Below are positions 1-64,000 of a stretch of 64,000 bases of DNA, one piece after another. This DNA comes from Thermoanaerobaculia bacterium (GTDB lineage Bacteria > Acidobacteriota > Thermoanaerobaculia > Gp7-AA8): NCBI GenBank assembly GCA_017883205.1, contig JADGNZ010000008.1, forward strand, positions 62,001 through 126,000, given 5' to 3'. How positions within the stretch are numbered: the first letter of the stretch is position 1; each line of letters starts with the position of its first letter. A program made the translations under genes and the position numbers. Below the pieces are notes generated by a model that worked only from the letters and a program-made list of their open reading frames with translations, searched no databases and was not told the origin of the DNA.

Positions 1-564
1 CAGCGATGTCGCGCGAAGATTGCGGCGTCGCAACCGGCGCAACGGAGCAACAGCCGCGCTGACGAGCCAGCGCAACGAAGAGGGCGCGGCGGCAACAAAC
101 AGCTCCGGCCAGAGATCGAAGCAGTCGGTGACGAATGACGCGTGATGATGACGAGCCAGTTTGCGTCCGGCTGCGCCACAAAACTGCGGAGGATCAGCGG
201 CGACGATCACATCCGGCGGAGGAAGCGACTTCCCCCGCTGAAAAACGCGCTCGCCAAAAACCAGCTCAAACCAGAGCCGCTTCAAACCAATGTTTCGCGA
301 ATACGACGGCGTCGGAACAAGCTCGATCGCGAATCGCTCGCTGACCTCGTGCTGCGCCCACCCCGCGGCCCGTTGCTGTTTCGACTGATGGGCAAACGTC
401 GCTGTGAACCAGGTCACCTGATGCCCGCGTTCCGCCAGCTCCCGCGCCATGAGCGTGAATCGATAGTCGCGCCATCCTTCGCCCGGAATCGGCCCGTAAG
501 GATTGAGGAGCCAGACGCGCATGGTTGGCGCGCCGAGAGCCCGCGGTTGCGGACGGCTCGCCAT
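1..564 (-). CDS. Glycosyltransferase family 4, N-terminal part (cut by window edge)
   Basis: The reading frame is open from the ATG at 564 to base 1, so only the N-terminal domain (about 188 residues) is seen. It begins MASRPQ and, 14 codons on, MRVWLLNPYGPIPGEGW, then an ARELAERGHQVTWFT stretch and PPDVIVAADPP, which is the usual layout of a GT4 N-terminal Rossmann fold. The start at 564 overlaps the stop of the upstream gene (TGATG), favouring it over the internal ATG at 522. It should transfer a sugar from a nucleotide donor to the growing glycan at the cytoplasmic face. The donor-binding C-terminal domain lies outside the window, so the specificity is unknown. Confidence 0.8.
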   Translation of the reverse strand, partial: MASRPQPRALGAPTMRVWLLNPYGPIPGEGWRDYRFTLMARELAERGHQVTWFTATFAHQSKQQRAAGWAQHEVSERFAIELVPTPSYSRNIGLKRLWFELVFGERVFQRGKSLPPPDVIVAADPPQFCGAAGRKLARHHHASFVTDCFDLWPELFVAAAPSSLRWLVSAAVAPLRRLRRRNLRATSL

Positions 565-1598
565 CAAACTTCCCGGCCTGCGTTGCTCCCGAGACTGCGT
601 GCGGTCCACCGAATCGCGAAGAGCGACACGACGCCCGCGAACAGAACCGGGATGACGGCCGTGCCGTAGAGCGCGAACGAATAGGTGAGCGCGGCGGTGC
701 GGTTGACGCTGAACATTGCCAATGCCAGAACAACCAGATACTGGAATAGACCCAGACGCCCCGGCAGCGACGGTGGCGCCACCCCGATGCGCAGAACGAT
801 TGTTAGAAACAGCGCTGCGACCGGCGAGAGTGGAAGCCGCATCGCTTCGAAGACAAGGTAGTTGTTCATCACGGACAGGAAGAAGATCGCGCCGGAAAGC
901 AACCAGACTCCAAGCCCGAGTCGCCAGTCGCGCAGCGAGCGCAGTCCTTCGAGCGCCGCGTCGGCGACGCCGATCGAGCGCCGCGCCCACTTTGCCGGCA
1001 GAAGATGCTCGGCGAGACGCTCCAGGAATTGCAGCATCGATTCGCTCCAGAAAGTCAACGCGACCGTGGCCACGACAAGCACCGCGGCCACCGCGACGAA
1101 CGCCGCACCGGAACGCGACATCCACTCGGGCATGGCCATGCCGACGAGGGCAAGACCGATGGCAACCGCGAACACAGCCAGGTCGGCGACCTTCTCGACG
1201 ACGATCGTCGCCGTAACGTGCGCTTTGCTGACTCCTTCGCGGCTGCCGACGAGGTAGATCCGGGCCAGCTCGCCTACGCGCGCCGGAATGACAATGTTCG
1301 CGGTCTGCCCGATGAGAATTGCGCCGGCCAGCCCTCGCCAACTGAGGCGACGATGCGCAGGAAAGAAGAGCAGACGCCAGCGAACCGCGGAGAGGGAAAT
1401 GGCACCTGCCACCGAGAGAAGGGCGAGCAGGATCATGCTGCCGCGCGTGTGAAGAAGCGCGCTTCTCACGGAGGGCCAATCGACGCCGCGCACTGCCAGC
1501 ATGAGCGTCGCGATTCCGATGACCGCGCCGATGCCGATCTGCGGCATCGCACGGCGCACGCGGGCCCGCCAGTCGATCTCTAGTTCCTGGTTTTCCAT
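564..1598 (-). CDS. Lysylphosphatidylglycerol-synthase-TM / UPF0104 family membrane protein
   Basis: A 344-residue protein of mostly hydrophobic segments. It shows the family pattern: QTANIVIPARVGELAR in the first third, a K-A-HVTATIVVEKVADL stretch, and APPSLPGRLGLFQYLVV near the end. Members resemble the membrane domain of MprF and are common in polysaccharide loci, where they are thought to move lipid-linked or lipid substrates. No catalytic GNAT-like aminoacyl-transfer domain follows, so it is not a full MprF. The frame is open far upstream, but MENQELEI at 1598 overlaps the end of the small membrane gene by 19 bases and is the natural start. Confidence 0.8.
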   Translation of the reverse strand: MENQELEIDWRARVRRAMPQIGIGAVIGIATLMLAVRGVDWPSVRSALLHTRGSMILLALLSVAGAISLSAVRWRLLFFPAHRRLSWRGLAGAILIGQTANIVIPARVGELARIYLVGSREGVSKAHVTATIVVEKVADLAVFAVAIGLALVGMAMPEWMSRSGAAFVAVAAVLVVATVALTFWSESMLQFLERLAEHLLPAKWARRSIGVADAALEGLRSLRDWRLGLGVWLLSGAIFFLSVMNNYLVFEAMRLPLSPVAALFLTIVLRIGVAPPSLPGRLGLFQYLVVLALAMFSVNRTAALTYSFALYGTAVIPVLFAGVVSLFAIRWTARSLGSNAGREV

Positions 1599-1795
1599 CG
1601 CAGAACAAGCGGAAGCGCAAGCCAGAGAACGGCTTCCCACCAACGGCTCACCGAGGCCATTCCCACACAAAACATCGCCGTTCCGGCAAAGGAGTAACCC
1701 GACACGAGCGTGCGCTTGAAACTCCACGAGGCGACGACGATCGCGGCACCGGTGATCCAGACGGCATGCCGCGAGACGCTCCACCAATCGATCAC
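1580..1795 (-). CDS. Small two-helix membrane protein
   Basis: A 71-residue protein with about two membrane-spanning stretches (ITGAAIVVASWSF and AVLWLALPLVLRW). Its GTG start overlaps the stop of the O-antigen-ligase-like gene by four bases (GTGA), and its own stop lies inside the start region of the next gene. This coupling argues that it is translated. I do not recognise a family. It may be a small partner of the adjacent polymerase or lipid-flippase-like protein, but that is only from position. Confidence 0.5.
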   Translation of the reverse strand: MIDWWSVSRHAVWITGAAIVVASWSFKRTLVSGYSFAGTAMFCVGMASVSRWWEAVLWLALPLVLRWKTRN

Positions 1796-3045
1796 GACGA
1801 TATTTCCCGACTGCGCGCGTCAACAGCGACGACGAGTGCCAGCGCCGCCCAGAAAACGATACCGAGCTTGGCCCCGAGTGCGATCGCGTCGGCCATTCCG
1901 AAACCGAAGAACGCCAGGAATCCGGCGCCGAGGCCAGCGGCGATCCAGCGTAGCCGCTCATCATTCGTGGTGCGCCACGCTCGCACGAGCATCGCCGCGA
2001 CTCCCAACAAAATCGCGATGTATGCGACGAGGCCGGCAACCCCCAATTCCGCGCCTGTATTGAGCAGTTGGTTGTGCGCGTGGGCAACGTCGTAATCGGG
2101 CGGGGTCAGGAAAACCGGATACAGGACCGGCATCACGCGGCGGAAATTGTTCATACCGATGCCGGTGAACGGGAAGTCTTCGATCATCAAGACGGCCCGC
2201 GACCACAGCTCAATGCGGCTCTCCACGTCGCTGGAAAGGCCGCCGCCCACCACGCGCTCGCTAAGGCGCGATGCGCCGTAGGCCCACATCGCCGCGCCGC
2301 CGATAACCGCTACGATGGCGACTCCAATGAAGACACGCCGTGTCCGTCCGCGGCTCTGACAGATTGCCCACGCTCCCATCGCCACCGCGAGACTCAGCCA
2401 CGCGTTGCGCGACTGCGTTAAAAGAAAAACGAGCGATGTGAAGAGGAAGAGCAGAACCGCCAGAACGCGCCGCCGGCCGCCGATCGCGAGCGCAAGCTGC
2501 AGGGGAATGAAGAATAGCAACGCTCCTGCGATCGCATTGGGCTGAAAGCCTTCTTGCTGCCCGGGCACGCCGCGGATTACGGCCGGCACACGAGCGGTAA
2601 GACTCTGCAGGGCGCCGACTTTGCCAATCCAGTTGGTTCCGAGAATACCGATCGCGGCAAGAGCACCGCCGGCGGCGGCGTACGTTTCAATCGCGAAGTC
2701 CAGCGCGCCTCTCGAAAGGAGAGCGCGCACCACGGCAAAAAAGAACGCTGCGCCGAGGACGACGCCGAGGACTTTGGGAGTGCTGTAGGCGATATCGAAG
2801 CTGGCTGCGAGGCTGAGAAGAACGGACGCGAGCAGCAGCAGAAGCGATCCATTGAGAGGGGTGATGGGCGGGGGCTTGATCAGCCATAGCACCGGAAGAA
2901 GGAAGGCCACGAAGAGCAGCCACGGTTGACCGAGCGGCGGAAACGCCAGCAACGGCGCGAGGAGCAGAACGAGGAAAAGCTCGAACCAGACGAAGCGCGG
3001 GAGTCCAGACCGCGGATTGGACGAGTCATGCACGACGGCGGTCAA
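1792..3045 (-). CDS. O-antigen ligase / polymerase (Wzy_C family)
   Basis: A 417-residue polytopic membrane protein. After about eight hydrophobic segments it carries FLLTQSRNAWLSLAV, the Wzy_C-type signature, followed by a periplasmic loop with GIGMNNFRRVMP and DVAHAHNQLLN, matching the G-x-G-x-N-x-F and H-x-H-N pattern of WaaL/Wzy proteins. Such enzymes act on undecaprenyl-linked glycans at the periplasmic face, either polymerising repeat units or joining them to an acceptor. Sequence alone does not separate ligase from polymerase. A second protein of this class sits at 18210-19694, so the two may divide these roles. Confidence 0.82.
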   Translation of the reverse strand: MTAVVHDSSNPRSGLPRFVWFELFLVLLLAPLLAFPPLGQPWLLFVAFLLPVLWLIKPPPITPLNGSLLLLLASVLLSLAASFDIAYSTPKVLGVVLGAAFFFAVVRALLSRGALDFAIETYAAAGGALAAIGILGTNWIGKVGALQSLTARVPAVIRGVPGQQEGFQPNAIAGALLFFIPLQLALAIGGRRRVLAVLLFLFTSLVFLLTQSRNAWLSLAVAMGAWAICQSRGRTRRVFIGVAIVAVIGGAAMWAYGASRLSERVVGGGLSSDVESRIELWSRAVLMIEDFPFTGIGMNNFRRVMPVLYPVFLTPPDYDVAHAHNQLLNTGAELGVAGLVAYIAILLGVAAMLVRAWRTTNDERLRWIAAGLGAGFLAFFGFGMADAIALGAKLGIVFWAALALVVAVDARSREISS

Positions 3046-3081
3046 ATCTCGCTCCCACTCCCGACGCCCCGGCTGCGGCCA

Positions 3082-3822
3082 TCATCGAGGCGCGGCCGCG
3101 GTCACGTCGAGCGCAAACCCCGCCTGCGCAGCGTCGTTGAAGAACATCTTGACCGTGTCGAGCGAATAGTCAGCAAGGTCGCGTCCGATGAGATCGAGCT
3201 TCTTGAGGATGTCATTCGTCGCCGTGATGATGTGGCAGCCAATCTCGTCGGCCTGGAAGACGTTCAGAAGCTCGCGGGGGCTGGCCCAGATCAGTTCCGC
3301 GCCCGGAACATCGGCGAGCATCCGCACCGACTCCGCCATGATCGGCATCGGATCGCGTCCGGTATCGGCGATGCGGCCCGCGAACACGGAGACGTTGCTC
3401 GGCGCCCCGCCGCGAAGTGCGTCGGCAATGGCGCGAACCTGATCGAGCGTCATCATCGCCGTCACGTTCACCTTCACGCCATCGTGCGAAAGCGAACGTA
3501 CGAGCTTGTATGCAGGCTCCCGACGCGTGTTGGTGATCGGAATCTTGACGTAGACGTTCGCGCCCCACGTGGCGATCTCGCGCGCCTGCCGCTCCATCTC
3601 GTCGAACTCGTCGGAAAAGACTTCGAACGAAATCGGCCGGTCGGGAATCGCCGCCAGAATCTCATGCGCGAAATTGCGGTAGTCGGTGATGCCGGCTTTG
3701 CGCATCAGCGTCGGATTCGTCGTGAACCCTTTCACGAATGGCTTCCGGTACATCTCGAGCATGCCGGCTTTGTCCGCGCCATCGGCGAACAATTTAACCT
3801 TCAGATCCTGGAGCGTCTTCAT
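3082..3822 (-). CDS. Transaldolase family protein (fructose-6-phosphate aldolase-like)
   Basis: A 246-residue protein with the small-transaldolase pattern: KLFADGAD at the N-terminus, GFTTNPTLMRKAG, the Schiff-base lysine in NVYVKIPITN, then KVNVTAMMT and SVFAGRIADTG. The start at 3822 has a good ribosome site (GGAGG, about 6 bases upstream) and overlaps gmhB by four bases (ATGA). The longer open frame upstream is out of phase with real coding. Transaldolases interconvert C3, C4, C6 and C7 sugar phosphates. Next to gmhB, gmhA and hddA it plausibly supplies sedoheptulose 7-phosphate, the first substrate of heptose synthesis. That role is inferred from position. Confidence 0.85.
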   Translation of the reverse strand: MKTLQDLKVKLFADGADKAGMLEMYRKPFVKGFTTNPTLMRKAGITDYRNFAHEILAAIPDRPISFEVFSDEFDEMERQAREIATWGANVYVKIPITNTRREPAYKLVRSLSHDGVKVNVTAMMTLDQVRAIADALRGGAPSNVSVFAGRIADTGRDPMPIMAESVRMLADVPGAELIWASPRELLNVFQADEIGCHIITATNDILKKLDLIGRDLADYSLDTVKMFFNDAAQAGFALDVTAAAPR

Positions 3823-4361
3823 GATTCCTCCGTTGCGATTCCGGTAACGATGCCACGCACGGCCTCGGTAAGCGAGTGTACGCGCGAAAACGGCGGCACG
3901 GGCTTGCGCTCGGCATAGCCGTAGTCGATGAAATAGTTGCTGCAGCCGGCACGCTGTCCGGCCTCGATATCGCGCCATCGATCGCCGATCAGGAATGAGG
4001 AACTGAGGTCGATGCCGAGGCGAGCGGCGGCGTCGAGGATGCCGCCGGGTTTCGGCTTGCGGCATTCGCACGCGGCATCGTCGTCGTGATAGCAGACGAC
4101 GAACTCGTCGATCGGCAACTCGCTGGCGAGACGGTCGTTGATTGCCTCGACCATCGATCGTTCCTGCGTACCGCGGGCAACGTCCGGTTGGTTCGTGACC
4201 ACGATCAGCAGGAATCCCTCTTCGTGCAACCGCTGCAGCGCCGGCAAGGCATCCGGCACAAGCTCGACCTCCCGGAGCGTCTGAGGTGGATAGGGCTTGC
4301 CATCGCGAAGGATGGCGCGGTTGATCACGCCGTCGCGATCAAGAAACACGGCTCGTTTCAA
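3819..4361 (-). CDS. gmhB: D-glycero-D-manno-heptose 1,7-bisphosphate phosphatase (HAD superfamily)
   Basis: A 180-residue HAD phosphatase. It has the motif I DRDGVIN (nucleophile Asp and acid Asp), motif II VVTNQPDVARG, the GmhB-type cysteine/histidine zinc loop (CYHDDDAACECRKPKPG) and motif IV IGDRWRDIEAG. It removes the 7-phosphate (or C1/C7 isomer) from heptose bisphosphate in the ADP- or GDP-heptose pathway. Neighbours gmhA and hddA, an HddA-type C1 kinase, favour the GDP-D-alpha-D-heptose branch. It overlaps gmhA by 23 bases upstream and the transaldolase by four downstream, so all three are probably co-translated. Confidence 0.9.
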   Translation of the reverse strand: MKRAVFLDRDGVINRAILRDGKPYPPQTLREVELVPDALPALQRLHEEGFLLIVVTNQPDVARGTQERSMVEAINDRLASELPIDEFVVCYHDDDAACECRKPKPGGILDAAARLGIDLSSSFLIGDRWRDIEAGQRAGCSNYFIDYGYAERKPVPPFSRVHSLTEAVRGIVTGIATEES

Positions 4362-4956
4362 GCGACGCGGATTCCCATTTGGTCTGTTTGGCTTTGAGCG
4401 CCGGATGCGACACCAGCAGGTGCCAGATCACGGCCTGAAACGCCTCGGAGTGGGGCGTGACATTTTCGGGATTCACCGTCGGAACGATGACGCAGACGTC
4501 GGCAACCTTCGCAGTGTGGCCGCCATCGCGGCCGACGACGCCGGTCACTTTCGCGCCTACGACTTGTGCGTATTGCAGCGCACGGACGAGATTCGAACTG
4601 ATGTTTTTCTCGAGATTGCCGCCGCCGACCGAGAAGATGAAGAGCATGTCGTTCGATGACAGCCGGCTCGTCTTGAGCCATTCGACGAAGACTGTTTCCC
4701 AACCTTCATCGTTCGTGCGCGCGGTAAGCTCGGAGACGTTATCGGTCGGCGCGTACGACTCAATCCCGACGATCTTCCGAAAGTCGTTTACTGCATGCGA
4801 GCAGTTACCGGCGCTGCCGCCGACGCCGAGAAAGAAGAGTCGCCCCGCACGCTCGCGGAGATCCGCCAGCATGATCGCCATCCGCTCGATGGCGTCGGCG
4901 TCAAGCCGCGCAATAACCTCCGACGCTTCAGCAAGATGTTGCTTCGTGTAGGACAA
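4339..4956 (-). CDS. gmhA: Sedoheptulose 7-phosphate isomerase (SIS domain)
   Basis: A 205-residue single SIS-domain protein with FFLGVGGSAGNCSHAVNDFRK near residue 40, IFSVGGGN and ITGVVGRDGGHTA-type stretches, and a C-terminal HSEAFQAVIWHLL matching the GmhA active-site helix. GmhA converts sedoheptulose 7-phosphate to D-glycero-D-manno-heptose 7-phosphate, the first committed step of heptose synthesis in the cytoplasm. It sits between hddA upstream and gmhB downstream in the minus-strand order, giving three consecutive heptose enzymes. The usual second residue set (Glu and His) is visible in the HSEAFQ region. Confidence 0.88.
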   Translation of the reverse strand: MSYTKQHLAEASEVIARLDADAIERMAIMLADLRERAGRLFFLGVGGSAGNCSHAVNDFRKIVGIESYAPTDNVSELTARTNDEGWETVFVEWLKTSRLSSNDMLFIFSVGGGNLEKNISSNLVRALQYAQVVGAKVTGVVGRDGGHTAKVADVCVIVPTVNPENVTPHSEAFQAVIWHLLVSHPALKAKQTKWESASLETSRVS

Positions 4957-5025
4957 TCATTCTCCAGAGGAATTCGGTGAGAATAACATGGCCGAGGAGC
5001 CACGAAATTATAAGAGGTTCCGCGG

Positions 5026-6006
5026 CTAAGAGAGCAGGATCTTCGTCCCCTCGAAGTCGAAGCGAAACCGCACCTCTTCAAGCCCTGCGTGCGACATGGC
5101 GTGGCGCAGCCGGTTGCGGTCTTCCGCATAAAACATGAGGAAGCCTCCCCCGCCGGCACCGACGAGTTTTCCGCCGATGGCGCCGTTCTGAATCCCGAGC
5201 TCGTACCACTCGTCGATCTGCGGATTGGACATGCCGCCCGACCGCCGCTTTTTGTGCTCCCAGTGCTCGTGCATCAGTACCCCGAAGTCGGTCACCTTTC
5301 CATTGACCAACGCAGCTTCACTTCGCACGGCCAGATCCTTGACGTAGTCGAGGTTGCGGATCATCTCGTCATCGCCCGCCTGGCTGCGAACCTTCTGGTC
5401 CTTCAGGATGCTGCCCGCACTCCGCGAGAATCCTGTGAAGAAAAGGAGCACGTTGTCCTCGAGATCCGCCATCGTGTCGAACGAGATCGGCAACGGTGAC
5501 GCACTGACCGATTCGTCCGGATTGAAACGGAAGCATGTGATGCCTCCGTGAGCAGCGATGTACTGATCCTGCTTCCCCACCGGCTCCTGCAGTCGATCGA
5601 TTTCGATCTCGCAGGCAAGGCGCGCAAGATCGTGAGGAAGGATCGTCTTGCGTCGATGCGCATAGAGCGCCTTCAACAGGGCGGTCGTGAAACTTCCAGA
5701 CGATCCGAGGCCGGTGCCCGAAGGGATGTCGGCCAGCGTGGTGATCTCGATCTGAGGCGTTTTGAAATCGAGCATCCGAATCGCTTCACGGATGATCGGG
5801 TGCTGTACGTCGTGCACGTCGTCGACATGTTCAAGCTGCGAGTACTTCAGAAAGATGCCGGGCGTGAACGGACGCGTGACTGTGACGTAGACATACTTGT
5901 CGATGGCCGCGGCGAGGAGGTAGCCGCCATGCTCGCGATAGTACGAAGGAAGATCGGTACCGCCGCCACCGAGCGTGATTCGAAGCGGACTGCGGGCAAT
6001 GATCAT
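5026..6006 (-). CDS. hddA: D-glycero-alpha-D-manno-heptose 7-phosphate kinase (GHMP kinase)
   Basis: A 326-residue GHMP kinase. It opens with MIIARSPLRITLGGGGTDLP, the HddA-type substrate motif, followed by the GHMP ATP-binding loop PSGTGLGSSGSFTTALLKAL near residue 95 and the C-terminal motif GAIGGKLVGAGGGGFLM. HddA phosphorylates C1 of heptose 7-phosphate on the GDP-heptose route. The nucleotidyltransferase HddC that would finish GDP-heptose was not found in this window. The four-base overlap with the upstream Gfo/Idh gene (ATGA) implies one transcript. Confidence 0.88.
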   Translation of the reverse strand: MIIARSPLRITLGGGGTDLPSYYREHGGYLLAAAIDKYVYVTVTRPFTPGIFLKYSQLEHVDDVHDVQHPIIREAIRMLDFKTPQIEITTLADIPSGTGLGSSGSFTTALLKALYAHRRKTILPHDLARLACEIEIDRLQEPVGKQDQYIAAHGGITCFRFNPDESVSASPLPISFDTMADLEDNVLLFFTGFSRSAGSILKDQKVRSQAGDDEMIRNLDYVKDLAVRSEAALVNGKVTDFGVLMHEHWEHKKRRSGGMSNPQIDEWYELGIQNGAIGGKLVGAGGGGFLMFYAEDRNRLRHAMSHAGLEEVRFRFDFEGTKILLS

Positions 6007-6995
6007 TTCGCGGATGCCTCGTAGATCTTGCGAACCACATCGAGCGCCGCTCGCGCCTCCGCAAGCCCCGCCGATGGAGTGCGCTTCCTTTCAATATCGT
6101 CGAGAAACTCGCGAAACTCCAGCCCCCACGAATCGTCGCCGCGCGGATACTCCCACGACGTCGTCTCAGGAGGTCCCATCTCCGGCAACATGCGGTAGTA
6201 CGTCAGCCGCTCGACACCGTAACTGCCACCGAGTCCGTCGATGGCCAGTTTTCCCGTGCGGCCGTAGATCTCGAAGGAGAAGAGATTCTTCCACTCGGTG
6301 CAACTCACGTGAAGAAACGCGGCGAGGTTCTTCTCGGTGCGTAGCAGAAGAAATGCGTTGTCGTCGACCGGCATCTGCCAGAAGTAGGTTCCGGCGTAGC
6401 CCTCGACGCGCGTGAAATCGCCGAGGAACCAGCGAGCGAGATCGATGACATGAACTCCCTGGTCGATCAGTTCCCCACCGCCGGCCAGCACTGGATCGGC
6501 GCGCCACTCCTTGTCGTACCCGATGCGCCCGCCGTGTCCGTAACGTCCTCGGACGAACATCAGCTCCCCGCACGAACCGTCATCGATCAGCTCACGTGCT
6601 TTCTGCAGAGCCGGGTGATAGCGATGATTGAATCCGACGCGGACGCGAACATCGCGCACTTTTGCTGCAGCAATGAGCGGCTCGATCTCGCCGACCGAGC
6701 GAGCGCCCGGCTTTTCGACGAGAACATGTTTTCCCCCCTCGATCGCAGCTAGGGCAATCGGTGCGAGCGATTCGTTCGTCGTCGCGACGATGACGATGTC
6801 GACGTCCTCGCGCCCGATGACGTTACGCCAATCGCTGTCCGATGTCGCGCCGTACGCGCGCGCAAGCGCCTCCGTGCGGTCGGAACGCGCGTCACAGCAG
6901 GCGACCAGCGTGGAATCGCCAAGGGCCTTGGCGCGCTTCGCGCCGATGAGTCCACAGCCGATGATCGCAACGCGTCGCGCCCTTGAACCGGTCAT
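6003..6995 (-). CDS. Gfo/Idh/MocA family NAD(P)-dependent oxidoreductase
   Basis: A 330-residue protein with an N-terminal Rossmann fold (VAIIGCGLIGAKRA, residues 9-22) and the family's EKP motif in HVLVEKPGARS near residue 93. The C-terminal domain contains GGGELIDQGVHVIDLARW, where Gfo/Idh members keep the catalytic Asp and His. It would oxidise or reduce a sugar or nucleotide sugar using NAD(P). It is coupled by ATGA overlaps to hddA downstream and to the membrane hydrolase upstream, so a role in modifying the heptose or another residue of the same glycan is likely, but the substrate cannot be read from the sequence. Confidence 0.85.
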   Translation of the reverse strand: MTGSRARRVAIIGCGLIGAKRAKALGDSTLVACCDARSDRTEALARAYGATSDSDWRNVIGREDVDIVIVATTNESLAPIALAAIEGGKHVLVEKPGARSVGEIEPLIAAAKVRDVRVRVGFNHRYHPALQKARELIDDGSCGELMFVRGRYGHGGRIGYDKEWRADPVLAGGGELIDQGVHVIDLARWFLGDFTRVEGYAGTYFWQMPVDDNAFLLLRTEKNLAAFLHVSCTEWKNLFSFEIYGRTGKLAIDGLGGSYGVERLTYYRMLPEMGPPETTSWEYPRGDDSWGLEFREFLDDIERKRTPSAGLAEARAALDVVRKIYEASAK

Positions 6996-8761
6996 TGAAG
7001 ATACCCGAGCGAATTGAATGCAGCAGCCTGGGAATCTTCTCGAGCCGCAGCCTCAGAAAGAGCATGCCGAAGTTGCGCGACTTCGGGATCGTCGGAATGC
7101 GGCAGTGGGTGCAATTCCTCTGGATCGTCCTTGTATGCGTAAAGCTCTTCGCGGCCACTCTTCCAGGCAATCAGATGGTAACGAGAACTAGCGATGCTGA
7201 ATGCGGGCTCCGGAGGCAGGCCCCGGAGAAAGATGTGGTAGAAGGCTACTGTCGGCCGGCGAGGCACATCGAGCAATCCAGGCGCGACGCCCGAGACCCC
7301 GACGCTTCGCAAAAGAGTGGGATAAAGATCGGAAATCGAGACCGGATCACTGATGCGCTGCGCTGGGCGGCCCTGTACCACAAGCAGCATCGGCACGTGG
7401 AGAACCTGCCGATACAGCGAGTTCCCGTGCCCGATCATTGAGTGCTCCCCGAACTGTTCACCATGATCCGCGATGAGCGCAACGATCGTATTGCCGGCGT
7501 CGGGCTCGCGTTCCAGTGACGCCAGAAGAGCCGACAACGAGTGATCGAGACAGCGGATCGAAGCACGGTATTGCTCGTGACTGCGTTCGGCGACCGGAGA
7601 TGCGATCTGCTTCTTGCCATAGACGGAATCGAGGAGCTGCGAAATGTCGGCATCACTCATTCTGCTCGGTCGTCCCTCTTCACCACATCGAGACTCGACG
7701 TAGTAAGGACTGTGCGCGTCGATGTAGTTGATTGCGAGGAAGTACGGCCGCTGGGCACGGCTCGCGAAATCGACCGCGCGCGCCGTGACCTCGGGTGCGG
7801 TATACCAATCGCAAATCGGACTGAGGAAGCCCGCGTGGTAGTAGACGCGGTCGATGATATGCACGATTCCTGACGCACAGAGAACACACGACTCCGCAAC
7901 GTACGCCTGCTGCAGGCCACGAGCGACTCCGCTCCCGCGTCGCAGGAGTGGGTTCGCGAAGACTCCGGCAGTTGTGTAGCCGCGGGCGCCGAGTACTTGC
8001 GCGAGCGTTAATCCCGCCGGGTCAAAGCGGCTGCGCGCGCCGTCGAAACGGACAACCCATGGATCGATGCCGGTCAGAACCGCGAAGTGCGATGGCAGGG
8101 TCCACGACGCGGGCGCCCAGGCGTTTTCGAAAGCCGTAGCGCGCGCGGCAAGATGGCGGACTGCGCTCATCTGCAGCGCGTCGTCGTACCGAACGGTATC
8201 GAGAAAGATCAGAACGATGTTCTTCTGGCCAGCCGGCGGCTTCCCCGTCGGCGCCGGCAGACGAACCGACGTCTGTGAATACCATGCAAGTCCGGCAATG
8301 CCAGCAAGCGCCAGCACGATGGCCCGGACTTCAAAGGCGGGTTTCGATGGCATGAAACGCCGGACACACGCCACAAGAAGAACGACAATTGCGACAATGA
8401 TCGCCGATGCCGCGGGAACGCCGAGCCCCATCGGCCGGCGAAGGAGCGGGACGAATCGGCTCATCAATAGAAGACCCGGTCCGGCGACCGCAAGCGCCGC
8501 GGTCAAATGCCGGCGCAAAACAGGAATCGAGAAGAGGCTCGCCACCGACAAACAGAGCGTCACCCAGATCAACGGAATGAAGATCCAGGTCAATGCCGCC
8601 GGGTAGGGGATCACGCGGCTGCCATCGAGATTCGTTTCGATGAAACCCACGTCTGCAATACCGGCAACGAGACCTAGGAAAATTGCGAGCGCTGTCGGGC
8701 TGCGAACGATGGCAGAGACGATTCGGCGCCCGCGACTCCTGCTGTCGTGCTCACTGATCAT
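6992..8761 (-). CDS. Membrane-anchored alkaline-phosphatase-fold hydrolase (sulfatase-like)
   Basis: A 589-residue protein. The first 165 residues hold about five hydrophobic segments. The rest is a sulfatase-like domain starting NIVLIFLDTVRYDD (metal-binding Asp). Its nucleophile region reads ASWTLPSHFAVLTG, with Thr where true sulfatases have Cys or Ser in a C/S-x-P-x-R formylglycine site. IADHGEQFGEHSMIGHG gives the later metal ligands. The Thr and the membrane anchor resemble phosphoethanolamine or phosphoglycerol transferases and Thr-type phosphodiesterases more than sulfatases. It may decorate the glycan with a phospho group, or hydrolyse one, on the periplasmic side. Confidence 0.75.
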   Translation of the reverse strand: MISEHDSRSRGRRIVSAIVRSPTALAIFLGLVAGIADVGFIETNLDGSRVIPYPAALTWIFIPLIWVTLCLSVASLFSIPVLRRHLTAALAVAGPGLLLMSRFVPLLRRPMGLGVPAASAIIVAIVVLLVACVRRFMPSKPAFEVRAIVLALAGIAGLAWYSQTSVRLPAPTGKPPAGQKNIVLIFLDTVRYDDALQMSAVRHLAARATAFENAWAPASWTLPSHFAVLTGIDPWVVRFDGARSRFDPAGLTLAQVLGARGYTTAGVFANPLLRRGSGVARGLQQAYVAESCVLCASGIVHIIDRVYYHAGFLSPICDWYTAPEVTARAVDFASRAQRPYFLAINYIDAHSPYYVESRCGEEGRPSRMSDADISQLLDSVYGKKQIASPVAERSHEQYRASIRCLDHSLSALLASLEREPDAGNTIVALIADHGEQFGEHSMIGHGNSLYRQVLHVPMLLVVQGRPAQRISDPVSISDLYPTLLRSVGVSGVAPGLLDVPRRPTVAFYHIFLRGLPPEPAFSIASSRYHLIAWKSGREELYAYKDDPEELHPLPHSDDPEVAQLRHALSEAAAREDSQAAAFNSLGYLQ

Positions 8762-8789
8762 GAACCTATCCGGCCTCGCTCCGCCCAGG

Positions 8790-9665
8790 TCACTCCACTC
8801 CCCACTTGAGGCCGCGATCTCCCGGCACGATGCGCCTCAGCGTGTAGATGTCCATGGAATTCAAGTCGTCGAGATGTTCGGGGAATTCGACGTAGGGATC
8901 CCACACGGCGCTTACAAGCTTTCCCGTGATTCCGTCGCTTGCAGCAGAGGCGAGGAAAAGCGCCAGCTCGGCACCTCGCTCCAAACCGGCGCCCCCGCCC
9001 TCTTTCTGCTTGATTGAACGCTCGTAGAACGACGCACCGACGCGCTCCGGACCCGCAGCAAGCACTTCGTCGAGCAAACGGGTGTTGAGCGCGCCAGGCG
9101 CGATGGAGTTCACGTCGATGTGATCCTCGCGCAACTCCTCGGCCAGCGTCTCCGCAAAGCGTACAACGGCAGCCTTCGACGCCGCATAGGCGCTGATACG
9201 GGGCAGCGGATTCGTGGCTCCTCCGCCCGAGAGTTGGATGATCTTGCCGCCGCCCTGCCGGCGCATGTACGGCACCACGGCTCGGCAAAACAGCACAGAT
9301 CCGAGCAGATTGATTTCAATGGCACGCACCCAGGCAGTCCAGTCGACCTCGTCGATCGACCCCATCGGACCGTAAATGCCTGCATTGTTGACGAGGACAT
9401 CGATTCGGCCGAAGGCGGTGAAGGCAGCCTTGACTACTTTGTCGACATCGGCTTCATTCGCCACGTCGGCGGATTCGGCCACGACGCGAGACTCACCGCC
9501 CGCCAGTTCGACGAGCTCCTGTTGCGCCTGTGCAAGCGCCGTTGCATCGCGCGCACAGATGACCACGGCCGCGCCGGCGGTGACGTAAGCCCGCGCGATG
9601 GCCAGCCCGAGGCCCTGGCTTGCTCCAGTGATGATCGCGGAGCGGCCGGTGAGATCGTAGGTCAT
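8790..9665 (-). CDS. Short-chain dehydrogenase/reductase
   Basis: A 291-residue classical SDR: cofactor loop ITGASQGLGLAIA at residue 11, NNAG at about residue 91, catalytic Ser in QLSGGGATN and Y-x-x-x-K in SAYAASKAAV. The tail is longer than in the usual 250-residue family and ends with a Trp-rich segment. It lies between the membrane hydrolase and a nucleotide-sugar-dehydrogenase-like gene with only a 3-base gap to the latter, so it probably acts on the same sugar. An acidic residue is absent just after the glycine motif but CARD follows the second strand, compatible with NADP(H) use. Confidence 0.85.
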   Translation of the reverse strand: MTYDLTGRSAIITGASQGLGLAIARAYVTAGAAVVICARDATALAQAQQELVELAGGESRVVAESADVANEADVDKVVKAAFTAFGRIDVLVNNAGIYGPMGSIDEVDWTAWVRAIEINLLGSVLFCRAVVPYMRRQGGGKIIQLSGGGATNPLPRISAYAASKAAVVRFAETLAEELREDHIDVNSIAPGALNTRLLDEVLAAGPERVGASFYERSIKQKEGGGAGLERGAELALFLASAASDGITGKLVSAVWDPYVEFPEHLDDLNSMDIYTLRRIVPGDRGLKWGVE

Positions 9666-9668
9666 GGA

Positions 9669-10946
9669 TTAAAGAGCCTTTCCGACGGTTGCGTAGACGA
9701 CGCTCTGATTTTCTGCCAGTTGGCCGCTGAGAAATCGGTTCGCGTCGAGGATGATCTTTCGTCCGCCGAGGGCGTTTGCGATGGAGTCGCCCGCAATAGT
9801 CCGGTATTCGGGCCACTCGGTCATGACGACGAGTGCGGAAGCGCCGCGGGCCGCCTCCAGCGGATCGCCGAAAAGCGCGACGCCGGTGACGTCGATCGAT
9901 TTCACGGCGGGATCGTGCGCGGCAACGCGCGCACCCTCTCCGACCAGCCATCGGCAAAGCTCGATCGCCGATGAACGGCGCAGCGTGTCCGTGCCCGGCT
10001 TGTACGTGAGTCCCCAAACCGCGATACGGACGCCAGCAAGCTCGCCAACCAGATCGCGCAGGCGGCGCGCTGCCCAGCCACGATGGGCGTCATTGCTCGC
10101 TTTCACGCCGCTGATCAGGTTCGTCGGCACGCCATGCTCACGCCCGAGCGCTGACAGAAAGACGACGTCGCGCGCCAGCGTCCCACCTGCGAATGCTCCG
10201 CCCGGCCCGAGGTAGGCTTTCGGTCCGATGCGAGGCTCGCTCTTGAGGCCGCGCTCGACTTCCCTGGCGTCCGCTCCCACCTGTTCGCAGATCGCGGCGA
10301 TTTCATTGATGAACGCAACCGAAGTTGCGAGAAAAGCATTGAGCGCGTGCTTTGTCATTTCCGCCGATTCGACGCTCATCCACTCGATGCGAGCCGTGAA
10401 TGGCGCCAGAAGCTCCGCGACGCGTGGCCGGTCGCGCTCGTCGCGCACTCCGGCGACGACGCGATCCGGTTTCGTGAATGTTTCGATCGCTTTGCCGAGC
10501 CGGAGGTTCTCTGGCGAATAACCAAAGCTGACTCCGCGGCCGGCAGCGCGTCGCTCGAGCTCACCCGTCGAACCGACCGGGAGCTGCGACGAGATGAGAA
10601 CGAGCGCGCCCGTTGCGACGTGCGGAAGAATCGACTCGACGGAGCGAAGGACGAAGTCGACGTCGGCACTGTCGTCGTCATCGACGGGCGTGTCGTACGC
10701 GATCCAGACAATCTCGGCGTCCCGCAACGCGTCCGCCGCATCGGCAGTAAATCGCAGGCGCCCTTCTTCGGCAACGCGTGTCACCAAGTCCGCAAGGCCC
10801 GGCTCGGAGACGGGAGGCTCATTGCGAGCAAGCGCCTCGATCGTCTGCTCGTTCGCATCCCAACCGACAACCTTGTGGCCTCCCGATGCCAGACAGGCCG
10901 CAGTCACCGTGCCGAGGTGCCACAGCCCGGCCACACAGACCTTCAA
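9669..10946 (-). CDS. UDP-glucose/GDP-mannose dehydrogenase-like protein lacking the catalytic Cys
   Basis: A 425-residue protein with all three domains of the nucleotide-sugar dehydrogenase family: N-terminal NAD fold (VCVAGLWHLGTVTA), GYSPENLRLGKAI in the middle, and the C-terminal domain starting AVWGLTYKPGTDTLRRS. The active-site segment that should read like GGSCFPKD instead reads FAGGTLARDV. The cysteine that forms the thiohemiacetal is absent and the lysine is arginine. It therefore may not carry out the normal four-electron oxidation to a uronic acid. It overlaps the downstream-strand epimerase gene by four bases (ATGA at 10943-10946). Confidence 0.8.
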   Translation of the reverse strand: MKVCVAGLWHLGTVTAACLASGGHKVVGWDANEQTIEALARNEPPVSEPGLADLVTRVAEEGRLRFTADAADALRDAEIVWIAYDTPVDDDDSADVDFVLRSVESILPHVATGALVLISSQLPVGSTGELERRAAGRGVSFGYSPENLRLGKAIETFTKPDRVVAGVRDERDRPRVAELLAPFTARIEWMSVESAEMTKHALNAFLATSVAFINEIAAICEQVGADAREVERGLKSEPRIGPKAYLGPGGAFAGGTLARDVVFLSALGREHGVPTNLISGVKASNDAHRGWAARRLRDLVGELAGVRIAVWGLTYKPGTDTLRRSSAIELCRWLVGEGARVAAHDPAVKSIDVTGVALFGDPLEAARGASALVVMTEWPEYRTIAGDSIANALGGRKIILDANRFLSGQLAENQSVVYATVGKAL

Positions 10947-11899
10947 CCGCGTACCTCATAGACCCACGGATTGGCTCGGAGATAGTCGAGCGTGCGGATG
11001 ACGCCATCGCGGATCGTGACTTTCGGCGTCCATCCGAGGCTTCGGATTTTCGAACAGTCCAGAAAGATGAAGGGGCTGTCGCCGACCCACCCGCGCTCGC
11101 CACCACCATACGACAGCCGCGGCTTCACGCCGAGGCTCTCCGTGATCCAGCCGATGGACTGGTTGACCTCGCAGTATTCGTCCGTGCCGAGGTTGTAAAC
11201 GTGGACGCACGACGCCGGATGCTGCATCGCAAGAAGGATCGCGTCGATGCAGTCCTGGATGTAGAGATACGACTTGCGCTGGCGGCCATTGCCGAGAACA
11301 CGCAGCTCGTCGGGATTCTCGCGGAGACTGCGGTAGAAATCGAAAATGTGGCCATGCGAGTAACGCTCGCCGAGGATCGAAACGAACCGGAAGATATAGC
11401 CCTCGAACCCATAGCCTTCGCAGTAGGCCTGAATCAAACTCTCACCAGCGAGCTTCGACGCGCCGTAGAGGGACGTCTGGAGGGGGAAGGCAACGTTCTC
11501 GGGAGTCGGAAACTGACTCGGCTCGCCATAGATCGAACCCGTTGAAGAAAAGGCGATGCGCTTCACACCGGTGGCGCGCATTGCCTCGAGCACGTTGAAC
11601 GTCGCGATCGTGTTCTGCTCGAGGTCTCTCTTCGGATGATCGAGTCCGAAGCGGACGTCTGCGTTGGCGGCAAAGTGAAACACGACGTCGCATCCCGACA
11701 TCGCCGCGCTGAGCCGCGGCAGATCGAGCACGTCGCCGTGCACCATGCAGAACGCGTCGGAGTGGTGGGCATGGACCAGAAAGCGTTCCTGCCCAGTGGA
11801 GAAGTTGTCGTAGCCGACCACTTCGTGGCCATCGTCAAGAAGACGATCGACGACGTTGCTTCCGATGAAACCGGCAGCGCCGGTGACGAATGTCTTCAT
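10943..11899 (-). CDS. NAD-dependent nucleotide-sugar epimerase/dehydratase (extended SDR)
   Basis: A 318-residue extended SDR. It begins [20 protein letters not shown], has the family's SSTGSIYGE (catalytic Ser/Thr) and YGASKLAGE (Tyr-x-x-x-Lys), and RKSYLYIQDC near residue 210. This layout is that of UDP-glucose 4-epimerase relatives. The start at 11899 is chosen because upstream sequence in the same frame looks non-coding and there is a 121-base gap to the next gene. It is coupled by four bases to the dehydrogenase-like gene that follows. The substrate sugar is not evident. Confidence 0.87.
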   Translation of the reverse strand: MKTFVTGAAGFIGSNVVDRLLDDGHEVVGYDNFSTGQERFLVHAHHSDAFCMVHGDVLDLPRLSAAMSGCDVVFHFAANADVRFGLDHPKRDLEQNTIATFNVLEAMRATGVKRIAFSSTGSIYGEPSQFPTPENVAFPLQTSLYGASKLAGESLIQAYCEGYGFEGYIFRFVSILGERYSHGHIFDFYRSLRENPDELRVLGNGRQRKSYLYIQDCIDAILLAMQHPASCVHVYNLGTDEYCEVNQSIGWITESLGVKPRLSYGGGERGWVGDSPFIFLDCSKIRSLGWTPKVTIRDGVIRTLDYLRANPWVYEVRG

Positions 11900-12020
11900 T
11901 GTTCGGAGTCGTTGGGCCCGCCGCCAGAAGGCGCGGACATTCGATCGCTCGTGGTGATCCGGGTCGATCGAAAATCGGGCGCGATGGCTGGCATCGCGCC
12001 CGAAGTGGAGGGCGAAGAAC

Positions 12021-12950
12021 TTACTGCAGCGAGAGCAGCACGAGGATTTCTCCTCGGCCGGACGCCAGAGGCTCAAGCGCCTTGCCGAGTACCGTACCAG
12101 GCTGATGGAACTTGCGGCCGTTGATTTCCATCGGTTCGGAGCGCATGGCGACGCCGAGCTCATCGCTGGTGACCAGAAGATCGCCGACGTGGATGCCGCT
12201 CTGCTTCGCGTCAACCATCACCTTGACACGGCCGGTGGTCGCGATTGCCGCTTTCCCTTCGCCAGCCCTGCCGAGAATGACGCCCGGCTGTGCCGACACC
12301 ACGCCGGCTACGCCTGTGTCGTAGGCCTGCGAAGAGGGCATCACTTCATTCGAAACGGCGGGATTGAGGACGACCACCGTGCCCGGTGTAACCTTCGTGG
12401 TGGTGGGGACCCACTCCGCGATATCCTGGTACACCGCCCCGATCACGCTGGCTGCCGTGATGGAACCACTCACATTCACGTTGCCGACGACGTCGAGCTT
12501 CGCGGCGGGGGCAATCGTTCCGATGCCGAGGTTGCCGGTGGTCGTAAACGTGTACAGAGGCTGAAAGTTGTTGCCGATTTGGAAATCTGTGCCAGGGACG
12601 TAAATCCCCATACCCATGATCCAGTTGTCTACACCGTTCGTGCGAAAGTTGAGGTTGGCGCCAGAGTTCGCGTTCCCGCGATCCATGATGAACGCTGCGA
12701 GGGCGGTGCCCGAGGCCCCACCTGTATTCGTTGACTTGACTCCAAAAAAAGCGTTCCCCGTGTTAAAAACACTCATCGTGTTTGGTGCAGGGTTGGTCGT
12801 TCCGATACCGACGAACGTGGCGGACGTCGCATAGAGTTGGTTGCCGTTCGGCGTCCACTGGGCCGAAGCTGTCGGGCCGATCACGGACATGGCAAGGAGT
12901 GCGATGGCGACGAGCCCGGCTCTGTTCAGCGTTGTACGAAAATTTTTCAT
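12021..12950 (-). CDS. Secreted surface protein with tail-fibre-like repeats
   Basis: A 309-residue protein with a signal peptide (MKNFRTTLNRAG, then a hydrophobic run ending SAQ). The middle contains VGIGTTNPAPNTMSVFN and LGIGTIAPAAKLDVVGN, short beta-helical repeats seen in tail-fibre and adhesin-like proteins. From residue about 185 it has a compact domain starting YQDIAEWVP and including VAGVVSAQPG and TGRVKVMVDAK, recurrent in surface proteins of Acidobacteriota-like genomes. The AAGGGGCC ribosome site lies before the ATG at 12950. A TATGAT-like hexamer at 13001-13006 on the minus strand could be its -10 box. Its function is unknown; exported and possibly cell-surface. Confidence 0.72.
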   Translation of the reverse strand: MKNFRTTLNRAGLVAIALLAMSVIGPTASAQWTPNGNQLYATSATFVGIGTTNPAPNTMSVFNTGNAFFGVKSTNTGGASGTALAAFIMDRGNANSGANLNFRTNGVDNWIMGMGIYVPGTDFQIGNNFQPLYTFTTTGNLGIGTIAPAAKLDVVGNVNVSGSITAASVIGAVYQDIAEWVPTTTKVTPGTVVVLNPAVSNEVMPSSQAYDTGVAGVVSAQPGVILGRAGEGKAAIATTGRVKVMVDAKQSGIHVGDLLVTSDELGVAMRSEPMEINGRKFHQPGTVLGKALEPLASGRGEILVLLSLQ

Positions 12951-13067
12951 TGATGGCCCCTTCGTGTGACGCAATTTGGGTTTACGTGTGTGGACTCATG
13001 ATCATACAACATTTCCCTCAACCTGCGCGCGGAGGTCAAAAAAGGTCGAAGCGCTGCGTTTGCCATC

Positions 13068-13620
13068 CCACGCCTGTTCCAGCGAGCACAACCCACGCTG
13101 TTCGAACGACGAGAAGCTTGAAGTCGAGCCAAGCCCAGGAGGTCCCTCCTGACCCAGTCATCGAAGTTGGAGATGCGTTGCGACCGCTCACGCGCCAGAG
13201 ATAGGCCAGTCCGGACCGCACGCTGAGTTTGCGCTTGTGTCAGAATCCGTAACCATCGGGCTCGTGGGGGAAGGCTGGGGGGGGACAGACGAGGGACATG
13301 CCGCCCTTGAGAACGCTTCCGAGCTGCGGCAATTCATTCAGATTGAACTTGCGCAGGAAACGACCTAACCTGGTAACACGCGGGTCGTTCTTGGTCTTGA
13401 AGACCGGCCCAGTCATCTCATTGCTTTCCAGCAGGCCCTGGCGCCGCTCGTCTGCACCAATCTTCATGGTCGTGAACTTCTATCCCGTGAGGCGCATGCC
13501 GTTCCGTCTCACCACATTCCAACGGTAGAAAACAGGCAGCCGGCGGTCGCTCAGTTGACCGCAATCGCGATCAATGTGAACAGCGGAAACTGCAATACCA
13601 GGCCATCGTCGAAACGACGA
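13068..13620 (-). pseudogene. Decayed copy of the 3' half of the sugar-transferase gene
   Basis: On the minus strand this stretch matches 14660-15235, the C-terminal half of the intact polyprenyl glycosylphosphotransferase. Shared peptides include [15 protein letters not shown] and [12 protein letters not shown]. The copy is dead: the TGG of the GYGFW segment has become TGA (stop at 13240), conserved GPRPAFPHE has become CPPPAFPHE, the frame shifts between about 13140 and 13200, and the original stop is lost. There is no 5' half. The match ends near 13620, just before the repeat-protein gene. It is the relic of a partial duplication or of recombination between two sugar-transferase genes. Confidence 0.85.
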
Positions 13621-13645
13621 TTCCGGAACTGCGTCGTTACTCACA

Positions 13646-14584
13646 TCACCGCGGTAATCGCGATAGACCAACTGCCAGCAGGGTGATCGCTACCAATAGG
13701 GTTGCCACATCGTTGAACAGAGGGATTGCTGGCACGCTCGTTAGCCCATATTGCATCTCGGCTAGTGCGCCGGTCACATGTGAAAATGCACCTCCGGTCA
13801 CGTTGACCGTAAACAACTCGCCACCATTCGAGACAAAAAAGTATCGCCTGCCCACGGGATCAAAGGCCGCTGCGGGACTAGCGTACCCGGCCAGACCCGT
13901 GTCAGCGATGAGAGCCGGAATTCCGGTAGCCGGGCTCATCGCATAGATGCCGACGTTTCCAGTGCCGGGTACAAAGCGGATCCCATAAAGATTGGCAGTC
14001 AGCGGATCGTACTGAGGTTCGGCCATCGAACCGGTCACGTGCGTGACTCCACCGCTGGCCACGTTGACCGTAAACAACTCGCCACCATTCGAGACAAAAA
14101 AGTATCGTCTGCCCACTGGATCAAAGGCCGCCGCGGGACTAGCGTACCCCGTCACACCCGTGTCAGCGATGAGAACCGGAATTCCGGTAGCCGGGCTCAT
14201 CGCATAGATGCCGACGTTTCCAGAGCCGGGTACAAAGCGCATCCCATAAAGATTGGCAGTCAGAGGATCGTACTGAAGTTCGGCCATCGAACCGGTCACG
14301 TGCGTGACTCCACCGCTGGCCACGTTGACCGTAAACAACTCGCCGCTATTCGAGACAAAAAAGTATCGCCTGCCCACGGGATCAAAGGCCGCCGCAGGAC
14401 TAGCGTACCCCGTCAGACCCGTGTCAGTGATGAGCGTCGCGACGCCAGTCGCAGGATCGATGGAGTAGATGCCGACGTTTCCTGACGCAGGCACAAAACG
14501 GAGGCCGTAAATAGTCTGCGCCACAACTGGTATCGGAAGAGCTATTGCGATAACGATAGCCACTCGGAGACACAGAATTCTCAT
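13646..14584 (-). CDS. Secreted protein of three near-identical 87-residue repeats with a C-terminal membrane anchor
   Basis: A 312-residue protein. A signal peptide ends PVVAQ; then come three tandem repeats of 87 residues containing GNVGIYAM, GYASPAAAFDPVGRRYFFVSN and GELFTVNV. The DNA repeats have an exact 261-bp period (13819, 14080, 14341) with few substitutions, so they are recent or being homogenised. The pattern suggests beta-propeller-like blades of a WD/NHL kind. The end, IPLFNDVATLLVAI plus LSRLPR, is a short motif, hydrophobic helix and basic tail, like IPTL/PEP-CTERM sorting signals. The start at 14584 has a GGAG site; MLDK at 14620 is an alternative. No exosortase gene is in the window. 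Confidence 0.72.
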   Translation of the reverse strand: MRILCLRVAIVIAIALPIPVVAQTIYGLRFVPASGNVGIYSIDPATGVATLITDTGLTGYASPAAAFDPVGRRYFFVSNSGELFTVNVASGGVTHVTGSMAELQYDPLTANLYGMRFVPGSGNVGIYAMSPATGIPVLIADTGVTGYASPAAAFDPVGRRYFFVSNGGELFTVNVASGGVTHVTGSMAEPQYDPLTANLYGIRFVPGTGNVGIYAMSPATGIPALIADTGLAGYASPAAAFDPVGRRYFFVSNGGELFTVNVTGGAFSHVTGALAEMQYGLTSVPAIPLFNDVATLLVAITLLAVGLSRLPR

Positions 14585-14655
14585 GCAGGCTCCGTTCGGA
14601 CAGCGCATTTTATCCAACAAAGACAGTGGCTACCCATCTGGTTTCGAAGGGACAT

Positions 14656-16128
14656 CTACGAGCCTGTTCCAGCGAGCACAACCCATGCCGTTCGCACGAA
14701 GATCTTGAAGTCGAGCCAAAGCGACCAGTTGTCGATGTATTGGAGGTCCATCCTGACCCAGTCGTCAAAGTTGGAGATGGCGTTGCGCCCGCTTACCTGC
14801 CAGAGACAGGTCAGTCCAGGACGGACGCTGAGTTTGCGCTTGTGCCAGAATCCGTAGCCATCGAGCTCGTGAGGGAAAGCCGGGCGGGGACCGACGAGGG
14901 ACATGTCGCCTTTGAGAACGCTCCAGAGCTGGGGCAACTCATTCAGGCTGAACTTGCGCAGGAACCGGCCCAGCCTGGTCACGCGCGGGTCATTCCTGAT
15001 TTTGAAGACCGGCCCGCTCATCTCATTGCTGGCCAGCAGCTCCTGACGCCGCTCGTCCGCATCGATTTTCATAGTCGTGAACTTGTATCCCGTGAAGCGC
15101 ACACCGTTCCGCCCCACCACATTCCAACGGTAGAAAACGGGGAACCTGCGGTCGCTCAGTTTGATCGCAATCGCGATCACTGCGAACAACGGAAACAACA
15201 ACACCAGGGCCATCGCTGAGACGACGACGTCGATCAACCGCTTGAAAAAGAGTGCATCAGAATCGAAATGCCGCGGCACGAGGACGACGCAGGGCAGGTG
15301 AAGAAGGCTGTACGGGTAGATGGCGTGAAGAACCTGCGTCTTCCCGGCCAGCAACGATTCCGGGACGATCCGGAGCAGAATGCCGAGCATGTCGCAGTTT
15401 TCGATGACCGCGTTCATCCATTCGGCGGTGCCGTTTGGTTGGACGGCGATCACCTCATCAACGTGCCGGGAGATGAGAACGCTGCTCAAGTCGGCCACGG
15501 CTCCGACGTGCGGCGATCGAGGCGCATCATGCAGCACAGGCACATCGGCGGGAACGCTCAAGTAGCCGCAAATCGCGTACTCCGCCGGCTCAACGCTCTC
15601 GTCGAAATACCTTTCCAGCCAGAGCACCACGCGCAGCGGTCCGACCACGAGAACCTTCTTCTGATAGTACCCAGAATCCCGGCGGCGCCTGAAATATTGT
15701 CTAAGCGCGCTTCGAAAACTACCCAGGCAAATGCCCGAAAGCACGATGAACGCGATGACAAAGAGCCGGCTCCACTCTCGTTCTTTTCCCAGGAAGAGAA
15801 CGAGCGTTACAACGCCCGCGCCACACAACGGCGCAAACAAAGAACTGAGCCAAACACGGGTACGGCTTTGTTCCAGGATCGCTTGATAGCCGCCGCTCAC
15901 CCCCAGCGCGACAATCGTCGTTACTCCCGCGATGACGATTGCCCAAAGGATCTCCTGCGGTCTGGGAAGGGCACCGGTGCCAGCCTCGGGACGAAGTGCC
16001 GGCGGAACCCAGCCAAAACTCATCTGGTCGACGATTCGATGCGCTTCCGGCCAAACCGTATACGCAATCGCGAATCCCAAAGCCACTATGGCGAAGTCGA
16101 GAGCCCAGAAGAGACGGCGTGGAATCAT
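14656..16128 (-). CDS. Exopolysaccharide polyprenyl glycosylphosphotransferase (WbaP/WcaJ type)
   Basis: A 490-residue membrane enzyme. About four or five N-terminal helices are followed by a CoA-binding-like domain ([19 protein letters not shown]) and the C-terminal bacterial sugar-transferase domain: a re-entrant helix preceded by [12 protein letters not shown], then [20 protein letters not shown], the [14 protein letters not shown] motif, and [14 protein letters not shown]. It transfers a sugar 1-phosphate to undecaprenyl phosphate, the first step of repeat-unit assembly. The start at 16128 precedes the first helix; a longer form from 16173 would overlap the upstream gene. A broken copy of its 3' half lies at 13068-13620. 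Confidence 0.9.
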
Positions 16129-16141
16129 AGGAGGTCGAGGC

Positions 16142-16888
16142 TCATGTGCGCCGTTTGCCCATGCCCGCGGCATAGGCCACGAGTTGCGCCAGATACAACG
16201 GAAAGCCGAACAAATATCGCTTCCAGAGACGCCGCGGCTCCGTCAAAAGACGGTATGCCCAGTTGAGTCGCAGACGGGTGATCATGGGCGGGTAGCAATC
16301 CGCACGCCGTGCGAGGTGATCGAAATATCCCCCCACCGCCCAGATCACAGGCGCCGCAATCTCCTTGGCATGGCGCGCAATCCACTCCTCCTGCTTGGGC
16401 TGACCCATACCGACGACCAGCACGTCCGCACCGGTCGCGTTTATTTTCTCGATGACCCCTTGAGACTCCTCAATGCGGAAATAGCCATCGTGCGTTCCCG
16501 CCAGAGCGAGCTCAGGAAACATTTCGCCAACTCGATCCGACGCCGCGCCAATTACGTCTGGCGCGCCGCCGAGAAGAAATACGCGCCAGCGATTGACGGT
16601 CGCGACGCGAAGAAACTCCGGGACGCTGTAGTCCCCAGCCATGCGATTTGACATGCTAAGTCCGACACCAAAGAGTGGCGATGCATAGATGACGGCGATG
16701 CCGTCTGGAGCGACAATTGAGAATGAGTCGAAAGCCGCACGACTCTCTGGGTTCGCCCGGAGACAATTTGCAGTATGGAAGCCGTAATACGTTACAGTGA
16801 GTTTGCGGCCCGAAAGAATAGCATCGCTCATTCGGTCAACGAGATTCCGAACATCGAGCCTGGTGAGGCGCACACCCAGGAATTTCAT
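16142..16888 (-). CDS. WecG/TagA/CpsF family glycosyltransferase
   Basis: A 248-residue protein with the family hallmarks: YYGFHTANCLRANPE near residue 35, IVAPDGIAVIYAS with the catalytic-type Asp, VFLLGGAPDV, GMGQPKQEEWIARH and the C-terminal RLRLNWAYRLLTEPRRLWKRY. These enzymes add the second sugar (for example ManNAc or ManNAcA) onto a polyprenyl-diphosphate-linked sugar, so it fits directly after the sugar transferase encoded 14 bases downstream. Its ATG overlaps the stop of the preceding remnant by four bases (ATGA), which suggests the remnant was once a functional coupled gene. Confidence 0.88.
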   Translation of the reverse strand: MKFLGVRLTRLDVRNLVDRMSDAILSGRKLTVTYYGFHTANCLRANPESRAAFDSFSIVAPDGIAVIYASPLFGVGLSMSNRMAGDYSVPEFLRVATVNRWRVFLLGGAPDVIGAASDRVGEMFPELALAGTHDGYFRIEESQGVIEKINATGADVLVVGMGQPKQEEWIARHAKEIAAPVIWAVGGYFDHLARRADCYPPMITRLRLNWAYRLLTEPRRLWKRYLFGFPLYLAQLVAYAAGMGKRRT

Positions 16889-17132
16889 TGCTTCCGAACT
16901 CGCGCAGATTCATCCCGCGCCGAAATCAAGCGTAAGTAGGTCGCGCTCATAGCATCCGCCATACCTTGAACCGAATAGCCGCCGAGCGGCATCGCATGCG
17001 AACCCTCGTAAAAACGGGTGCCGATCGCACACGGGAACGCACTTGCCGCGAAACACGTGCCCGACGGTGTCGCGCTGTCGTAGTCGAGCATCACTTCGCA
17101 ATCAATAAGCGCGGAGCGGCGTCCCACGAGCC
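16885..17132 (-). pseudogene. Remnant of a glycosyltransferase C-terminus (probable)
   Basis: Between the methyltransferase stop at 17133 and WecG is an open frame whose last 80 codons end in an ATGA overlap with WecG. Its sequence has YDSATPSGTCFAASAFPCAIGTR, reminiscent of the Y-x-SA-x-x-SG and A-x-AF-x-x-P-x-I-x-T pattern in donor-binding domains of GT4 enzymes, then GGYSVQGMADAM. No N-terminal domain exists upstream because the methyltransferase gene occupies that place. I read it as the tail of a glycosyltransferase truncated when the methyltransferase arrived. A short real gene of 104 residues starting at 17199 remains possible. Confidence 0.4.
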
Positions 17133-18035
17133 TTATTTCGTCCTGATCCAGAATGAACAACCGTGCGTTTCGACGTTTTTCATTTGTTCTTTCGCCCACA
17201 GAGGCGCAAGAATGCTTCGGAGATCGTTATCGTGACTGATGAACGTATTCGGCAAGACGATTTCGAATCTGCTGCCCTTCGCTAGAAGGTACGCAGCCAG
17301 CACATATTGCTCGGAATAGTACCTGTCGATCCAATCGTCGGGATAGTCGTATGGAAGTGCCACATCGTGTATCTCCACCAACACGCCGGGCTTTAATATG
17401 GGGAGCACATCGAGCAACAACGTTGTCGCATCCGAGTTCATCAGCACTCTGTGTGAATTGTCGATATACAGAATATCGTTGCGTCCAAGCTGGTCAAACA
17501 TATCCACACCGACACTCTCGACAGGTTGCCGGATGTTTTCGTCACAAATGGCGGCCACATCCGCACGCGGGCACGGATCGATGGATATAATTCTCGTTGC
17601 CAGCCCGTGATCACGTATCGCCTGCCGGGCAAACTTGGTTGAATTTCCCGACCCTACTTCGATGTAGCAGCGCGGCTTGTTAATCGCGATAAAACTATAC
17701 AACGCGACTCCATCCAGCGCCGGCATCCACCCATTAAGCCAAAATGGGGCCGTCGCTGAAGTATCTGCCACCGGCAGCTCGGAGATGCTGAGAAAATACT
17801 CCATGAACGGTAGGAACGATTGGAGATGCGATGCATACGTCGCCTTGTTCTGATTGATGATGTCGTACAACCCCGAATGTGGATTGTCCTCAGTCCAACG
17901 CCTTTTTGAATCGATGGGGTAGTCGAGCACCACAACTTTGTCAGGCGAGAAGCCGCATGCAATCGTCCGTAGCAGCACGGAAAGCCTTCGATGCTTTTTT
18001 AGCTGTTTTACGACAACATCTCTGACTCTTAGCAT
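17133..18035 (-). CDS. Class I SAM-dependent methyltransferase
   Basis: A 300-residue protein with a SAM-binding loop CYIEVGSGNSTKFA near residue 118, ISIDPCPRADVA (acidic residue after strand 2), DILYIDNSHRVL and GVLVEIHDVALPYDYPDDW. These features match Methyltransf_24-like enzymes found in polysaccharide loci and acting on sugars. Its codon use looks less GC-biased than its neighbours, and it overlaps the degraded end of another gene, both consistent with a later arrival. A 174-base spacer separates it from the preceding gene; I see no clear terminator there. Confidence 0.75.
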   Translation of the reverse strand: MLRVRDVVVKQLKKHRRLSVLLRTIACGFSPDKVVVLDYPIDSKRRWTEDNPHSGLYDIINQNKATYASHLQSFLPFMEYFLSISELPVADTSATAPFWLNGWMPALDGVALYSFIAINKPRCYIEVGSGNSTKFARQAIRDHGLATRIISIDPCPRADVAAICDENIRQPVESVGVDMFDQLGRNDILYIDNSHRVLMNSDATTLLLDVLPILKPGVLVEIHDVALPYDYPDDWIDRYYSEQYVLAAYLLAKGSRFEIVLPNTFISHDNDLRSILAPLWAKEQMKNVETHGCSFWIRTK

Positions 18036-18209
18036 ATTGGTTGTTATCCCTGATCCATCGCCATCAATCAGGGGATTGTGACGTGCATCGACGAAGAATC
18101 GAAATTGCCTCGGTTAACAGCGTCGCAAGGTCGGCTCACTGCATGTGCCCGCCACGCTCCCAACGCGGAAACCACCCCAACGCCGGGCTCAGTATTTTCC
18201 GTTGTCTCC

Positions 18210-19694
18210 TCAATCGTGCGACGAGAAGGATCTGCCAGCAGGAAGCGACGGTTGCCATTGCGGCGGTACCGCTGGCCGCAGTTCCCCAACCCGGACAGCC
18301 GCCATCCGGCGCGGAGACCTCGCGACTGCGAGCACCGCTGTTCGTCGTATGGAAAGGAGCAGCACTGGTGCGATCGCCACGGTCCAGAAGACGGCGGTCC
18401 CTTCGTATGGGTAGTAGGCGAGAATCGAGGTGCTCGTCGTGTTCGCATACACGATCCATTGCAGGAGCGCGATCAGCACGAATGGCGCCAGACCGGCGAG
18501 CGCCCGGTCACATATGTTCCCAGCCCTGCTCTGCCGGCACGCCCGGATGGCAGCAATCACGACAAGGATCGATAGCAAAACGAACAGTCCGAAAACCAAT
18601 GGTCCGCACTCGTCGAGAACCTCCAGATACGCATTGTGTATCGGCACAATCAGCCAGGATCTCAGCTCGAACATTGTCAGCCGCAGAATGCCATTCCCCC
18701 ACCAGTTGAATCGATAGTCGCTCAGAAACAGCCTTGTCAGTTCCACGCGCAATGAAAAATTGCCGAGGTTCATGACGTCGAAGGAAAAGCCGCGGAATAC
18801 CACGTACGCGCCAATGATTGGCCACGACACTGCGAGCAAGCCAACGAGCGGCAGGATCAGTTTCAACGTCGCCGGACGCGTCCGGCGGAAAACCAGGAGC
18901 AATGCCAGCAGGAATAGAACGAACAAGCCGCCGCGAGTGAAGGTATTCAGCAACTCCATTAGCATGACTGCAATATAGGCGAGGTACACTGCTTTGCGGG
19001 TCACAAAGTACACACCTAACGCCAGCGTAATGAACATTGCCAGATATCCGGCGTATGACATGGCGGGCCCCAGCGCGCCGGAGCCAACCCTTCCCACATC
19101 CGCGCCAAATGTCGACGAATCGCCGGCGGTCGGCGACGACAATGACACAAAGAAACTCTCGCCCTTCGCGACTACCCTCACAACGATATTAAGGACAGAA
19201 AACAAGAACATCGCATTTAGCAGACCGAAGAGGTCCCGCTCTCGTACGATCAACGACGTCAGCAGGTAAAAGAGAGCCACGAATTGCCAGGCCGCGCCGA
19301 TCGAAAGTAAGAGAGCTTCCAACGGCGTGTGCGTTGCTATCTGGCTCGCCGTCAGCGCAATAGCAAACGCCCAGAGAGTCAACTCGATTGACCTCGCAAT
19401 CGTTCCGCGTGGCCTCCTCACACGACCTGTCACCAGAAGAATCACGAACAATGACAGAAGCAAGAGCGTGCTCAGTCCAAGAAACTGGTCGAAGTCCGGA
19501 ACGCTGAACGCGCGTATACCAGCCGCTCGGCCCGCATAGAAGGTGAACGGAAAGATCACGATCGAAACGAAGAGTGCAAAGCGGTAGCGACCTGCCGCCA
19601 CACAAGCCAGCCACGCCGTCATGCCAAACAGATTGCCGCCAAGGAGCAATACAAGGCCAGGCCAACCGCCGAACGCCAGGATTTTATCGAACAT
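18210..19694 (-). CDS. O-antigen polymerase/ligase-like membrane protein (second copy)
   Basis: A 494-residue protein with about twelve hydrophobic segments. A central stretch ELLNTFTRGGLFVLF matches the T-R-G/S region of Wzy_C proteins, and IVPIHNAYLEVLDECG gives the late periplasmic H-N-x-x-L motif. It is probably Wzy (polymerase), with the gene at 1792-3045 as ligase, or the reverse. The ATG at 19694 is preferred; a TTG ten codons earlier is possible. The start overlaps the TPR gene end by 11 bases. The C-terminal 35 residues are basic and Pro/Ser-rich and look like an unconserved tail. Confidence 0.75.
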   Translation of the reverse strand: MFDKILAFGGWPGLVLLLGGNLFGMTAWLACVAAGRYRFALFVSIVIFPFTFYAGRAAGIRAFSVPDFDQFLGLSTLLLLSLFVILLVTGRVRRPRGTIARSIELTLWAFAIALTASQIATHTPLEALLLSIGAAWQFVALFYLLTSLIVRERDLFGLLNAMFLFSVLNIVVRVVAKGESFFVSLSSPTAGDSSTFGADVGRVGSGALGPAMSYAGYLAMFITLALGVYFVTRKAVYLAYIAVMLMELLNTFTRGGLFVLFLLALLLVFRRTRPATLKLILPLVGLLAVSWPIIGAYVVFRGFSFDVMNLGNFSLRVELTRLFLSDYRFNWWGNGILRLTMFELRSWLIVPIHNAYLEVLDECGPLVFGLFVLLSILVVIAAIRACRQSRAGNICDRALAGLAPFVLIALLQWIVYANTTSTSILAYYPYEGTAVFWTVAIAPVLLLSIRRTAVLAVARSPRRMAAVRVGELRPAVPPQWQPSLPAGRSFSSHD

Positions 19695-20913
19695 GCTTAT
19701 TGCTGCCGGAGCTTGCGACTCCAATTTCTGCCGGCGCTTTAGTTTCTTTCAACCCCTTTTCAGCCGCCATCAGACCGGGCGCGAGTGCTAGCGCCTTCTT
19801 ATAGGAAGCCCTGGCAACATCGAGATCGCCGCGATGCTGATACCCAAGACCAAGTGAGAGGTAGACTAGGGGTGAGCTCGGATTGAGTCGGAGTGCCTGG
19901 TTGTAGTAACGCAGCGCTCCGTCGAGGTCACCCTGGCGCGTGGCAAGATCCCCCTGATAGACCGGAATCCAGAAGTTCTGCGGATCAACGGACGCGGCGT
20001 CTGCATAGGCTTGCGCGGCTTCCTTCAGCCGGCCGGCGGCCAGTGAGGCTGCGCCCAGCAGCACGATCGGTTCCGATTTCCCCGGAAACAATCGCCGCGC
20101 TTCGATAGACCAGTGTTGCGCGCCCGCGATATCCCCATTCGCCAGGCATATCTCACCGGCACCGAGATAACAAGCCATTGCCTTTGTCCGCGTAGCACAC
20201 TGCTCATAGAGACCAATCGCTGGCGCGGCAAGGCTCTTCTGCCTGAAGATTGCCGCTGCGTGAAGATAGCCGCGACTGTCGTCCGGCATTTGAGCGATGA
20301 ACGCCTCATTGATCCTAACCGCTTTCAGCCAGTCGCCGTTGCCCTCGGCAATTCGTGCAGCGGCCAGCAATCGGACCGGCTCGTCACTCTGATCGAGAGC
20401 GATACCTTGCTGATATCTCACGACTGCCTCCCGAGATTGTCCTGCATACCACAAAAGGTCGCCAAGCTTGTAGAACGTAGACGCCTTCGTATCGCCAACA
20501 GCGATCGCCGTGCGCAACGCTTCCGCAGAGCCCTCTCGCCAGCCGATGGCCTCGAACAGCCGAGCCGATCCTCCCGTTCGCCAGACCGCGAGCGCAGCGG
20601 CCTCGTCTCCAGCGCTCCTGTATGCCAACCCGAGGTAATAGCTAGACAGGTCGTCGCGTGACTTACCATGCCCATACCCTCGAAGAAACAGGATTGCTTC
20701 ATTTGGATGGCCCGCCTTCAGCGCCCCAAGGCCCGCGAAGTAATTGACACGGTCGTCGCCGGTTCCCGCCGGCATCACACACGGCGTATCCCTGCACTGA
20801 GTTGACTTCAAGCACTCGATCAGCTCCCGGTTTAGCGCGCAGCGGCGTGCGAGCTGTGGCTCCTCGTATGAAAGCAGGAGCGAGAGGATGATCGCGACGG
20901 TAGCGGTTTTCAT
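19684..20913 (-). CDS. TPR-repeat protein, exported
   Basis: A 409-residue protein with a short signal-like N-terminus (MKTATVAIILSLLLSYEE) followed by about nine tetratricopeptide repeats; the last ones (LATRQGDLDGALRYYNQALRLNPSS and the next) are close to consensus. Cysteines at both N-terminal ends (CALNRELIECLKSTQC) might form disulfides if it is periplasmic. TPR proteins in polysaccharide loci often act in assembly or secretion complexes with the polymerase, and this gene overlaps the Wzy-like gene. The function beyond a scaffold is inferred from position. Confidence 0.8.
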   Translation of the reverse strand: MKTATVAIILSLLLSYEEPQLARRCALNRELIECLKSTQCRDTPCVMPAGTGDDRVNYFAGLGALKAGHPNEAILFLRGYGHGKSRDDLSSYYLGLAYRSAGDEAAALAVWRTGGSARLFEAIGWREGSAEALRTAIAVGDTKASTFYKLGDLLWYAGQSREAVVRYQQGIALDQSDEPVRLLAAARIAEGNGDWLKAVRINEAFIAQMPDDSRGYLHAAAIFRQKSLAAPAIGLYEQCATRTKAMACYLGAGEICLANGDIAGAQHWSIEARRLFPGKSEPIVLLGAASLAAGRLKEAAQAYADAASVDPQNFWIPVYQGDLATRQGDLDGALRYYNQALRLNPSSPLVYLSLGLGYQHRGDLDVARASYKKALALAPGLMAAEKGLKETKAPAEIGVASSGSNKHVR

Positions 20914-20928
20914 GCTGCAGGAACTGCG

Positions 20929-21123
20929 CTACGCGAAAATTACCTTCATCAGCGGATGCGCTCCGGAGGTCGCAGAAGCACCTTGACTCAGTTTGGTGGC
21001 GTCTGCCGTAATGATCTCCAGGAGAGGATGGCAACTTCGCAACGTCCAGTAGTCGCGATCGAAGATGTTCGGCCGCAGCCGGTCAACGCCGTTGTCGTGA
21101 GCGAGCGTCTTCTGGTCCGTCAT
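20929..21123 (-). CDS. Small hypothetical protein after methyltransferase remnant
   Basis: A 64-residue open frame (MTDQKTLAHDNGVDRLRPN to MKVIFA). Its ATG overlaps the TAA that ends the degraded methyltransferase copy upstream (TAATG), the kind of coupling seen between real genes here. There is no recognisable domain, signal peptide or membrane helix. It may be an intact small gene, or the truncated front of another gene lost when this region recombined. Confidence 0.3.
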   Translation of the reverse strand: MTDQKTLAHDNGVDRLRPNIFDRDYWTLRSCHPLLEIITADATKLSQGASATSGAHPLMKVIFA

Positions 21124-21265
21124 TAATGCGCCTCTAGTGTGTGGCCGCCCCTCGCGACGGCAACGGCAATACTTGCACCGGAGTAGTACGAGTACAGTCG
21201 GGCGTCAGGATCGATTGCCGTGCATGCGGCGAGATCCGTGAAGTAATCATACGCGGTTCAGCGTT
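21124..21265 (-). pseudogene. 3' fragment of the methyltransferase gene at 21319-22164
   Basis: About 135 bases match the segment 21370-21505 of the intact methyltransferase in the same orientation and frame. The encoded peptide, YDYFTDLAACTAIDPDARLYS and then GGHTLEAH followed by TAA, parallels HDYFTDLAAYTASDPSARLYT and GGHTLDAP in the full gene. No N-terminal or SAM-binding part is present. The fragment is the tail of a second copy; a matching head fragment of the same family lies at 25580-25746. Confidence 0.75.
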
Positions 21266-21318
21266 GGGAATGAAGACGGAGAATATCGGGATTCATTTTT
21301 TCATGATCACTGGGGTCA

Positions 21319-22164
21319 TCACGCCGGACGCAGGTAACGTCGCAACGCCCCCGGATCGGTCAACGGGACATACGGTGCGTCTAGTGTGTGGCCGCCCTTC
21401 GCGACGACAACCGCAATGTTCGCGCCGGAGTCGTACGTGTAGAGTCGTGCGGAAGGATCGCTTGCGGTGTATGCGGCGAGATCTGTGAAGTAATCGTGCG
21501 CGTTCCAATGGTCGAGGAGCAGCACGAACTGGCGGCCGCTGGCGAGGAGATTGCTCAGCGCATTACGATAAGCGTCGGGCCGCTGAATATGCATCAGCAC
21601 CGTAACGGCATAGACAAGGTCCGGAAGGGGCTCTTCTTTGATTGATGTCTCCGTAAGGTCCATAATGCCGGTCGTGGTCTCGCGGAACACCTCAGGAAAG
21701 AGCTCTTGAAAAAACTTGATCTGTAACGGCGCGCGATCGTAACCGAAGAGCACAACGTCCCGCCCCAGCAATAGGCGTAGATTCGCAAGATAGCGTCCAC
21801 CGCCGACTCCGATTTCAGCGATCGACCGGATGCCGGGGAGGTTGCAAATCGCCTCGTAAACGCATCGGTGGGTCAGGTTGAGGGGCTTGCAATCCGCGAG
21901 CAAATATAGTTTCCCGTTCGTGAAGAGGAATTCCGCGTCTCGCAAATCGTCCGTAAAAAAGCGACGATTGAACTCGTTCTCGGCCCGGTAATGCGCAGGA
22001 TAGTCGTCCCAGTCAAAGTCGTCGATCGGCGAAAACATTCTCTTGATTGAGCGCAACTTCGCTCGCAGGTGCAGCCAAAGCGAGATGTGCGGCGCCTCGC
22101 CGGCGTACACGCGCGCATATTCTGCTGCGTTGGTGCGGGTATCCGCCTTGTTCGTGATTGTCAA
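21319..22164 (-). CDS. SAM-dependent methyltransferase
   Basis: A 281-residue protein. The core has a SAM-binding loop SIAEIGVGGGRYLANLR near residue 115, FGYDRAPLQIKFFQ, TTGIMDLTETS and YAVTVLMHIQRPDAYR, the usual order of class I methyltransferase motifs, preceded by an unusual 110-residue N-terminal extension. It probably methylates a sugar of the surface glycan. The stop of the neighbouring GT4 gene overlaps its ATG by four bases. Partial copies of its 3' end (21124-21265) and 5' end (25580-25746) show that the gene was duplicated and then broken. Confidence 0.75.
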   Translation of the reverse strand: MTITNKADTRTNAAEYARVYAGEAPHISLWLHLRAKLRSIKRMFSPIDDFDWDDYPAHYRAENEFNRRFFTDDLRDAEFLFTNGKLYLLADCKPLNLTHRCVYEAICNLPGIRSIAEIGVGGGRYLANLRLLLGRDVVLFGYDRAPLQIKFFQELFPEVFRETTTGIMDLTETSIKEEPLPDLVYAVTVLMHIQRPDAYRNALSNLLASGRQFVLLLDHWNAHDYFTDLAAYTASDPSARLYTYDSGANIAVVVAKGGHTLDAPYVPLTDPGALRRYLRPA

Positions 22165-23273
22165 TCATCACTCCTTTGCAATACTTCCCGGTAAACTTGG
22201 TGCGTCTCAGCGATCATTGCCTGGAGTGTCCATTTTCGTACTGCCGTTTCGCGGGCCGCGAAGGCCAGGCGGGCCGCAAAATCGCGGTCGAGCAGGAGCC
22301 GAACGACTGCGTCAGCAAAGGCGCCGGCCTCGAGGGTTTCGAGACGAACACCTGTTTCTCCATTCTTCACGATGTCTCGCAACGCCCCGGAATCCACAGC
22401 CACGACAGGCCTCCCCAGCAACATCGCCTCGACGACAGTCAGCCCGAACGCTTCGAGTCCCCGTCGCAGGTGAACCACGATATCCGCCGCTCCCATGATG
22501 CGGTCTGCATCGTCGCGCCATCCCAGAAATCTCACTGAGCTCTCGAGCCCTCTTTCCTTGACCGTTCTCTCCAGTTCCGAGCGCATTGGGCCATCGCCGG
22601 CGATACAAATCACAGCATCCCCGACCGACGCCAATATGCGAGGGACTGCGTCAACGAGAATGTCCGGTGCCTTCTCGTGCTCCAGACGGCCCGCAAAGAC
22701 AATGAGCGGAGCCTCGGAACTGACCCCTGCTTCAATCCGAAACTGTCGCAGCTCTTCCCTCGAATACTCCCTTGGCGGACTGACGCCCATCGTGATGTTT
22801 CTGATTCGGGCATTCCGGACGGCGAAGTACTCCCCCAGATATTCCTGTACTGATCTGCCGTAGACCATGACGTCTTTGCCAAGAGCGAGCCTGGTCAGGA
22901 GACCCTTACCGCCGGCGAAGTCATGAACGGAACAGACGAATCGCGCTCCCGCGGCGCGTGCCGCGGCCCGGCCGGCGAGTGATGAAAAGCGATGGTGGCT
23001 ATGAACGACATCGATCTGATTATCGCGAATTACCCTGCGGAGCGCCCAGAATGCCTTGGCGAACGTGCCGGGAGTCGATGGAAACAAGGGGACGATGAAC
23101 GACGGAACGTTCAACCCTTCAAGCGGACCGGGCCACTCATTCGCGCCAAAAGCCACGGCTGAAACGAAGTTATCGTCGTCGCCCCCAATGAGGTTCTCGA
23201 TCACTCGCGAAACGCCGCCCGGCTTGAAGCGCGGCACAACGTGCAGAACGCGAGTCCGGGGTTGAACGCTCAT
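22161..23273 (-). CDS. Glycosyltransferase family 4
   Basis: A 370-residue GT4 enzyme. The N-terminal domain begins VLHVVPRFKPGGVSRVIENL (glycine loop) and contains DVVHSHHRFSSL. The C-terminal domain has IVFAGRLEHEKAPDILVDA, ICIAGDGPMRSEL, VRFLGWRDDADRIMGAADI and the nucleotide-binding E-x7-E region RGLEAFGLTVVEAMLLGRPVV. It retains its donor, probably a nucleotide sugar, with retaining stereochemistry. MSVQ at 23273 is taken as the start, with GGGA upstream. It is coupled to the methyltransferase that follows by an ATGA overlap. Confidence 0.88.
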   Translation of the reverse strand: MSVQPRTRVLHVVPRFKPGGVSRVIENLIGGDDDNFVSAVAFGANEWPGPLEGLNVPSFIVPLFPSTPGTFAKAFWALRRVIRDNQIDVVHSHHRFSSLAGRAAARAAGARFVCSVHDFAGGKGLLTRLALGKDVMVYGRSVQEYLGEYFAVRNARIRNITMGVSPPREYSREELRQFRIEAGVSSEAPLIVFAGRLEHEKAPDILVDAVPRILASVGDAVICIAGDGPMRSELERTVKERGLESSVRFLGWRDDADRIMGAADIVVHLRRGLEAFGLTVVEAMLLGRPVVAVDSGALRDIVKNGETGVRLETLEAGAFADAVVRLLLDRDFAARLAFAARETAVRKWTLQAMIAETHQVYREVLQRSDD

Positions 23274-23434
23274 CGAGTCCCGACAGCAGCAGAGCAACCA
23301 ATCCCAGGCCAGCCGGCCATTTCACAGCGTGTGCACTCTCTTCCGTGCGCCCCGGCTGATACTCCATTGGGATGCCGGATACGCATAACACAGCGGTCCC
23401 TCACGATATGGTGGTTCAAAGATCTCAAAGTGGA

Positions 23435-24397
23435 TCACCGTGCTTCAGGAAGACGGAGCCAAACCCTCGTGCGACGCGGCAGAATCATCCTGGATGGCTT
23501 CCACGAAAGGAGAATCATGTAAACGAACGCGCGCCATCGGCGCCGGTTTTGTCGAAAAGCAGCCCTGAAGTTCTCCAGCGCATGGCGCTCGTCTCCTGCG
23601 CCGAGGTAGATCGTGGCCTGCGCATAATGTCCGCCCGCGTGGATTCTCTGGACCCAGTCAGCGGAAAGGCTCGGATCCGCGGCCAGGCATTTCGCAATGA
23701 CTTCATCGTGAGCGGCTGCCCACACTTCATGATCACTCGAAAGGCTCCCGGACGAAAAGCGCTCATAAGCGACCAGCGACTCGTCGATCAGCAGCGCGGG
23801 AAACTCGCGAGTCACCCGAACGAACAACTCCCAGTCTTCGCAACCGATCAGCTTCGTATCGAAGAGCCCGACCCGGCGCAGACACTCTCTTTTCACAGCA
23901 ACAGTCGAGTTAAAGATGAAGTTGCCCTCGAGGATCGAAGGATATACGTCGTGCCGCGTGCGAATGGGCAGGGTGCGGATATGCCGTCCATGCTCGTCGA
24001 CCATGTCCATCGTCGAGTAGAAAAGTCCGATCTCCGGATGCGCTTTCGCTGCTTCGGCATGGCGCTCGAGCTTGGTCGGATACCACCAATCGTCCGAGTC
24101 CAGAAAGGCAATCCACTCTCCCAAAGCACGACTGATCGCCAGATTTCTGGCCGCCGCCACACGTTGCCCCATCCCGCGAAAATACCGAATGCGATCGCCG
24201 AACTCGCATTTCAGCTGCCTCTCCGTCTCATCGGACCCGTCGTCCACGACGAGAATCTCGAAATCCGTGAGGGTTTGCGCGAGCACACTTCGCACGGCTT
24301 TCACTATCTTTTTTTCGCGATTGAACGTAGGGATCACAACCGAAAACATGGGATTCGAAGATCCGGGAATCGTTGCCGAGGACGATTCGCAACTCAT
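23435..24397 (-). CDS. Glycosyltransferase family 2
   Basis: A 320-residue inverting GT-A enzyme. It begins MSCESSSATIPGSSNP and then FSVVIPTFNREKKIVKAVRSV; the metal/nucleotide motifs follow: VVDDGSDE near residue 51 and FLDSDDWWYPTKLE near residue 99, then IGCEDWELFVRV (catalytic base region). The C-terminal 80 residues (HALENFRAAFRQNRRRWRAF) are helical, as in many relatives. A 161-base spacer separates it from the downstream GT4. Its ATG overlaps the FkbM gene stop (ATGA). Confidence 0.88.
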   Translation of the reverse strand: MSCESSSATIPGSSNPMFSVVIPTFNREKKIVKAVRSVLAQTLTDFEILVVDDGSDETERQLKCEFGDRIRYFRGMGQRVAAARNLAISRALGEWIAFLDSDDWWYPTKLERHAEAAKAHPEIGLFYSTMDMVDEHGRHIRTLPIRTRHDVYPSILEGNFIFNSTVAVKRECLRRVGLFDTKLIGCEDWELFVRVTREFPALLIDESLVAYERFSSGSLSSDHEVWAAAHDEVIAKCLAADPSLSADWVQRIHAGGHYAQATIYLGAGDERHALENFRAAFRQNRRRWRAFVYMILLSWKPSRMILPRRTRVWLRLPEAR

Positions 24398-25119
24398 GAC
24401 GATTGCCTCCCCTTTCGACGCGCCAGAGAGTTTGTGGTTCGAAACTGTTCTTGAGTCTCACGGTAGTGTTCCACTCTCGTCAAATAGCCCGACGGCGTAA
24501 TTCGACAGAGCTCGAACGATCCGTGTTCCTCAAAGAAATAGAAGAAGTCCTGAAAACAACTCCGCGAATCGATATTGCGACTGCCGAATTCGAACGTGAT
24601 GAGGTCGACCTTCCCGGCGCGGATGAGCTTCTCGGCGCCCGCGAGAACACCGAGCTCGTGCCCTTCGAAGTCGATCTTGAGTAGATCAATGTGCTCGATA
24701 CCCTGTTTCTGACAATACGCATCCAAAGTGTTGATTACCACCGTCTCCGATTGGGTCATCGAAATGCCAAAGTGATTCAGCCGCCGCTTGTAGAGCGATG
24801 CGATCCCGGAGGTATCTTCGTTCGAGTCGAGGGTCATCTGTCCTTGCTGACCGCCGAGGCCGCAATTGTTGAGAACGACTCGCTGATCGGAGCCGTGCTC
24901 GTTTCTCAGCGCGGCGAAAGTGACCGCGCTCGGCTCGAACGCGTGGACTCGAACAGCCGCATCTCCCAGCCCCTCGAGAAGCATGGATAGAAACTGGCCG
25001 CGGTTCGCTCCAACATCGAAGACGCAGAGAGGCCCGACCGTCGACCCCTCGATTCTTGCGAAGGAGCTTCCCGACGACTCGCTCGCCGCTGCTTTCCACG
25101 ACAGCGCTCGAGCCAACAC
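24394..25119 (-). CDS. FkbM family methyltransferase, N-terminus frameshifted
   Basis: The 241-residue open frame carries the whole FkbM core: CVFDVGANRGQFLSML (SAM loop), VHAFEPSAVTFAAL, DLLKIDFEGHELGVLAGAE and LITFEFGS. Upstream the expected family N-terminus is present but scattered. MKRFVKTLLAAVTANAAGQR starts at 25218 in the same frame and hits a TGA after 31 codons, while the following MGVGSSAVVESSGERVVGKL segment lies in another frame. Two opposite single-base indels explain this. Either the gene is inactivated or short by some 35 residues, or the sequence has errors. FkbM enzymes O-methylate sugars or other hydroxyls. Confidence 0.65.
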   Translation of the reverse strand: MLARALSWKAAASESSGSSFARIEGSTVGPLCVFDVGANRGQFLSMLLEGLGDAAVRVHAFEPSAVTFAALRNEHGSDQRVVLNNCGLGGQQGQMTLDSNEDTSGIASLYKRRLNHFGISMTQSETVVINTLDAYCQKQGIEHIDLLKIDFEGHELGVLAGAEKLIRAGKVDLITFEFGSRNIDSRSCFQDFFYFFEEHGSFELCRITPSGYLTRVEHYRETQEQFRTTNSLARRKGRQSS

Positions 25120-25217
25120 CCATCAGCACTGCATGGCAACGACGAGTCGTTCCAACAGGCGCTGTCCAGCCGCGTTCGCGGTGACCGCGGCAAGAAGAGT
25201 CTTGACGAACCTCTTCA

Positions 25218-25515
25218 TCACGTAGCGCCGCCTTCCCCGGAATCGGACCGCGGGCCACGCCGCAGTGCGCCAAACGCCTGATGATACCGCCGGTGATAGG
25301 TATGGTCGCGGAGCGCGCGCCTGCGGCCGGCAGCTTGTATGGCGGCAGAGGTGCCTGAATTCCCAAGAAGAACTTCACCTTGTCGAGAAGGTCGTATTGA
25401 TTGCGATAGACCACGACTTCCTTTCTCCGGCTCAACATCTCCGCGAGCTCGTCCATGTAGCCTGTGCAGTAGAGCGCGCGCTCATGGGAGCCTCGAACTC
25501 GCGCAGGTGAAGATG
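25218..25515 (-). pseudogene. C-terminal fragment of a CgeB-like glycosyltransferase, frameshifted
   Basis: The minus strand encodes GSHERALYCTGYMDELAEML and KEVVVYRNQYDLLDKVKFFLG, then in a second frame AAGRRRALRDHTYHRRYHQAF. Together they mirror the C-terminus of the intact gene at 25792-26835 (LYASPDDLIETIRYYL, then EEIAIRAYERTTREHTMVHRF). The frame break is around 25358-25365. Nothing N-terminal remains. The TGA at 25218-25220 overlaps the ATG of the displaced FkbM N-terminus, so this was once the gene before FkbM in the operon. Confidence 0.7.
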
Positions 25516-25579
25516 CCGCGTGATCGGGCGGGTGGATCGTTTCGATCATAGACATCGAGGCCCCCCCTGCGCACTACCG

Positions 25580-25746
25580 GGCTGAGGACTCGCAAATCGT
25601 CCGTAAAGAACGAGAACCTTCTCTTGAGCGAGCGGCGCACAGGTGCAAACCAGAGCGAGATGCGCGGGCCTCCCCCGCGTACACGTGCATATTCGGCTGC
25701 GTTGGTAGGACAACGCTTTGTTAGTGGTCGAGAATCGTCACTCATT
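25580..25746 (-). pseudogene. 5' fragment of the methyltransferase gene, with internal deletions
   Basis: From the ATG at 25746 the peptide TNAAEYARVRGGGPRISLW, then a shortened linker and FFTDDLR, parallels TNAAEYARVYAGEAPHISLW and FFTDDLRDAEF of the intact methyltransferase at 21319-22164. About 27 codons between these blocks are missing and the frame then runs into unrelated sequence. With the tail fragment at 21124-21265 it brackets the intact copy and four glycan genes. Confidence 0.72.
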
Positions 25747-25791
25747 GGCACGCTGTGGGTCACGTCAACGACAGATAGTCCTGATTCCACT

Positions 25792-26835
25792 TCACAGAGT
25801 GACCAGCAGATCTGAATGACCGGTCCGTCCGAGCAAATCACGGAACCGGTGCACCATCGTGTGTTCTCTCGTGGTGCGCTCGTACGCCCGAATGGCGATC
25901 TCTTCACGCTCGTCGTCGTGTTTCAGGTAGTAGCGTATCGTCTCGATGAGATCGTCCGGCGACGCGTAAAGCGCAATCTCCTCACCGATCCGATAATGGC
26001 GCTCGAGACCCTCGACGTAATAGGAGAGCTGGAATCCACCGCATGCACTGATTTCAAAATGGCGCCCCTTGACCTGCTCCCGGTCCTTCGCGTCGCCTCG
26101 CATGATGGTCCGCTTCCAGGCCCGTAGCGTTTCCGTGATGGGCCTTCTGAGGGCCAGCACATAACGCAGGTCCCACGATGTCGAGTTCGACAGGTTGAGG
26201 TTGATCCTGGCCTGGTTGAAGATCCGCACCATATCATCCTCGCCGGCATGGCCAGTGCCCCAGCCATGTCCCCAGACGCCAACGTTGATGCCCGCTCTTC
26301 TGATCTGCCTGATCCACCACGCTCTGTAGGGATGAAATTGTCCGACGAAAGCCACGTCGTAGATCTTTTCGAAGTCCTTCTTCATAAAGATTTCGTGATT
26401 GCAACCGAAAGGGGAGTAGACCGCGTTGGCCGACCCCGCCTCGCGAAACCGGCGCACCCCATTCACATCAGACGTGGTCACGTACGTGAAGTGGGGCGCC
26501 CAGAAGTCCGAATACTCTCTCCGCCACACGTCGTCGAAGAAATATGCGACCGTCGTCGTGTATTTCTTGAGCTCGTCCATCACGGCCGGGTCAAATTGAT
26601 CCCTGAATGGCACGAGCAGCACGAAGGCCGGCCGGTCGCGTTTGACAAGGGCTAGCAGCGATTCGTTCATGCGCTGAAGGCCGCCTTCGCGCGCCTTTTG
26701 CATGAAGTCGAACGTGTCGACGCTGCCGACGGCCTGTTCCAGCGGCTTGTAAAGGTTGTAATACTCGTACGACAGGCCGTGCTCTTCGCGACCATTATTG
26801 AAGAGGGACGCCACAAACATAACGCGGTTCGTCAT
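25792..26835 (-). CDS. CgeB-like glycosyltransferase
   Basis: A 347-residue protein. The N-terminal half has NGREEHGLSYEYYNLYKPLE and a VAYFFDDVWRREYSDFWAP segment; the C-terminal half has DVAFVGQFHPYRAWWIRQIR, GVWGHGWG, RIFNQARINLNLSNSTSWD, GRHFEISACGGFQLSYY and SPDDLIETIRYYLKHDDERE, the order of CgeB/DUF3880-type GT-B enzymes with the conserved E-x-x-A-C-GG-F motif. It likely adds a sugar to the glycan or a glycoprotein. MTNRVMFVAS at 26835 is the start; upstream codons look random. A dead relative's tail lies 277 bases downstream in the transcript. Confidence 0.8.
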   Translation of the reverse strand: MTNRVMFVASLFNNGREEHGLSYEYYNLYKPLEQAVGSVDTFDFMQKAREGGLQRMNESLLALVKRDRPAFVLLVPFRDQFDPAVMDELKKYTTTVAYFFDDVWRREYSDFWAPHFTYVTTSDVNGVRRFREAGSANAVYSPFGCNHEIFMKKDFEKIYDVAFVGQFHPYRAWWIRQIRRAGINVGVWGHGWGTGHAGEDDMVRIFNQARINLNLSNSTSWDLRYVLALRRPITETLRAWKRTIMRGDAKDREQVKGRHFEISACGGFQLSYYVEGLERHYRIGEEIALYASPDDLIETIRYYLKHDDEREEIAIRAYERTTREHTMVHRFRDLLGRTGHSDLLVTL

Positions 26836-27022
26836 TGAGCCATATCCTCTACCAACGGGGCATCGATTAACTGCTGGGAAGGCAGCCAGGAGGAACGAGC
26901 AGGAGACCCCATCGCCCCACCGCAAATAGATAGGATTTCGCTCACGTCACCCTTGGCTCTTTGGCGTGAATGATCGGGCGCATTACGTGGCCGCGAGGTT
27001 TGATCCTGCCGACAACCGCGGG

Positions 27023-28297
27023 TCACGCGTACGACTTCAAGAAGGAGTCAAAGACGCCGGTCAACCTGTCCAGGCTCTCCCTGGCAGCGAATGGATGCAA
27101 CCCGATGTAGAAACCTCGCTCATGAACGAGGTCAGCTCCCGGAAGTGGTGGTCCCTGAAGTTCGGGAAATATGCTGCACACCGGCTGTCGTGCCACGTTT
27201 CCAGCAACGATCGGCCGGGTCTCCACACCGTTGGCCTCGAGGTGCTTCAACAGAACCGACCGGTCGAACGGGCATGACTCTCGAAGCATCAGAGGCACAG
27301 CGAACCAGGAGCACTCCGCCTTCGGATGAACCTCGATCGACCGCATGAGCGCACCGTAACGTTCGAGGCTACGCATCAGATAGGTCGCGTTTTGCAGCCG
27401 CTGGCTTTGAAAGACGCCGAGGCGCTTCAACTGCTCCAACCCGAACCCTGCCTGCAATTCCGTAGGACGCACGTTGAATCCCCAATTGAGGAACATGTAT
27501 CGCGGATCGAGTCCGTCCATGACAACGGGAGCCATATGTTTCGTATTACGGGCCCAGCCGTGCGCTCGCAGGAGCCGGAGAAGATCCGAGAGGTCCGGAT
27601 CGGAACAGATAATCCCCCCCCCTTCCATCGTCGTGATGTGGTGGGAGAAGAAAAAGGAGTAGCTTCCGGCAAGTCCGAACGTACCTACTGGTTTTCCGTC
27701 AAAGCGCGCGCCCAGCGCCTCGCAGCAATCCTCGACCAAGACCAACCCGTGCTTCTGGCAGAGGGCGGTTACCCGATCCATGTCGCACGGATTGCCCATC
27801 AGATGAACCAGCGAGATCGCCCGGGTCCGTTCCCCGATCTTTGCCTCGAGGTCGTCGAGATCAACGTTCAGCGTTCTCGGGTCAGTATCAACCAGCCGGA
27901 CCTTCAGACCCGCCATCATCACGGACCAGATCTGTGTCGGCCAGGTCACCGACGGCAGCAACACTTCGTCGCCTGGCTGGAGTCTCATTCGTCCGGCCGG
28001 GTTGGTCAGCGCGAAGGCGATCAGGAGATCGGCCGACGAGCCGCTGTTGACCATGATGGCCTCGCTCACGCCATGCAGCCGTGCGAACTCCTCTTCGAAC
28101 CGGCCGGTCTTCTCCCACATCGTCGTCCTGAAGGAGCACATCGAATCAACCGCCGCGAGAACCTCTTCCACGTCGTAGGTGGCAATGCTCAGCGGGTACC
28201 AGTAGGGCTGCGGCTTGTAGCTATTGATTCGAGAGGCCTCGTCTATGAGAGCCTGGAGCGGCGCGCGCAACGATTCTGTGTGGCCCAGATTCTTCAT
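27023..28297 (-). CDS. DegT/DnrJ-fold PLP enzyme, probable nucleotide-sugar 3-dehydratase (ColD/RfbH type)
   Basis: A 424-residue fold-type I PLP protein. It shows VNSGSSADLLIAFAL, LLPSVTWPTQIWSVM, VLVEDCCEALGARFDGKPVGTFG and YSFFFSHHITTMEGGGI. In sugar aminotransferases this last motif has the PLP lysine (TK); here that position is His (SHH). The same Lys-to-His change is known in RfbH and ColD, which remove the C3 hydroxyl of a 4-keto-6-deoxy sugar. Beside gmd and two Fcl-like genes, the most economical reading is GDP-4-keto-6-deoxymannose 3-dehydratase on a route to colitose. A CDP-sugar route lacks its other genes here. Confidence 0.75.
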   Translation of the reverse strand: MKNLGHTESLRAPLQALIDEASRINSYKPQPYWYPLSIATYDVEEVLAAVDSMCSFRTTMWEKTGRFEEEFARLHGVSEAIMVNSGSSADLLIAFALTNPAGRMRLQPGDEVLLPSVTWPTQIWSVMMAGLKVRLVDTDPRTLNVDLDDLEAKIGERTRAISLVHLMGNPCDMDRVTALCQKHGLVLVEDCCEALGARFDGKPVGTFGLAGSYSFFFSHHITTMEGGGIICSDPDLSDLLRLLRAHGWARNTKHMAPVVMDGLDPRYMFLNWGFNVRPTELQAGFGLEQLKRLGVFQSQRLQNATYLMRSLERYGALMRSIEVHPKAECSWFAVPLMLRESCPFDRSVLLKHLEANGVETRPIVAGNVARQPVCSIFPELQGPPLPGADLVHERGFYIGLHPFAARESLDRLTGVFDSFLKSYA

Positions 28298-29256
28298 GCA
28301 GGTTCCGCCTTCAATCCCGCCTGCCACCCGTTGAACGCGTCAATCAGGCTTTGCAACCCATCTTCAAAACCGATCGAATGCCGCCAGCCGAGGCCGTGCA
28401 AGCGCGCCACATCGAGAACCTTCCTCGGCATCCCGTCCGGCTTTGTAGCATCCCACTGGATTTCGCCCCGATACTCCACCAACCCTCCGATCGTTTCTGC
28501 AAGCTCTCGGATTGTCACGTCCTCGCCGGTTCCTATATTGACCAGTTCCGGCGAATCGTAATGCTCCATCAGGAACAAACAGGCATCGGCGAGATCGTCA
28601 ACGTGCAAAAGCTCGCGACGCGCACTGCCGGTTCCCCATACGCCGACGGACGGCACCAGGTTCTGTTTTGCCTCGCTGAACCGCCGCACGAGCGCGGACG
28701 CGACGTGTGCACGAGTCAGATCGAAATGGTCGCCCGGCCCATAAACGTTGCTCGGCATCGCGCAGATGACATTGACTCCATGCTGCTCACGCAGCGCGCG
28801 TGCCAGGCGAATCCCAGCGATCTTTGCAATGGCGTACGATTCGTTTGTCGGCTCCAGCGGCCCGGTCATGAAATCGTCTTCCCTCATCGGCTGGTGCGCC
28901 TCGCGCGGGTAAATACACGAACTTCCCAGGAACAGCGTCTTCGCCACCCGAAAACGGGAGCAGGCAAGCAACAGATTGTTCTGAATATCAAGATTCTCAA
29001 CCAGAAACTCGACCGGTGATGCCATGTTCGCGGCGATGCCGCCGACCCGAGCCGCGGCAATGAACACAAATTCCGGCCGCGTCTGCTCGAACATCTTGAA
29101 GACGGCCTCGCGCGACGTCAGATCGAGCTCCTGCCTAGTCCGAAGAATGACATTGTCAACGGACGCCTTGCGCAACCGTCTGACGAGCGCCGAGCCGACA
29201 AGCCCGGCGTGACCTGCAACGTAGATTCGGGAATTGCTGTTGAGGATACCCACCAT
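28294..29256 (-). CDS. fcl: GDP-L-fucose synthase
   Basis: A 320-residue extended SDR: NAD(P) loop YVAGHAGLVGSALVRRL, AARVGGIAANMASPVEFL, the catalytic LGSSCIYPREAHQPM with Ser-Cys, and YAIAKIAGIR (Tyr-x-x-x-Lys), all standard for WcaG/Fcl. It epimerises C3/C5 and reduces C4 of GDP-4-keto-6-deoxy-D-mannose to GDP-L-fucose, following Gmd. Its stop overlaps the ATG of the PLP enzyme. A second, more divergent Fcl-like protein is encoded at 31024-31980. Confidence 0.88.
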   Translation of the reverse strand: MVGILNSNSRIYVAGHAGLVGSALVRRLRKASVDNVILRTRQELDLTSREAVFKMFEQTRPEFVFIAAARVGGIAANMASPVEFLVENLDIQNNLLLACSRFRVAKTLFLGSSCIYPREAHQPMREDDFMTGPLEPTNESYAIAKIAGIRLARALREQHGVNVICAMPSNVYGPGDHFDLTRAHVASALVRRFSEAKQNLVPSVGVWGTGSARRELLHVDDLADACLFLMEHYDSPELVNIGTGEDVTIRELAETIGGLVEYRGEIQWDATKPDGMPRKVLDVARLHGLGWRHSIGFEDGLQSLIDAFNGWQAGLKAEPA

Positions 29257-29298
29257 TGGCTATGTCATTCCGACACGGAAATTCATGGAGTCGAACGC

Positions 29299-29841
29299 TT
29301 ACGCCGTTCGATGGCACTCGACGTTGAGGCTGATCAAGACGCCTGTCTGCTTTTCCATATGAGGTATGTAAGCCTGCGAGTAGTCGTCCACGTCGGCGTG
29401 CTCTGTCTGCTGCCAGTCATACTTGCGAATGTCGCTGAAGCCTGCCGCTTCGAGCTCGCTTCGCAGCGAAGCAAAGTCGAACACGTTGTAGTGGATGTTG
29501 TAGAGATAATCCTGCCGGCCAAAAATGGGCCCGATCACCAACCCGATATCCTGGTTCCGCTGGTATATTTCGCAGACCGCTGCGAAATCGGGAACGGAAG
29601 TACGGAGCACGCCACCCGGTTTGAGAACGCGATGCCACTCGCGCAGGACGCGGCCAACGTCGCGCCGCTTGAAATGCTCGAGCACGTGACAGTTGTAGAT
29701 CAGATCGATGCTGCCGTCAGGGACAAACGACAGGTTATCGATTGTCGACACGTGGTCGACATGTGGATAGTCCACAGCGTCGATATGGACGAAGCCCGGC
29801 AAAAACCGTTTGCCACAGCCAAGATGTAGTTTCATTGTCAT
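29299..29841 (-). CDS. Class I SAM-dependent methyltransferase
   Basis: A 180-residue protein: MTMKLHLGCGKRFLPGFVHID (SAM loop plus acidic residue), DLIYNCHVLEHFKRRDV, HRVLKPGGVLRTSVPDF, then a C-terminal ELEAAGFSDIRKYDWQQTEH segment. This is the short type often found in polysaccharide loci. The ATG at 29841 (AGGT upstream) is preferred over one two codons later. It stands between the fucosyltransferase-like gene and fcl, so O-methylation of a fucose or neighbouring residue is plausible but unproven. Confidence 0.8.
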   Translation of the reverse strand: MTMKLHLGCGKRFLPGFVHIDAVDYPHVDHVSTIDNLSFVPDGSIDLIYNCHVLEHFKRRDVGRVLREWHRVLKPGGVLRTSVPDFAAVCEIYQRNQDIGLVIGPIFGRQDYLYNIHYNVFDFASLRSELEAAGFSDIRKYDWQQTEHADVDDYSQAYIPHMEKQTGVLISLNVECHRTA

Positions 29842-29878
29842 TGACCTGATGCGTTGCGCCCCTGAAGGCCGGCGCTTT

Positions 29879-31000
29879 CTATATCGAAGCAGCCCGGCCC
29901 GACATTTGGACGCCACTGAAGCGATAGTCCATGGCGGTTGCTGCGCGATCGACCATACCGAGCGCGGTATTTACGGTGCTCACAAATGCTGGTGACAGGA
30001 ACTGCCGAAAGCGTTCGCTCGCCAGGTAATGAGCAACTGCCTTTCGCCATGTCTCGTATTGGCTGTCAGATATCGACCCGATGAATTTCGCCAGCTCCTC
30101 GTTGGAGGCAAACTTGCGGCGATCGATGAATACATCATCGTCAACGTACGTGGAGATGTTCGGTGCTCCCCAGTAGATCGGCATGCAGTCCGAGCGAAGG
30201 CAATCGAAGATCTTCTCGGTTACGCAGCCCGGCTGATCGCGGCTGTTTTCATAGCAAAGCGAAAACTTATACTGAGGAAGTACGTCCCATTTATTTTCCA
30301 CAGTCCCTCGATACGACGGGTGCCGCCTTCCGCGGCCCGTCGAGCGCTGGAGCGAATCCTGCGTTCCCAGCCAGCCCACGCCATACAAGTCGAAGGCGTC
30401 AGGGTGGTGCTGCTCGAAGTATTCGATGGTCTCCCGCCGCGCTGAGTACAACTCGCCGGGAACGTTCGAGTACTTGTTGTACGAGATGTTGACGAGCAGT
30501 TTCTTTTCCGAAAACGGAACCATCGGCGGAGAAGGATACTGCTCGGGCACAGGTAGGCGATATTTCACAACGCGCCGGCCATCAATGACGGCGTCGTTCC
30601 AGGTGAGGACGACGGGGAACTCGTCGTAAATCGCGAGATCTGCATTGCCGGCGCAGGCCGCCGGCGGCTCAAATGCAATAAGCGCCGTACGATCGGCGAT
30701 ACCGGCCTGCTTGGCTCTTCCTAACCAGTTTGGCCGATAGCCTCGCAGGATGTTCCTGATCAGACCACGAATACCATGTCGTATGCTGCTCGGGTCCCAG
30801 AACAGTAGAAGTGCGCAGTCCTGGAGTGCGCTCTCGCTTACCTCTTCGACAGCGAACCCCATGTCGATCCACGATTGCCTCAGGAGGCGATATGGCTCTG
30901 TACAGTTATCACGGGCATTCTCCATGAAGAGGGCATTCGCAGGACCTTCCGCGTGACAAATGAGGATGCGCGGCCGCGACGGTGGCGCGGGTGACAGCAT
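29879..31000 (-). CDS. Glycosyltransferase family 10 (fucosyltransferase-like)
   Basis: A 373-residue protein. Its C-terminal half has the GT10 alpha-1,3/4-fucosyltransferase signature: KLLVNISYNKYSNV, then KFSLCYENSRDQPGCVTEKI, followed by DCLRSDCMPIYWGAPNI. GDP-L-fucose is the family's donor, matching gmd and fcl in the same locus. The start MLSPAPPSRPRI at 31000 follows GGATCTGGG; a GTG at 31027 overlapping the upstream stop (GTGA) is equally possible and would add nine residues. The frame upstream of that belongs to the neighbouring gene. Confidence 0.85.
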   Translation of the reverse strand: MLSPAPPSRPRILICHAEGPANALFMENARDNCTEPYRLLRQSWIDMGFAVEEVSESALQDCALLLFWDPSSIRHGIRGLIRNILRGYRPNWLGRAKQAGIADRTALIAFEPPAACAGNADLAIYDEFPVVLTWNDAVIDGRRVVKYRLPVPEQYPSPPMVPFSEKKLLVNISYNKYSNVPGELYSARRETIEYFEQHHPDAFDLYGVGWLGTQDSLQRSTGRGRRHPSYRGTVENKWDVLPQYKFSLCYENSRDQPGCVTEKIFDCLRSDCMPIYWGAPNISTYVDDDVFIDRRKFASNEELAKFIGSISDSQYETWRKAVAHYLASERFRQFLSPAFVSTVNTALGMVDRAATAMDYRFSGVQMSGRAASI

Positions 31001-31023
31001 CCCAGATCCGTCCGAACGAGCGG

Positions 31024-31980
31024 TCACGTTGCTGCTTTGTAAGGGTCGAGATACCAATCGAGAGTCTTCTTCAGTCCGTCCTGCAACGAGGTCGTGCTGC
31101 GCCAGCCGAATCGCTCCATTGCACGAGAGATGTCCAGCTTTCTCCTCGGCTGCCCATTCGGTTGTGTCGGGTCCCACAGGATTTCGCCCCCGTAGGCCGT
31201 GAGCGTCTTGATCGTTTCCGCGAGGTTCCTGATCGAGATCTCCTCGCCCGAGCCCAGGTTTACCGGATCGGCGTCGTCATATTTCTCAGCCGCCGCAAGG
31301 ATGCCTTCCGCGGCGTCCTCAACGTAGAGGAATTCGCGCGTGGGTGATCCGTCACCCCAGAGAGAAACCGCTTCCGCGTGTGCCTCTTTCGCTTCAAGAA
31401 ACTTCCGAATCATGGCCGGAATCACATGACTGGTGACGAGATCGAAATTGTCGCGCGGCCCGTAAAGGTTCACCGGCAGGAGATAGATTCCATTGAGGCC
31501 ATACTCCTGCCGGTAGCCTTGAAGCATGACAAGGAGCGCCTTCTTGGCGACACCGTACGGAGCATTGGTTTCCTCGGGATAGCCGTTCCAGAGGTCTTCC
31601 TCGCGAAATGGCACGGGTGCAAACTTCGGATACGCGCAGACGGTGCCGAGGCAGACGAACTTGGCCACACCCCGGATTCGCGCTTCCTCGATGAGCTGGA
31701 TGCCCATCAGCGCATTGTCGTGAAAGAAACTGCCAGGGTGAGGGCGATTCGCGCCGATACCGCCTACCTTTGCAGCGAGATGGAGAACAATCTCAGCGCC
31801 GGCGTCGTCATAGCAACGCTTGACGTCGCCTTCGCGCGTCAAGTCATACTTCTCGGCTCGTGGTACAAACGTAGTCGCGCCGCGGCGCTTCAGCCGTTCA
31901 ACGATGTGCGAACCAAGAAACCCCGCTCCCCCCGTCACCAGGACGCGCTTGCCGGACCAGAAATCGCTGTGCTCGCCCAT
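31024..31980 (-). CDS. Second GDP-fucose-synthase-like reductase/epimerase
   Basis: A 318-residue extended [40 protein letters not shown], catalytic [15 protein letters not shown] (Thr-Val-Cys in place of Ser-Ser-Cys), [10 protein letters not shown] (Tyr-x-x-x-Lys) and [13 protein letters not shown]. It is clearly in the Fcl family but differs from the copy at 28294-29256. With a ColD-like dehydratase in the locus, one of the two Fcl-like enzymes could play the ColC role, making GDP-L-colitose, while the other makes GDP-L-fucose. The start is the ATG at 31980; earlier in-frame sequence belongs to the flippase end. Confidence 0.8.
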
Positions 31981-32009
31981 GCCGGCACCCCGGGCAATGC
32001 TATCGACGA

Positions 32010-33590
32010 TCAAGTAGTCCTCCCAAATTGAGGCTGCCGGAGAAACGTTGTGATATGGCTCATGTCGAACGCAACGATGTTCGCCAGCACTCCAGCGCTG
32101 GCGATGGTCACGATTCCAAACCAGCGCCAATGCACTGGCACGACGAAAGCGAGGAATGTCATCACGACCACCGTCGGCAGCGAGCGCAAGAGCGGCGGCA
32201 GGATCGCGTCATTGAATATGGTCCTGGGATCGATATCCAGAAGACGAATCAACTTGAACGGGGTATAGACCCCGGTGATCATCTCCGCGACAGCAGTACC
32301 GACCATCGGGCCAACGATACCCAGAATTGGCATCAGCGCGATCGACAGGCCAACCTTCAGGACGGCCTCGACGCTCGACAACAATCCCCACCACTTCAAA
32401 TCACCCGACGCAAAGAGCGGCGCCGAAAGATTACGAATGATTGTGTCGCGGAAAATGCCCCAGGCAAAGAGGGCAGTCAGGAAGGCGCCACCGAATGTCG
32501 CCTCGCCCGTCCACGCCGCAACAAACCGGTGATTGAGCGTCACGATGATCGTGGCCGCCAGGATGGCGATGCGGATCAAAATCCTCGTCATTCGGGTAAT
32601 GACCGATCGCAGCGCGGAACGATCTCCCGCGCCCATGAGCTCCGCAAGCCCAGGGACGGCGACTGATCCGACTTTGATGACGAACATGAAGGCGGCCGAG
32701 GAGAGCTTCTGGGTTAGCGCGAACACGGCCACGGGCGCAGTACCGTAGAACATTGCGATCAGGATCCCGTCGCTGTAGTTGGACGTGAGGAAGGCTGTTT
32801 TGGACATCGTGAAATAGAGGGCAAAGCGCAACATTTCCACGAGCTCGGACCGGCTGACAAAGCGGAGGGATAGACGAAAGGGAAAGAGGCGCCGCGCCCA
32901 GAATAGTGCCAAAGATGCTCCGGCCAGCGTGGCGATCAGCTGCGCCAGTGCCAGACCGATCACTCCCAATCCGGCCCAGACGAGAAGAAGCCCGCCAATC
33001 GTGCCAGCGATGCTGACACCGCTCACCAGTCCATTGACAAGAGCGAGCTTCTGAAAACCGTTGAGAATCACATAGAAGGTTGGGACGGCCACGAGGGCAA
33101 CGACGCTCGTGAGCACGGCGATCGCAAACGTGATCGTACCTTCGCGCGCAGCCTCTCCACGAAGGTGCATCCAGCTTGCGACGAAGGGCGTGACCGATGC
33201 GCCAATGAGCAGTGTGGTCACCGCGACGCAGACGTAACACCAGAACGTACTGGCAATGGCGCGCTCCACCCGCTCCGGCGCACTGGCTCGGTGCGCACTG
33301 ATGGTCTTCATCAGATTCACACCGATGCCGCCGTCGAGAAGGCTGAGCCACAGAATGATCTGTGAGGCCGCGATCCAGAAGCCGTACATCGGCGCCCCGA
33401 GCCACGCGACGACGATCGGCGTAAACAGAAGTGCAATCGCGATGCTGGATGAGCTGCCCAGGAAATCCACGACCAGACCCGCGAACGCTCGGCCCGTACG
33501 CCCTCGCGCCAGCCACGACCGCACCGTAACGTACGCACTTGTCGACGGTTCCGGGTTGGCGGAGATTGAATCCGGAGATGGTGGGATCAT
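32010..33590 (-). CDS. Wzx-like oligosaccharide flippase (MATE/MOP superfamily)
   Basis: A 526-residue protein with about twelve to fourteen membrane helices. It opens with [22 protein letters not shown], then [21 protein letters not shown] and [13 protein letters not shown], a start-up typical of polysaccharide-transport (Polysacc_synt) proteins, and later has [19 protein letters not shown]. It should flip undecaprenyl-linked repeat units to the periplasm in a Wzx/Wzy system, partnering the Wzy-like proteins and the WbaP-type transferase. MIPPSPDS at 33590 is chosen as start; 78 further in-frame codons upstream look non-coding. Confidence 0.82.
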
Positions 33591-33645
33591 GATTCCAATC
33601 GATGACTGATCGGTAAGTCTTTTTCTGCCGGCAAGGAGAGGCAAT

Positions 33646-34611
33646 CTACAGAAGCGCGTACTCGTTTTGCGGAAGAAAATCGATTCGCTCGATGGCAGCG
33701 CCGGCTTCGCGTGCGAGCAATCCGACACGGTGCGCGTCAGGAAATTCGCTGTGCACCTGATAGGCGAGCAACAATCGTTTCGCCCCAAACCAGTTCTCCG
33801 TGAGGACGTAATCCTGTGCTTCACGCGAACTTTCGCTGAGCGCCCACGTGGAGATGAATAGGTCAGCGTTCAGGTCGTAACTGTCCGCGAACGAATTAGG
33901 CAACACGTTGATACGGCCGAACGCGAGCGGCGTCCTCCGGTCGAGAAACACGACCGAATCGGAACCGAATACGACCGACAGGTAAAGCCACTGAATGCAG
34001 GAGAACAACGGTGTATCAATAATCACGTAAGTCGTTCCCGGACGCCAACGAGTAACAATCTTTGCCAGATTCCCGTACCCCCCGCCCCACTCGACGATCG
34101 TTCGCAGACTATCGATGTCTGGCCTGGCCACGGCCAGGAACCGGCTGAGGTGATATGCGTGATGGACCGTGTTGTGCGAGGTCATAATGGAACCATTCTC
34201 TGTCGAGGCCTCAATAAGGTGCGGTTTTCCGACATCGTCTTCTCGAATCAACGACGCAAGGTCTCCATCGGCAAACTGCCTCTTTACCTCTTCGATTTCT
34301 CGCTCGAAGATAAGCCCTGGCGAGTGAAAAACCATTGTCCGGCCGATTAACCGGTGGCGAAGAAACGCATACGGCGGATAGGGGCTGAAGCTGCGGCGAA
34401 GATCCCGGTTCACGGTCTCCCACAAAGGCGTCATGAACCCGGAGACCTCGCCTTCGCCGGACGCAGAGTAAAGGCGCGCCGCGAATGTCGACTTGAGGTC
34501 ATCATAGCGCGCCCTCTGCACTGGATTCCCGGACCTGAGACGGCTGCTCAGCGCACGGACGCGCAATCCATTCCATGCATCTTTAAGAATGCGCGAGCTA
34601 TTTCCGTTCAT
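33646..34611 (-). CDS. Putative sugar O-methyltransferase
   Basis: A 321-residue protein. The SAM-binding region is TIVEWGGGYGNLAKIVTRWR near residue 170, preceded by ENGSIMTSHNTVHHAYHLSRF and followed by YVIIDTPLFSCIQWLYLS, then ADLFISTWALSESSREAQD. The family is the putative sugar O-methyltransferase group found in O-antigen and capsule loci. It is separated by three bases from gmd upstream, so translation is probably coupled. The exact position methylated is unknown. Confidence 0.75.
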   Translation of the reverse strand: MNGNSSRILKDAWNGLRVRALSSRLRSGNPVQRARYDDLKSTFAARLYSASGEGEVSGFMTPLWETVNRDLRRSFSPYPPYAFLRHRLIGRTMVFHSPGLIFEREIEEVKRQFADGDLASLIREDDVGKPHLIEASTENGSIMTSHNTVHHAYHLSRFLAVARPDIDSLRTIVEWGGGYGNLAKIVTRWRPGTTYVIIDTPLFSCIQWLYLSVVFGSDSVVFLDRRTPLAFGRINVLPNSFADSYDLNADLFISTWALSESSREAQDYVLTENWFGAKRLLLAYQVHSEFPDAHRVGLLAREAGAAIERIDFLPQNEYALL

Positions 34612-34614
34612 TTC

Positions 34615-35709
34615 TTACTCCACCATTACCCGCAGGCCATCGGAGCCTGCGGCCCGGGCCTCGCTTTCGGCCAGCTTGACGTCGGATTGAACCATCAGCC
34701 TGACCAGCTCCTCGAAGCCGGTCGTTGGCGTCCATCCGAGATCCTGGCGCGCTCTCGAGGCGTCCCCTACGAGCAGATCGACTTCCGTGGGACGCAGGTA
34801 GCGAGGATCGATCTCCACGATCACCCGGCCGTTCTTGCGGTCGACGCCTTTCTCCTCGAGGCCCTCGCCGCGCCAGTCCAGATCGATACCGGCCTCCGCG
34901 AATGCTCGCTCGCAGAATTCACGAACGGTTCGCGTGTCTCCGGTGGCGATTACGTAGTCCTTGGGGACGTCGTGCTGCAGCATGCGCCACATCGCCTCAA
35001 CGTAGTCCTTCGCGTATCCCCAATCGCGTCGGGCTTCGAGGTTTCCAAGATACAAACAATCCTGGGTACCGGCCGCGATCCGTGCCACGGCACGCGTGAT
35101 CTTTCGCGACACGAACGTTTCGCCCCGCCTCGGCGACTCGTGATTGAAAAGGATGCCGTTGACCGCAAAAAGATCGTAGGCCTCCCGATAATTCACGGTG
35201 ATCCAGAAGGCATAGACCTTGGCCACACCATAGGGGCTGCGCGGATAGAAAGGCGTCTTCTCGGTTTGAGGCGTTTCGAGCACCCTACCGAACATTTCAG
35301 AAGAGGAAGCCTGATAAATGCGTGGGCGGATCTTCAGCTCGCGGATCGCCTCGAGCAAACGGGTGCACCCGAGGCCGGTCACCTCGCCGGTGTACTCCGG
35401 GGTATCGAAGGAAACGCGGACGTGACTTTGCGCGCCGAGGTTGTAGATCTCGTCGGGATCGACGACGCGCAGGATGCGGTTCAGCGACGACGCATCATTG
35501 AGATCGCCATAGTGGAGGATCAGGCGGCGGTTCTGCTCGTGCGGGTCCTGATAGATCGAATCGAGCCGCGATGTGTTGAAAGAGGAAGAGCGCCGGACGA
35601 TGCCGTGAACCTCGTAACCCTTCTGCAGTAACAACTCCGCCAGGTACGAGCCGTCCTGACCGGTAATGCCGGTGACGAGAGCCCGCTTCGCTGCTTTGAC
35701 TACGGTCAT
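34615..35709 (-). CDS. gmd: GDP-mannose 4,6-dehydratase
   Basis: A 364-residue extended [81 protein letters not shown] (catalytic Ser/Glu), [13 protein letters not shown] (Tyr-x-x-x-Lys) and [19 protein letters not shown]. These are the classic Gmd signatures. It converts GDP-D-mannose to GDP-4-keto-6-deoxy-D-mannose, the branch point to fucose, rhamnose or colitose, and feeds the two Fcl-like enzymes and the ColD-like protein. A mannose-1-phosphate guanylyltransferase was not seen in the window. Confidence 0.93.
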
Positions 35710-35735
35710 GAGTTCGGTCCTTTTTAGAAGAATCT

Positions 35736-36116
35736 CTACCGCGAAGGCGACGGACTCGGCGTCGATTCGGCGCCGGCCTGATCGCGATCCTCGCGCAGAT
35801 CCTGGGTCAGCCTCTCAATCTCCTGCGACAGTGCGTCGTACTCGGCGAGTTTCCGGCGCAGAAATCGCGAAGCAACGCTCACCCTCTCTTCAATCCCCTT
35901 ACTGGTGAGCGTGTAGGTGTAGGCGAGTTTGTTCGTGCTGTCGCGAAAGTTGCGCATTTTCACCCAGCCTCGCTGGATCAACGCTCGCAGACAGTAGTTC
36001 ACTTTACCCACGCTGATGCCAAGCTCCCGGGCCAGCTCGCGCTGTGAGGCGTGAGGATGCTGCTCGAAATATCGCAGCAAGCGATACCGCATCTCGTCTT
36101 CGACAGTGGGATTCAT
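35736..36116 (-). CDS. EPS-associated MarR-family transcriptional regulator
   Basis: A 126-residue winged-helix protein. [20 protein letters not shown] leads into a helix-turn-helix ([36 protein letters not shown]) and a wing, then a coiled-coil-like C-terminus rich in Glu and Arg. This composition and the locus identify the EPS-associated MarR family. It likely controls the surrounding polysaccharide operon by binding upstream DNA; the 19-bp palindrome at 38760-38778 is a candidate site. The start at 36116 avoids overlap with the epimerase gene. Confidence 0.82.
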
Positions 36117-36130
36117 ATCGTCAACTTTCG

Positions 36131-37138
36131 TCAACTCGTGCCGTAGAATTCGCGGTACCACTCCACAAATCGGGCGATGCCGGTCTCAATCGCCGTGTTG
36201 GGCCGAAAACCGACCGCGTTCTCCAGATCGCTGACGTCGGCCATCGTCGAGGGAACATCGCCCGGCTGCATTGGCAGCAGGTTCAGCGTGGCGGTTTTCC
36301 CGAGCGCTCGTTCCAACGCGGCGATGCAGTCGAGGAGGGGGACTGGCCGGTTATTGCCGATGTTGAAGACTCGATACGGCGCGTAACTGGTCGCCGGATC
36401 GGGATGCTCGCGCGGCCAGGATGGATTGGGGATCGGCACATGATCGAGGACTCGGATCACGCCTTCGACGATGTCGTCGATGTAGGTAAAGTCGCGGATC
36501 ATCTCGCCATTGTTGAAGACCGGGATGGGCTCGCCGGCCAGGATGCCGCGCGTGAACTTGAAAAGGGCCATGTCCGGCCGGCCCCACGGCCCGTACACCG
36601 TAAAGAAGCGCAGCCCTGTCGTAGGCATTGCGTACAAATGGGAGTACGAGTGCGCCATCAGCTCGTTCGCTTTCTTCGTCGCGGCATAGAGCGAGACGGG
36701 ATGGTCGACGCTGTCGTGCTCGGAAAAGGGCTGGGTAACGTTCGCGCCATAGACTGAGCTCGAGGAGCTGTAGACGAGATGCTCAACTGCATTGTGGCGG
36801 CAGCCTTCGAGGATATTGAGAAACCCTTCGATATTGCTCGTCACATACGAGTGCGGATTCGTCAGCGAGTAACGCACACCGGCCTGCGCGGCCAGGTGAA
36901 TGACGCGCCGCGGCTTCTCATCCGCGAACGCCGCCGCCATGGCCGTGCGATCGGCAATGTCATCCTGGCGAAACCGAAAATTCGGATACTGGCGGAGGCG
37001 ATCGAGCCGCGCTTCCTTCAGTGCCGGATCGTAATAGTCATTGAGGTTGTCGATCCCAAGAACGTCTTCGCCACGGTCGAGAAGACTCCGGGAAACGTGA
37101 TAGCCGATGAAGCCGGCGGCGCCGGTGACCAGGATCAT
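36131..37138 (-). CDS. UDP-glucuronate 4-epimerase-like NAD-dependent epimerase
   Basis: A 335-residue extended [69 protein letters not shown] (catalytic Ser), [21 protein letters not shown] (Tyr-x-x-x-Lys) and [16 protein letters not shown]. The [13 protein letters not shown] stretch is typical of UDP-glucuronate 4-epimerases such as CapI. It would give UDP-galacturonate from UDP-glucuronate made by the preceding dehydrogenase, with which it overlaps by four bases (ATGA). Confidence 0.85.
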
Positions 37139-38493
37139 GCTTTGTAGAGCCGTCCGTTCGTCACAACGGCCGCGGAAACGATGTTGCGCGTGTCGACGAC
37201 GATTCTTGCGTCGCGATAAAGGTCTGGATCTTTGAACTCGGCGTGCGCAGTCGAGATCACGATGGCATCGTACTCGGCGAACGACCGCCGAGTGCAGTCG
37301 ACCGACGCCAGGTGCAGATCGTGTTTGCGTCCCGGGCGGGCAACCGGGATGTGCGGATCGCAGTAGGCGATTTCGGCGCCGCGCTCCCGTAGCAATTCGA
37401 GAATCTCGAAGCTCGGCGACTCGCGGTCGTCATCGATGCCGGCCTTGTACGAAAGGCCCAGCACGAGCACTCGCGCACCTTTCATGCTTTTTCCGGCGTC
37501 ATTGAGAGCCGCGGCAGTCTTCTCGACCACATAGCGCGGCATGGAGGTGTTCACTTCGCCGGCCAGTTCGATGAAGCGAGCCCATACGCCGTGCTCCGCG
37601 GCCTTCCATGTGAGATAGAACGGATCGAGCGGAATACAATGACCACCGAGTCCGGGGCCGGGCTCGAACGGCATGAACCCGAAGGGTTTGGTCTTTGCGG
37701 CGGCGATAACTTCCCAGATGTCGATGCCCATCCGGTCGAATACGACTTTCAGCTCGTTGACGAGCGCGATGTTGACGGACCGGAAGATGTTCTCGAGCAG
37801 CTTGGCGGACTCGGCCACTTCCGCAGATGCCACCGGCACGACGTGATCGACCACGGCACCGTAGAGCGCTGCGGCGGCTGTTAGTGACGGGCCGTCGATC
37901 CCGCCGACAACCTTCGGGATCGTTTTGGCAGAGTAACTCTCGTTGCCCGGGTCTTCGCGCTCGGGTGAAAACGCGAGGAAGAAATCGCGACCGCAGGTAA
38001 GACCGCCGGCCTCGAAACGGGGCAGCAATTCTTCCCTCGTCGTGCCGGGATATGTCGTCGATTCGAGAACCATGAGTTGGCCGCGCCGGAGTGTCTTCGC
38101 GATTGCGTCGGCCGTGGCGCGGACATACGAGAGATCGGGCTCACGATGATCGCCAAGCGGAGTCGGAACGCAGATGATGACCGCGTCGCACGAGGCGAGC
38201 TGCTGGAAGTCGATCGACGCCGAGGCTCGAGCGTGATCGACAAACGCAGCGCGGACCCGGCCAGCGCCGATGTGACGGATGTACGACTCACCAGCGTTCA
38301 GAGCCTGCGCCTTCTTCGGATCGACGTCGAAACCGGTGACCTCGAAACCCGACTCAGCAAAGAGAAGCACCAGCGGCAAGCCAACGTATCCGAGCCCGAT
38401 CACACCGACACGAGCGGCGCACGCGTCGATTTTTTCGATCAACGCGTGCAGCGATGTCGGGCTCTCGACCAATGGCGCGGTTTCGGTCGTCAT
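37135..38493 (-). CDS. Nucleotide-sugar 6-dehydrogenase (WbpA/UGD family), first gene of the minus-strand locus
   Basis: A 452-residue protein with intact catalysis: NAD loop [30 protein letters not shown], and active-site Cys in [18 protein letters not shown], followed by [18 protein letters not shown]. The GGHCIPLDP form is that of UDP-GlcNAc/UDP-ManNAc 6-dehydrogenases, though UDP-glucose enzymes of this branch exist. It oxidises C6 to a uronic acid, passing the product to the epimerase downstream. In contrast, the homologue at 9669-10946 has lost the Cys. It is the first gene before the divergent intergenic region. Confidence 0.88.
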
Positions 38494-38912
38494 TCCGATT
38501 CACGAACCGGGCAGGCTTCGCCCCTTTCGGTGTACATGCCGCCATGAAAGACGGCGCCTTCGACCGGCATCGACATTGCGAACTTCTTGCGGGAGCGCGC
38601 TTACCCTCCCGGTCTTGCAGACGCGGAACTGGTCCGCGCCGACACGATTTCCAACAAACTCACATCTGAGGCGCGTCCGGGGTCTTCTGTCCCCGCGCGT
38701 GCTTCGGCTACTGGACGATCCACTCACGATGCTGATCGAGGGACCGGCCAAACCGGGCGGCGTTCAATCGTTGAACGCATTCAATTCAACCATAACCACC
38801 GGCGACGCGCAACCGTCGCGCACGTACACCAACTGGGCGTACGCAGCTTCCGATGCAGCGCACTCGGTGCTGCGGGCGAAGCCTCGACCTCGTCAGGTAA
38901 GCTGCGCCACCG
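38494..38912. promoter_or_regulatory. Divergent intergenic region between the two polysaccharide modules
   Basis: This 419-base stretch separates the first gene of the long minus-strand locus from the first gene of the plus-strand module and must hold at least two promoters. I see no convincing protein-coding gene; short open frames have no start signals or recognisable sequence. A 19-bp palindrome lies at 38760-38778, near the middle. Sigma-70-like boxes are not clear by eye. Confidence 0.5.
38760..38778. promoter_or_regulatory. Palindrome, candidate operator
   Basis: GCGTTCAA-TCG-TTGAACGC is a perfect inverted repeat with 8-bp arms and a 3-bp centre, placed between divergent polysaccharide operons. 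The form suits a dimeric helix-turn-helix regulator. The EPS-associated MarR protein encoded at 35736-36116 is a natural candidate, but no evidence beyond position links them. Confidence 0.4.
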
Positions 38913-41468
38913 ATGTCTCGCCCGCTGCGCATCATTCACCTCACCGCCGCGATCGATGGCGCGCCCTGGATGATTGGCATGGCGCGCGAACAGCGCCGCC
39001 TCGGGCACGAGGTCTCGGTCATCCTCCCATCACGCAACGGCAGCATCGTGCCGGCGCTGGAGGCATTGGGCATTCCGTACCACATCGCACCGTGTGATGT
39101 GTTGGGCGTGAGCAGCAACTTCCGGCGGGCAGGAGTGATCCTGACGCTGGTCAGGCTGCTGCGGCGGCTGCGGCCCGACGTTGTACACAGCCACATCATC
39201 GGCTCTGTCGTTACGTCGCGAATTGCCGCGTGGATCGCCGATGTGCCGATCCGAATCGGCGCGAATGCCGGCCCGCTCACGCTCGAGTCGGAGCTGTTGG
39301 GGCCCGCGGAAATCGGCACGGCGAGGTTCGATACGCGCACGATCGCATCGTGCTCCTACACGCTCGAGCTCTATGCGCGCCACGGCATTCCTCGTTCGCA
39401 ATGCGATCTCGTCTACTACGGGCCGGATGAGGCCCGCTTCGATCCGTCCCGGGCAGACGGCGCGCGCGTGCGCCGAGAGCTCGGCATCGCCGGCGACACT
39501 CCCGTGGTCGGGATCGTCGCGTACTTCTACGCTCCGTCGAAGTCGCCCGAGGTGTTCGGACCCGAGCTCGTCGGGCGAGGCGTCAAAGGTCATGAGGTCT
39601 TGCTCGACGCCGTCCCGCAAATCCTCGCGCAGTTCCCGGATGCAAAGTTCGTCCTGGTGGGCAGAGGCTGGGGCGACGAAGGTAAGGCCTATCTGCAATC
39701 GATGAAAGAGGACGCCAGGGAGTTCGGCGATGCCGTACTCTTTCCCGGTGAGCGCAGCGATGTGGCCGACACTCTGGCGGCGTTCGACGTCTCCGTGCAT
39801 CCATCGCTCAGCGACAACCTCGGCGGCACGATCGAATCGTTGCTCATGGCACGCCCGATGGTCGTCTCCAACATCCGCGGCTACGAAGACAGCGTCCTTC
39901 ACGAAAATACCGGCCTCGTCGTACCCGTAGGCGATGCCGGCGCGCTGGCCGATGCCGTCGTGCGCCTGCTGCGCGACCGCAAACTCGCCAGCCGTCTCGG
40001 CGAGAACGGCCGTAAACGAATGTTGGAGACCTTCACACTGCAGCGATCGATCGAGAAACTGGAAACGATTCTCGCCGGTCAACCCGCGCGCGCGGAGAGT
40101 CACTACAGACTCCTCACTACACTAAGCCGATCCCTGGCCATGCCGCGCCAACTCCTGCCGGTGTTGCGCGAGATCCGGCGGGTGCAGCGCCGATACAACC
40201 CGCCTCCAGCGTTCGCTGTACGAGTGAAATCCGCGTTACGCAGACTGATCAAACCAACCCCGAAGCAGCGCGGGCAGGTTCGCGTGGCCCAGGTGGCCGC
40301 GGTCTGGAGCGATTGCGCATGGTTCGCCGGCCTTTGTCGCGATCTGAAAGCTCGCGGCTACGAGGTGATCGCCATCATCGACGTCCATCATGGCGATCTC
40401 GCGTCGCGTCTGGAGGAGGCCGGCATTCGCTACCATCGTGTCGCAATGACCTTCGCCACACGCCTCGATCGCGCGCGCCTCCCGATATACGCCATGCAGA
40501 TCCCGCTGGCCGCGGTCCGTCTTGCGCGCATCCTCCGGCGTGAGCGGATCGACATCGTGCATTCGCACGTCTTCGTCTCCGTCATCGTGGCGCGCCTGGC
40601 CAGCATTCTCGCGCGTGTCCGTCACGTCGCCGGCATCGCCGGACCTCGGCACCTCGAGGCGCCGCTCACGCGCGCCGTCGATCGAAAGACATGGTGGATG
40701 GACGACGCCACCGTGGCCGGTTGCCAATACACGCACGATCTCTATAGGGCACTCGGCGCGAACGGCGACCGCATGGCCTGCATCTACTACGGGGCCGATG
40801 CGGATCGCTTCGATCCGGCACTCGCCGATCCGGCCGCAGCGCGCCGCGTACTCGGAGTCCCGGCTGATGCTCCCCTCGTCGTGATCGTGGCGCACTTTTA
40901 TCCTCCAACGCATGGCGCCCAGACACCACCGCACACAGAAGGACGAGGACCGAAGGGACATGAAGACTTCCTGGCCGCTGCGCGAATCGTGGCCAGCCAC
41001 CTTCCCGGCGTACGCTTCGTATTGGCCGGACAAGGCATCACCGAGGCGGGAGAAAACTACCGGAGCCGATTGGTGAGCACCTGGAGCAGTGATCGCATGA
41101 TCTTCCCGGGCCACATCGATGATGTGCCCTCGCTTCTCGCCGCTGCGGACGTGGCCGTGCAATGTTCCCTCACCGAGAATCTCGGGGGGACGATCGAGGC
41201 GCTTCTCATGGAGCGGCCGGTCGTGGCCACGTGCGTTGGCGGCATGCCGGAATCGGTCCGCGACGGCGAGACCGGCCTCCTCGTGCCACCGTCGAATCCC
41301 ACGGCTCTGGCGTCGGCAATCGTGCAGTTGCTGGAAGACCGCGAGAAAGCAAGTGCCTTCGGTCGAGCGGGACGCCAACTGATGCTGGAGCGATTCACGG
41401 CGGCGAGGACCGCGGATGACGTGGCGGCGCTCTATGCACGGCTGATGAACAAGAGAGCTACGGCATGA
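38913..41468 (+). CDS. Double glycosyltransferase: two GT4 enzymes fused in one chain
   Basis: An 851-residue protein made of two full GT4 GT-B units. Unit 1 (about residues 1-400) runs from LRIIHLTAAIDGAPWMIG to SDNLGGTIESLLMARPMV and EKLETILAG. A linker of about 50 basic residues follows. Unit 2 (about 450-851) runs from VRVAQVAAVWSDCAWFAGLC to TENLGGTIEALLMERPVV. Both have DVVHSH or DIVHSH, a KGHE stretch and the ENLGGTIE donor-site motif, so both look active. They are related but diverged, an old internal duplication. It may add two residues in succession, or polymerise a disaccharide, in an ABC-exported glycan; wzm follows by a 4-base overlap. Confidence 0.85.
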   Translation: MSRPLRIIHLTAAIDGAPWMIGMAREQRRLGHEVSVILPSRNGSIVPALEALGIPYHIAPCDVLGVSSNFRRAGVILTLVRLLRRLRPDVVHSHIIGSVVTSRIAAWIADVPIRIGANAGPLTLESELLGPAEIGTARFDTRTIASCSYTLELYARHGIPRSQCDLVYYGPDEARFDPSRADGARVRRELGIAGDTPVVGIVAYFYAPSKSPEVFGPELVGRGVKGHEVLLDAVPQILAQFPDAKFVLVGRGWGDEGKAYLQSMKEDAREFGDAVLFPGERSDVADTLAAFDVSVHPSLSDNLGGTIESLLMARPMVVSNIRGYEDSVLHENTGLVVPVGDAGALADAVVRLLRDRKLASRLGENGRKRMLETFTLQRSIEKLETILAGQPARAESHYRLLTTLSRSLAMPRQLLPVLREIRRVQRRYNPPPAFAVRVKSALRRLIKPTPKQRGQVRVAQVAAVWSDCAWFAGLCRDLKARGYEVIAIIDVHHGDLASRLEEAGIRYHRVAMTFATRLDRARLPIYAMQIPLAAVRLARILRRERIDIVHSHVFVSVIVARLASILARVRHVAGIAGPRHLEAPLTRAVDRKTWWMDDATVAGCQYTHDLYRALGANGDRMACIYYGADADRFDPALADPAAARRVLGVPADAPLVVIVAHFYPPTHGAQTPPHTEGRGPKGHEDFLAAARIVASHLPGVRFVLAGQGITEAGENYRSRLVSTWSSDRMIFPGHIDDVPSLLAAADVAVQCSLTENLGGTIEALLMERPVVATCVGGMPESVRDGETGLLVPPSNPTALASAIVQLLEDREKASAFGRAGRQLMLERFTAARTADDVAALYARLMNKRATA

Positions 41469-42274
41469 TCGAATACGATTCCGCGAACCGCCGGCCTCGC
41501 GCGCTCGAAGAGATCCTCGAGCTCCGCGCCCACGCCCCTCTCCTGCGCGAGCTCGTCGCACGAAACATCAAAGTCCGCTACAAACGCTCGGCATTCGGCT
41601 TCCTATGGACGATGGCCAGTCCGGCCTTGATGCTCATCGTGCTGTCGTTCGCATTCACGCGCGCATTCGCCGCAAGTGCGCCGGCCTATCCGGCGTACGT
41701 CTTTCCCGGCCTGTTGTTGTGGAACTTCTTCGCCCAGACCACGACGATGTCCGGCGAGGAGATGGCCGGCAGCGACATCTGGAAGCGCCTGCGCTTCCCT
41801 AAGACCGCCCTGGCGATCTCCACGCTGCTCACGGGGATGGTCAACCTGGCTCTGGCGCTCATCACGCTCATCGCGATCCTCGCGCTGGCGCACCGCCCGC
41901 TCGGCCTGGCGCTGCTGACACTCCCAATCACAATCGCACTCACTGCGATCTTCGTGCTGGGCGCGTCGTTGATTCTGGCAACCGGCGCGCTACGATTCGG
42001 CGATGTGATGCCGGCATGGACCATCCTGCTACCGGCGCTCATGTTCACCGCGCCCGTCATCTACCCCGCGGGGATCGTTCCGCCATTGCTGAAACCGCTG
42101 CTGCATCTCAATCCGATGACGTTGTACATCGAGGCGTTCCGCGCGCCGCTCTATACGAACACGATGCCGGATCCCCTCACCTTCATCCTGATGTTCACGA
42201 TCGCAGTGGTGACGCTGGCTCTGGGATGGCTGCTCTTCACGCGCTCCGCCGATGAGATTGCCTACCGTGTCTGA
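41465..42274 (+). CDS. wzm: Polysaccharide ABC exporter, permease
   Basis: A 269-residue ABC-2 type permease with about six helices. The N-terminal cytoplasmic stretch LLRELVARNIKVRYKRSAFG and then FLWTMASPALMLIVLSFAF, plus VFPGLLLWNFFAQT, match Wzm/RfbD and TagG-type permeases. It forms the membrane pore that exports lipid-linked O-antigen or capsule with Wzt. Its ATG overlaps the glycosyltransferase stop (ATGA) and its end overlaps wzt. Confidence 0.88.
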   Translation: MIEYDSANRRPRALEEILELRAHAPLLRELVARNIKVRYKRSAFGFLWTMASPALMLIVLSFAFTRAFAASAPAYPAYVFPGLLLWNFFAQTTTMSGEEMAGSDIWKRLRFPKTALAISTLLTGMVNLALALITLIAILALAHRPLGLALLTLPITIALTAIFVLGASLILATGALRFGDVMPAWTILLPALMFTAPVIYPAGIVPPLLKPLLHLNPMTLYIEAFRAPLYTNTMPDPLTFILMFTIAVVTLALGWLLFTRSADEIAYRV

Positions 42275-43004
42275 CGATGCCGCTGTGCAGTTGGACCATG
42301 TCACCGTGCGCTACAAGGTCGCACTCGATCCTCACATCACGCTGAAGGAGTCGATGGTCCGCGGCCGCCGGCGGCGATTCGTCGACCACCTGGCCCTCGA
42401 CGACATTTCCCTTTCCATCCCCCGCGGCGAAATGCTCGGCGTCATCGGCAGGAACGGCGCGGGCAAGACGACGCTCCTCAACGTGATGGCGCGCGTGCTT
42501 CAACCGACATCCGGCCGGCTGCGCATCCGCGGCGCGGTCTCTTCGATCATCGACCTGTTGAGCGGATTCCATCCCGAGCTCACAGGCCGCGAGAATTGCT
42601 ATCTCCGCGGCGCGTTCCTCGGAGTCAGCCGCGCGCGCATGGACGAGCGTATCGATGCCATCGCTTCGTTTGCAGACATCGGCCCTTTCTTCGACGCGTT
42701 TCTGCGGACGTATTCGGCCGGCATGATCGTGCGCCTCGCCTTCGCAGTCACGGCCAGCGTCGACGCCGACATTCTGCTCATCGACGAGGCCCTTGCCGTC
42801 GGCGACGCGGAATTTCAGATACGGTGTGCGGCCCGGATGGCCGAGCATCGGGCTCGCGGTGTGACATTCGTCGTCGTCTCTCATGATGTGGTCCGACTGC
42901 GGGAGAGTTGCGATCGTATCGTCTGGCTCGACCACGGCCGCATCCTCGCCATCGGCAACCCGCAGGAAGTTGTCGCACGCTATGCGGCAGCACAACATCC
43001 CTGA
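42252..43004 (+). CDS. wzt: Polysaccharide ABC exporter, ATPase
   Basis: A 250-residue ABC ATPase of the ABCH/TagH-Wzt type: Walker A VIGRNGAGKTTLLNVMAR, signature TYSAGMIVRLAFAVTAS (family form, in place of LSGGQ), Walker B ADILLIDEALAVGDAEF and switch His VVSHDVVRL. It lacks the C-terminal glycan-binding domain of long Wzt proteins, so chain termination is not sensed by this subunit. The ATG at 42252 overlaps wzm by 23 bases; a GTG at 42267 is an alternative start. Confidence 0.88.
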   Translation: MRLPTVSDDAAVQLDHVTVRYKVALDPHITLKESMVRGRRRRFVDHLALDDISLSIPRGEMLGVIGRNGAGKTTLLNVMARVLQPTSGRLRIRGAVSSIIDLLSGFHPELTGRENCYLRGAFLGVSRARMDERIDAIASFADIGPFFDAFLRTYSAGMIVRLAFAVTASVDADILLIDEALAVGDAEFQIRCAARMAEHRARGVTFVVVSHDVVRLRESCDRIVWLDHGRILAIGNPQEVVARYAAAQHP

Positions 43005-43864
43005 TGAACTGGAATCGACCTGCAGTCTGCTTCTCCGTCGACGACGTTCATCCCGCGCCGTCCGCCGGAGAAGCGCTCGCGCACGTGCAGTGGCTGCAGC
43101 AACGACATCCGCAATTGCGCGTCACTCTTTTCACGACTCCCGACTGGCGGACACTCGATCCCTATCCGACTGGGCGGTTCCTGGGCCGCCTCCCCTTCGT
43201 CCGGGACCACATATTCACCGTCGCCATCCATCCATCCGGCACCTACCGGCTCGACCGTCACGAGCAATTCTGTTCGCTCCTTCGCAGCTGGAAAGGAGCC
43301 GAAGTCGGGTTGCACGGATTGCATCACGTGCGGAGAGGGATGAAGCCCGTGCTCGAGTTTGCGGAGCGCACGCGCGGGAAGTGCCGCAACATCCTGAGCG
43401 AATCGATGGGAATCTTCGACGACGCGCATCTCCCCTTCGTGCCCGGGATGTCGCCGCCAGGATGGGATGCACCGCGCCCGCTGCTCGAAGCGATGGTCGA
43501 TGCCGGCCTCACCTTCGTCGCCTCGGCCCGCGATCTCGAAACGCCAATCACGCGCGATGCCGTGTCGAACGGCACCGGACTGCGCGGCCTTTCGCTAGTA
43601 CGCCCGCAGCGCATCGAGCCCGGCCTCTGGCACTTCCCCACGAACTATCAGGCCACGTCATCAATCGAGCGTGCAGTGGCAATCCTCGATTCCGGAGGTC
43701 TGCTCTCGATCAAAGCGCATCTCCTGGTGCAATCGGGCTCGTATCGCGCGCTCGACGGACTTTCGCAGGAGTACCGCGATTCCCTTCACCGCCTGTTCAG
43801 CACGATCGAAGAGCGCTTCGGTGAGGACGTGTGGTGGACGTCGATGGGCGAGATGGCGTCATGA
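43004..43864 (+). CDS. Polysaccharide-deacetylase-like protein
   Basis: A 286-residue protein. It opens MNWNRPAVCFSVDDVHPAPS (the Asp-Asp of CE4/NodB-like folds), has VGLHGLHHVRRGM near residue 105 (metal-type His pair) and FVPGMSPPGWDAPRPLLEAM. The order fits a divergent polysaccharide deacetylase or DUF2334-type protein, which removes acetyl groups from amino sugars. No signal peptide is evident, so it may act in the cytoplasm on a precursor. The ATG overlaps the wzt stop (TGATG) and its own stop overlaps the next start (ATGA). The longer open frame from 42908 is rejected. Confidence 0.65.
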   Translation: MNWNRPAVCFSVDDVHPAPSAGEALAHVQWLQQRHPQLRVTLFTTPDWRTLDPYPTGRFLGRLPFVRDHIFTVAIHPSGTYRLDRHEQFCSLLRSWKGAEVGLHGLHHVRRGMKPVLEFAERTRGKCRNILSESMGIFDDAHLPFVPGMSPPGWDAPRPLLEAMVDAGLTFVASARDLETPITRDAVSNGTGLRGLSLVRPQRIEPGLWHFPTNYQATSSIERAVAILDSGGLLSIKAHLLVQSGSYRALDGLSQEYRDSLHRLFSTIEERFGEDVWWTSMGEMAS

Positions 43865-44652
43865 CAATCCGGCGCGTGCTCTCCAGCGATGTCGACCCGG
43901 CCGACTACCTCGACGGCGCGAATCAGGCCTTCGGACACTGGGGCGATGAGCAGACGTTTGCCTGGGCCTTTCGCGGCGGCGAGATCGTCTTTCTGGACGA
44001 CGAGCGCGGAAGGCCGGTTTCGGCCTCGGGCATCAACTACCGCACGCTCGTTGACGGGACGTCCATCGCCATCATCAGCGGAGCATGGACGTCGCCCGTG
44101 GCACGCGGCACCGGCGCATTTGCGCGTCTGATCGAGGCGACTCACCTTGCGGCGCGAGAGCGCCATGCCACGACGATTTCGTTCGGCCGGATGGACAACG
44201 TCAGCCGCCGGCGTGTCGAAGACGCCGGCGCGCAGACAACGGCGACGTTCTATTGCCGCTCCCTTCCACAGGGTGAGCCGGAAGCGCCGCCGGCATCGCT
44301 CGATCATCTCGATCCCGGCTCGTACACGTTCCCCTCATCCATTTCTTATGCGCCCGAGGAATGGCGGAGGCAGTTCCTGGAGCGGCCGCATGCGACGATT
44401 GAATGCGTTGGCCGTCCGGGGGAATGGGCAGCAATCATCGAGAGAGCCGCAGATTTCGATCGCGTCCACGCAGTTTCCGACGAGACGGCTCTCCCTCTGC
44501 TTGCGGCACGCGCTCACGCAGAAGGGCGCCGGCTATTCTGGTTCGCGTTGACGCCGCCATCCCTTCCATGCGAATGGACCGACGGCTTCCTGTCGACGTT
44601 CCCGCCGACAGACGTCATCGCCTGGAGGCTTCAGAACGGCGATCGGATGTAA
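43861..44652 (+). CDS. GNAT-family acetyltransferase
   Basis: A 263-residue protein with one recognisable GNAT core: ISGAWTSPVARGTGAFARLIE near residue 75, where R-x-G-x-G-x-A replaces the usual Q/R-x-x-G-x-G/A acetyl-CoA loop, then TISFGRMDNVSRRRVEDAGA. The C-terminal 120 residues may be a second, degenerate GNAT fold. In this module it may acetylate an amino sugar or be an FemX-like transferase. Its last 38 bases overlap the 3' end of the convergent NeuD-type gene, so the two transcripts are antisense there. Confidence 0.65.
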   Translation: MTIRRVLSSDVDPADYLDGANQAFGHWGDEQTFAWAFRGGEIVFLDDERGRPVSASGINYRTLVDGTSIAIISGAWTSPVARGTGAFARLIEATHLAARERHATTISFGRMDNVSRRRVEDAGAQTTATFYCRSLPQGEPEAPPASLDHLDPGSYTFPSSISYAPEEWRRQFLERPHATIECVGRPGEWAAIIERAADFDRVHAVSDETALPLLAARAHAEGRRLFWFALTPPSLPCEWTDGFLSTFPPTDVIAWRLQNGDRM

Positions 44653-45241
44653 CGCGCGCCGGAACGCCCCATGCCGTTACGTCGTCAGGCACATTCCGCA
44701 GCACCACGGCCCCAGCACCGATCACGGTACGCGATCCGATGCTGACTCCCGACACGATCGTCGCGCCGGGTCCGATGAGCGTGTCGATCCCCACGCGCAC
44801 GTTTCCACCCAGGGTCGCTGCCGGTGCGAGATGGACGAAATCGCCGATCACAGAGTCGTGATCGACGGATGCCTTCGTGTTCAGAATCACGCCATGCCCC
44901 AGCGTTGCCCGCGGGAGCACGATGGACCCCGCACAAAGCATGCTGCCGGCGGCGATCCGCGCCGATCGGGCAACGGACGCGGACGGATGAATGGCCGTCG
45001 CCAGACTCTCACCTGCACTCACGAGACGATCAGTGAGCCTGCGTCGCACGCTGTTGTTACCGATGGCGACGATCACACCGTCATGCTCGATCTCGTCGAG
45101 AGAGGCGAAGATGGGTAGTCCTAGCACCGTCGTACCGTGAAGTGCGGCACGATCGTCGACGAAGCCCACGGCACGTTCTCCCAGAATATCCGCGACGATT
45201 GTGCCGTGACCTCCAGCGCCGATGATGGCGATGCGTTTCAC
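44615..45241 (-). CDS. NeuD/PglD-type sugar O/N-acetyltransferase (left-handed beta helix)
   Basis: A 208-residue protein. The N-terminal PglD-like domain begins RIAIIGAGGHGTIVADILG; the C-terminal part is a hexapeptide-repeat helix with HPSASVARSARIAAGSML, NTKASVDHDSVIGDFVHLAP (catalytic His) and VIGAGAVVLRNVPDD. It acetylates an amino group of a nucleotide amino sugar or a hydroxyl of sialic-like sugars. Its start overlaps the DegT aminotransferase stop by four bases, making an aminotransferase-acetyltransferase pair as in PglE/PglD or VioA/VioB. Confidence 0.87.
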   Translation of the reverse strand: MKRIAIIGAGGHGTIVADILGERAVGFVDDRAALHGTTVLGLPIFASLDEIEHDGVIVAIGNNSVRRRLTDRLVSAGESLATAIHPSASVARSARIAAGSMLCAGSIVLPRATLGHGVILNTKASVDHDSVIGDFVHLAPAATLGGNVRVGIDTLIGPGATIVSGVSIGSRTVIGAGAVVLRNVPDDVTAWGVPARVTSDRRSEASRR

Positions 45242-46389
45242 GATCGTTGTGCCAATACGTCACGGATGGCAACCGCGATCGCCTCGCATACATAGCCGAT
45301 ATCGTCCGCGGCCAGGTTTCCGTGGAAAGGCAGCGCCAGCAGCGACGTGCTCGCGGCCTCGGTGTGCGGAAACATCCCCGGCGCGAAACCGAAGCGCTCT
45401 CGATAGAACGGCTGCAGATGGATGGCTGGAAAATAGGGACGGCTTGCCACGCCGGACGCAGCAAGTGCTGCTTGTAGTTGCTCGCGATCGATTCCTTCGT
45501 CGAGGCGGACCATGTAGACGAACCAGCTCAGGCGAGAGCCGGCGCGGGCAGGGGGAAGCGGCGAGACGCCATCGATGCCTGCCAGCAACTCGTTGTAGCG
45601 CAGCGCCACCGCCTCGCGCTTCTGCACTAATTCGTCGAGGCGGCGGATCTGCGCCAGGCCGATTGCCGCACTGATGGTGCCCATGCGGTAGTTGAACCCG
45701 AGCCGGTCATGCGCGAGCCATGAGCCGGAATCGGAGCGTCCCTGGTTGCGGAGACTGCGCGCCAGCCGCGCCCAGTCGTCGCGATCCGTGATCAGCATGC
45801 CGCCTTCGCCCGTCGTCATCTGCTTGTTCGGATAGAACCCGAATGCCGACGCATCGCCCCAGCGCCCGGCGAAGACACCATCGGCGGAAGCGCCAATGGC
45901 CTCGCATGCATCTTCGATGACTGCCACGCCATTCCTGCGCGCGGCGGCGAGAATCCCATCCATCTCCACGGTCCGCCCGAAGATATGAACGGGCAATACG
46001 GCCCGCAGGCGTCCTTGCGGTGCGAGCGTCTCGATCGCGTGCACAGTCGCCGCCGGATCCATCGTGAGCGTCACGGGATCGATGTCGACGAAGTGCGGGA
46101 TGCCGCGCTCGAACAGAATCGAGTTGGCCGAGGCCACGAACGAGAAAGGCGTGGTGATGACGACGTCTCCATCGCTCACGCCAGCCGCAATCATGGCCAC
46201 ATGCAAGGCAGCTGTGCCGCTCGACATGGCCACGGCATGACGCGCTCCGAACTTCGCCGCAAATTCGTTTTCGAAAGCCTCAAGCACCGGCCCGAACGAG
46301 AGCTGTCCCGAGCTCAGGACTTCATCGACGAGGCGCCGCTCCTCGGACGTGATGTCGGGAGAGGAGAGCGGGATACTCCGGGCTGCCAT
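45238..46389 (-). CDS. DegT/DnrJ/EryC1/StrS sugar aminotransferase
   Basis: A 383-residue fold-type I PLP enzyme with intact lysine: PLSSPDITSEERRLVDEVL, SSGTAALHVAMIAAGVSDGD, TTPFSFVASANSILFERG, VIEDACEAIGASADG and GFYPNKQMTTGEGG (Schiff-base Lys). It transfers an amino group to a keto-sugar nucleotide, and the product would then be acetylated by the coupled NeuD-type protein. MAARSIPL at 46389 is taken as start; in-frame upstream codons look random. The 330 bases upstream to 46719 contain no other gene. Confidence 0.88.
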   Translation of the reverse strand: MAARSIPLSSPDITSEERRLVDEVLSSGQLSFGPVLEAFENEFAAKFGARHAVAMSSGTAALHVAMIAAGVSDGDVVITTPFSFVASANSILFERGIPHFVDIDPVTLTMDPAATVHAIETLAPQGRLRAVLPVHIFGRTVEMDGILAAARRNGVAVIEDACEAIGASADGVFAGRWGDASAFGFYPNKQMTTGEGGMLITDRDDWARLARSLRNQGRSDSGSWLAHDRLGFNYRMGTISAAIGLAQIRRLDELVQKREAVALRYNELLAGIDGVSPLPPARAGSRLSWFVYMVRLDEGIDREQLQAALAASGVASRPYFPAIHLQPFYRERFGFAPGMFPHTEAASTSLLALPFHGNLAADDIGYVCEAIAVAIRDVLAQRS

Positions 46390-46719
46390 TTCGGGGAGCG
46401 AAGATACCTCAACTGTCGTCAAACGATCCGCTGCTCGTTCAGAATGCGGCGCGTGCGACAGGCACCGATCCCCATCACGTACGCCTACCCCTGCGGGCGA
46501 TGCCACCCCGTTGCGCATCAAGGTGCACGCACCCGGCGACAGGCTGCCCTGAGATCGCAACCGGCCGGTTCGTGTCTGCATCAGAATCGGTCAGAACCAA
46601 GCCGGAACTGCGCGCTCCTCCGAAGACTCTCCAGCAAAACCTCGCGACACAATGCTGCTCGTCATTGACTCGTATCCGGGTCTCTTAAATGCATTTTCAC
46701 TCTCATAAGAAAAAACATG
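46390..46719. other. Gene-free stretch upstream of the aminotransferase
   Basis: I see no supportable gene, repeat or RNA here. Open frames on either strand are short and have no matching ribosome site. It must contain the promoter for the minus-strand aminotransferase operon, but no clear boxes are visible by eye. Confidence 0.4.
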
Positions 46720-46749
46720 TTGACTGCACGCATATAGCAATGCTATTTT
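46720..46749 (+). promoter_or_regulatory. Sigma-70-like promoter
   Basis: TTGACT at 46720-46725 and TATTTT at 46744-46749 are separated by 18 bases, near consensus for a vegetative promoter and standing in locally AT-rich sequence. The expected start of transcription is near 46756-46757, immediately before the structured RNA candidate. Confidence 0.65.
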
Positions 46750-46756
46750 CCGCCGC

Positions 46757-46920
46757 CCTATGAAACTCATGGATCAATTGATTGAACGCGCACAGCGCAG
46801 CTCCTGGCCTTCGGGTCTCGGCTGCAGGTTTGCGCCGGAGGTGCCTCGAATCGGGTAGAGAACCGCACATCTACCTCATTGCGAGGCCCCTTCGAACCGT
46901 CTGGTCGAAGGGGCTTTTTG
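46757..46920 (+). ncRNA. Candidate small structured RNA (about 160 nt) with its own promoter and terminator
   Basis: Between the promoter and a strong terminator the sequence folds into nested stems. Stem A: GCGCA 46788-46792 with TGCGC 46831-46835, enclosing GCAGC 46797-46801 with GCTGC 46821-46825, and GGCC/GGTC closed by a TTCG tetraloop at 46810-46813. Stem B: GCCTCG 46843-46848 with CGAGGC 46882-46887, enclosing GGTAGA 46854-46859 with TCTACC 46870-46875. The foot of stem B overlaps the terminator stem by two bases, so these could be exclusive states. A 32-codon frame from the ATG at 46760 to TAG at 46858 might be a leaderless leader peptide. I do not recognise it as 6S, tmRNA, SRP or RNase P RNA. 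Confidence 0.5.
46886..46919 (+). terminator. Rho-independent terminator
   Basis: GCCCCTTCGA at 46886-46895 pairs perfectly with TCGAAGGGGC at 46905-46914 around a 9-base loop and is followed by TTTTT at 46915-46919 and further T-rich sequence. It ends the small transcript that starts near 46757. Confidence 0.85.
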
Positions 46921-47042
46921 TTTCTTTGTGCGATTTCAACTTAGGCGATAAGCCGTCCGGGCCGGCGGCGGGCGTCCGTGTCATGACGACATTCGGATTG
47001 CCTGTTCCGTGAACGGGTTCTGACGATGGAGGTTTGCCGCAC

Positions 47043-47118
47043 TAACGTATAGCTCAGTGGATAGAGCACAGGACCAGGGATCCTGCATACACGGGTTCGA
47101 ATCCCGTTACGCTAACCA
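47043..47118 (+). tRNA. tRNA gene with atypical anticodon loop (formal anticodon AGG, Pro-like; possibly a pseudo-tRNA)
   Basis: The 76-base element folds as a full cloverleaf: D stem GCTC/GAGC, anticodon stem CAGGA/TCCTG, T arm ACGGG-TTCGAAT-CCCGT and an encoded CCA end. The acceptor stem TAACGTA/TACGCTA has one A-C mismatch at the third pair. The 7-base anticodon loop is CCAGGGA, giving C at position 33 instead of the near-universal U, and AGG as formal anticodon, which would read the proline codon CCU. An A34 proline tRNA is rare in bacteria. It may be a decaying gene or an RNA with another role. Confidence 0.6.
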
Positions 47119-47137
47119 AAGGCCTTCAAAGCCTTTT
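47118..47137 (+). terminator. Terminator-like hairpin after the tRNA
   Basis: AAAGGC at 47118-47123 pairs with GCCTTT at 47131-47136 around CTTCAAA, ending in a short T run. It directly follows the encoded CCA, so it probably marks the end of the tRNA transcript. Confidence 0.45.
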
Positions 47138-47595
47138 CAAAACAACGACTGACCGCCGTAAGTGGTCAACCGGGCGACGGCGGGATTCGTCCCGCCAGCC
47201 AAAGGCTCCGGCCTGAGGCAAACGGAAAGCCGGCGCCTTGAGGCAATCGCGAGGCACGCGACGAAGCAGCGTAGACGACATCGTCGAGCGGAAGAGCAGG
47301 TGGCTTCCACAAGACGGTGATCGGAACACTGCCGAGCGCGCAGCAACGATCGCCCCGCGCGGGCGACGTGGCGAACGAAGGCTCGCCGTCGCAAGGTTCT
47401 TGTTCAGTCGGGAGTTTTGGATTCACCACAGAGACACAGAGAGCACTGAGAATTCTCTGTGTCCTCTGTGTCTCTGTGGTGAGTCTTTCTCAAGTTCTAA
47501 TCAGGCATTGCCTCAACGGCCGACTGCAGCGGACGAACGGGCATAAGAAGCCGGATCTTTGTCATCCGGCATCAAACGAAAGGAGGTACCGACCA
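47138..47595. other. Gene-free region between tRNA and slipin
   Basis: About 460 bases without a supportable gene. It contains small GC-rich inverted segments (for example GGCGGGATTCGTCCCGCC at about 47177-47195) and the large palindrome at 47424-47481. The slipin gene's ribosome site is at 47581-47586. The longer open frame reaching back to 47317 runs through the palindrome and is not a credible extension of slipin. Confidence 0.5.
47424..47481. repeat. Long palindromic element, CACAGAG type
   Basis: CACCACAGAGACACAGAG at 47424-47441 is the exact reverse complement of 47464-47481. The 22-base centre is itself almost palindromic (CACTGAGAA against TTCTCTGTG around GAATTC), so nearly the whole 58 bp can fold into one hairpin. 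The arms repeat CACAGAG-like heptamers. This belongs to a class of short dispersed intergenic palindromes; a related CGCGGAG form is at 58935-58998. Confidence 0.85.
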
Positions 47596-48702
47596 ATGTT
47601 CCATCGTTACAAGATCAATCCGCACGAGCGAGGTCTCCTGTTCAAGGAGGGCGATCTCGTCACCGTGCTCGGGCCGGGTGTGCACTGGTACCTCGACCCG
47701 CTCATGAAGCTGCGTCTGCACGTCGTGTCGCCTCGGGTCAATCCGTGGCTGGTGCATCCGTCGCTCGATCTCATCGCCCGCTCCGGAGAGCTCGGCAGCG
47801 AGGCGACTGTCATCGACCTCAACGATCATCAGCGCGGACTGGTGTGGATCGACAAGCGTTTCGCTCGTCTTCTGGCCCCGGGTCTCTACGTTCTCTGGAA
47901 CGTCGAGCACGAGGTTCGGGTCGAGATCGTCGACGCCCGTTCCATGCAGCTCGTCCACGCCGATCTCCCGGTCATCATGAAGGGCTCCGGCGCGAGTGAG
48001 CTTCTGGAGATCGTGAACGTCGAGGCCGGCCACAACGGCGTCTGGTTCCGCGACGGCGCGTACCAGGCGACGCTGGCTCCGGGTGCGTGGGTGTTCTGGA
48101 AGGGCACCGGACGGCTCAAGGTGATCGACGTCGATCTCCGCGAGCAGACGCTCGACATCAACGGTCAGGAGATCATGACGGCCGACAAGGTCACGCTGCG
48201 GCTCAATGCTCTCGTCGTTTACCGCGTCACCGATCCGCTGCGGTCGGTCGCCGAGGTCGATGGCGCGGGACAGGCGCTGTATCGGGCCGCGCAGCTCGCG
48301 CTGCGTGAGATCGTCGGTGCGCGGGAGCTCGACGTACTGCTCGTCAGCAAGGAGGCTCTGGCCACCGAGCTGTCGGAGCTCACGAAGGCGCGTGCCGGCG
48401 AGCTCGGTCTGACTGTTCTTTCTACCGGTATCCGTGACGTCATCCTGCCGGGCGACATGAAGGAGCTGATGAACAAGGTCATGGAGGCCCGCAAGGCCGC
48501 CGAGGCGTCGCTCATCAGCCGGCGTGAGGAGACGGCATCGATGCGTATGCAGGCGAACACGGCGAAGATCCTCGAGTCGAACCCAACGCTGATGAAGCTG
48601 AAGGAGCTCGAGGTGCTCGAGAAGGTCGCCGACAAGGCCAACCTCACCGTGCTTCTCGGCGGCGAGAGCGGCCTGAACGAGCGCGTAATGAAACTGCTGT
48701 AA
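47596..48702 (+). CDS. Slipin / SPFH (band 7) family protein
   Basis: A 368-residue protein behind a strong ribosome site (AGGAGG, 10 bases before ATG). The first 190 residues are three related beta blocks: NPHERGLLFKEGDLVTVLGPGVHW, NDHQRGLVWIDKRFARLLAPG and AGHNGVWFRDGAYQATLAPGAW. Then follows the SPFH core with DINGQEIMTADKVTLRLNAL and VYRVTDPLRSV, ending in a coiled-coil helix (KAAEASLISRREETASMRMQ). There is no membrane helix, unlike typical slipins, so it probably binds the membrane peripherally or acts in the cytosol. Its role is unknown; SPFH proteins organise membrane microdomains or scaffold proteases. Confidence 0.82.
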   Translation: MFHRYKINPHERGLLFKEGDLVTVLGPGVHWYLDPLMKLRLHVVSPRVNPWLVHPSLDLIARSGELGSEATVIDLNDHQRGLVWIDKRFARLLAPGLYVLWNVEHEVRVEIVDARSMQLVHADLPVIMKGSGASELLEIVNVEAGHNGVWFRDGAYQATLAPGAWVFWKGTGRLKVIDVDLREQTLDINGQEIMTADKVTLRLNALVVYRVTDPLRSVAEVDGAGQALYRAAQLALREIVGARELDVLLVSKEALATELSELTKARAGELGLTVLSTGIRDVILPGDMKELMNKVMEARKAAEASLISRREETASMRMQANTAKILESNPTLMKLKELEVLEKVADKANLTVLLGGESGLNERVMKLL

Positions 48703-48706
48703 ACAC

Positions 48707-48733
48707 GTCAGGGGCGGTTCAGCCGCCCCTGAC
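48707..48733 (+). terminator. Hairpin terminator after slipin
   Basis: GTCAGGGGCGG at 48707-48717 pairs perfectly with CCGCCCCTGAC at 48723-48733 around TTCAG. It lies just past the slipin stop. The T run after it is weak (ACTTTGG), so termination may be partial or use another factor. Confidence 0.6.
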
Positions 48734-48780
48734 ACTTTGGCGAAAGAAGAGACTGTCGCCCCGCGCGGTATCCTCCGATC

Positions 48781-49608
48781 ATGCGAAGTCCAACACTGCT
48801 CATCCTGTTCATCGCGACTATCTCCAAATCCGCGCTCTGCGCTGACTCCGTCGACCTTGACGCCTACGGTAAATGCACCGAAGCCGGCCGCGCTCGCGCT
48901 ACACCCTCGGTTGTCATGGCCGCTTGCAAGGAAACCGCGGACAAGGGAATCCCCGCCGCGCAGTACGTGATCGGTGTCACCTTCCTGAACGCGGACGGTG
49001 TCAAGTCGCCCCAAGCTCTCGAATGGCTCACGCGTGCGGCGGCAACCGGTCATCCTCCTGCGCAGCATGCCCTCGCCATGATCAAGATGAGTAGCGCCGT
49101 TGAGTCCGATCGAAGCGAGGGGCGCGAGCTGATGCGCCAGTCAGCTTGCAGCGGGTTTCCACAGGCGAGCCAGCTGCTAGAGAATGCCAAGATTCCACGC
49201 GCACAGCTTCATTGCGATGACTCGCCAACAAACTTTAACGGCACATGGAACATGGCGCTCGTCACGACAAAAGCGCCGCCGGCAGGAACACCGAAGCTCA
49301 ACTATCGGATTTTGATCGAGAACGACGCATCGAAAGTGTTTTACGAAGCCGACGGCAAGTGGATCGAGTCGAAGCCAGGCAAGTTCCGCTTGATCCGCGA
49401 AGGCCAGACTGCCGTAATCTCCTCGATCGATTCCGGCTGGGATTTCGACGGCCAGTGGATCGAGACATGGTCGTTTTATCTCCTCCGCACGGGTAACAAG
49501 ACCGCCTTCGCGAGTTTCGTTCGAACTGTGAACAACCCCCACCTCCCTCCCTCTTTGAACTGGAAGGCATTTAGTTTCTTTGCTGATGGACCGGCGTCGC
49601 GCGATTGA
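48781..49608 (+). CDS. Exported Sel1-repeat protein
   Basis: A 275-residue protein. An N-terminal signal peptide (LLILFIATISKSALCA) precedes Sel1-like repeats: AAQYVIGVTFLNADGVKSPQ, ALEWLTRAAATGHPPAQHAL and GFPQASQLLENA. The last 130 residues form an unassigned domain with many Trp and aromatic residues (TNFNGTWNMALVTT, GWDFDGQWIETWSF), reminiscent of lipocalin-like folds. Sel1 proteins are protein-binding scaffolds. Its ATG is 79 bases past slipin, beyond that gene's hairpin. Confidence 0.75.
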   Translation: MRSPTLLILFIATISKSALCADSVDLDAYGKCTEAGRARATPSVVMAACKETADKGIPAAQYVIGVTFLNADGVKSPQALEWLTRAAATGHPPAQHALAMIKMSSAVESDRSEGRELMRQSACSGFPQASQLLENAKIPRAQLHCDDSPTNFNGTWNMALVTTKAPPAGTPKLNYRILIENDASKVFYEADGKWIESKPGKFRLIREGQTAVISSIDSGWDFDGQWIETWSFYLLRTGNKTAFASFVRTVNNPHLPPSLNWKAFSFFADGPASRD

Positions 49609-49644
49609 TTCGGCAGACCCGCGATGGGTTATGCACTCGAAAGA

Positions 49645-49671
49645 AAGGGGAGGGCATCGAGCCCTCCCCTT
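49645..49671 (+). terminator. Hairpin terminator after the Sel1 gene
   Basis: AAGGGGAGGGC at 49645-49655 pairs with GCCCTCCCCTT at 49661-49671 around ATCGA: an 11-bp perfect stem 37 bases after the stop. Only a short T/C run follows. Confidence 0.6.
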
Positions 49672-49741
49672 CCGAGTAAGGTAACACTTTTCCTCCGAGG
49701 CTCTCCAGCTTCAACCACGATTGCGGAAGATCACTATTCGA

Positions 49742-50500
49742 ATGCACCTCATCGGACTCGATATCGGCTTCTCAGCAAAACGACGCACAAACGCGCTCGC
49801 GGAGGTAGCGAACGGCGATCTTCGCGTTGTGAAGCTCAATGTGGCTGAGCGCGATCTAGAGTTACAGCGACACCGTGAAGTCGACGTCATCGCTATCGAT
49901 GCGCCTCTCGTTCCCTCGGGCTGCCCTGCAACGAGACCGAGGCTCGTTGAGCAGATCTTCAGCAGAGGACTCTTCCAGAAGCGGTGCAAACCAGGAGCCT
50001 CGCACGTTCGCGGAACCGGTCACCTGTTGCGCGAACATGGGATGCGATCAGCAGTGGCGATTGCCGAGGCTTCGCGATGGGGACGAGACTTGCCATTTCC
50101 GACGATCGTCCCGGATTGCGGAGTCATCGAGGCATTCCCAAACGCGTTTCTGGGTGTTGCGGTGCCGGATCAAATATTTGTCGAACGTCCAAAGCTCCCT
50201 CGTGGAGCGAAGTTCGACTGGCTTTACGATCAATGGATCGCTCTCGATCTCTTCTCAGAAGCCGTGCTGCGCTGCGGTCTTCCGCTTGAGCTGACGTCGG
50301 TGCTGCACGCGGAACGCGATCACGAAAAGCGAGCCGCGCTAATCTGCCTCTTGACTGCCGCCTTCGCCGCAGCCGGGACCGCCGCGGTGATCGGAGACTC
50401 TCAGACCGGATACTTCTTTCTGGCGGACACCGACCTCTGGGCTCTGTGGGCGCTCGAGTCGCTCGGTACTCACGCGAACGTGAACCGACATCCGCAGTAG
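49742..50500 (+). CDS. DUF429 protein (predicted RNase H-like nuclease)
   Basis: A 252-residue protein. It starts MHLIGLDIGFSAKRRTNAL, where the early Asp in a GLD/GID context is typical of the RNase H-like fold, followed by VIAIDAPLVPSGCPATRPR (second Asp and PLG-like loop) and VIEAFPNAFLGVAVP (E-x-x-P). These are the hallmarks of DUF429, often annotated as a predicted nuclease. ATG at 49742 is preferred to a TTG seven codons earlier. No obvious partner; DUF429 genes occur alone or near DNA-processing genes. Confidence 0.75.
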   Translation: MHLIGLDIGFSAKRRTNALAEVANGDLRVVKLNVAERDLELQRHREVDVIAIDAPLVPSGCPATRPRLVEQIFSRGLFQKRCKPGASHVRGTGHLLREHGMRSAVAIAEASRWGRDLPFPTIVPDCGVIEAFPNAFLGVAVPDQIFVERPKLPRGAKFDWLYDQWIALDLFSEAVLRCGLPLELTSVLHAERDHEKRAALICLLTAAFAAAGTAAVIGDSQTGYFFLADTDLWALWALESLGTHANVNRHPQ

Positions 50501-50573
50501 CTTTTCGTTGAGTCCGAGGGACAATGCGTGCCTGAGCTTCTGCGTCTTGATGCCGAGGCAGGACCGAGGGGTT

Positions 50574-50759
50574 ATGGACTATCCGTGGTGGACGATTGAC
50601 GCCGCAGATTACGGCCTGCGAGAAGAGGATGAGATCCACTGCCTCGACTGCGCCGAACGAAACGGAAAAGCCCTCGGCCGCGAGCTCACCGACTCGGAGA
50701 TAGCCGAGGCCGGGGGCGTCAGTTGTCAGTCATGCGGCCGAAGATGGCGGGCAGCCTAG
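50574..50759 (+). CDS. Small protein with two CxxC pairs (possible zinc ribbon)
   Basis: A 61-residue protein behind GAGGGG. MDYPWWTIDAADYGLREE leads to HCLDCAERNG and, 25 residues later, SCQSCGRRW. Two CxxC pairs at this spacing suggest a treble-clef or zinc-ribbon metal site. I do not recognise a family. It lies 73 bases after DUF429 in the same direction. Confidence 0.5.
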   Translation: MDYPWWTIDAADYGLREEDEIHCLDCAERNGKALGRELTDSEIAEAGGVSCQSCGRRWRAA

Positions 50760-50837
50760 GAGTTTGCGCGGCCAGAGACTACGAAGCCGCCCTTCACGCA
50801 GGCAAGAACGTCGGCGAATTTCGACATCCGCCCTGGC

Positions 50838-50985
50838 AGCACTCGGGCGAGGACGCCCGAGTGCCCGCGGTCGAGACGACCGCACTCCTTACGACGTGCA
50901 GTGGTGAGGAGTGTGGGCGTCTCGCCAGGCGTCTCGCCCGCGGCCATCGGGGCGTCCCGCCTCGGTGGTTGGATCCGGCCTGATA
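50838..50985. repeat. Cluster of short dispersed palindromes (GTCTCG/GAGGAC type)
   Basis: CACTCGGGCG-AGGA-CGCCCGAGTG at 50840-50863 and GCGGTCG-AGA-CGACCGC at 50867-50883 are perfect hairpins; a further set around GGGCGTCTCGCC and GGGGCGTCCCGCC follows to about 50985. The cores AGGAC, GAGAC, GTCTC and GTCCC recur in the elements at 53580-53660 and 62190-62240. They look like a family of REP-like or miniature elements. Confidence 0.7.
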
Positions 50986-51050
50986 GCTCTAACGGATTGA
51001 ACCAGAAACCTGATCGAGTCACACGAAGGAGCGGCTGCTATCCTGGCTTC

Positions 51051-51902
51051 GTGACATCTGGTCAGGATTGGAGCGAGCTCGAAGTAGAGGCGATCGTCGC
51101 TGACTACTTCTCGATGCTGGTGAAGGAGCGACAAGGCGTGCCTTACAACAAGAGTGCGCATCGCCGGGCATTGAAGCCACTACTCCGAGACCGGTCCGAT
51201 GGGTCGATCGAGATGAAGCATCAGAACATCACTGCCATTCTGATCGAGGCAGGGCATCCTTACATTCGCGGATACAAGCCGGCATCGCAATATCAAGGCT
51301 TGCTGAGCGATGTGGTCCTCGATCGGCTGGATGGCGACGCAGCGCTTCGGCATCTAGCCGTCGAATTCGCCGAGGCAGTGGTTCAGCCTCCACAGATCGG
51401 CGACATGCTCTCCTTGATGACCAAACCTCCCGACCTTCTCGAGTCGGCACGTCTTGCCCTCGCTTCGCAGAAACGAAGACGGCAGGCACGAACGATCGAT
51501 TACCTCGCGCGTGAATCGCGGAATCGCGCAATCGGATTCGGAGGAGAAGCCCTGGTTGTCAGCTACGAGCGCGCGCGACTCAGCTCCCTCGGCTGCGACA
51601 CGCTCGCGCAACGCGTGCAGCATGTCGCAGCCACGATTGGCGACGGATTGGGCTATGACGTCCTCTCTTTCACTGCTGATGGCCGCGATCGATTCATCGA
51701 AGTGAAGACCACGCAGCTCGGACCAATGACTCCGTTTTACATCACCGAGAGCGAGATATCCTTCTCAACCGAGAACCACGATCACTACTCGCTCTACCGC
51801 GTCTACGATTTCGCAGCGCGGCCATTGATGTTTTCGCTCGATGGGCGAGTCGAGAGCAATTGCACGCTCCACGCGACACAGTTCATGGCGCTGCCGCGGT
51901 GA
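51051..51902 (+). CDS. DUF3883 domain protein
   Basis: A 283-residue protein. The N-terminal part (DWSELEVEAIVADYFSMLVK, then NITAILIEAGHPYIRGYKPA) is a helical module common beside DUF3883. The C-terminal DUF3883 domain contains GLGYDVLSFTADGRDRFIEVKTT, where the D...EVK pattern resembles a PD-(D/E)xK nuclease core, and ITESEISFSTENHDHYSLYR. Such proteins often accompany restriction, helicase or defence genes, but none adjoin it here. A GTG at 51051 is taken as start because earlier in-frame codons come from the palindrome cluster; ATG is absent near it. Confidence 0.68.
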   Translation: MTSGQDWSELEVEAIVADYFSMLVKERQGVPYNKSAHRRALKPLLRDRSDGSIEMKHQNITAILIEAGHPYIRGYKPASQYQGLLSDVVLDRLDGDAALRHLAVEFAEAVVQPPQIGDMLSLMTKPPDLLESARLALASQKRRRQARTIDYLARESRNRAIGFGGEALVVSYERARLSSLGCDTLAQRVQHVAATIGDGLGYDVLSFTADGRDRFIEVKTTQLGPMTPFYITESEISFSTENHDHYSLYRVYDFAARPLMFSLDGRVESNCTLHATQFMALPR

Positions 51903-51963
51903 ATCTGGACTGCGCGCAAGTGGGTAGCCCCACCCGGTGATTTTCTTGCACTACTCCTGACCG

Positions 51964-52953
51964 ATGCCAACGCCCTTCTCCGTTCTTGATCTCGCGTTTG
52001 TTCCTGCCGGCTCTGCGCCGTCCGATGCGTTGCGGAACACGCTCGATCTTGCGCGGCATGCGGAGCGGTGGGGTTTCCGGCGGTTCTGGCTCGCGGAGCA
52101 TCACAACATGATCGGGATCGCCAGCGCGGCGACGGCGGTGGTCATCGGCTATGTCGCGGCGGGCACGCGCACGATCCGCGTCGGGGCGGGCGGGATCATG
52201 TTGCCGAATCACGCGCCGTTGGTGATCGCGGAGCAGTTCGGGACGCTCGAGTCGCTTTACCCGAACCGCATCGACCTCGGGCTGGGGCGCGCTCCGGGAA
52301 CCGATCAGCGCACGTTGCGTGCGTTGCGCGTCTCACCTCTGAGCTCCGACACCTTCCCGCAGGATGTGATCGAGCTTCAGTCGTACTTTGCACCGCTTCG
52401 CGAGGGACAGCTCATTCAAGCGGTGCCGGGAACCGGTCTCAACGTCCCGCTGTGGATTCTGGGATCGAGCCTTTTCGGCGCACAGCTCGCGGCCGAGCTC
52501 GGGCTCCCCTACGCCTTCGCTTCGCACTTCATGCCGGGAGCGCTGATGGAGGCGATGGCGATCTATCGCGCGCGATTCAAGCCGTCGAGCCAACTCGATC
52601 GTCCCTACGCCATGGCCGGCGTCAATGTCTTCGCAGCCGATACCGACGCGGAGGGGCGCCGCCTCTTTACGTCTGCGCAACAGTCGTTCGCGAATATCTT
52701 TCGCGGAACGCGTGGACGTCTGCCGCCGCCAATCGACGACATCGAGACGTACTGGACGCCCGAGGAAAAGACGCAGGCCTCCGCGATGCTGGCCTGCTCG
52801 TTCGCCGGTTCCCGCGATACCGTTCGCCGAGGACTGGCCGGTTTCATCGAGCGGACGGGTGTCGATGAGGTCATCGTGGCGTCGGCGATTTACGATCACG
52901 CCGCGCGGCTTCGCTCGTACGAGATCGTGGCGGAGATCGCAAGTGTGCTGTAG
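51964..52953 (+). CDS. Luciferase-like (LLM class) flavin-dependent oxidoreductase
   Basis: A 329-residue protein with the LLM pattern: [36 protein letters not shown] (family His pair), [37 protein letters not shown] and [19 protein letters not shown]. It is of the MsnO8-like single-component subgroup, which oxidises substrates with reduced flavin. The 60-base gap from the DUF3883 gene shows no terminator. The physiological substrate is unknown. Confidence 0.88.
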
Positions 52954-53138
52954 CCGGGGGAAACGCATGAACCACCTGTACCCGCAACCCAAGTGATCTG
53001 AGCAACCTGGTGAGAATGTTGACGGTTCAATGTTGCGGGGACACGCCGAAGTGTAACGCTGCCAGCAACATGCGCGCGCACGTGTGCACCCAGCACACTA
53101 CGCTGCGACACGGGGGTGCGCACAGCTGGTCTCGCGCC

Positions 53139-53500
53139 GTGTACCCCACAGTCCCGCACCGTGTACCCCACGGTCCCACACCGTGTACCCCACGGTCACA
53201 CACCATGTACCCCACGGTTACACACCGTGTACCCCACGGTCCCACACCGTGTACCCCACGGTTACACACCGTGTACCCCACGGTCCCACACCGTGTACCC
53301 CACGGTCACACACCGTGTACCCCACGGTCCCACACCGTGTACCCCATGGTCACACACCGTGTAACCCATGGTCACACACCGTGTACCCCACGGTCCCACA
53401 CCGTGTACCCCATGGTCCCACACCGCGTACCCCACGGTCCCACACCGTGTACCCCACGGTCCCGCGCCGTGTACCCGAGGGTCAAACCCCTGTACCCGAC
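53139..53500. repeat. Tandem array of a 22-bp unit, about 16 copies, each able to form a hairpin
   Basis: Units start every 22 bases from 53139 (53161, 53183, 53205 and so on to about 53469), reading close to GTGTACCCCACGGTCCCACACC. Each junction contains ACCGTG-TACCC-CACGGT, a 6-bp inverted repeat, so the array is a string of potential stems. Copies differ at a few bases (for example GGTCAC or GGTTAC for GGTCCC), and the last copies decay. There are no unique spacers, so it is not CRISPR. It resembles a minisatellite or an iteron-like binding array. Confidence 0.9.
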
Positions 53501-53579
53501 GTTCCCGCCTGCCGCAGCGCGCGCGTGGCAGCATCCACTCTCCAGACACGCGCTTGCGCCGGCGGCGGGACGCCACCGA

Positions 53580-53660
53580 GCCAGCCGGCGAGGACGCCAG
53601 CGTTCCATCCGCCTGTGGCGTACTTTGAGCCGGCGGAACGCTGGCGTCCCGCCGGCTGGC
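53580..53660. repeat. 26-bp inverted repeat (dispersed palindromic element)
   Basis: The arm at 53580-53606 (starting GCCAGCCGGCGAGGACGCC) and the arm at 53635-53660 are reverse complements apart from one inserted base, with a 28-base loop. Flanks repeat shorter hairpins of the same style (GGCGGCGTCTCGCCGCC near 53672). The AGGAC/GTCCC core links it to the elements at 50838-50985 and 62190-62240. Confidence 0.8.
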
Positions 53661-54035
53661 CAGGCGGCGTCTCGCCGCCTACCGTGCGTCGAAGCGCGGC
53701 TTCGGCGACTCACGACGACAGCACTTCTTACCCGGCCAGAATTTCCGGAACCGGCAGGTGCCCACTGGGACACAGTGCGTACCCTACTGGGACACGGTCG
53801 GTGTCCCAAAGGGGTACGGGGGACTCCTGCAACGGTGTCAACGGCCATCCAACTTTCCCCCGGTTGGCCAGCTAATGATCCCGCCTGTTCAACATGGAAC
53901 AGTCAACATTCCGTGCTCCAGATCCAGCCGAAGTACCAGAATCGCCGTGAGGCGCGAAGATTTCAAACGTAGTAAAACAGAGCGGAAGCGGCGACTCCGT
54001 CCTCTTTCGCCGCCACAAAGAAAGCAAGACCACGC

Positions 54036-55034
54036 ATGCTAAGCAGACAGCCGCGGCGGCGTTCCTCCACTGCTATGCGGCGTGCCGCGGAAGGAGAGAG
54101 CGTCCGCACGATCGTGATCGCGCTGCTCGCCAACCTCGTCATCGGGGCTGCGAAGTTGATGGCCGGTCTCGCTTCGCACTCGACGGGCATGCTGGCCGAG
54201 GCGGCACATTCCGCGGCGGATTCGGTGAACGAGATCTTTCTGGCCATCGGCCTGCGCCGCGAAAAGGACCCTCCCGACGAAATACATCCCCTCGGCCATG
54301 GACGCGAGCGTTTTCTCTGGGCCTTCATGGCCGCGATCGCATCGTTTCTGATCGGCGGCTGTCTCTCCATCGTCCTCGCAATCCGCGAGCTCGAGACGCG
54401 TCATCCGGTCGGCGCGACGATGGCGGCCTGGATCGTTCTGGCGATTTCGTTTGCGGCCGACGGCGCATCGTGGCTGCAAAGCATGCGGCAGGCACGGCGC
54501 CAGGCTCACGAATACGGCCTCACGGTATGGCGCTACCTCGTCCGCGCTAGCGACCCGGTCGTCCGCGCCATCGTTGTCGAAGACAGCGCGGCGCTGGCCG
54601 GCCTCGCGATCGCTGCGGGTGGCCTTCTCGCGAGCAGAATCGCCGGGACGAACGTGCCCGATTCCATCGCATCGCTGCTGATCGGACTCCTGCTCGCCGT
54701 TACCGCATTCGGCGTGGCCCGGCCATTGGCCGATTTTCTGATCGGGCGATCCCTGCCGCCGGAGCAGGTCGACGCCGTTCATGCACTCGTCAGCCGGAAT
54801 CCGGCGGTCGAAGAAGTGCTGACGCTCCGCGCCGTCTACACAGGCCCGGAGGAGGTCGTCGTCTTCGCGAAAGTACATCCATCGCCGCACCTGAATATCG
54901 ACGAGCTTTCGCGAGCCATGGACGACCTCGATCACGCGATCCGATCCAGGTTCCCACTCATCGCCGACGTCTTCATCGACGTGACGAACACGCGCGGCGG
55001 CGGTGCCACGCACAAAGCTGAGATCACGTCATGA
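54036..55034 (+). CDS. Cation diffusion facilitator (CDF) transporter, SLC30A9-like
   Basis: A 332-residue protein. After a basic N-terminus come six helices: VRTIVIALLANLVIGAAKL, STGMLAEAAHSAADSVNEIF (HxxxD metal site), IHPLGHGRERFLWAF, and a second acidic site in IVVEDSAALAGLAI (ED in place of HxxxD), then a cytoplasmic ferredoxin-like domain. The EDSAAL form and the ARPLADFLIGRSLPPEQVD segment match the SLC30A9-like subgroup of CDF proteins. It would export a divalent metal such as Zn or Mn in exchange for protons. Confidence 0.85.
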   Translation: MLSRQPRRRSSTAMRRAAEGESVRTIVIALLANLVIGAAKLMAGLASHSTGMLAEAAHSAADSVNEIFLAIGLRREKDPPDEIHPLGHGRERFLWAFMAAIASFLIGGCLSIVLAIRELETRHPVGATMAAWIVLAISFAADGASWLQSMRQARRQAHEYGLTVWRYLVRASDPVVRAIVVEDSAALAGLAIAAGGLLASRIAGTNVPDSIASLLIGLLLAVTAFGVARPLADFLIGRSLPPEQVDAVHALVSRNPAVEEVLTLRAVYTGPEEVVVFAKVHPSPHLNIDELSRAMDDLDHAIRSRFPLIADVFIDVTNTRGGGATHKAEITS

Positions 55035-55267
55035 GCGATGACAAGAAAGTGACGGGAAGCCAGCAAAGTCCACCTCACTTTGCTGACGCCGATATGGCAG
55101 GGGTTGGGCCAGCGCTGCTTCGCGCCGCCCGCCGCGCCCGCGAGATCGCGCGTCAGACTGGCACGCCGCTCGTGATCGTTCGCGACGGCGTGCTGATGGA
55201 GGTCGATCCCGACGACCCCAGTCTCGATGACGAAACGCGTCCAAGCGACACGATCCACGATCGCTGA
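55031..55267 (+). CDS. Small hypothetical protein coupled to the CDF gene
   Basis: A 78-residue soluble protein whose ATG overlaps the CDF stop (ATGA). It contains ALLRAARRAREIARQTGTPL followed by VIVRDGVLMEVDP, a helix and strand pair resembling small proteins with an A-x-x-A-R-x-x-A helix and a VIYRDGKIVE tail, including some antitoxins. No toxin gene adjoins. Translational coupling makes it likely real. Confidence 0.55.
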   Translation: MSDDKKVTGSQQSPPHFADADMAGVGPALLRAARRAREIARQTGTPLVIVRDGVLMEVDPDDPSLDDETRPSDTIHDR

Positions 55268-55287
55268 GATCGGTCGACGTCTCCCCT

Positions 55288-56343
55288 TCAGTGCTGACCG
55301 CCCAGGAACACCGTCAGATCCTGCAACCCCTTCGCGTTTTCCTTCATCCATGCGTCACTGCCTTTGAGGCCAAGGGACTGCAGGGCAGCGCCGGCGAAGG
55401 TGTCGAGGAGTTTGTGCTGGTCGAGTGCCGCAAAGAACGGGACGTTCTGCTTTCCGCTGTAGCTGGCCGGCGCGTCCTTCATTTCGATGAGCATCGCCAG
55501 CGTGCTACTAAGCTGTCCGCGCGCGATGTCGAGCTCCGTTGCGTTCTTGTCCTTGTCCTCCGTCGTAAAGCGGACGGCGGACGCAATGGAGATCGTCATC
55601 TCCCAGCCGTGAAAATCTCCCTCCTCGGTGCGCGAGTTTGTGTCGACCTTAATGTCGATGGCCTTTTTCCCATCCTTGCCCACGCCTTTGTCCTCAACGC
55701 CCAGGTTCAGAAGTGCCACGAGACTGGTGGCCGCACCCTTCGAGCGAGGTGAGGCAGGCTCGATGGCCAGAAAGCGGAGGTATTCGAGGATCGCGGCGGC
55801 GCGGAAATTCTGCGCGTCGAACACGCGGGCCAGGAGGTAGTGGCCATTGGCGTGACCGGGCCGCGCGATGAGCTCCTTCTTCAGAACCTCGCGCGCTTCA
55901 TCCAGCTTCGACTGGCCAAAGAGCGTGACTGCGAGGTTGTACAGCGTTAACGGATCATCGGGAGCTAGAGCGAGAGACGTGCGATATGCCGCTACCGCGC
56001 CTGGCGCGTCCCCGGAGCTGTCGAGGCAATTGCCGAGACTTCGGAGAATCTTCGGGAGCAATACCGACTCGGCTCCGGACAGCGGCTTCAAGACCGCGAT
56101 GCACTTCGCGTAATCGCCCTTCGCTTGATACGAATACGCCAACTCGTAAGAGGCGGATCCGTTCGACGGATCGTCGGCGAGTATCGCGAGGTACTTGGCA
56201 ATGGCTTCGTCATATCTGCCGGCGTCGTGAAGGGCGGTACCTTCAGCGATCCGCGGATCCTGATTCGCGATTGCAGGGACGGCGATCAGCAGCGCGAGAA
56301 CGAGCGTCTTAACGAACGAAGCGCGGGATCGATGAGGCAGCAT
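55288..56343 (-). CDS. Exported TPR protein with C-terminal unknown domain
   Basis: A 351-residue protein. A signal peptide (KTLVLALLIAVPAIA) is followed by four or five TPR units (for example GTALHDAGRYDEAIAKYLAIL, AVAAYRTSLALAPDDPLTLYN and FGQSKLDEAREVLKKELI). From residue about 215 comes a domain with DFHGWEMTISIASAVRFTTED and a C-terminal amphipathic stretch ending LTVFLGGQH. Probably periplasmic. It is convergent with the CDF operon, with 20 bases between stops. Confidence 0.75.
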   Translation of the reverse strand: MLPHRSRASFVKTLVLALLIAVPAIANQDPRIAEGTALHDAGRYDEAIAKYLAILADDPSNGSASYELAYSYQAKGDYAKCIAVLKPLSGAESVLLPKILRSLGNCLDSSGDAPGAVAAYRTSLALAPDDPLTLYNLAVTLFGQSKLDEAREVLKKELIARPGHANGHYLLARVFDAQNFRAAAILEYLRFLAIEPASPRSKGAATSLVALLNLGVEDKGVGKDGKKAIDIKVDTNSRTEEGDFHGWEMTISIASAVRFTTEDKDKNATELDIARGQLSSTLAMLIEMKDAPASYSGKQNVPFFAALDQHKLLDTFAGAALQSLGLKGSDAWMKENAKGLQDLTVFLGGQH

Positions 56344-56452
56344 GCCGTCAGTTTACGTGCATCCTGTCTTCTGAAATCCGGGAAAACACAGGCGTTCACA
56401 TCTGCCTCATAAGATCCGCCGCTGCCGGCGACCTTGGTGCGAAAATGAGGAC

Positions 56453-56878
56453 GTGGCCTTCGAGAACGATCTGGCCGACGCTGAAGGCCGCGCCCGCGGG
56501 GCGGTGCTGCATCACTTTTCAACGCGCGCAAACAAAACTAAGTACCTCGTCGCACTCAATCACACCTGGCCGCCGCCAGATGGACTCGTTGTCTACGCAT
56601 TCACGACGACGAACGTCGCGCATTTCGAGGCGGCGCGCGTATCCGAAGAGACCATTGTCCGTTTGAGTCCCGGCGACTACGCGTTCGTGACTGCGCCAAC
56701 CATCATCGATCTCACGCGCCCCGAAACGGAGCAGCTCTCCTCGATCGTGAGCGCGGCAGCGTTCAAGTTTGTAGTGCAGCTTCGCCCGGATCACATGAAG
56801 GCGATCGACGATGCGGTGCGCGCGTCGACGGTGATCGTGCGTAAGCTGAAGAAGATGATTCTCGCGAGCTACGGCTAG
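56453..56878 (+). CDS. Small unknown protein, convergent with a Panacea antitoxin-like gene
   Basis: A 141-residue protein starting at GTG. The first 90 residues look all-beta (KTKYLVALNHTWPPPDGLVV, YAFTTTNVAHFE, TIVRLSPGDYAFVTAPTIID), followed by a basic helix-rich tail (FKFVVQLRPDHMKAIDDAVR). The beta pattern and the 'VRLSPGDYAFVTAPTIIDL' stretch recall MazF/PemK-like or similar barrel proteins, but I cannot assign a family. Its TAG shares four bases (CTAG) with the stop of the DUF4065 gene on the other strand. If it is a toxin, the tail-to-tail arrangement is unusual. Confidence 0.45.
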   Translation: MAFENDLADAEGRARGAVLHHFSTRANKTKYLVALNHTWPPPDGLVVYAFTTTNVAHFEAARVSEETIVRLSPGDYAFVTAPTIIDLTRPETEQLSSIVSAAAFKFVVQLRPDHMKAIDDAVRASTVIVRKLKKMILASYG

Positions 56879-57525
56879 CGGCTCGTGACTACGTACTGCC
56901 GTTCTGCCAACGAAGCGCGACGTGTCGCCAGCTCGTCGGATGCGTCGCGATCTTCCTGTTGCGCCTCGACGAAACGAAGCATGTCCGCTGCCTCAGGATG
57001 TCCTTCGAAGAAGAGGCGATAGTCCATCATGATGCTGCTGCCCGGCGCGCGATTCTCATTCGCAGCCTGCCAGCACGGCTCGGCGTGCGATTCCTCGCTC
57101 AACGCCCACGCAGACTTGCCGCCGTAGGTCTTCTGCGCATACTCGAGGGCTTCGATGTCCGAGTCCGAGAAGACGTCGAGGTCCGGCTCACGTCGCGCTC
57201 GAAAGACAGCATATTTCCTGAAGATGCCTTTCTCGACGATCAGGTAGTCGTCAAACAGCTCCTTGGCCATCGGAGGGAAGTGCTCGTCCTGGGCGAGCAC
57301 ATCGTTCATGACGTTGAGGGACGCGGACGGGACCGGGCCATACTCCATGCAAGCGTACTGGTCGCCGATGACCGGACGGCCATACTTCAGAAGGTGATAC
57401 TTGTCCGCATGAAAGAGGAGCTTCGCCGCTTTCATCTTGTCCAGATCGCGCACGCCGCGTTGCGCGAAAAACGCGAGAGCCTGCACAAGCTTCTCAGGAC
57501 TGAAGCGAAATCGAATCTGCGTCAT
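56875..57525 (-). CDS. Panacea (DUF4065 / SocA-like) antitoxin-domain protein
   Basis: A 216-residue protein. The Panacea domain spans most of it: FSPEKLVQALAFFAQRG, LDKMKAAKLLFHADKYHLLK, CMEYGPVPSASLNVMND (the diagnostic M-x-Y-G-P-V-P-S) and FSDSDIEALEYAQKTYGGKS. The last 45 residues are extra. Panacea domains (PanA/GepA/SocA) neutralise unrelated toxins, usually encoded beside them. Here the only close neighbours are the convergent small protein (56453-56878) and an amidohydrolase on the same strand, so the target is uncertain. There is a 4-base stop-to-stop overlap (CTAG). Confidence 0.8.
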   Translation of the reverse strand: MTQIRFRFSPEKLVQALAFFAQRGVRDLDKMKAAKLLFHADKYHLLKYGRPVIGDQYACMEYGPVPSASLNVMNDVLAQDEHFPPMAKELFDDYLIVEKGIFRKYAVFRARREPDLDVFSDSDIEALEYAQKTYGGKSAWALSEESHAEPCWQAANENRAPGSSIMMDYRLFFEGHPEAADMLRFVEAQQEDRDASDELATRRASLAERQYVVTSR

Positions 57526-57606
57526 GGTCAGAGCCTAACGAAGTTTACCTCGGAGACGGTCGTGGTTCATTGTCACAGCGATTAACGTTCCGACCAGACT
57601 CGTCAT

Positions 57607-58899
57607 TCACTTCACCCCCACCACCACTTGCCCCCCCTTCATCACAAACGATACGTGCTCGATCGTGGCGATGTCCTTCGTGGGATCGCCGGCGACTGCG
57701 ATCAGGTCGGCGAAAAGGCCGGGAGCGATCGTTCCGAAGTGATCCTGCTGTTTGAGGATCTTGGCGTCGACGGAGGTGGCAGCGAGGAGGGCCTGCGTTG
57801 GGGTCATGCCGGCGCGAACCATCCATTCCAGCTCGCGGTAGTTGTCGCCGTGCGTGAAAACGCCGACGTCGCTGCCGCAGCCGATGATCACGTTGTTGGC
57901 CATGGCCAGTTTGAATGCACGCAGGACGTTCTCCATGCTTTTCGTGTAGGGCTTGGTCCCCCGCTTGTACGATTGGAAGTATTCGGAATACGCCTCCTCG
58001 GCGGCCAGCGTCGGGAGATAGGCGACGTTGTGCGCGGCCATCAGCTTGAAGATTTCGTCCGTGCCGTTGTAGCCATGCTCGATCGTGTCGACGCCGGCGA
58101 GGATCGCGCGGCGCATCCCTTCGGGCGTGGTGGCGTGCGCGGACACGGGACGGTTGGCGCTGTGCGCCTCTTCGACCAGCGTCTTCAGCTCATCGAGCGA
58201 GAACGTCGGCGTGGCCGGGCCGCTGCCGCGGCCGTAATCGGCGTAAACCTTCACCCAGTCGGCGCCGTGTCCGATCTGCTCGCGGACCGCACGCAGGATC
58301 TCCGCGGTGCCGCTCGCTTCCTGGCCTCCTTTGGTAAGCGGCTCGAACTCCGGCGCGAAACCGCCGGGCCCGGGGCCGTAGCTCGCCGTGGCAACGATCG
58401 CACGCGTGGCGACGAAGAGCCGCGGACCGGGAATGCGGCCCTCATCGATGGCACGCTTGACCGAGACGTCGGCGAATCCCGCTCCTTCGGTGCCGAGGTC
58501 GCGAAGGGTGGTGAAGCCGGCAAGGAGCGTGTCGCGCGCGTGCAGGGTTGCCGCAATCGTTCGATAGGCAAGCGGCTCGTGCAGCACCTGATCGTTCCAG
58601 AGCGTCTCGTTGTACGGATGGAGAAGGATGTGCGAGTGCGCATCGATCAATCCGGGGAGAAGCGTCATTCCAGGCAGATCGATCGTCGTTGTTCCGGGCG
58701 GAATCGCGAGATTCGGACCGACCGAGACGATCTTCTCGCCGGAGACGAGCACGGACCACCCTTCGTGTGTGTCGTTGCTCATCGCGTCGAAGACACGCTG
58801 CGGGCGGAGGAGGATGTACTTCGGTGCGGCTGGCGCAGCGAAGAGTGGCGTAATCGCGATGAGGAGAATGATGATCAACGGCACAACACGAGCGCGCAT
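57607..58899 (-). CDS. Secreted metal-dependent amidohydrolase
   Basis: A 430-residue protein. A signal peptide ([18 protein letters not shown]) is followed by an amidohydrolase barrel: [17 protein letters not shown] (H-x-H metal site), [10 protein letters not shown], where the lysine would be carbamylated, [20 protein letters not shown] and [14 protein letters not shown] (final Asp). It is of the imidazolonepropionase/prolidase-like group that hydrolyses dipeptides or N-acyl amides. The ATG at 58899 has GGAGG seven bases upstream; in-frame sequence further up runs into the palindrome at 58935-58998. Confidence 0.85.
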
Positions 58900-58934
58900 G
58901 AGATGACCTCCGCGCGTATTTTGTCGCGAAAAGC

Positions 58935-58998
58935 GTTTCACGCGGAGGCGCGGAGGCCGCGGAGAAAACCTCCGCATCTCCGCGTCTCCGCGTGAAAC
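58935..58998. repeat. Palindromic element, CGCGGAG type
   Basis: GTTTCACGCGGAG at 58935-58947 pairs with CTCCGCGTGAAAC at 58986-58998, and the arms continue inward with CGCGGAG-like heptamers and few mismatches to a short A-rich loop near 58964. It separates the divergent amidohydrolase and ABC operon and has the same architecture as the CACAGAG element at 47424-47481. Confidence 0.8.
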
Positions 58999-59052
58999 CG
59001 TTCTCCAGTCTTGACACGCTCCAGAAGCGCGGCGAGGATACGAGTCCCTTCC

Positions 59053-60090
59053 GTGCTCATCGCCTTACGCAGAATCGTGCTCGGCCTCGCCGTCGTGATC
59101 GCCGCGTCGGCGATCCTGCTGCTTTCCGATCTGCAGCACCGGCATCCCGTCGCGCGCGGCGCCAACGCGGCCAACCATCGTTGGAAGCTGTACTTCATTC
59201 AACTCAATGACGTCGTCGATGTCGAAGACGCCGCGGCCGGTGTGATGGAAGGTTTGCGCGAGTCGGGGCTGAAGAACGGCCGCGACTTCGAAGTCCGGAC
59301 GCTGAACGCGCACGGCGACATGGCCACTGTCTCCGCGCTGATCGACGCCGCGGTCACCGGCGGCGCCGACATGCTCATCACCTTCTCCACGCCCACGCTC
59401 CAGGCCGCGCTGCGCCGCGCGCAGAACGTTCCGGTCGTCTACAACTACGTCTCGTCCGGATTGAAAGCGGGCGCGGGAAAGAGCAATGTCGATCACGCGC
59501 CGAACGTCACCGGCGTCAATCTGCTGCCGGCCAACGAAGAAGCGCTCACGATTCTGAAGACGTACTTCCCTGCGATTCATCGCGTCGGCACGCTCTACTG
59601 CCCGGCGGAGACGAACATGGTCGTCTCGAAGGAAGCGCTCGACAAGGACGCGAAGAAACTCGGATACGAAGTCGTCTACGTCGCCGCCGACACCGCCACA
59701 GACGTACCCAACGCCGCGGCCGCGCTGATGGGGCGCGACATCGACGCTGTGCTGCAGCTTCCGGGCAACCTCACCGCCTCCGCATTCGGAAGCATCAGCG
59801 ACGCCGGGCGGCAGGCGCACATCCCGATCGTGGCCTTTCAGAAATCGCAGGCCATCGGCGGCGCGCTGATTGTCGTCGCCCGAGACTATCGCGATAGCGG
59901 CCGCCACGCCGCGCACATGGCCGCGCGCATCATGCGCGGCGAGAGTCCGGCGCGCATCCCGCTCGAGGACTTCGGCAAGACGCGGCTGATCGTCAATCTC
60001 GATGCCGCGCGCGCATTGAACATCACGCTGCCACCGGCGCTCGTGCGATCGGCGAAAGAAGTCATAGGAGCACCGGTTGGAAATCGTTAA
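59053..60090 (+). CDS. ABC transporter substrate-binding protein (ABC_sub_bind/TrpX family)
   Basis: A 345-residue protein. A signal anchor ([18 protein letters not shown]) precedes a periplasmic binding fold of the ABC_sub_bind family: [67 protein letters not shown] and [13 protein letters not shown]. With the permease and ATPase below this is the TrpXYZ-like (COG2984-4120-1101) importer type. GTG at 59053 is chosen; a TTG at 59011 would add 14 basic residues. Aromatic amino acids are known ligands of the family, but the ligand here is unknown. Confidence 0.83.
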
Positions 60091-61297
60091 GCAACGCGAC
60101 GGCGACTTCCTGCACGTGCGCGTGTCGGGCCGGCTCGACAACCACTGGTCGCAGCCGTTCGACGAAGCCATCGCCGAGATGATCCGCGAGGGCGCGCATC
60201 ACCTGCGCGTCGATCTCTCCGGCGTGAACTACCTCAGCTCCGCCGGGATCGGCGCATTGATGACCGCGTATCGCGATACCCGCGAGTTGCAGGGCTCGTT
60301 CGTGATCACCGCCGCATCCGAGCGCGTCCGAATGATTCTTCAACTCGTCGAGCTGGAGTCGTTGTTGTTCGGCACTTCGACGGAGACCGAAGCGCCGGTG
60401 TCTGCAATCGAAGGTCCGCGCGCTATCGACTCCGAGAAGGCACTCTTCGAATGCTATCCGCTCGATGGTGGTCATGCGACCCACCGCTTCATCGGCGATC
60501 CCACAACGCTCGTGCACGGCGGATTCGAAGAGACCACTCCGATCACCGCCAGCCTCGACCTCTTCGCTCTCGGCGTCGGCGCCCTCGGCAGCAGCTACGA
60601 CGACTGCCGCAGCCTCTTCGGCGAGTTCGTCGCCGCTGCCGGCAGTGCCGCGTACATGCCGACCGACGGCACATCGACGCCCGATTACATGACGCGCTCC
60701 GGTGGCCTCGTTCCGGAGATTCAGGCGCTGTACGCGATCGAATTCCGCGGCGCGCCCAGCCATCTGCTGCGCTTCGAAGCGAGCAATCCCGGAGGCACCG
60801 TTCCGCTCAGCGAGATCGTCCGCGTCTGCGCGACGGCCGCCGGCACTCGAGACTTCGGCGTGGTGATAGCCGCCGAAGTCTCAGGCCTGATCTGCACGAT
60901 GCTGCGCCGCTCGCCCGCGCAGCCCGATCCCGCACGATTCGATTTTCCCAACGTGCGCGAGTGGCTGTCGTTCATGCCCGAGCACGAGTACGCGCGCACA
61001 AGCAGCATCGTCACCGGCTTCGCATCGTCGTCTCCCTCGGAAGAAGCGGATCCGTTCCTTCGTCCAGTCAGCGATGCCTTCCGCGGACACTTCCACGCCG
61101 CCGTGACCGCATTTCGATCGTTGCCCCGAGGAAAGATCGAGATCGCCGAAGTGCTGGCGCAGGCGTTTCAGGCGCGGAGCGTCTTCTCCGTCGTTCACCT
61201 GCTGCGCGACAACCGCCCGATCGAAGGCGCCGGCGAGAGCGAATTCCAGCGCGGCGCGTGCTGGATCTTCCCGATCGCGAATGGAGATGCATCGTGA
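60077..61297 (+). CDS. STAS-domain protein inserted in the ABC importer operon
   Basis: A 406-residue protein starting at TTG (14-base overlap with the binding-protein gene). Residues 1-100 are a STAS domain (LHVRVSGRLDNHWSQPFDEA, LRVDLSGVNYLSSAGIGALM with the conserved Ser near residue 55, as in SpoIIAA-type antagonists). The remaining 300 residues form an unassigned domain with ITASLDLFALGVGALGSSYD, MTRSGGLVPEIQALYAIEFR and IAAEVSGLICTMLRRS. No anti-sigma kinase is next to it. It overlaps the permease by GTGA, so it is an integral operon member, perhaps controlling transporter activity. That is inference. Confidence 0.65.
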   Translation: MEIVKQRDGDFLHVRVSGRLDNHWSQPFDEAIAEMIREGAHHLRVDLSGVNYLSSAGIGALMTAYRDTRELQGSFVITAASERVRMILQLVELESLLFGTSTETEAPVSAIEGPRAIDSEKALFECYPLDGGHATHRFIGDPTTLVHGGFEETTPITASLDLFALGVGALGSSYDDCRSLFGEFVAAAGSAAYMPTDGTSTPDYMTRSGGLVPEIQALYAIEFRGAPSHLLRFEASNPGGTVPLSEIVRVCATAAGTRDFGVVIAAEVSGLICTMLRRSPAQPDPARFDFPNVREWLSFMPEHEYARTSSIVTGFASSSPSEEADPFLRPVSDAFRGHFHAAVTAFRSLPRGKIEIAEVLAQAFQARSVFSVVHLLRDNRPIEGAGESEFQRGACWIFPIANGDAS

Positions 61298-62253
61298 CGC
61301 TTCTCATCTCCGCCTGGACGATCGGCCTCATCCTCTCTCTGCTCGCCCTCGGCGTCTACATCAGCTACCGCGTCTTCGCTTTTCCCGACATCACCGCCGA
61401 CGGCTCGATCACCTTCGGCGCAGCCGTAGCCGCGGCGATGCTCACGCGCGGCATGAATCCCTTCGCCGCGAGCGGCGCGGCGTTCCTAGCCGGCACTCTT
61501 GCCGGCGCGTGCACCGGTGTGCTGCACACGCGATTCCGCATCAACCAACTGCTTTCCGGAATCCTGGTCATGACCGCGCTCTACTCCATCAATCTTCATG
61601 TGATGGGGCAGAGCAACCTGCCGCTGCTTTCCGCGAGAACACTGACGACCTACGCCGAACGCATCGGCCGCCGTCTCAGCGGCGGCGACACCGCGGTGCT
61701 CCTCGGGTGGCCCGTGAGCGCGCGCGAGCTAGGCTCGTTGCTACTGATTGCCGCGGTCGTCCTGCTCGTCGCCATCGCCGCCTACCTCTTCTTCCGCACG
61801 AACCTCGGCAGCGCCATGCGCGCCTCCGGTGACAACGCGCAGATGATCCGCGCCCTCGGCGTCAGCGTCGAGAACATGATCATCCTCGGCCTGGCAATCT
61901 CCAACGGCCTGATCGCATTCGCCGGCGCGCTGCTCGCGCAATATCAGGGTTTTGCGGATGTCCAGATGGGAATCGGCATGGTGGTCTGGGGCCTCGCCAG
62001 CGTCATCATCGGACGCGCCCTCGTCGGCTCCGACAGTCTCGGCTCGGCCCTGACCGGCACGATCATGGGCTCCGTCCTCTTCCGCCTGATCATCGCCGTC
62101 GCCCTGCGCTGGGGCCTCAACCCCAACGACCTGAAACTAGTCACCGCCATCTTCGTCTTCGGCGCCCTGGTCCTGCCAATGGCGCTTGGAGTGCGGACGT
62201 CTCGTCCGCGGCCATCCGGGCGTCCCCGCCCGGATGGTTTGATCGCGCGGTAA
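61294..62253 (+). CDS. ABC importer permease, C-terminus extended by a palindromic element
   Basis: A 319-residue permease with about eight helices: VYISYRVFAFPDITADGSITF, AAAMLTRGMNPFAASGAAFL, RINQLLSGILVMTALYSINL, then SNGLIAFAGALLAQYQGFAD and VVWGLASVIIGRALVGSDSL. This is the COG4120-like partner of ABC_sub_bind proteins. Starts at GTG (GTGA overlap). The last 20 or so residues (VRTSRPRPSGRPRPDGLIAR) are translated from a GTCTCG/GTCCC palindromic element inserted before the original stop. Confidence 0.83.
   Translation: MTLLISAWTIGLILSLLALGVYISYRVFAFPDITADGSITFGAAVAAAMLTRGMNPFAASGAAFLAGTLAGACTGVLHTRFRINQLLSGILVMTALYSINLHVMGQSNLPLLSARTLTTYAERIGRRLSGGDTAVLLGWPVSARELGSLLLIAAVVLLVAIAAYLFFRTNLGSAMRASGDNAQMIRALGVSVENMIILGLAISNGLIAFAGALLAQYQGFADVQMGIGMVVWGLASVIIGRALVGSDSLGSALTGTIMGSVLFRLIIAVALRWGLNPNDLKLVTAIFVFGALVLPMALGVRTSRPRPSGRPRPDGLIAR
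62190..62240. repeat. Dispersed palindromic element inside the permease 3' end
   Basis: GCGGACGTCTCGTCCGC at about 62193-62209 and ATCCGGGCGTCCCCGCCCGGAT at about 62214-62235 are two adjacent hairpins of the GTCTC/GTCCC family seen at 50838-50985. They lie in the coding frame and supply the low-complexity C-terminus of the permease. Confidence 0.7.
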
Positions 62254-62274
62254 GCGAACCGAATCGGAACAACC

Positions 62275-63087
62275 ATGCTCCAGCTAAGAAACCTGACCAA
62301 AACCTTCTTCCCCAATACCCCCAACGAAGTGCGCGCCCTCCAGGGCGTCACCCTCGACATCGAAGAAGGCTCCTTCGTCATCGTCATCGGCACCAACGGC
62401 TCCGGAAAATCGACGCTCCTCAACGCCGCCGCCGGCACCTTCCCTCTGGATGCCGGCACCATCACTCTGGCCGGCCGCGACGTCACGAAATGGCCCGAAC
62501 ATCGCCGCGCAGCGATGATCGGCCGTGTCTTCCAGAACCCCTTCAGCGGCACCGCACCCAACATGACCGTCGCCGAAAACCTCGCCCTCGCCGCCCGCCG
62601 CGGCCAGCCCCGAGGACTCGGATCCCTGCTACCAGCGAAGCTTCACTCCGAACTGCGCGACCGCGTCGCCACGCTCAACATGCAACTCGAAACGCGGATG
62701 AACAACCCCATCGGCACCCTCTCCGGAGGCCAACGCCAGGCGCTCACATTATTAATGGCCACCTGGCGAAGACCCGACCTCCTCCTCCTCGACGAGCACA
62801 CCGCCGCCCTCGACCCCAAGAGCGCCGATCAGATCGTCCGCCTCACCCAACGCATCGTCTCCCAACACCACCTGACCACCCTGATGGTCACCCACTCCAT
62901 GCAACAAGCCGCCACCCTCGGCACCCGCATCGTGATGATGAATCAGGGCCGCGTGATGGCCGACATCGCCGGCCCCGACCGCCGCCGCATCCGCGCAGAG
63001 GACCTCGTCCACCGCTTCGAAGAAATCCGCCGCGACGAACAACTCGATGTTTCCGCCGCGGAGATGCTGCGGGAGATGTATGTGTAG
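62275..63087 (+). CDS. ABC importer ATPase
   Basis: A 270-residue ABC ATPase: Walker A VIGTNGSGKSTLLNAAAG, Q-loop RVFQNPFSGTAPNM, signature LSGGQRQALTLLMA, Walker B PDLLLLDEHTAALDPKSAD and switch VTHSMQQAATLGT. This is the COG1101-like subunit, 21 bases after the permease. It powers import of the ligand bound by the protein encoded at 59053-60090. It is the last gene of the operon. Confidence 0.9.
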   Translation: MLQLRNLTKTFFPNTPNEVRALQGVTLDIEEGSFVIVIGTNGSGKSTLLNAAAGTFPLDAGTITLAGRDVTKWPEHRRAAMIGRVFQNPFSGTAPNMTVAENLALAARRGQPRGLGSLLPAKLHSELRDRVATLNMQLETRMNNPIGTLSGGQRQALTLLMATWRRPDLLLLDEHTAALDPKSADQIVRLTQRIVSQHHLTTLMVTHSMQQAATLGTRIVMMNQGRVMADIAGPDRRRIRAEDLVHRFEEIRRDEQLDVSAAEMLREMYV

Positions 63088-63264
63088 TTGCACAGCGTTT
63101 GGCTCGCAGAAATGTGCGCACTTGAGCCGTCCGCAAATGGCGGCTCTCAACTTGGACATGTAGACATTGACACCACTTTTGCCGTCAAAATGGTTGTGAT
63201 GTCTACAGCGGTCTCCAGCCGATCCGTAGCGCGAGATCAGCGAGCGAACTGTAGAGTGACGACT

Positions 63265-63285
63265 GAAAGGAACTAGATTCCTTTC
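63265..63285. terminator. Weak bidirectional hairpin
   Basis: GAAAGGAA at 63265-63272 pairs with TTCCTTTC at 63278-63285 around CTAGA, with pyrimidine-rich sequence following on the plus strand. It sits between the ends of the ABC operon and the convergent DUF2293 gene, so it may stop transcription from either side. A shorter stem (GAGCCG/CGGCTC, 63124-63146) precedes it. Confidence 0.4.
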
Positions 63286-63302
63286 TCTTCACTCTTCACA
63301 CT

Positions 63303-64000
63303 TCAACATTTTTCGCGCCACTTCGCGAGAACGACATCGATTGCTTCTCGAACCTGGACGCGGGCATCGAGGCGATCTATTCCGGCAGCCATCAGCGCAT
63401 CGTACTGTGTGTTTCGATGCCGGACGTGCGCCTGCACTGCCAGATCGATCGCGCCTGGATCGAAATCCTTTGCGCTCGCAGTGCGGCCGATGCGTTTCGA
63501 ATGCACCTGGCAGGCATGGGCGGCGATCCCATCGGAGGCATCGGCTGGAGCGCTCGGATACCGCTTGCGAATCTCGTCTGCAAACTTCCCGACGTACTCG
63601 GCGTCGCGCTCGGCGCGGCGCTCCGCATCAGCCTCTCGGCGGCGCTCGCGAACTTCTGCATCGTCGAGGCACTCCTCTTCGGCACGGGCGAGCGCCTCAT
63701 CCGAGACCAGAATGCCCTGGCGCTCATATCGCTTTCGCGTGCGGCTAAACCGCAGGACGACGGCGCGCAATGGCGAGTAGTTCGACGCCCGGCGCGTGAT
63801 GCAGGCATCTCCGGCCGGAACGTACGCGAGATGTCCGAGGTCTGCGCAGTCGATGCAGAGACCACGCGCACCTTCCTTCCTGAGCAGGTTCCCTTTGAAC
63901 AACTCACGGCCGCACTCATCGCACTTCGAGTCCCCTCGGCTCACAAGCTGGAAAACCAGAATGTCCTCGCCAGCCACGGCGACATTCTCGCCGCTCGAAA
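63303..64000 (-). CDS. DUF2293 protein (N-terminus runs off the window)
   Basis: At least 224 residues. The N-terminal part has SKCDECGRELFKGNLL and GLCIDCADLGHLAYVPAGDA (two CxxC pairs, zinc-type), then RAEEECLDDAEVRERRREAD and the DUF2293 core KFADEIRKRYPSAPADASDG, DPGAIDLAVQAHVRHRNTQYD. The open frame continues to base 64000 without a clear start; GTG at 63977 is possible but family members usually begin a little earlier. Function unknown. Confidence 0.78.
   Translation of the reverse strand, partial: SSGENVAVAGEDILVFQLVSRGDSKCDECGRELFKGNLLRKEGARGLCIDCADLGHLAYVPAGDACITRRASNYSPLRAVVLRFSRTRKRYERQGILVSDEALARAEEECLDDAEVRERRREADAERRAERDAEYVGKFADEIRKRYPSAPADASDGIAAHACQVHSKRIGRTASAKDFDPGAIDLAVQAHVRHRNTQYDALMAAGIDRLDARVQVREAIDVVLAKWREKC

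Follow-up and report, generated by a model that had tools for sequence, protein, structure and literature searches.

The iterons of plasmid origins, such as the 22-bp iterons of R6K, are tandem direct repeats of about two helical turns that lie next to a promoter and a gene. In plasmid partition systems, the centromere-like arrays parC and tubC are short direct repeats placed upstream of a small-protein operon. Arrays that precede genes are, as a rule, recognised by the sequence of their repeats. Here, we analysed a 64,000-nucleotide stretch of a Thermoanaerobaculia contig (hereafter, the window) in the context of its own genome, that of a soil bacterium (G000; 6.37 Mb in 105 contigs), and of two close relatives in the genus (G001 and G002). 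We found that the tandem array in the window belongs to a class of 21–22-bp arrays of this genus that is defined by period and position, not by sequence. The whole evidence base consists of draft assemblies of these three genomes from one genus, in which copy numbers are uncertain.

The arrays share features with the known systems while differing from each of them. Iterons are the closest functional analogy, since the arrays described here are also tandem direct repeats with a period of about two helical turns beside a promoter and a gene. However, there are about 20 chromosomal copies, and the units vary from locus to locus instead of following one conserved unit, so that proteins 93% identical to each other can be headed by unrelated units. 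Nor is a Rep gene found next to them; the adjacent gene, ORF1, was represented in our searches by the 189-aa protein on contig C49, which has no significant match in Pfam, NCBIfam, PHROGs, PADLOC or the PDB. Like parC and tubC, the arrays are short direct repeats upstream of small-protein ORFs, but no ParM, TubZ or ParA partner was found and the second ORF belongs to another small protein family. Bacterial VNTR minisatellites are likewise contiguous short tandem repeats of variable copy number, whereas ordinary VNTRs lack the tie to a single gene family, one position and a fixed period. REP/BIME elements are intergenic repeats and hot spots for particular insertion sequences as well (PMC1525189), but REPs are dispersed palindromes of conserved sequence.

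The main array of the window (53137–53506, minus strand) consists of 16.9 copies of the 22-bp unit CCGTGTACCCCACGGTCCCACA, as written on the plus strand; the strand given is the inferred direction of a lost promoter and gene, and the exact copy number is uncertain in a draft assembly. Tandem Repeats Finder reported a period of 22 with 89% matches, 0% indels and a score of 558, and the self-identity of 0.87 at lag 22 and 0.88 at lag 44 contrasts with background values of 0.31 and 0.27 at lags 21 and 23. The exact 22-bp period described in an earlier, sequence-only reading is therefore borne out. The same holds for its statement that the array has no spacers and no coding logic: the units are contiguous, unlike CRISPR repeats, which are split by unique spacers, and the long ORFs over the array just read the repeat, with no credible gene inside. 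The inverted repeat ACCGTG/CACGGT, which had been ascribed to each unit, is present in most of them; 86 of the 102 pair cells are unaltered and 6 hold G-U pairs, pairing is lost in 8, and 2 show compensation, so there is hardly any compensatory change. That the unit belongs to no described family holds in the libraries tried, with no credible Rfam match over the region: the search returned just unrelated miRNA-family matches to the hairpin repeat, all below gathering scores.

The array does not stand without relatives. Searching for the unit elsewhere, we found sister arrays in the same genome and in the sister genome G002. An array on contig C49 of G000 is 91% identical to the window array over 337 bp and heads the 189-aa gene mentioned above. 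On contigs C11, C73, C19 and C2 of G000, there are arrays whose units differ but are related (GTGTCCCAGTGGGACAC plus 5 bp, and variants), and 21-bp arrays lie on C83, C21, C49b and C44. Because arrays of this kind recur at many sites, also in genomes that were assembled separately, the window array is not a lone accident of assembly, an artefact that the earlier reading had kept in view. In a scan of GTDB representatives, the GTGTCCC-type unit was found only in the Thermoanaerobaculia bacterium isolate Chersky.31_28 and in a Proteobacteria-labelled MAG of that site, on a single contig with a flank that matches G002. The Proteobacteria-labelled contig JADGRC010000307.1 (Chersky_194; locus L086) carries a locus 85–94% identical to the Thermoanaerobaculia genome G002 and is probably misbinned. 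In G002, a repeat starting GGGCCAGACCTTCGTTTTTC was observed beside several arrays (L068, 2459–2478 and 3336–3355; L067; L082), and in L068 it flanks the array on both sides. At locus L069, a separate 21-bp array (1700–1919; CCCGGAGTCTGTGAATACACT) adjoins a 22-bp array.

The ORF1 family comprises ORFs of 160–200 aa at 19 places in G000, 4 in G001 and 20 in G002. No member was found in ten other relatives (13 genomes searched in all) or in the plasmids, phages and viral contigs searched. We scanned 1300 bp upstream and downstream of each member, whose start codon was assigned by script, and counted the members with at least 1000 bp upstream (n = 30). An array with a period of 21–22 bp or a multiple of it was present upstream of 27 of these 30, while the 1300 bp downstream held an array in none; as a control, 2 of 49 tiles of the window contained an array, both being the window finding itself. 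The three array-less members include a truncated copy of L179 and L184 (G002:C120), whose 21-bp array is joined in frame to the ORF1 gene and yields a 330-aa repeat-bearing ORF. Within 350 bp, 12 of 42 members have a contig end upstream and 1 of 42 has one downstream, a bias that long arrays and repeated leaders would produce by interrupting the assembly.

Intact loci follow a canonical order, in which the array is followed by a σ70-like promoter, a conserved structured leader of ~270 nt, ORF1 and, often, a second small ORF. The predicted promoters (TTGACA/T-17-TAnnnT) lie 3–133 bp beyond the array (17 loci, Fisher p 9e-11) and point away from it. The leader has 45 predicted pairs, 6 of them with compensatory change, and nothing in Rfam matched it. 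The second small ORF, found after ORF1 in many loci, is of three types and encodes another small protein of unknown family. At four loci (L154, L155, L174 and L163), the array comes to within 50 bp of the start codon and an A-type leader is absent, indicating that the array-promoter-leader order is not universal.

All gene-heading arrays have a period of 21–22 bp or multiples of it, while their units are mostly mutually unrelated and share no common motif, which is unusual for binding sites. One such pair is L185 and L186, whose proteins are 93% identical and whose units are unrelated. L186 (G002:C194, ~3120–3590) lacks the 5′ part of its ORF, with the unrelated 21-bp array ending ~56 bp before the remaining ORF, and may be a damaged copy. 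Two candidate origins of the units were rejected. Telomerase-like templating, with the unit encoded in the leader or gene, fails because units match their own leader or gene no better than those of other loci. A coding origin (21 bp being 7 codons) fails because the 22- and 43-bp periods break the frame, the in-frame fusion at L184 being the one such case.

In the window, the main array lies between genes for a luciferase-like monooxygenase (51964–52953, plus strand) and a cation-efflux protein (54036–55034, plus strand). The description of this interval as a gene-free kilobase needs qualification, as it holds five other repeat pieces. On the left, an interspersed repeat beginning CGCAACCCAAGTGA (52983–53009, plus strand) also adjoins the C49 array, in the opposite orientation. 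It is followed by the promoter-proximal end, about two units long, of a second array of 43-bp type (53034–53124, minus strand), which resembles the array heading the gene on G000:C3 (BLASTN match of 57 bp at 88% identity, E 1e-13; local score of 81, compared with at most 26 in shuffled sequence). On the right, outside the array, lies a high-copy hairpin repeat of the genus (53560–53679). This repeat, of GGCGTCTCGCCGGCTGG type, has many copies in G000, G001 and G002 and looks REP-like. Further on are the 23-bp motif TGCCGGTTCCGGAAATTCTGGCC (53734–53756, minus strand), probably a mobile-element end, and the relic right end of an IS21-family element (53836–53886, plus strand; 94% identity with the corresponding end of the complete element on C83). 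Related sequence pieces had been noticed 250 bases beyond the main array; they form a second, short and degenerate array (53757–53835) of GTGTCCCA/TGGGACAC-type unit, which matches the arrays at C11, C73 and C19 and sits exactly between these two mobile-element-like ends, touching the outer side of the motif and facing the terminus TGTCAACGGCC of the relic. Elsewhere in the window, an interspersed repeat with at least ten further genome copies (50906–51003) overlaps the start of an ORF called at 50901, and a tandem repeat of 261 bp extends over 2.4 copies with a 95% match (13799–14434).

The window array has the 21–22-bp period and a related unit, but no promoter, leader or ORF1 remnant is found near it, hence our term orphan. 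Several other arrays are also orphans, counted by similarity searches that give a lower bound, and the link between the class and the ORF1 gene is therefore not strict. At C3, the −35 box lies ~10 bp past the array end, and in the window another repeat occupies that place. At the intact loci L152 and L173, too, blocks with different units follow one another. Since 53034–53124 is the end of a gene-heading array type and the window contains no promoter, leader or ORF of this kind, the simplest reading, from this one 90-bp match, is that the window array is a stranded remnant of a composite array whose promoter, leader and gene were deleted. The gene would have pointed left, on the minus strand, and the scar would have been filled by other repeats. 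In an orthologous-site test of the window locus only, the ~0.7–1.5 kb examined ahead of the homologous cation-efflux gene contained no array in G001, G002 or G006. A lack of conserved flanks in relatives, which had been proposed as a sign of neutral slippage DNA, thus applies to the window copy alone and not to the class, given its placement upstream of a single gene family.

What would an intact array do? Our main reading, to which we assign a probability of about 0.5, is that the window carries a decapitated locus of this period- and position-defined class and that the intact array would be a cis-acting nucleoprotein platform controlling the adjacent promoter. It draws on the two-turn spacing, the sole feature common to all arrays, and on their position upstream of a promoter, where a platform would act. 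Units two helical turns apart would offer repeated contacts on one face of the DNA, through which an array-binding or array-bending protein would control the promoter. As the units turn over fully while the period stays, such a partner would have to read spacing or DNA shape, or co-evolve quickly with the unit. Binding sites for a partner protein, one of the roles put forward in the sequence-only reading, would still be the best functional reading of the arrays.

The strongest rival to a platform is that the arrays are neutral minisatellites that travel with duplicated loci. Intergenic DNA prone to hairpins or slippage would expand in this genus, and its upstream placement would be inherited when locus and array are duplicated together. 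Close duplicates do vary in copy number and unit, as in the segmental copies C21 and C49b (~21 and ~9 copies, with flanks ~89% identical), and at a site common to two assemblies (L064 and L086; flanks 85–94% identical) the unit has been replaced. The existence of orphan arrays also agrees with neutral growth, as does the weak correlation between unit and protein similarity over all pairs (Mantel r 0.27, p 0.001), a correlation that stems from recent duplicates, among them L160/L162 and L154/L155. However, near-identical genes should then keep related units, and L185 and L186 do not. Moreover, a constant period of 21–22 bp across unrelated sequences, confined to the upstream side (27/30 against 0/30), is not expected of free slippage. 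We therefore regard neutral growth as an unlikely explanation that nevertheless deserves serious weight.

Mobile-element ends also lie at arrays. Contig C83 of G000 carries a complete IS21-family element of 2445 bp with IstA (a DDE transposase) and IstB (an AAA+ protein), both above cut-off in NCBIfam (NF033546 and NF038214), flanked by a 5-bp target-site duplication (GTTGC). The element lies inside a 21-bp array and its in-silico removal restores the 21-bp register; together with the duplication, this indicates that the array came first. Searched for genome-wide, its ends turned up six times in G000 (four right, two left), each time next to an array, and in neither G001 nor G002. If ~25 arrays are assumed, 0.28% of the genome is that close to one, and five of five end loci would fall at arrays by chance with a probability of ~1e-13. 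The arrays thus serve as landing sites of this element. Such targeting is unexpected for the family, as IS21 is reported to lack clear or strong target specificity in vitro (PMC10122671); other IS elements are known to insert into REPs (PMC1525189). Each of G000 and G002 has just two copies of the TGCCGGTTCCGGAAATTCTGGCC motif, and every copy is near an array. BLASTN matches of this 23-bp motif in plasmids were at chance level and were discarded.

A further candidate reading is that the array is a site of recombination or dispersal: the gene cassette, like other elements, would spread and increase in number when arrays recombine with each other or are targeted for insertion. The multicopy family has array-bearing loci in common, two unrelated element ends dock at arrays, and C21 and C49b are segmental copies. 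Blocks of different units also abut at L152, L173, L062 and L069. On the other hand, no recombinase is linked to the loci, the arrays stand on one side only, and most units differ between loci, leaving little homology for recombination. We consider dispersal a distinctly doubtful role.

A transcribed array acting as repeated RNA hairpins, either as small RNAs or as a sponge, appears very improbable. The window units and the GTGTCCCA-type units do have dyads. However, the predicted promoters sit downstream of the arrays and point away from them, and the dyads, for which the units had been described as hairpin elements, are not general: in gene-heading units they are weak (Fisher p 0.009, median p 0.39) and mostly not significant, being clear only in the related orphan group, and compensation in the window is almost nil. 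A hairpin or structured-RNA repeat as the essential feature of the arrays was rejected on these figures (2/102 cells compensated; median p 0.39). Finally, an origin of the arrays as part of the IS21-family element, whose terminal transposase-binding repeats would have been left behind, would account for every detected end lying at an array but is largely refuted and barely credible, because many G002 arrays exist with no such element there and the complete C83 copy lies within an array rather than around one.

Returning to the platform reading, it can be extended, more tentatively, to a new genetic unit. Such a unit may combine a period-kept, sequence-free array and a novel structured leader RNA with one or two small proteins that are likewise orphans, at ~20 loci per genome in two species; a protein complex would read the two-turn spacing, not the sequence, and the window array would be a remnant. 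The leader RNA and small proteins are orphans that match none of the libraries searched.

These loci keep the place and the repeat length of the array but exchange its sequence completely, even where the genes are nearly identical, and this suggests a new kind of control region. If the arrays do control promoters, the signal would be spacing or shape, and the ~20 paralogous loci per genome offer a ready natural experiment.
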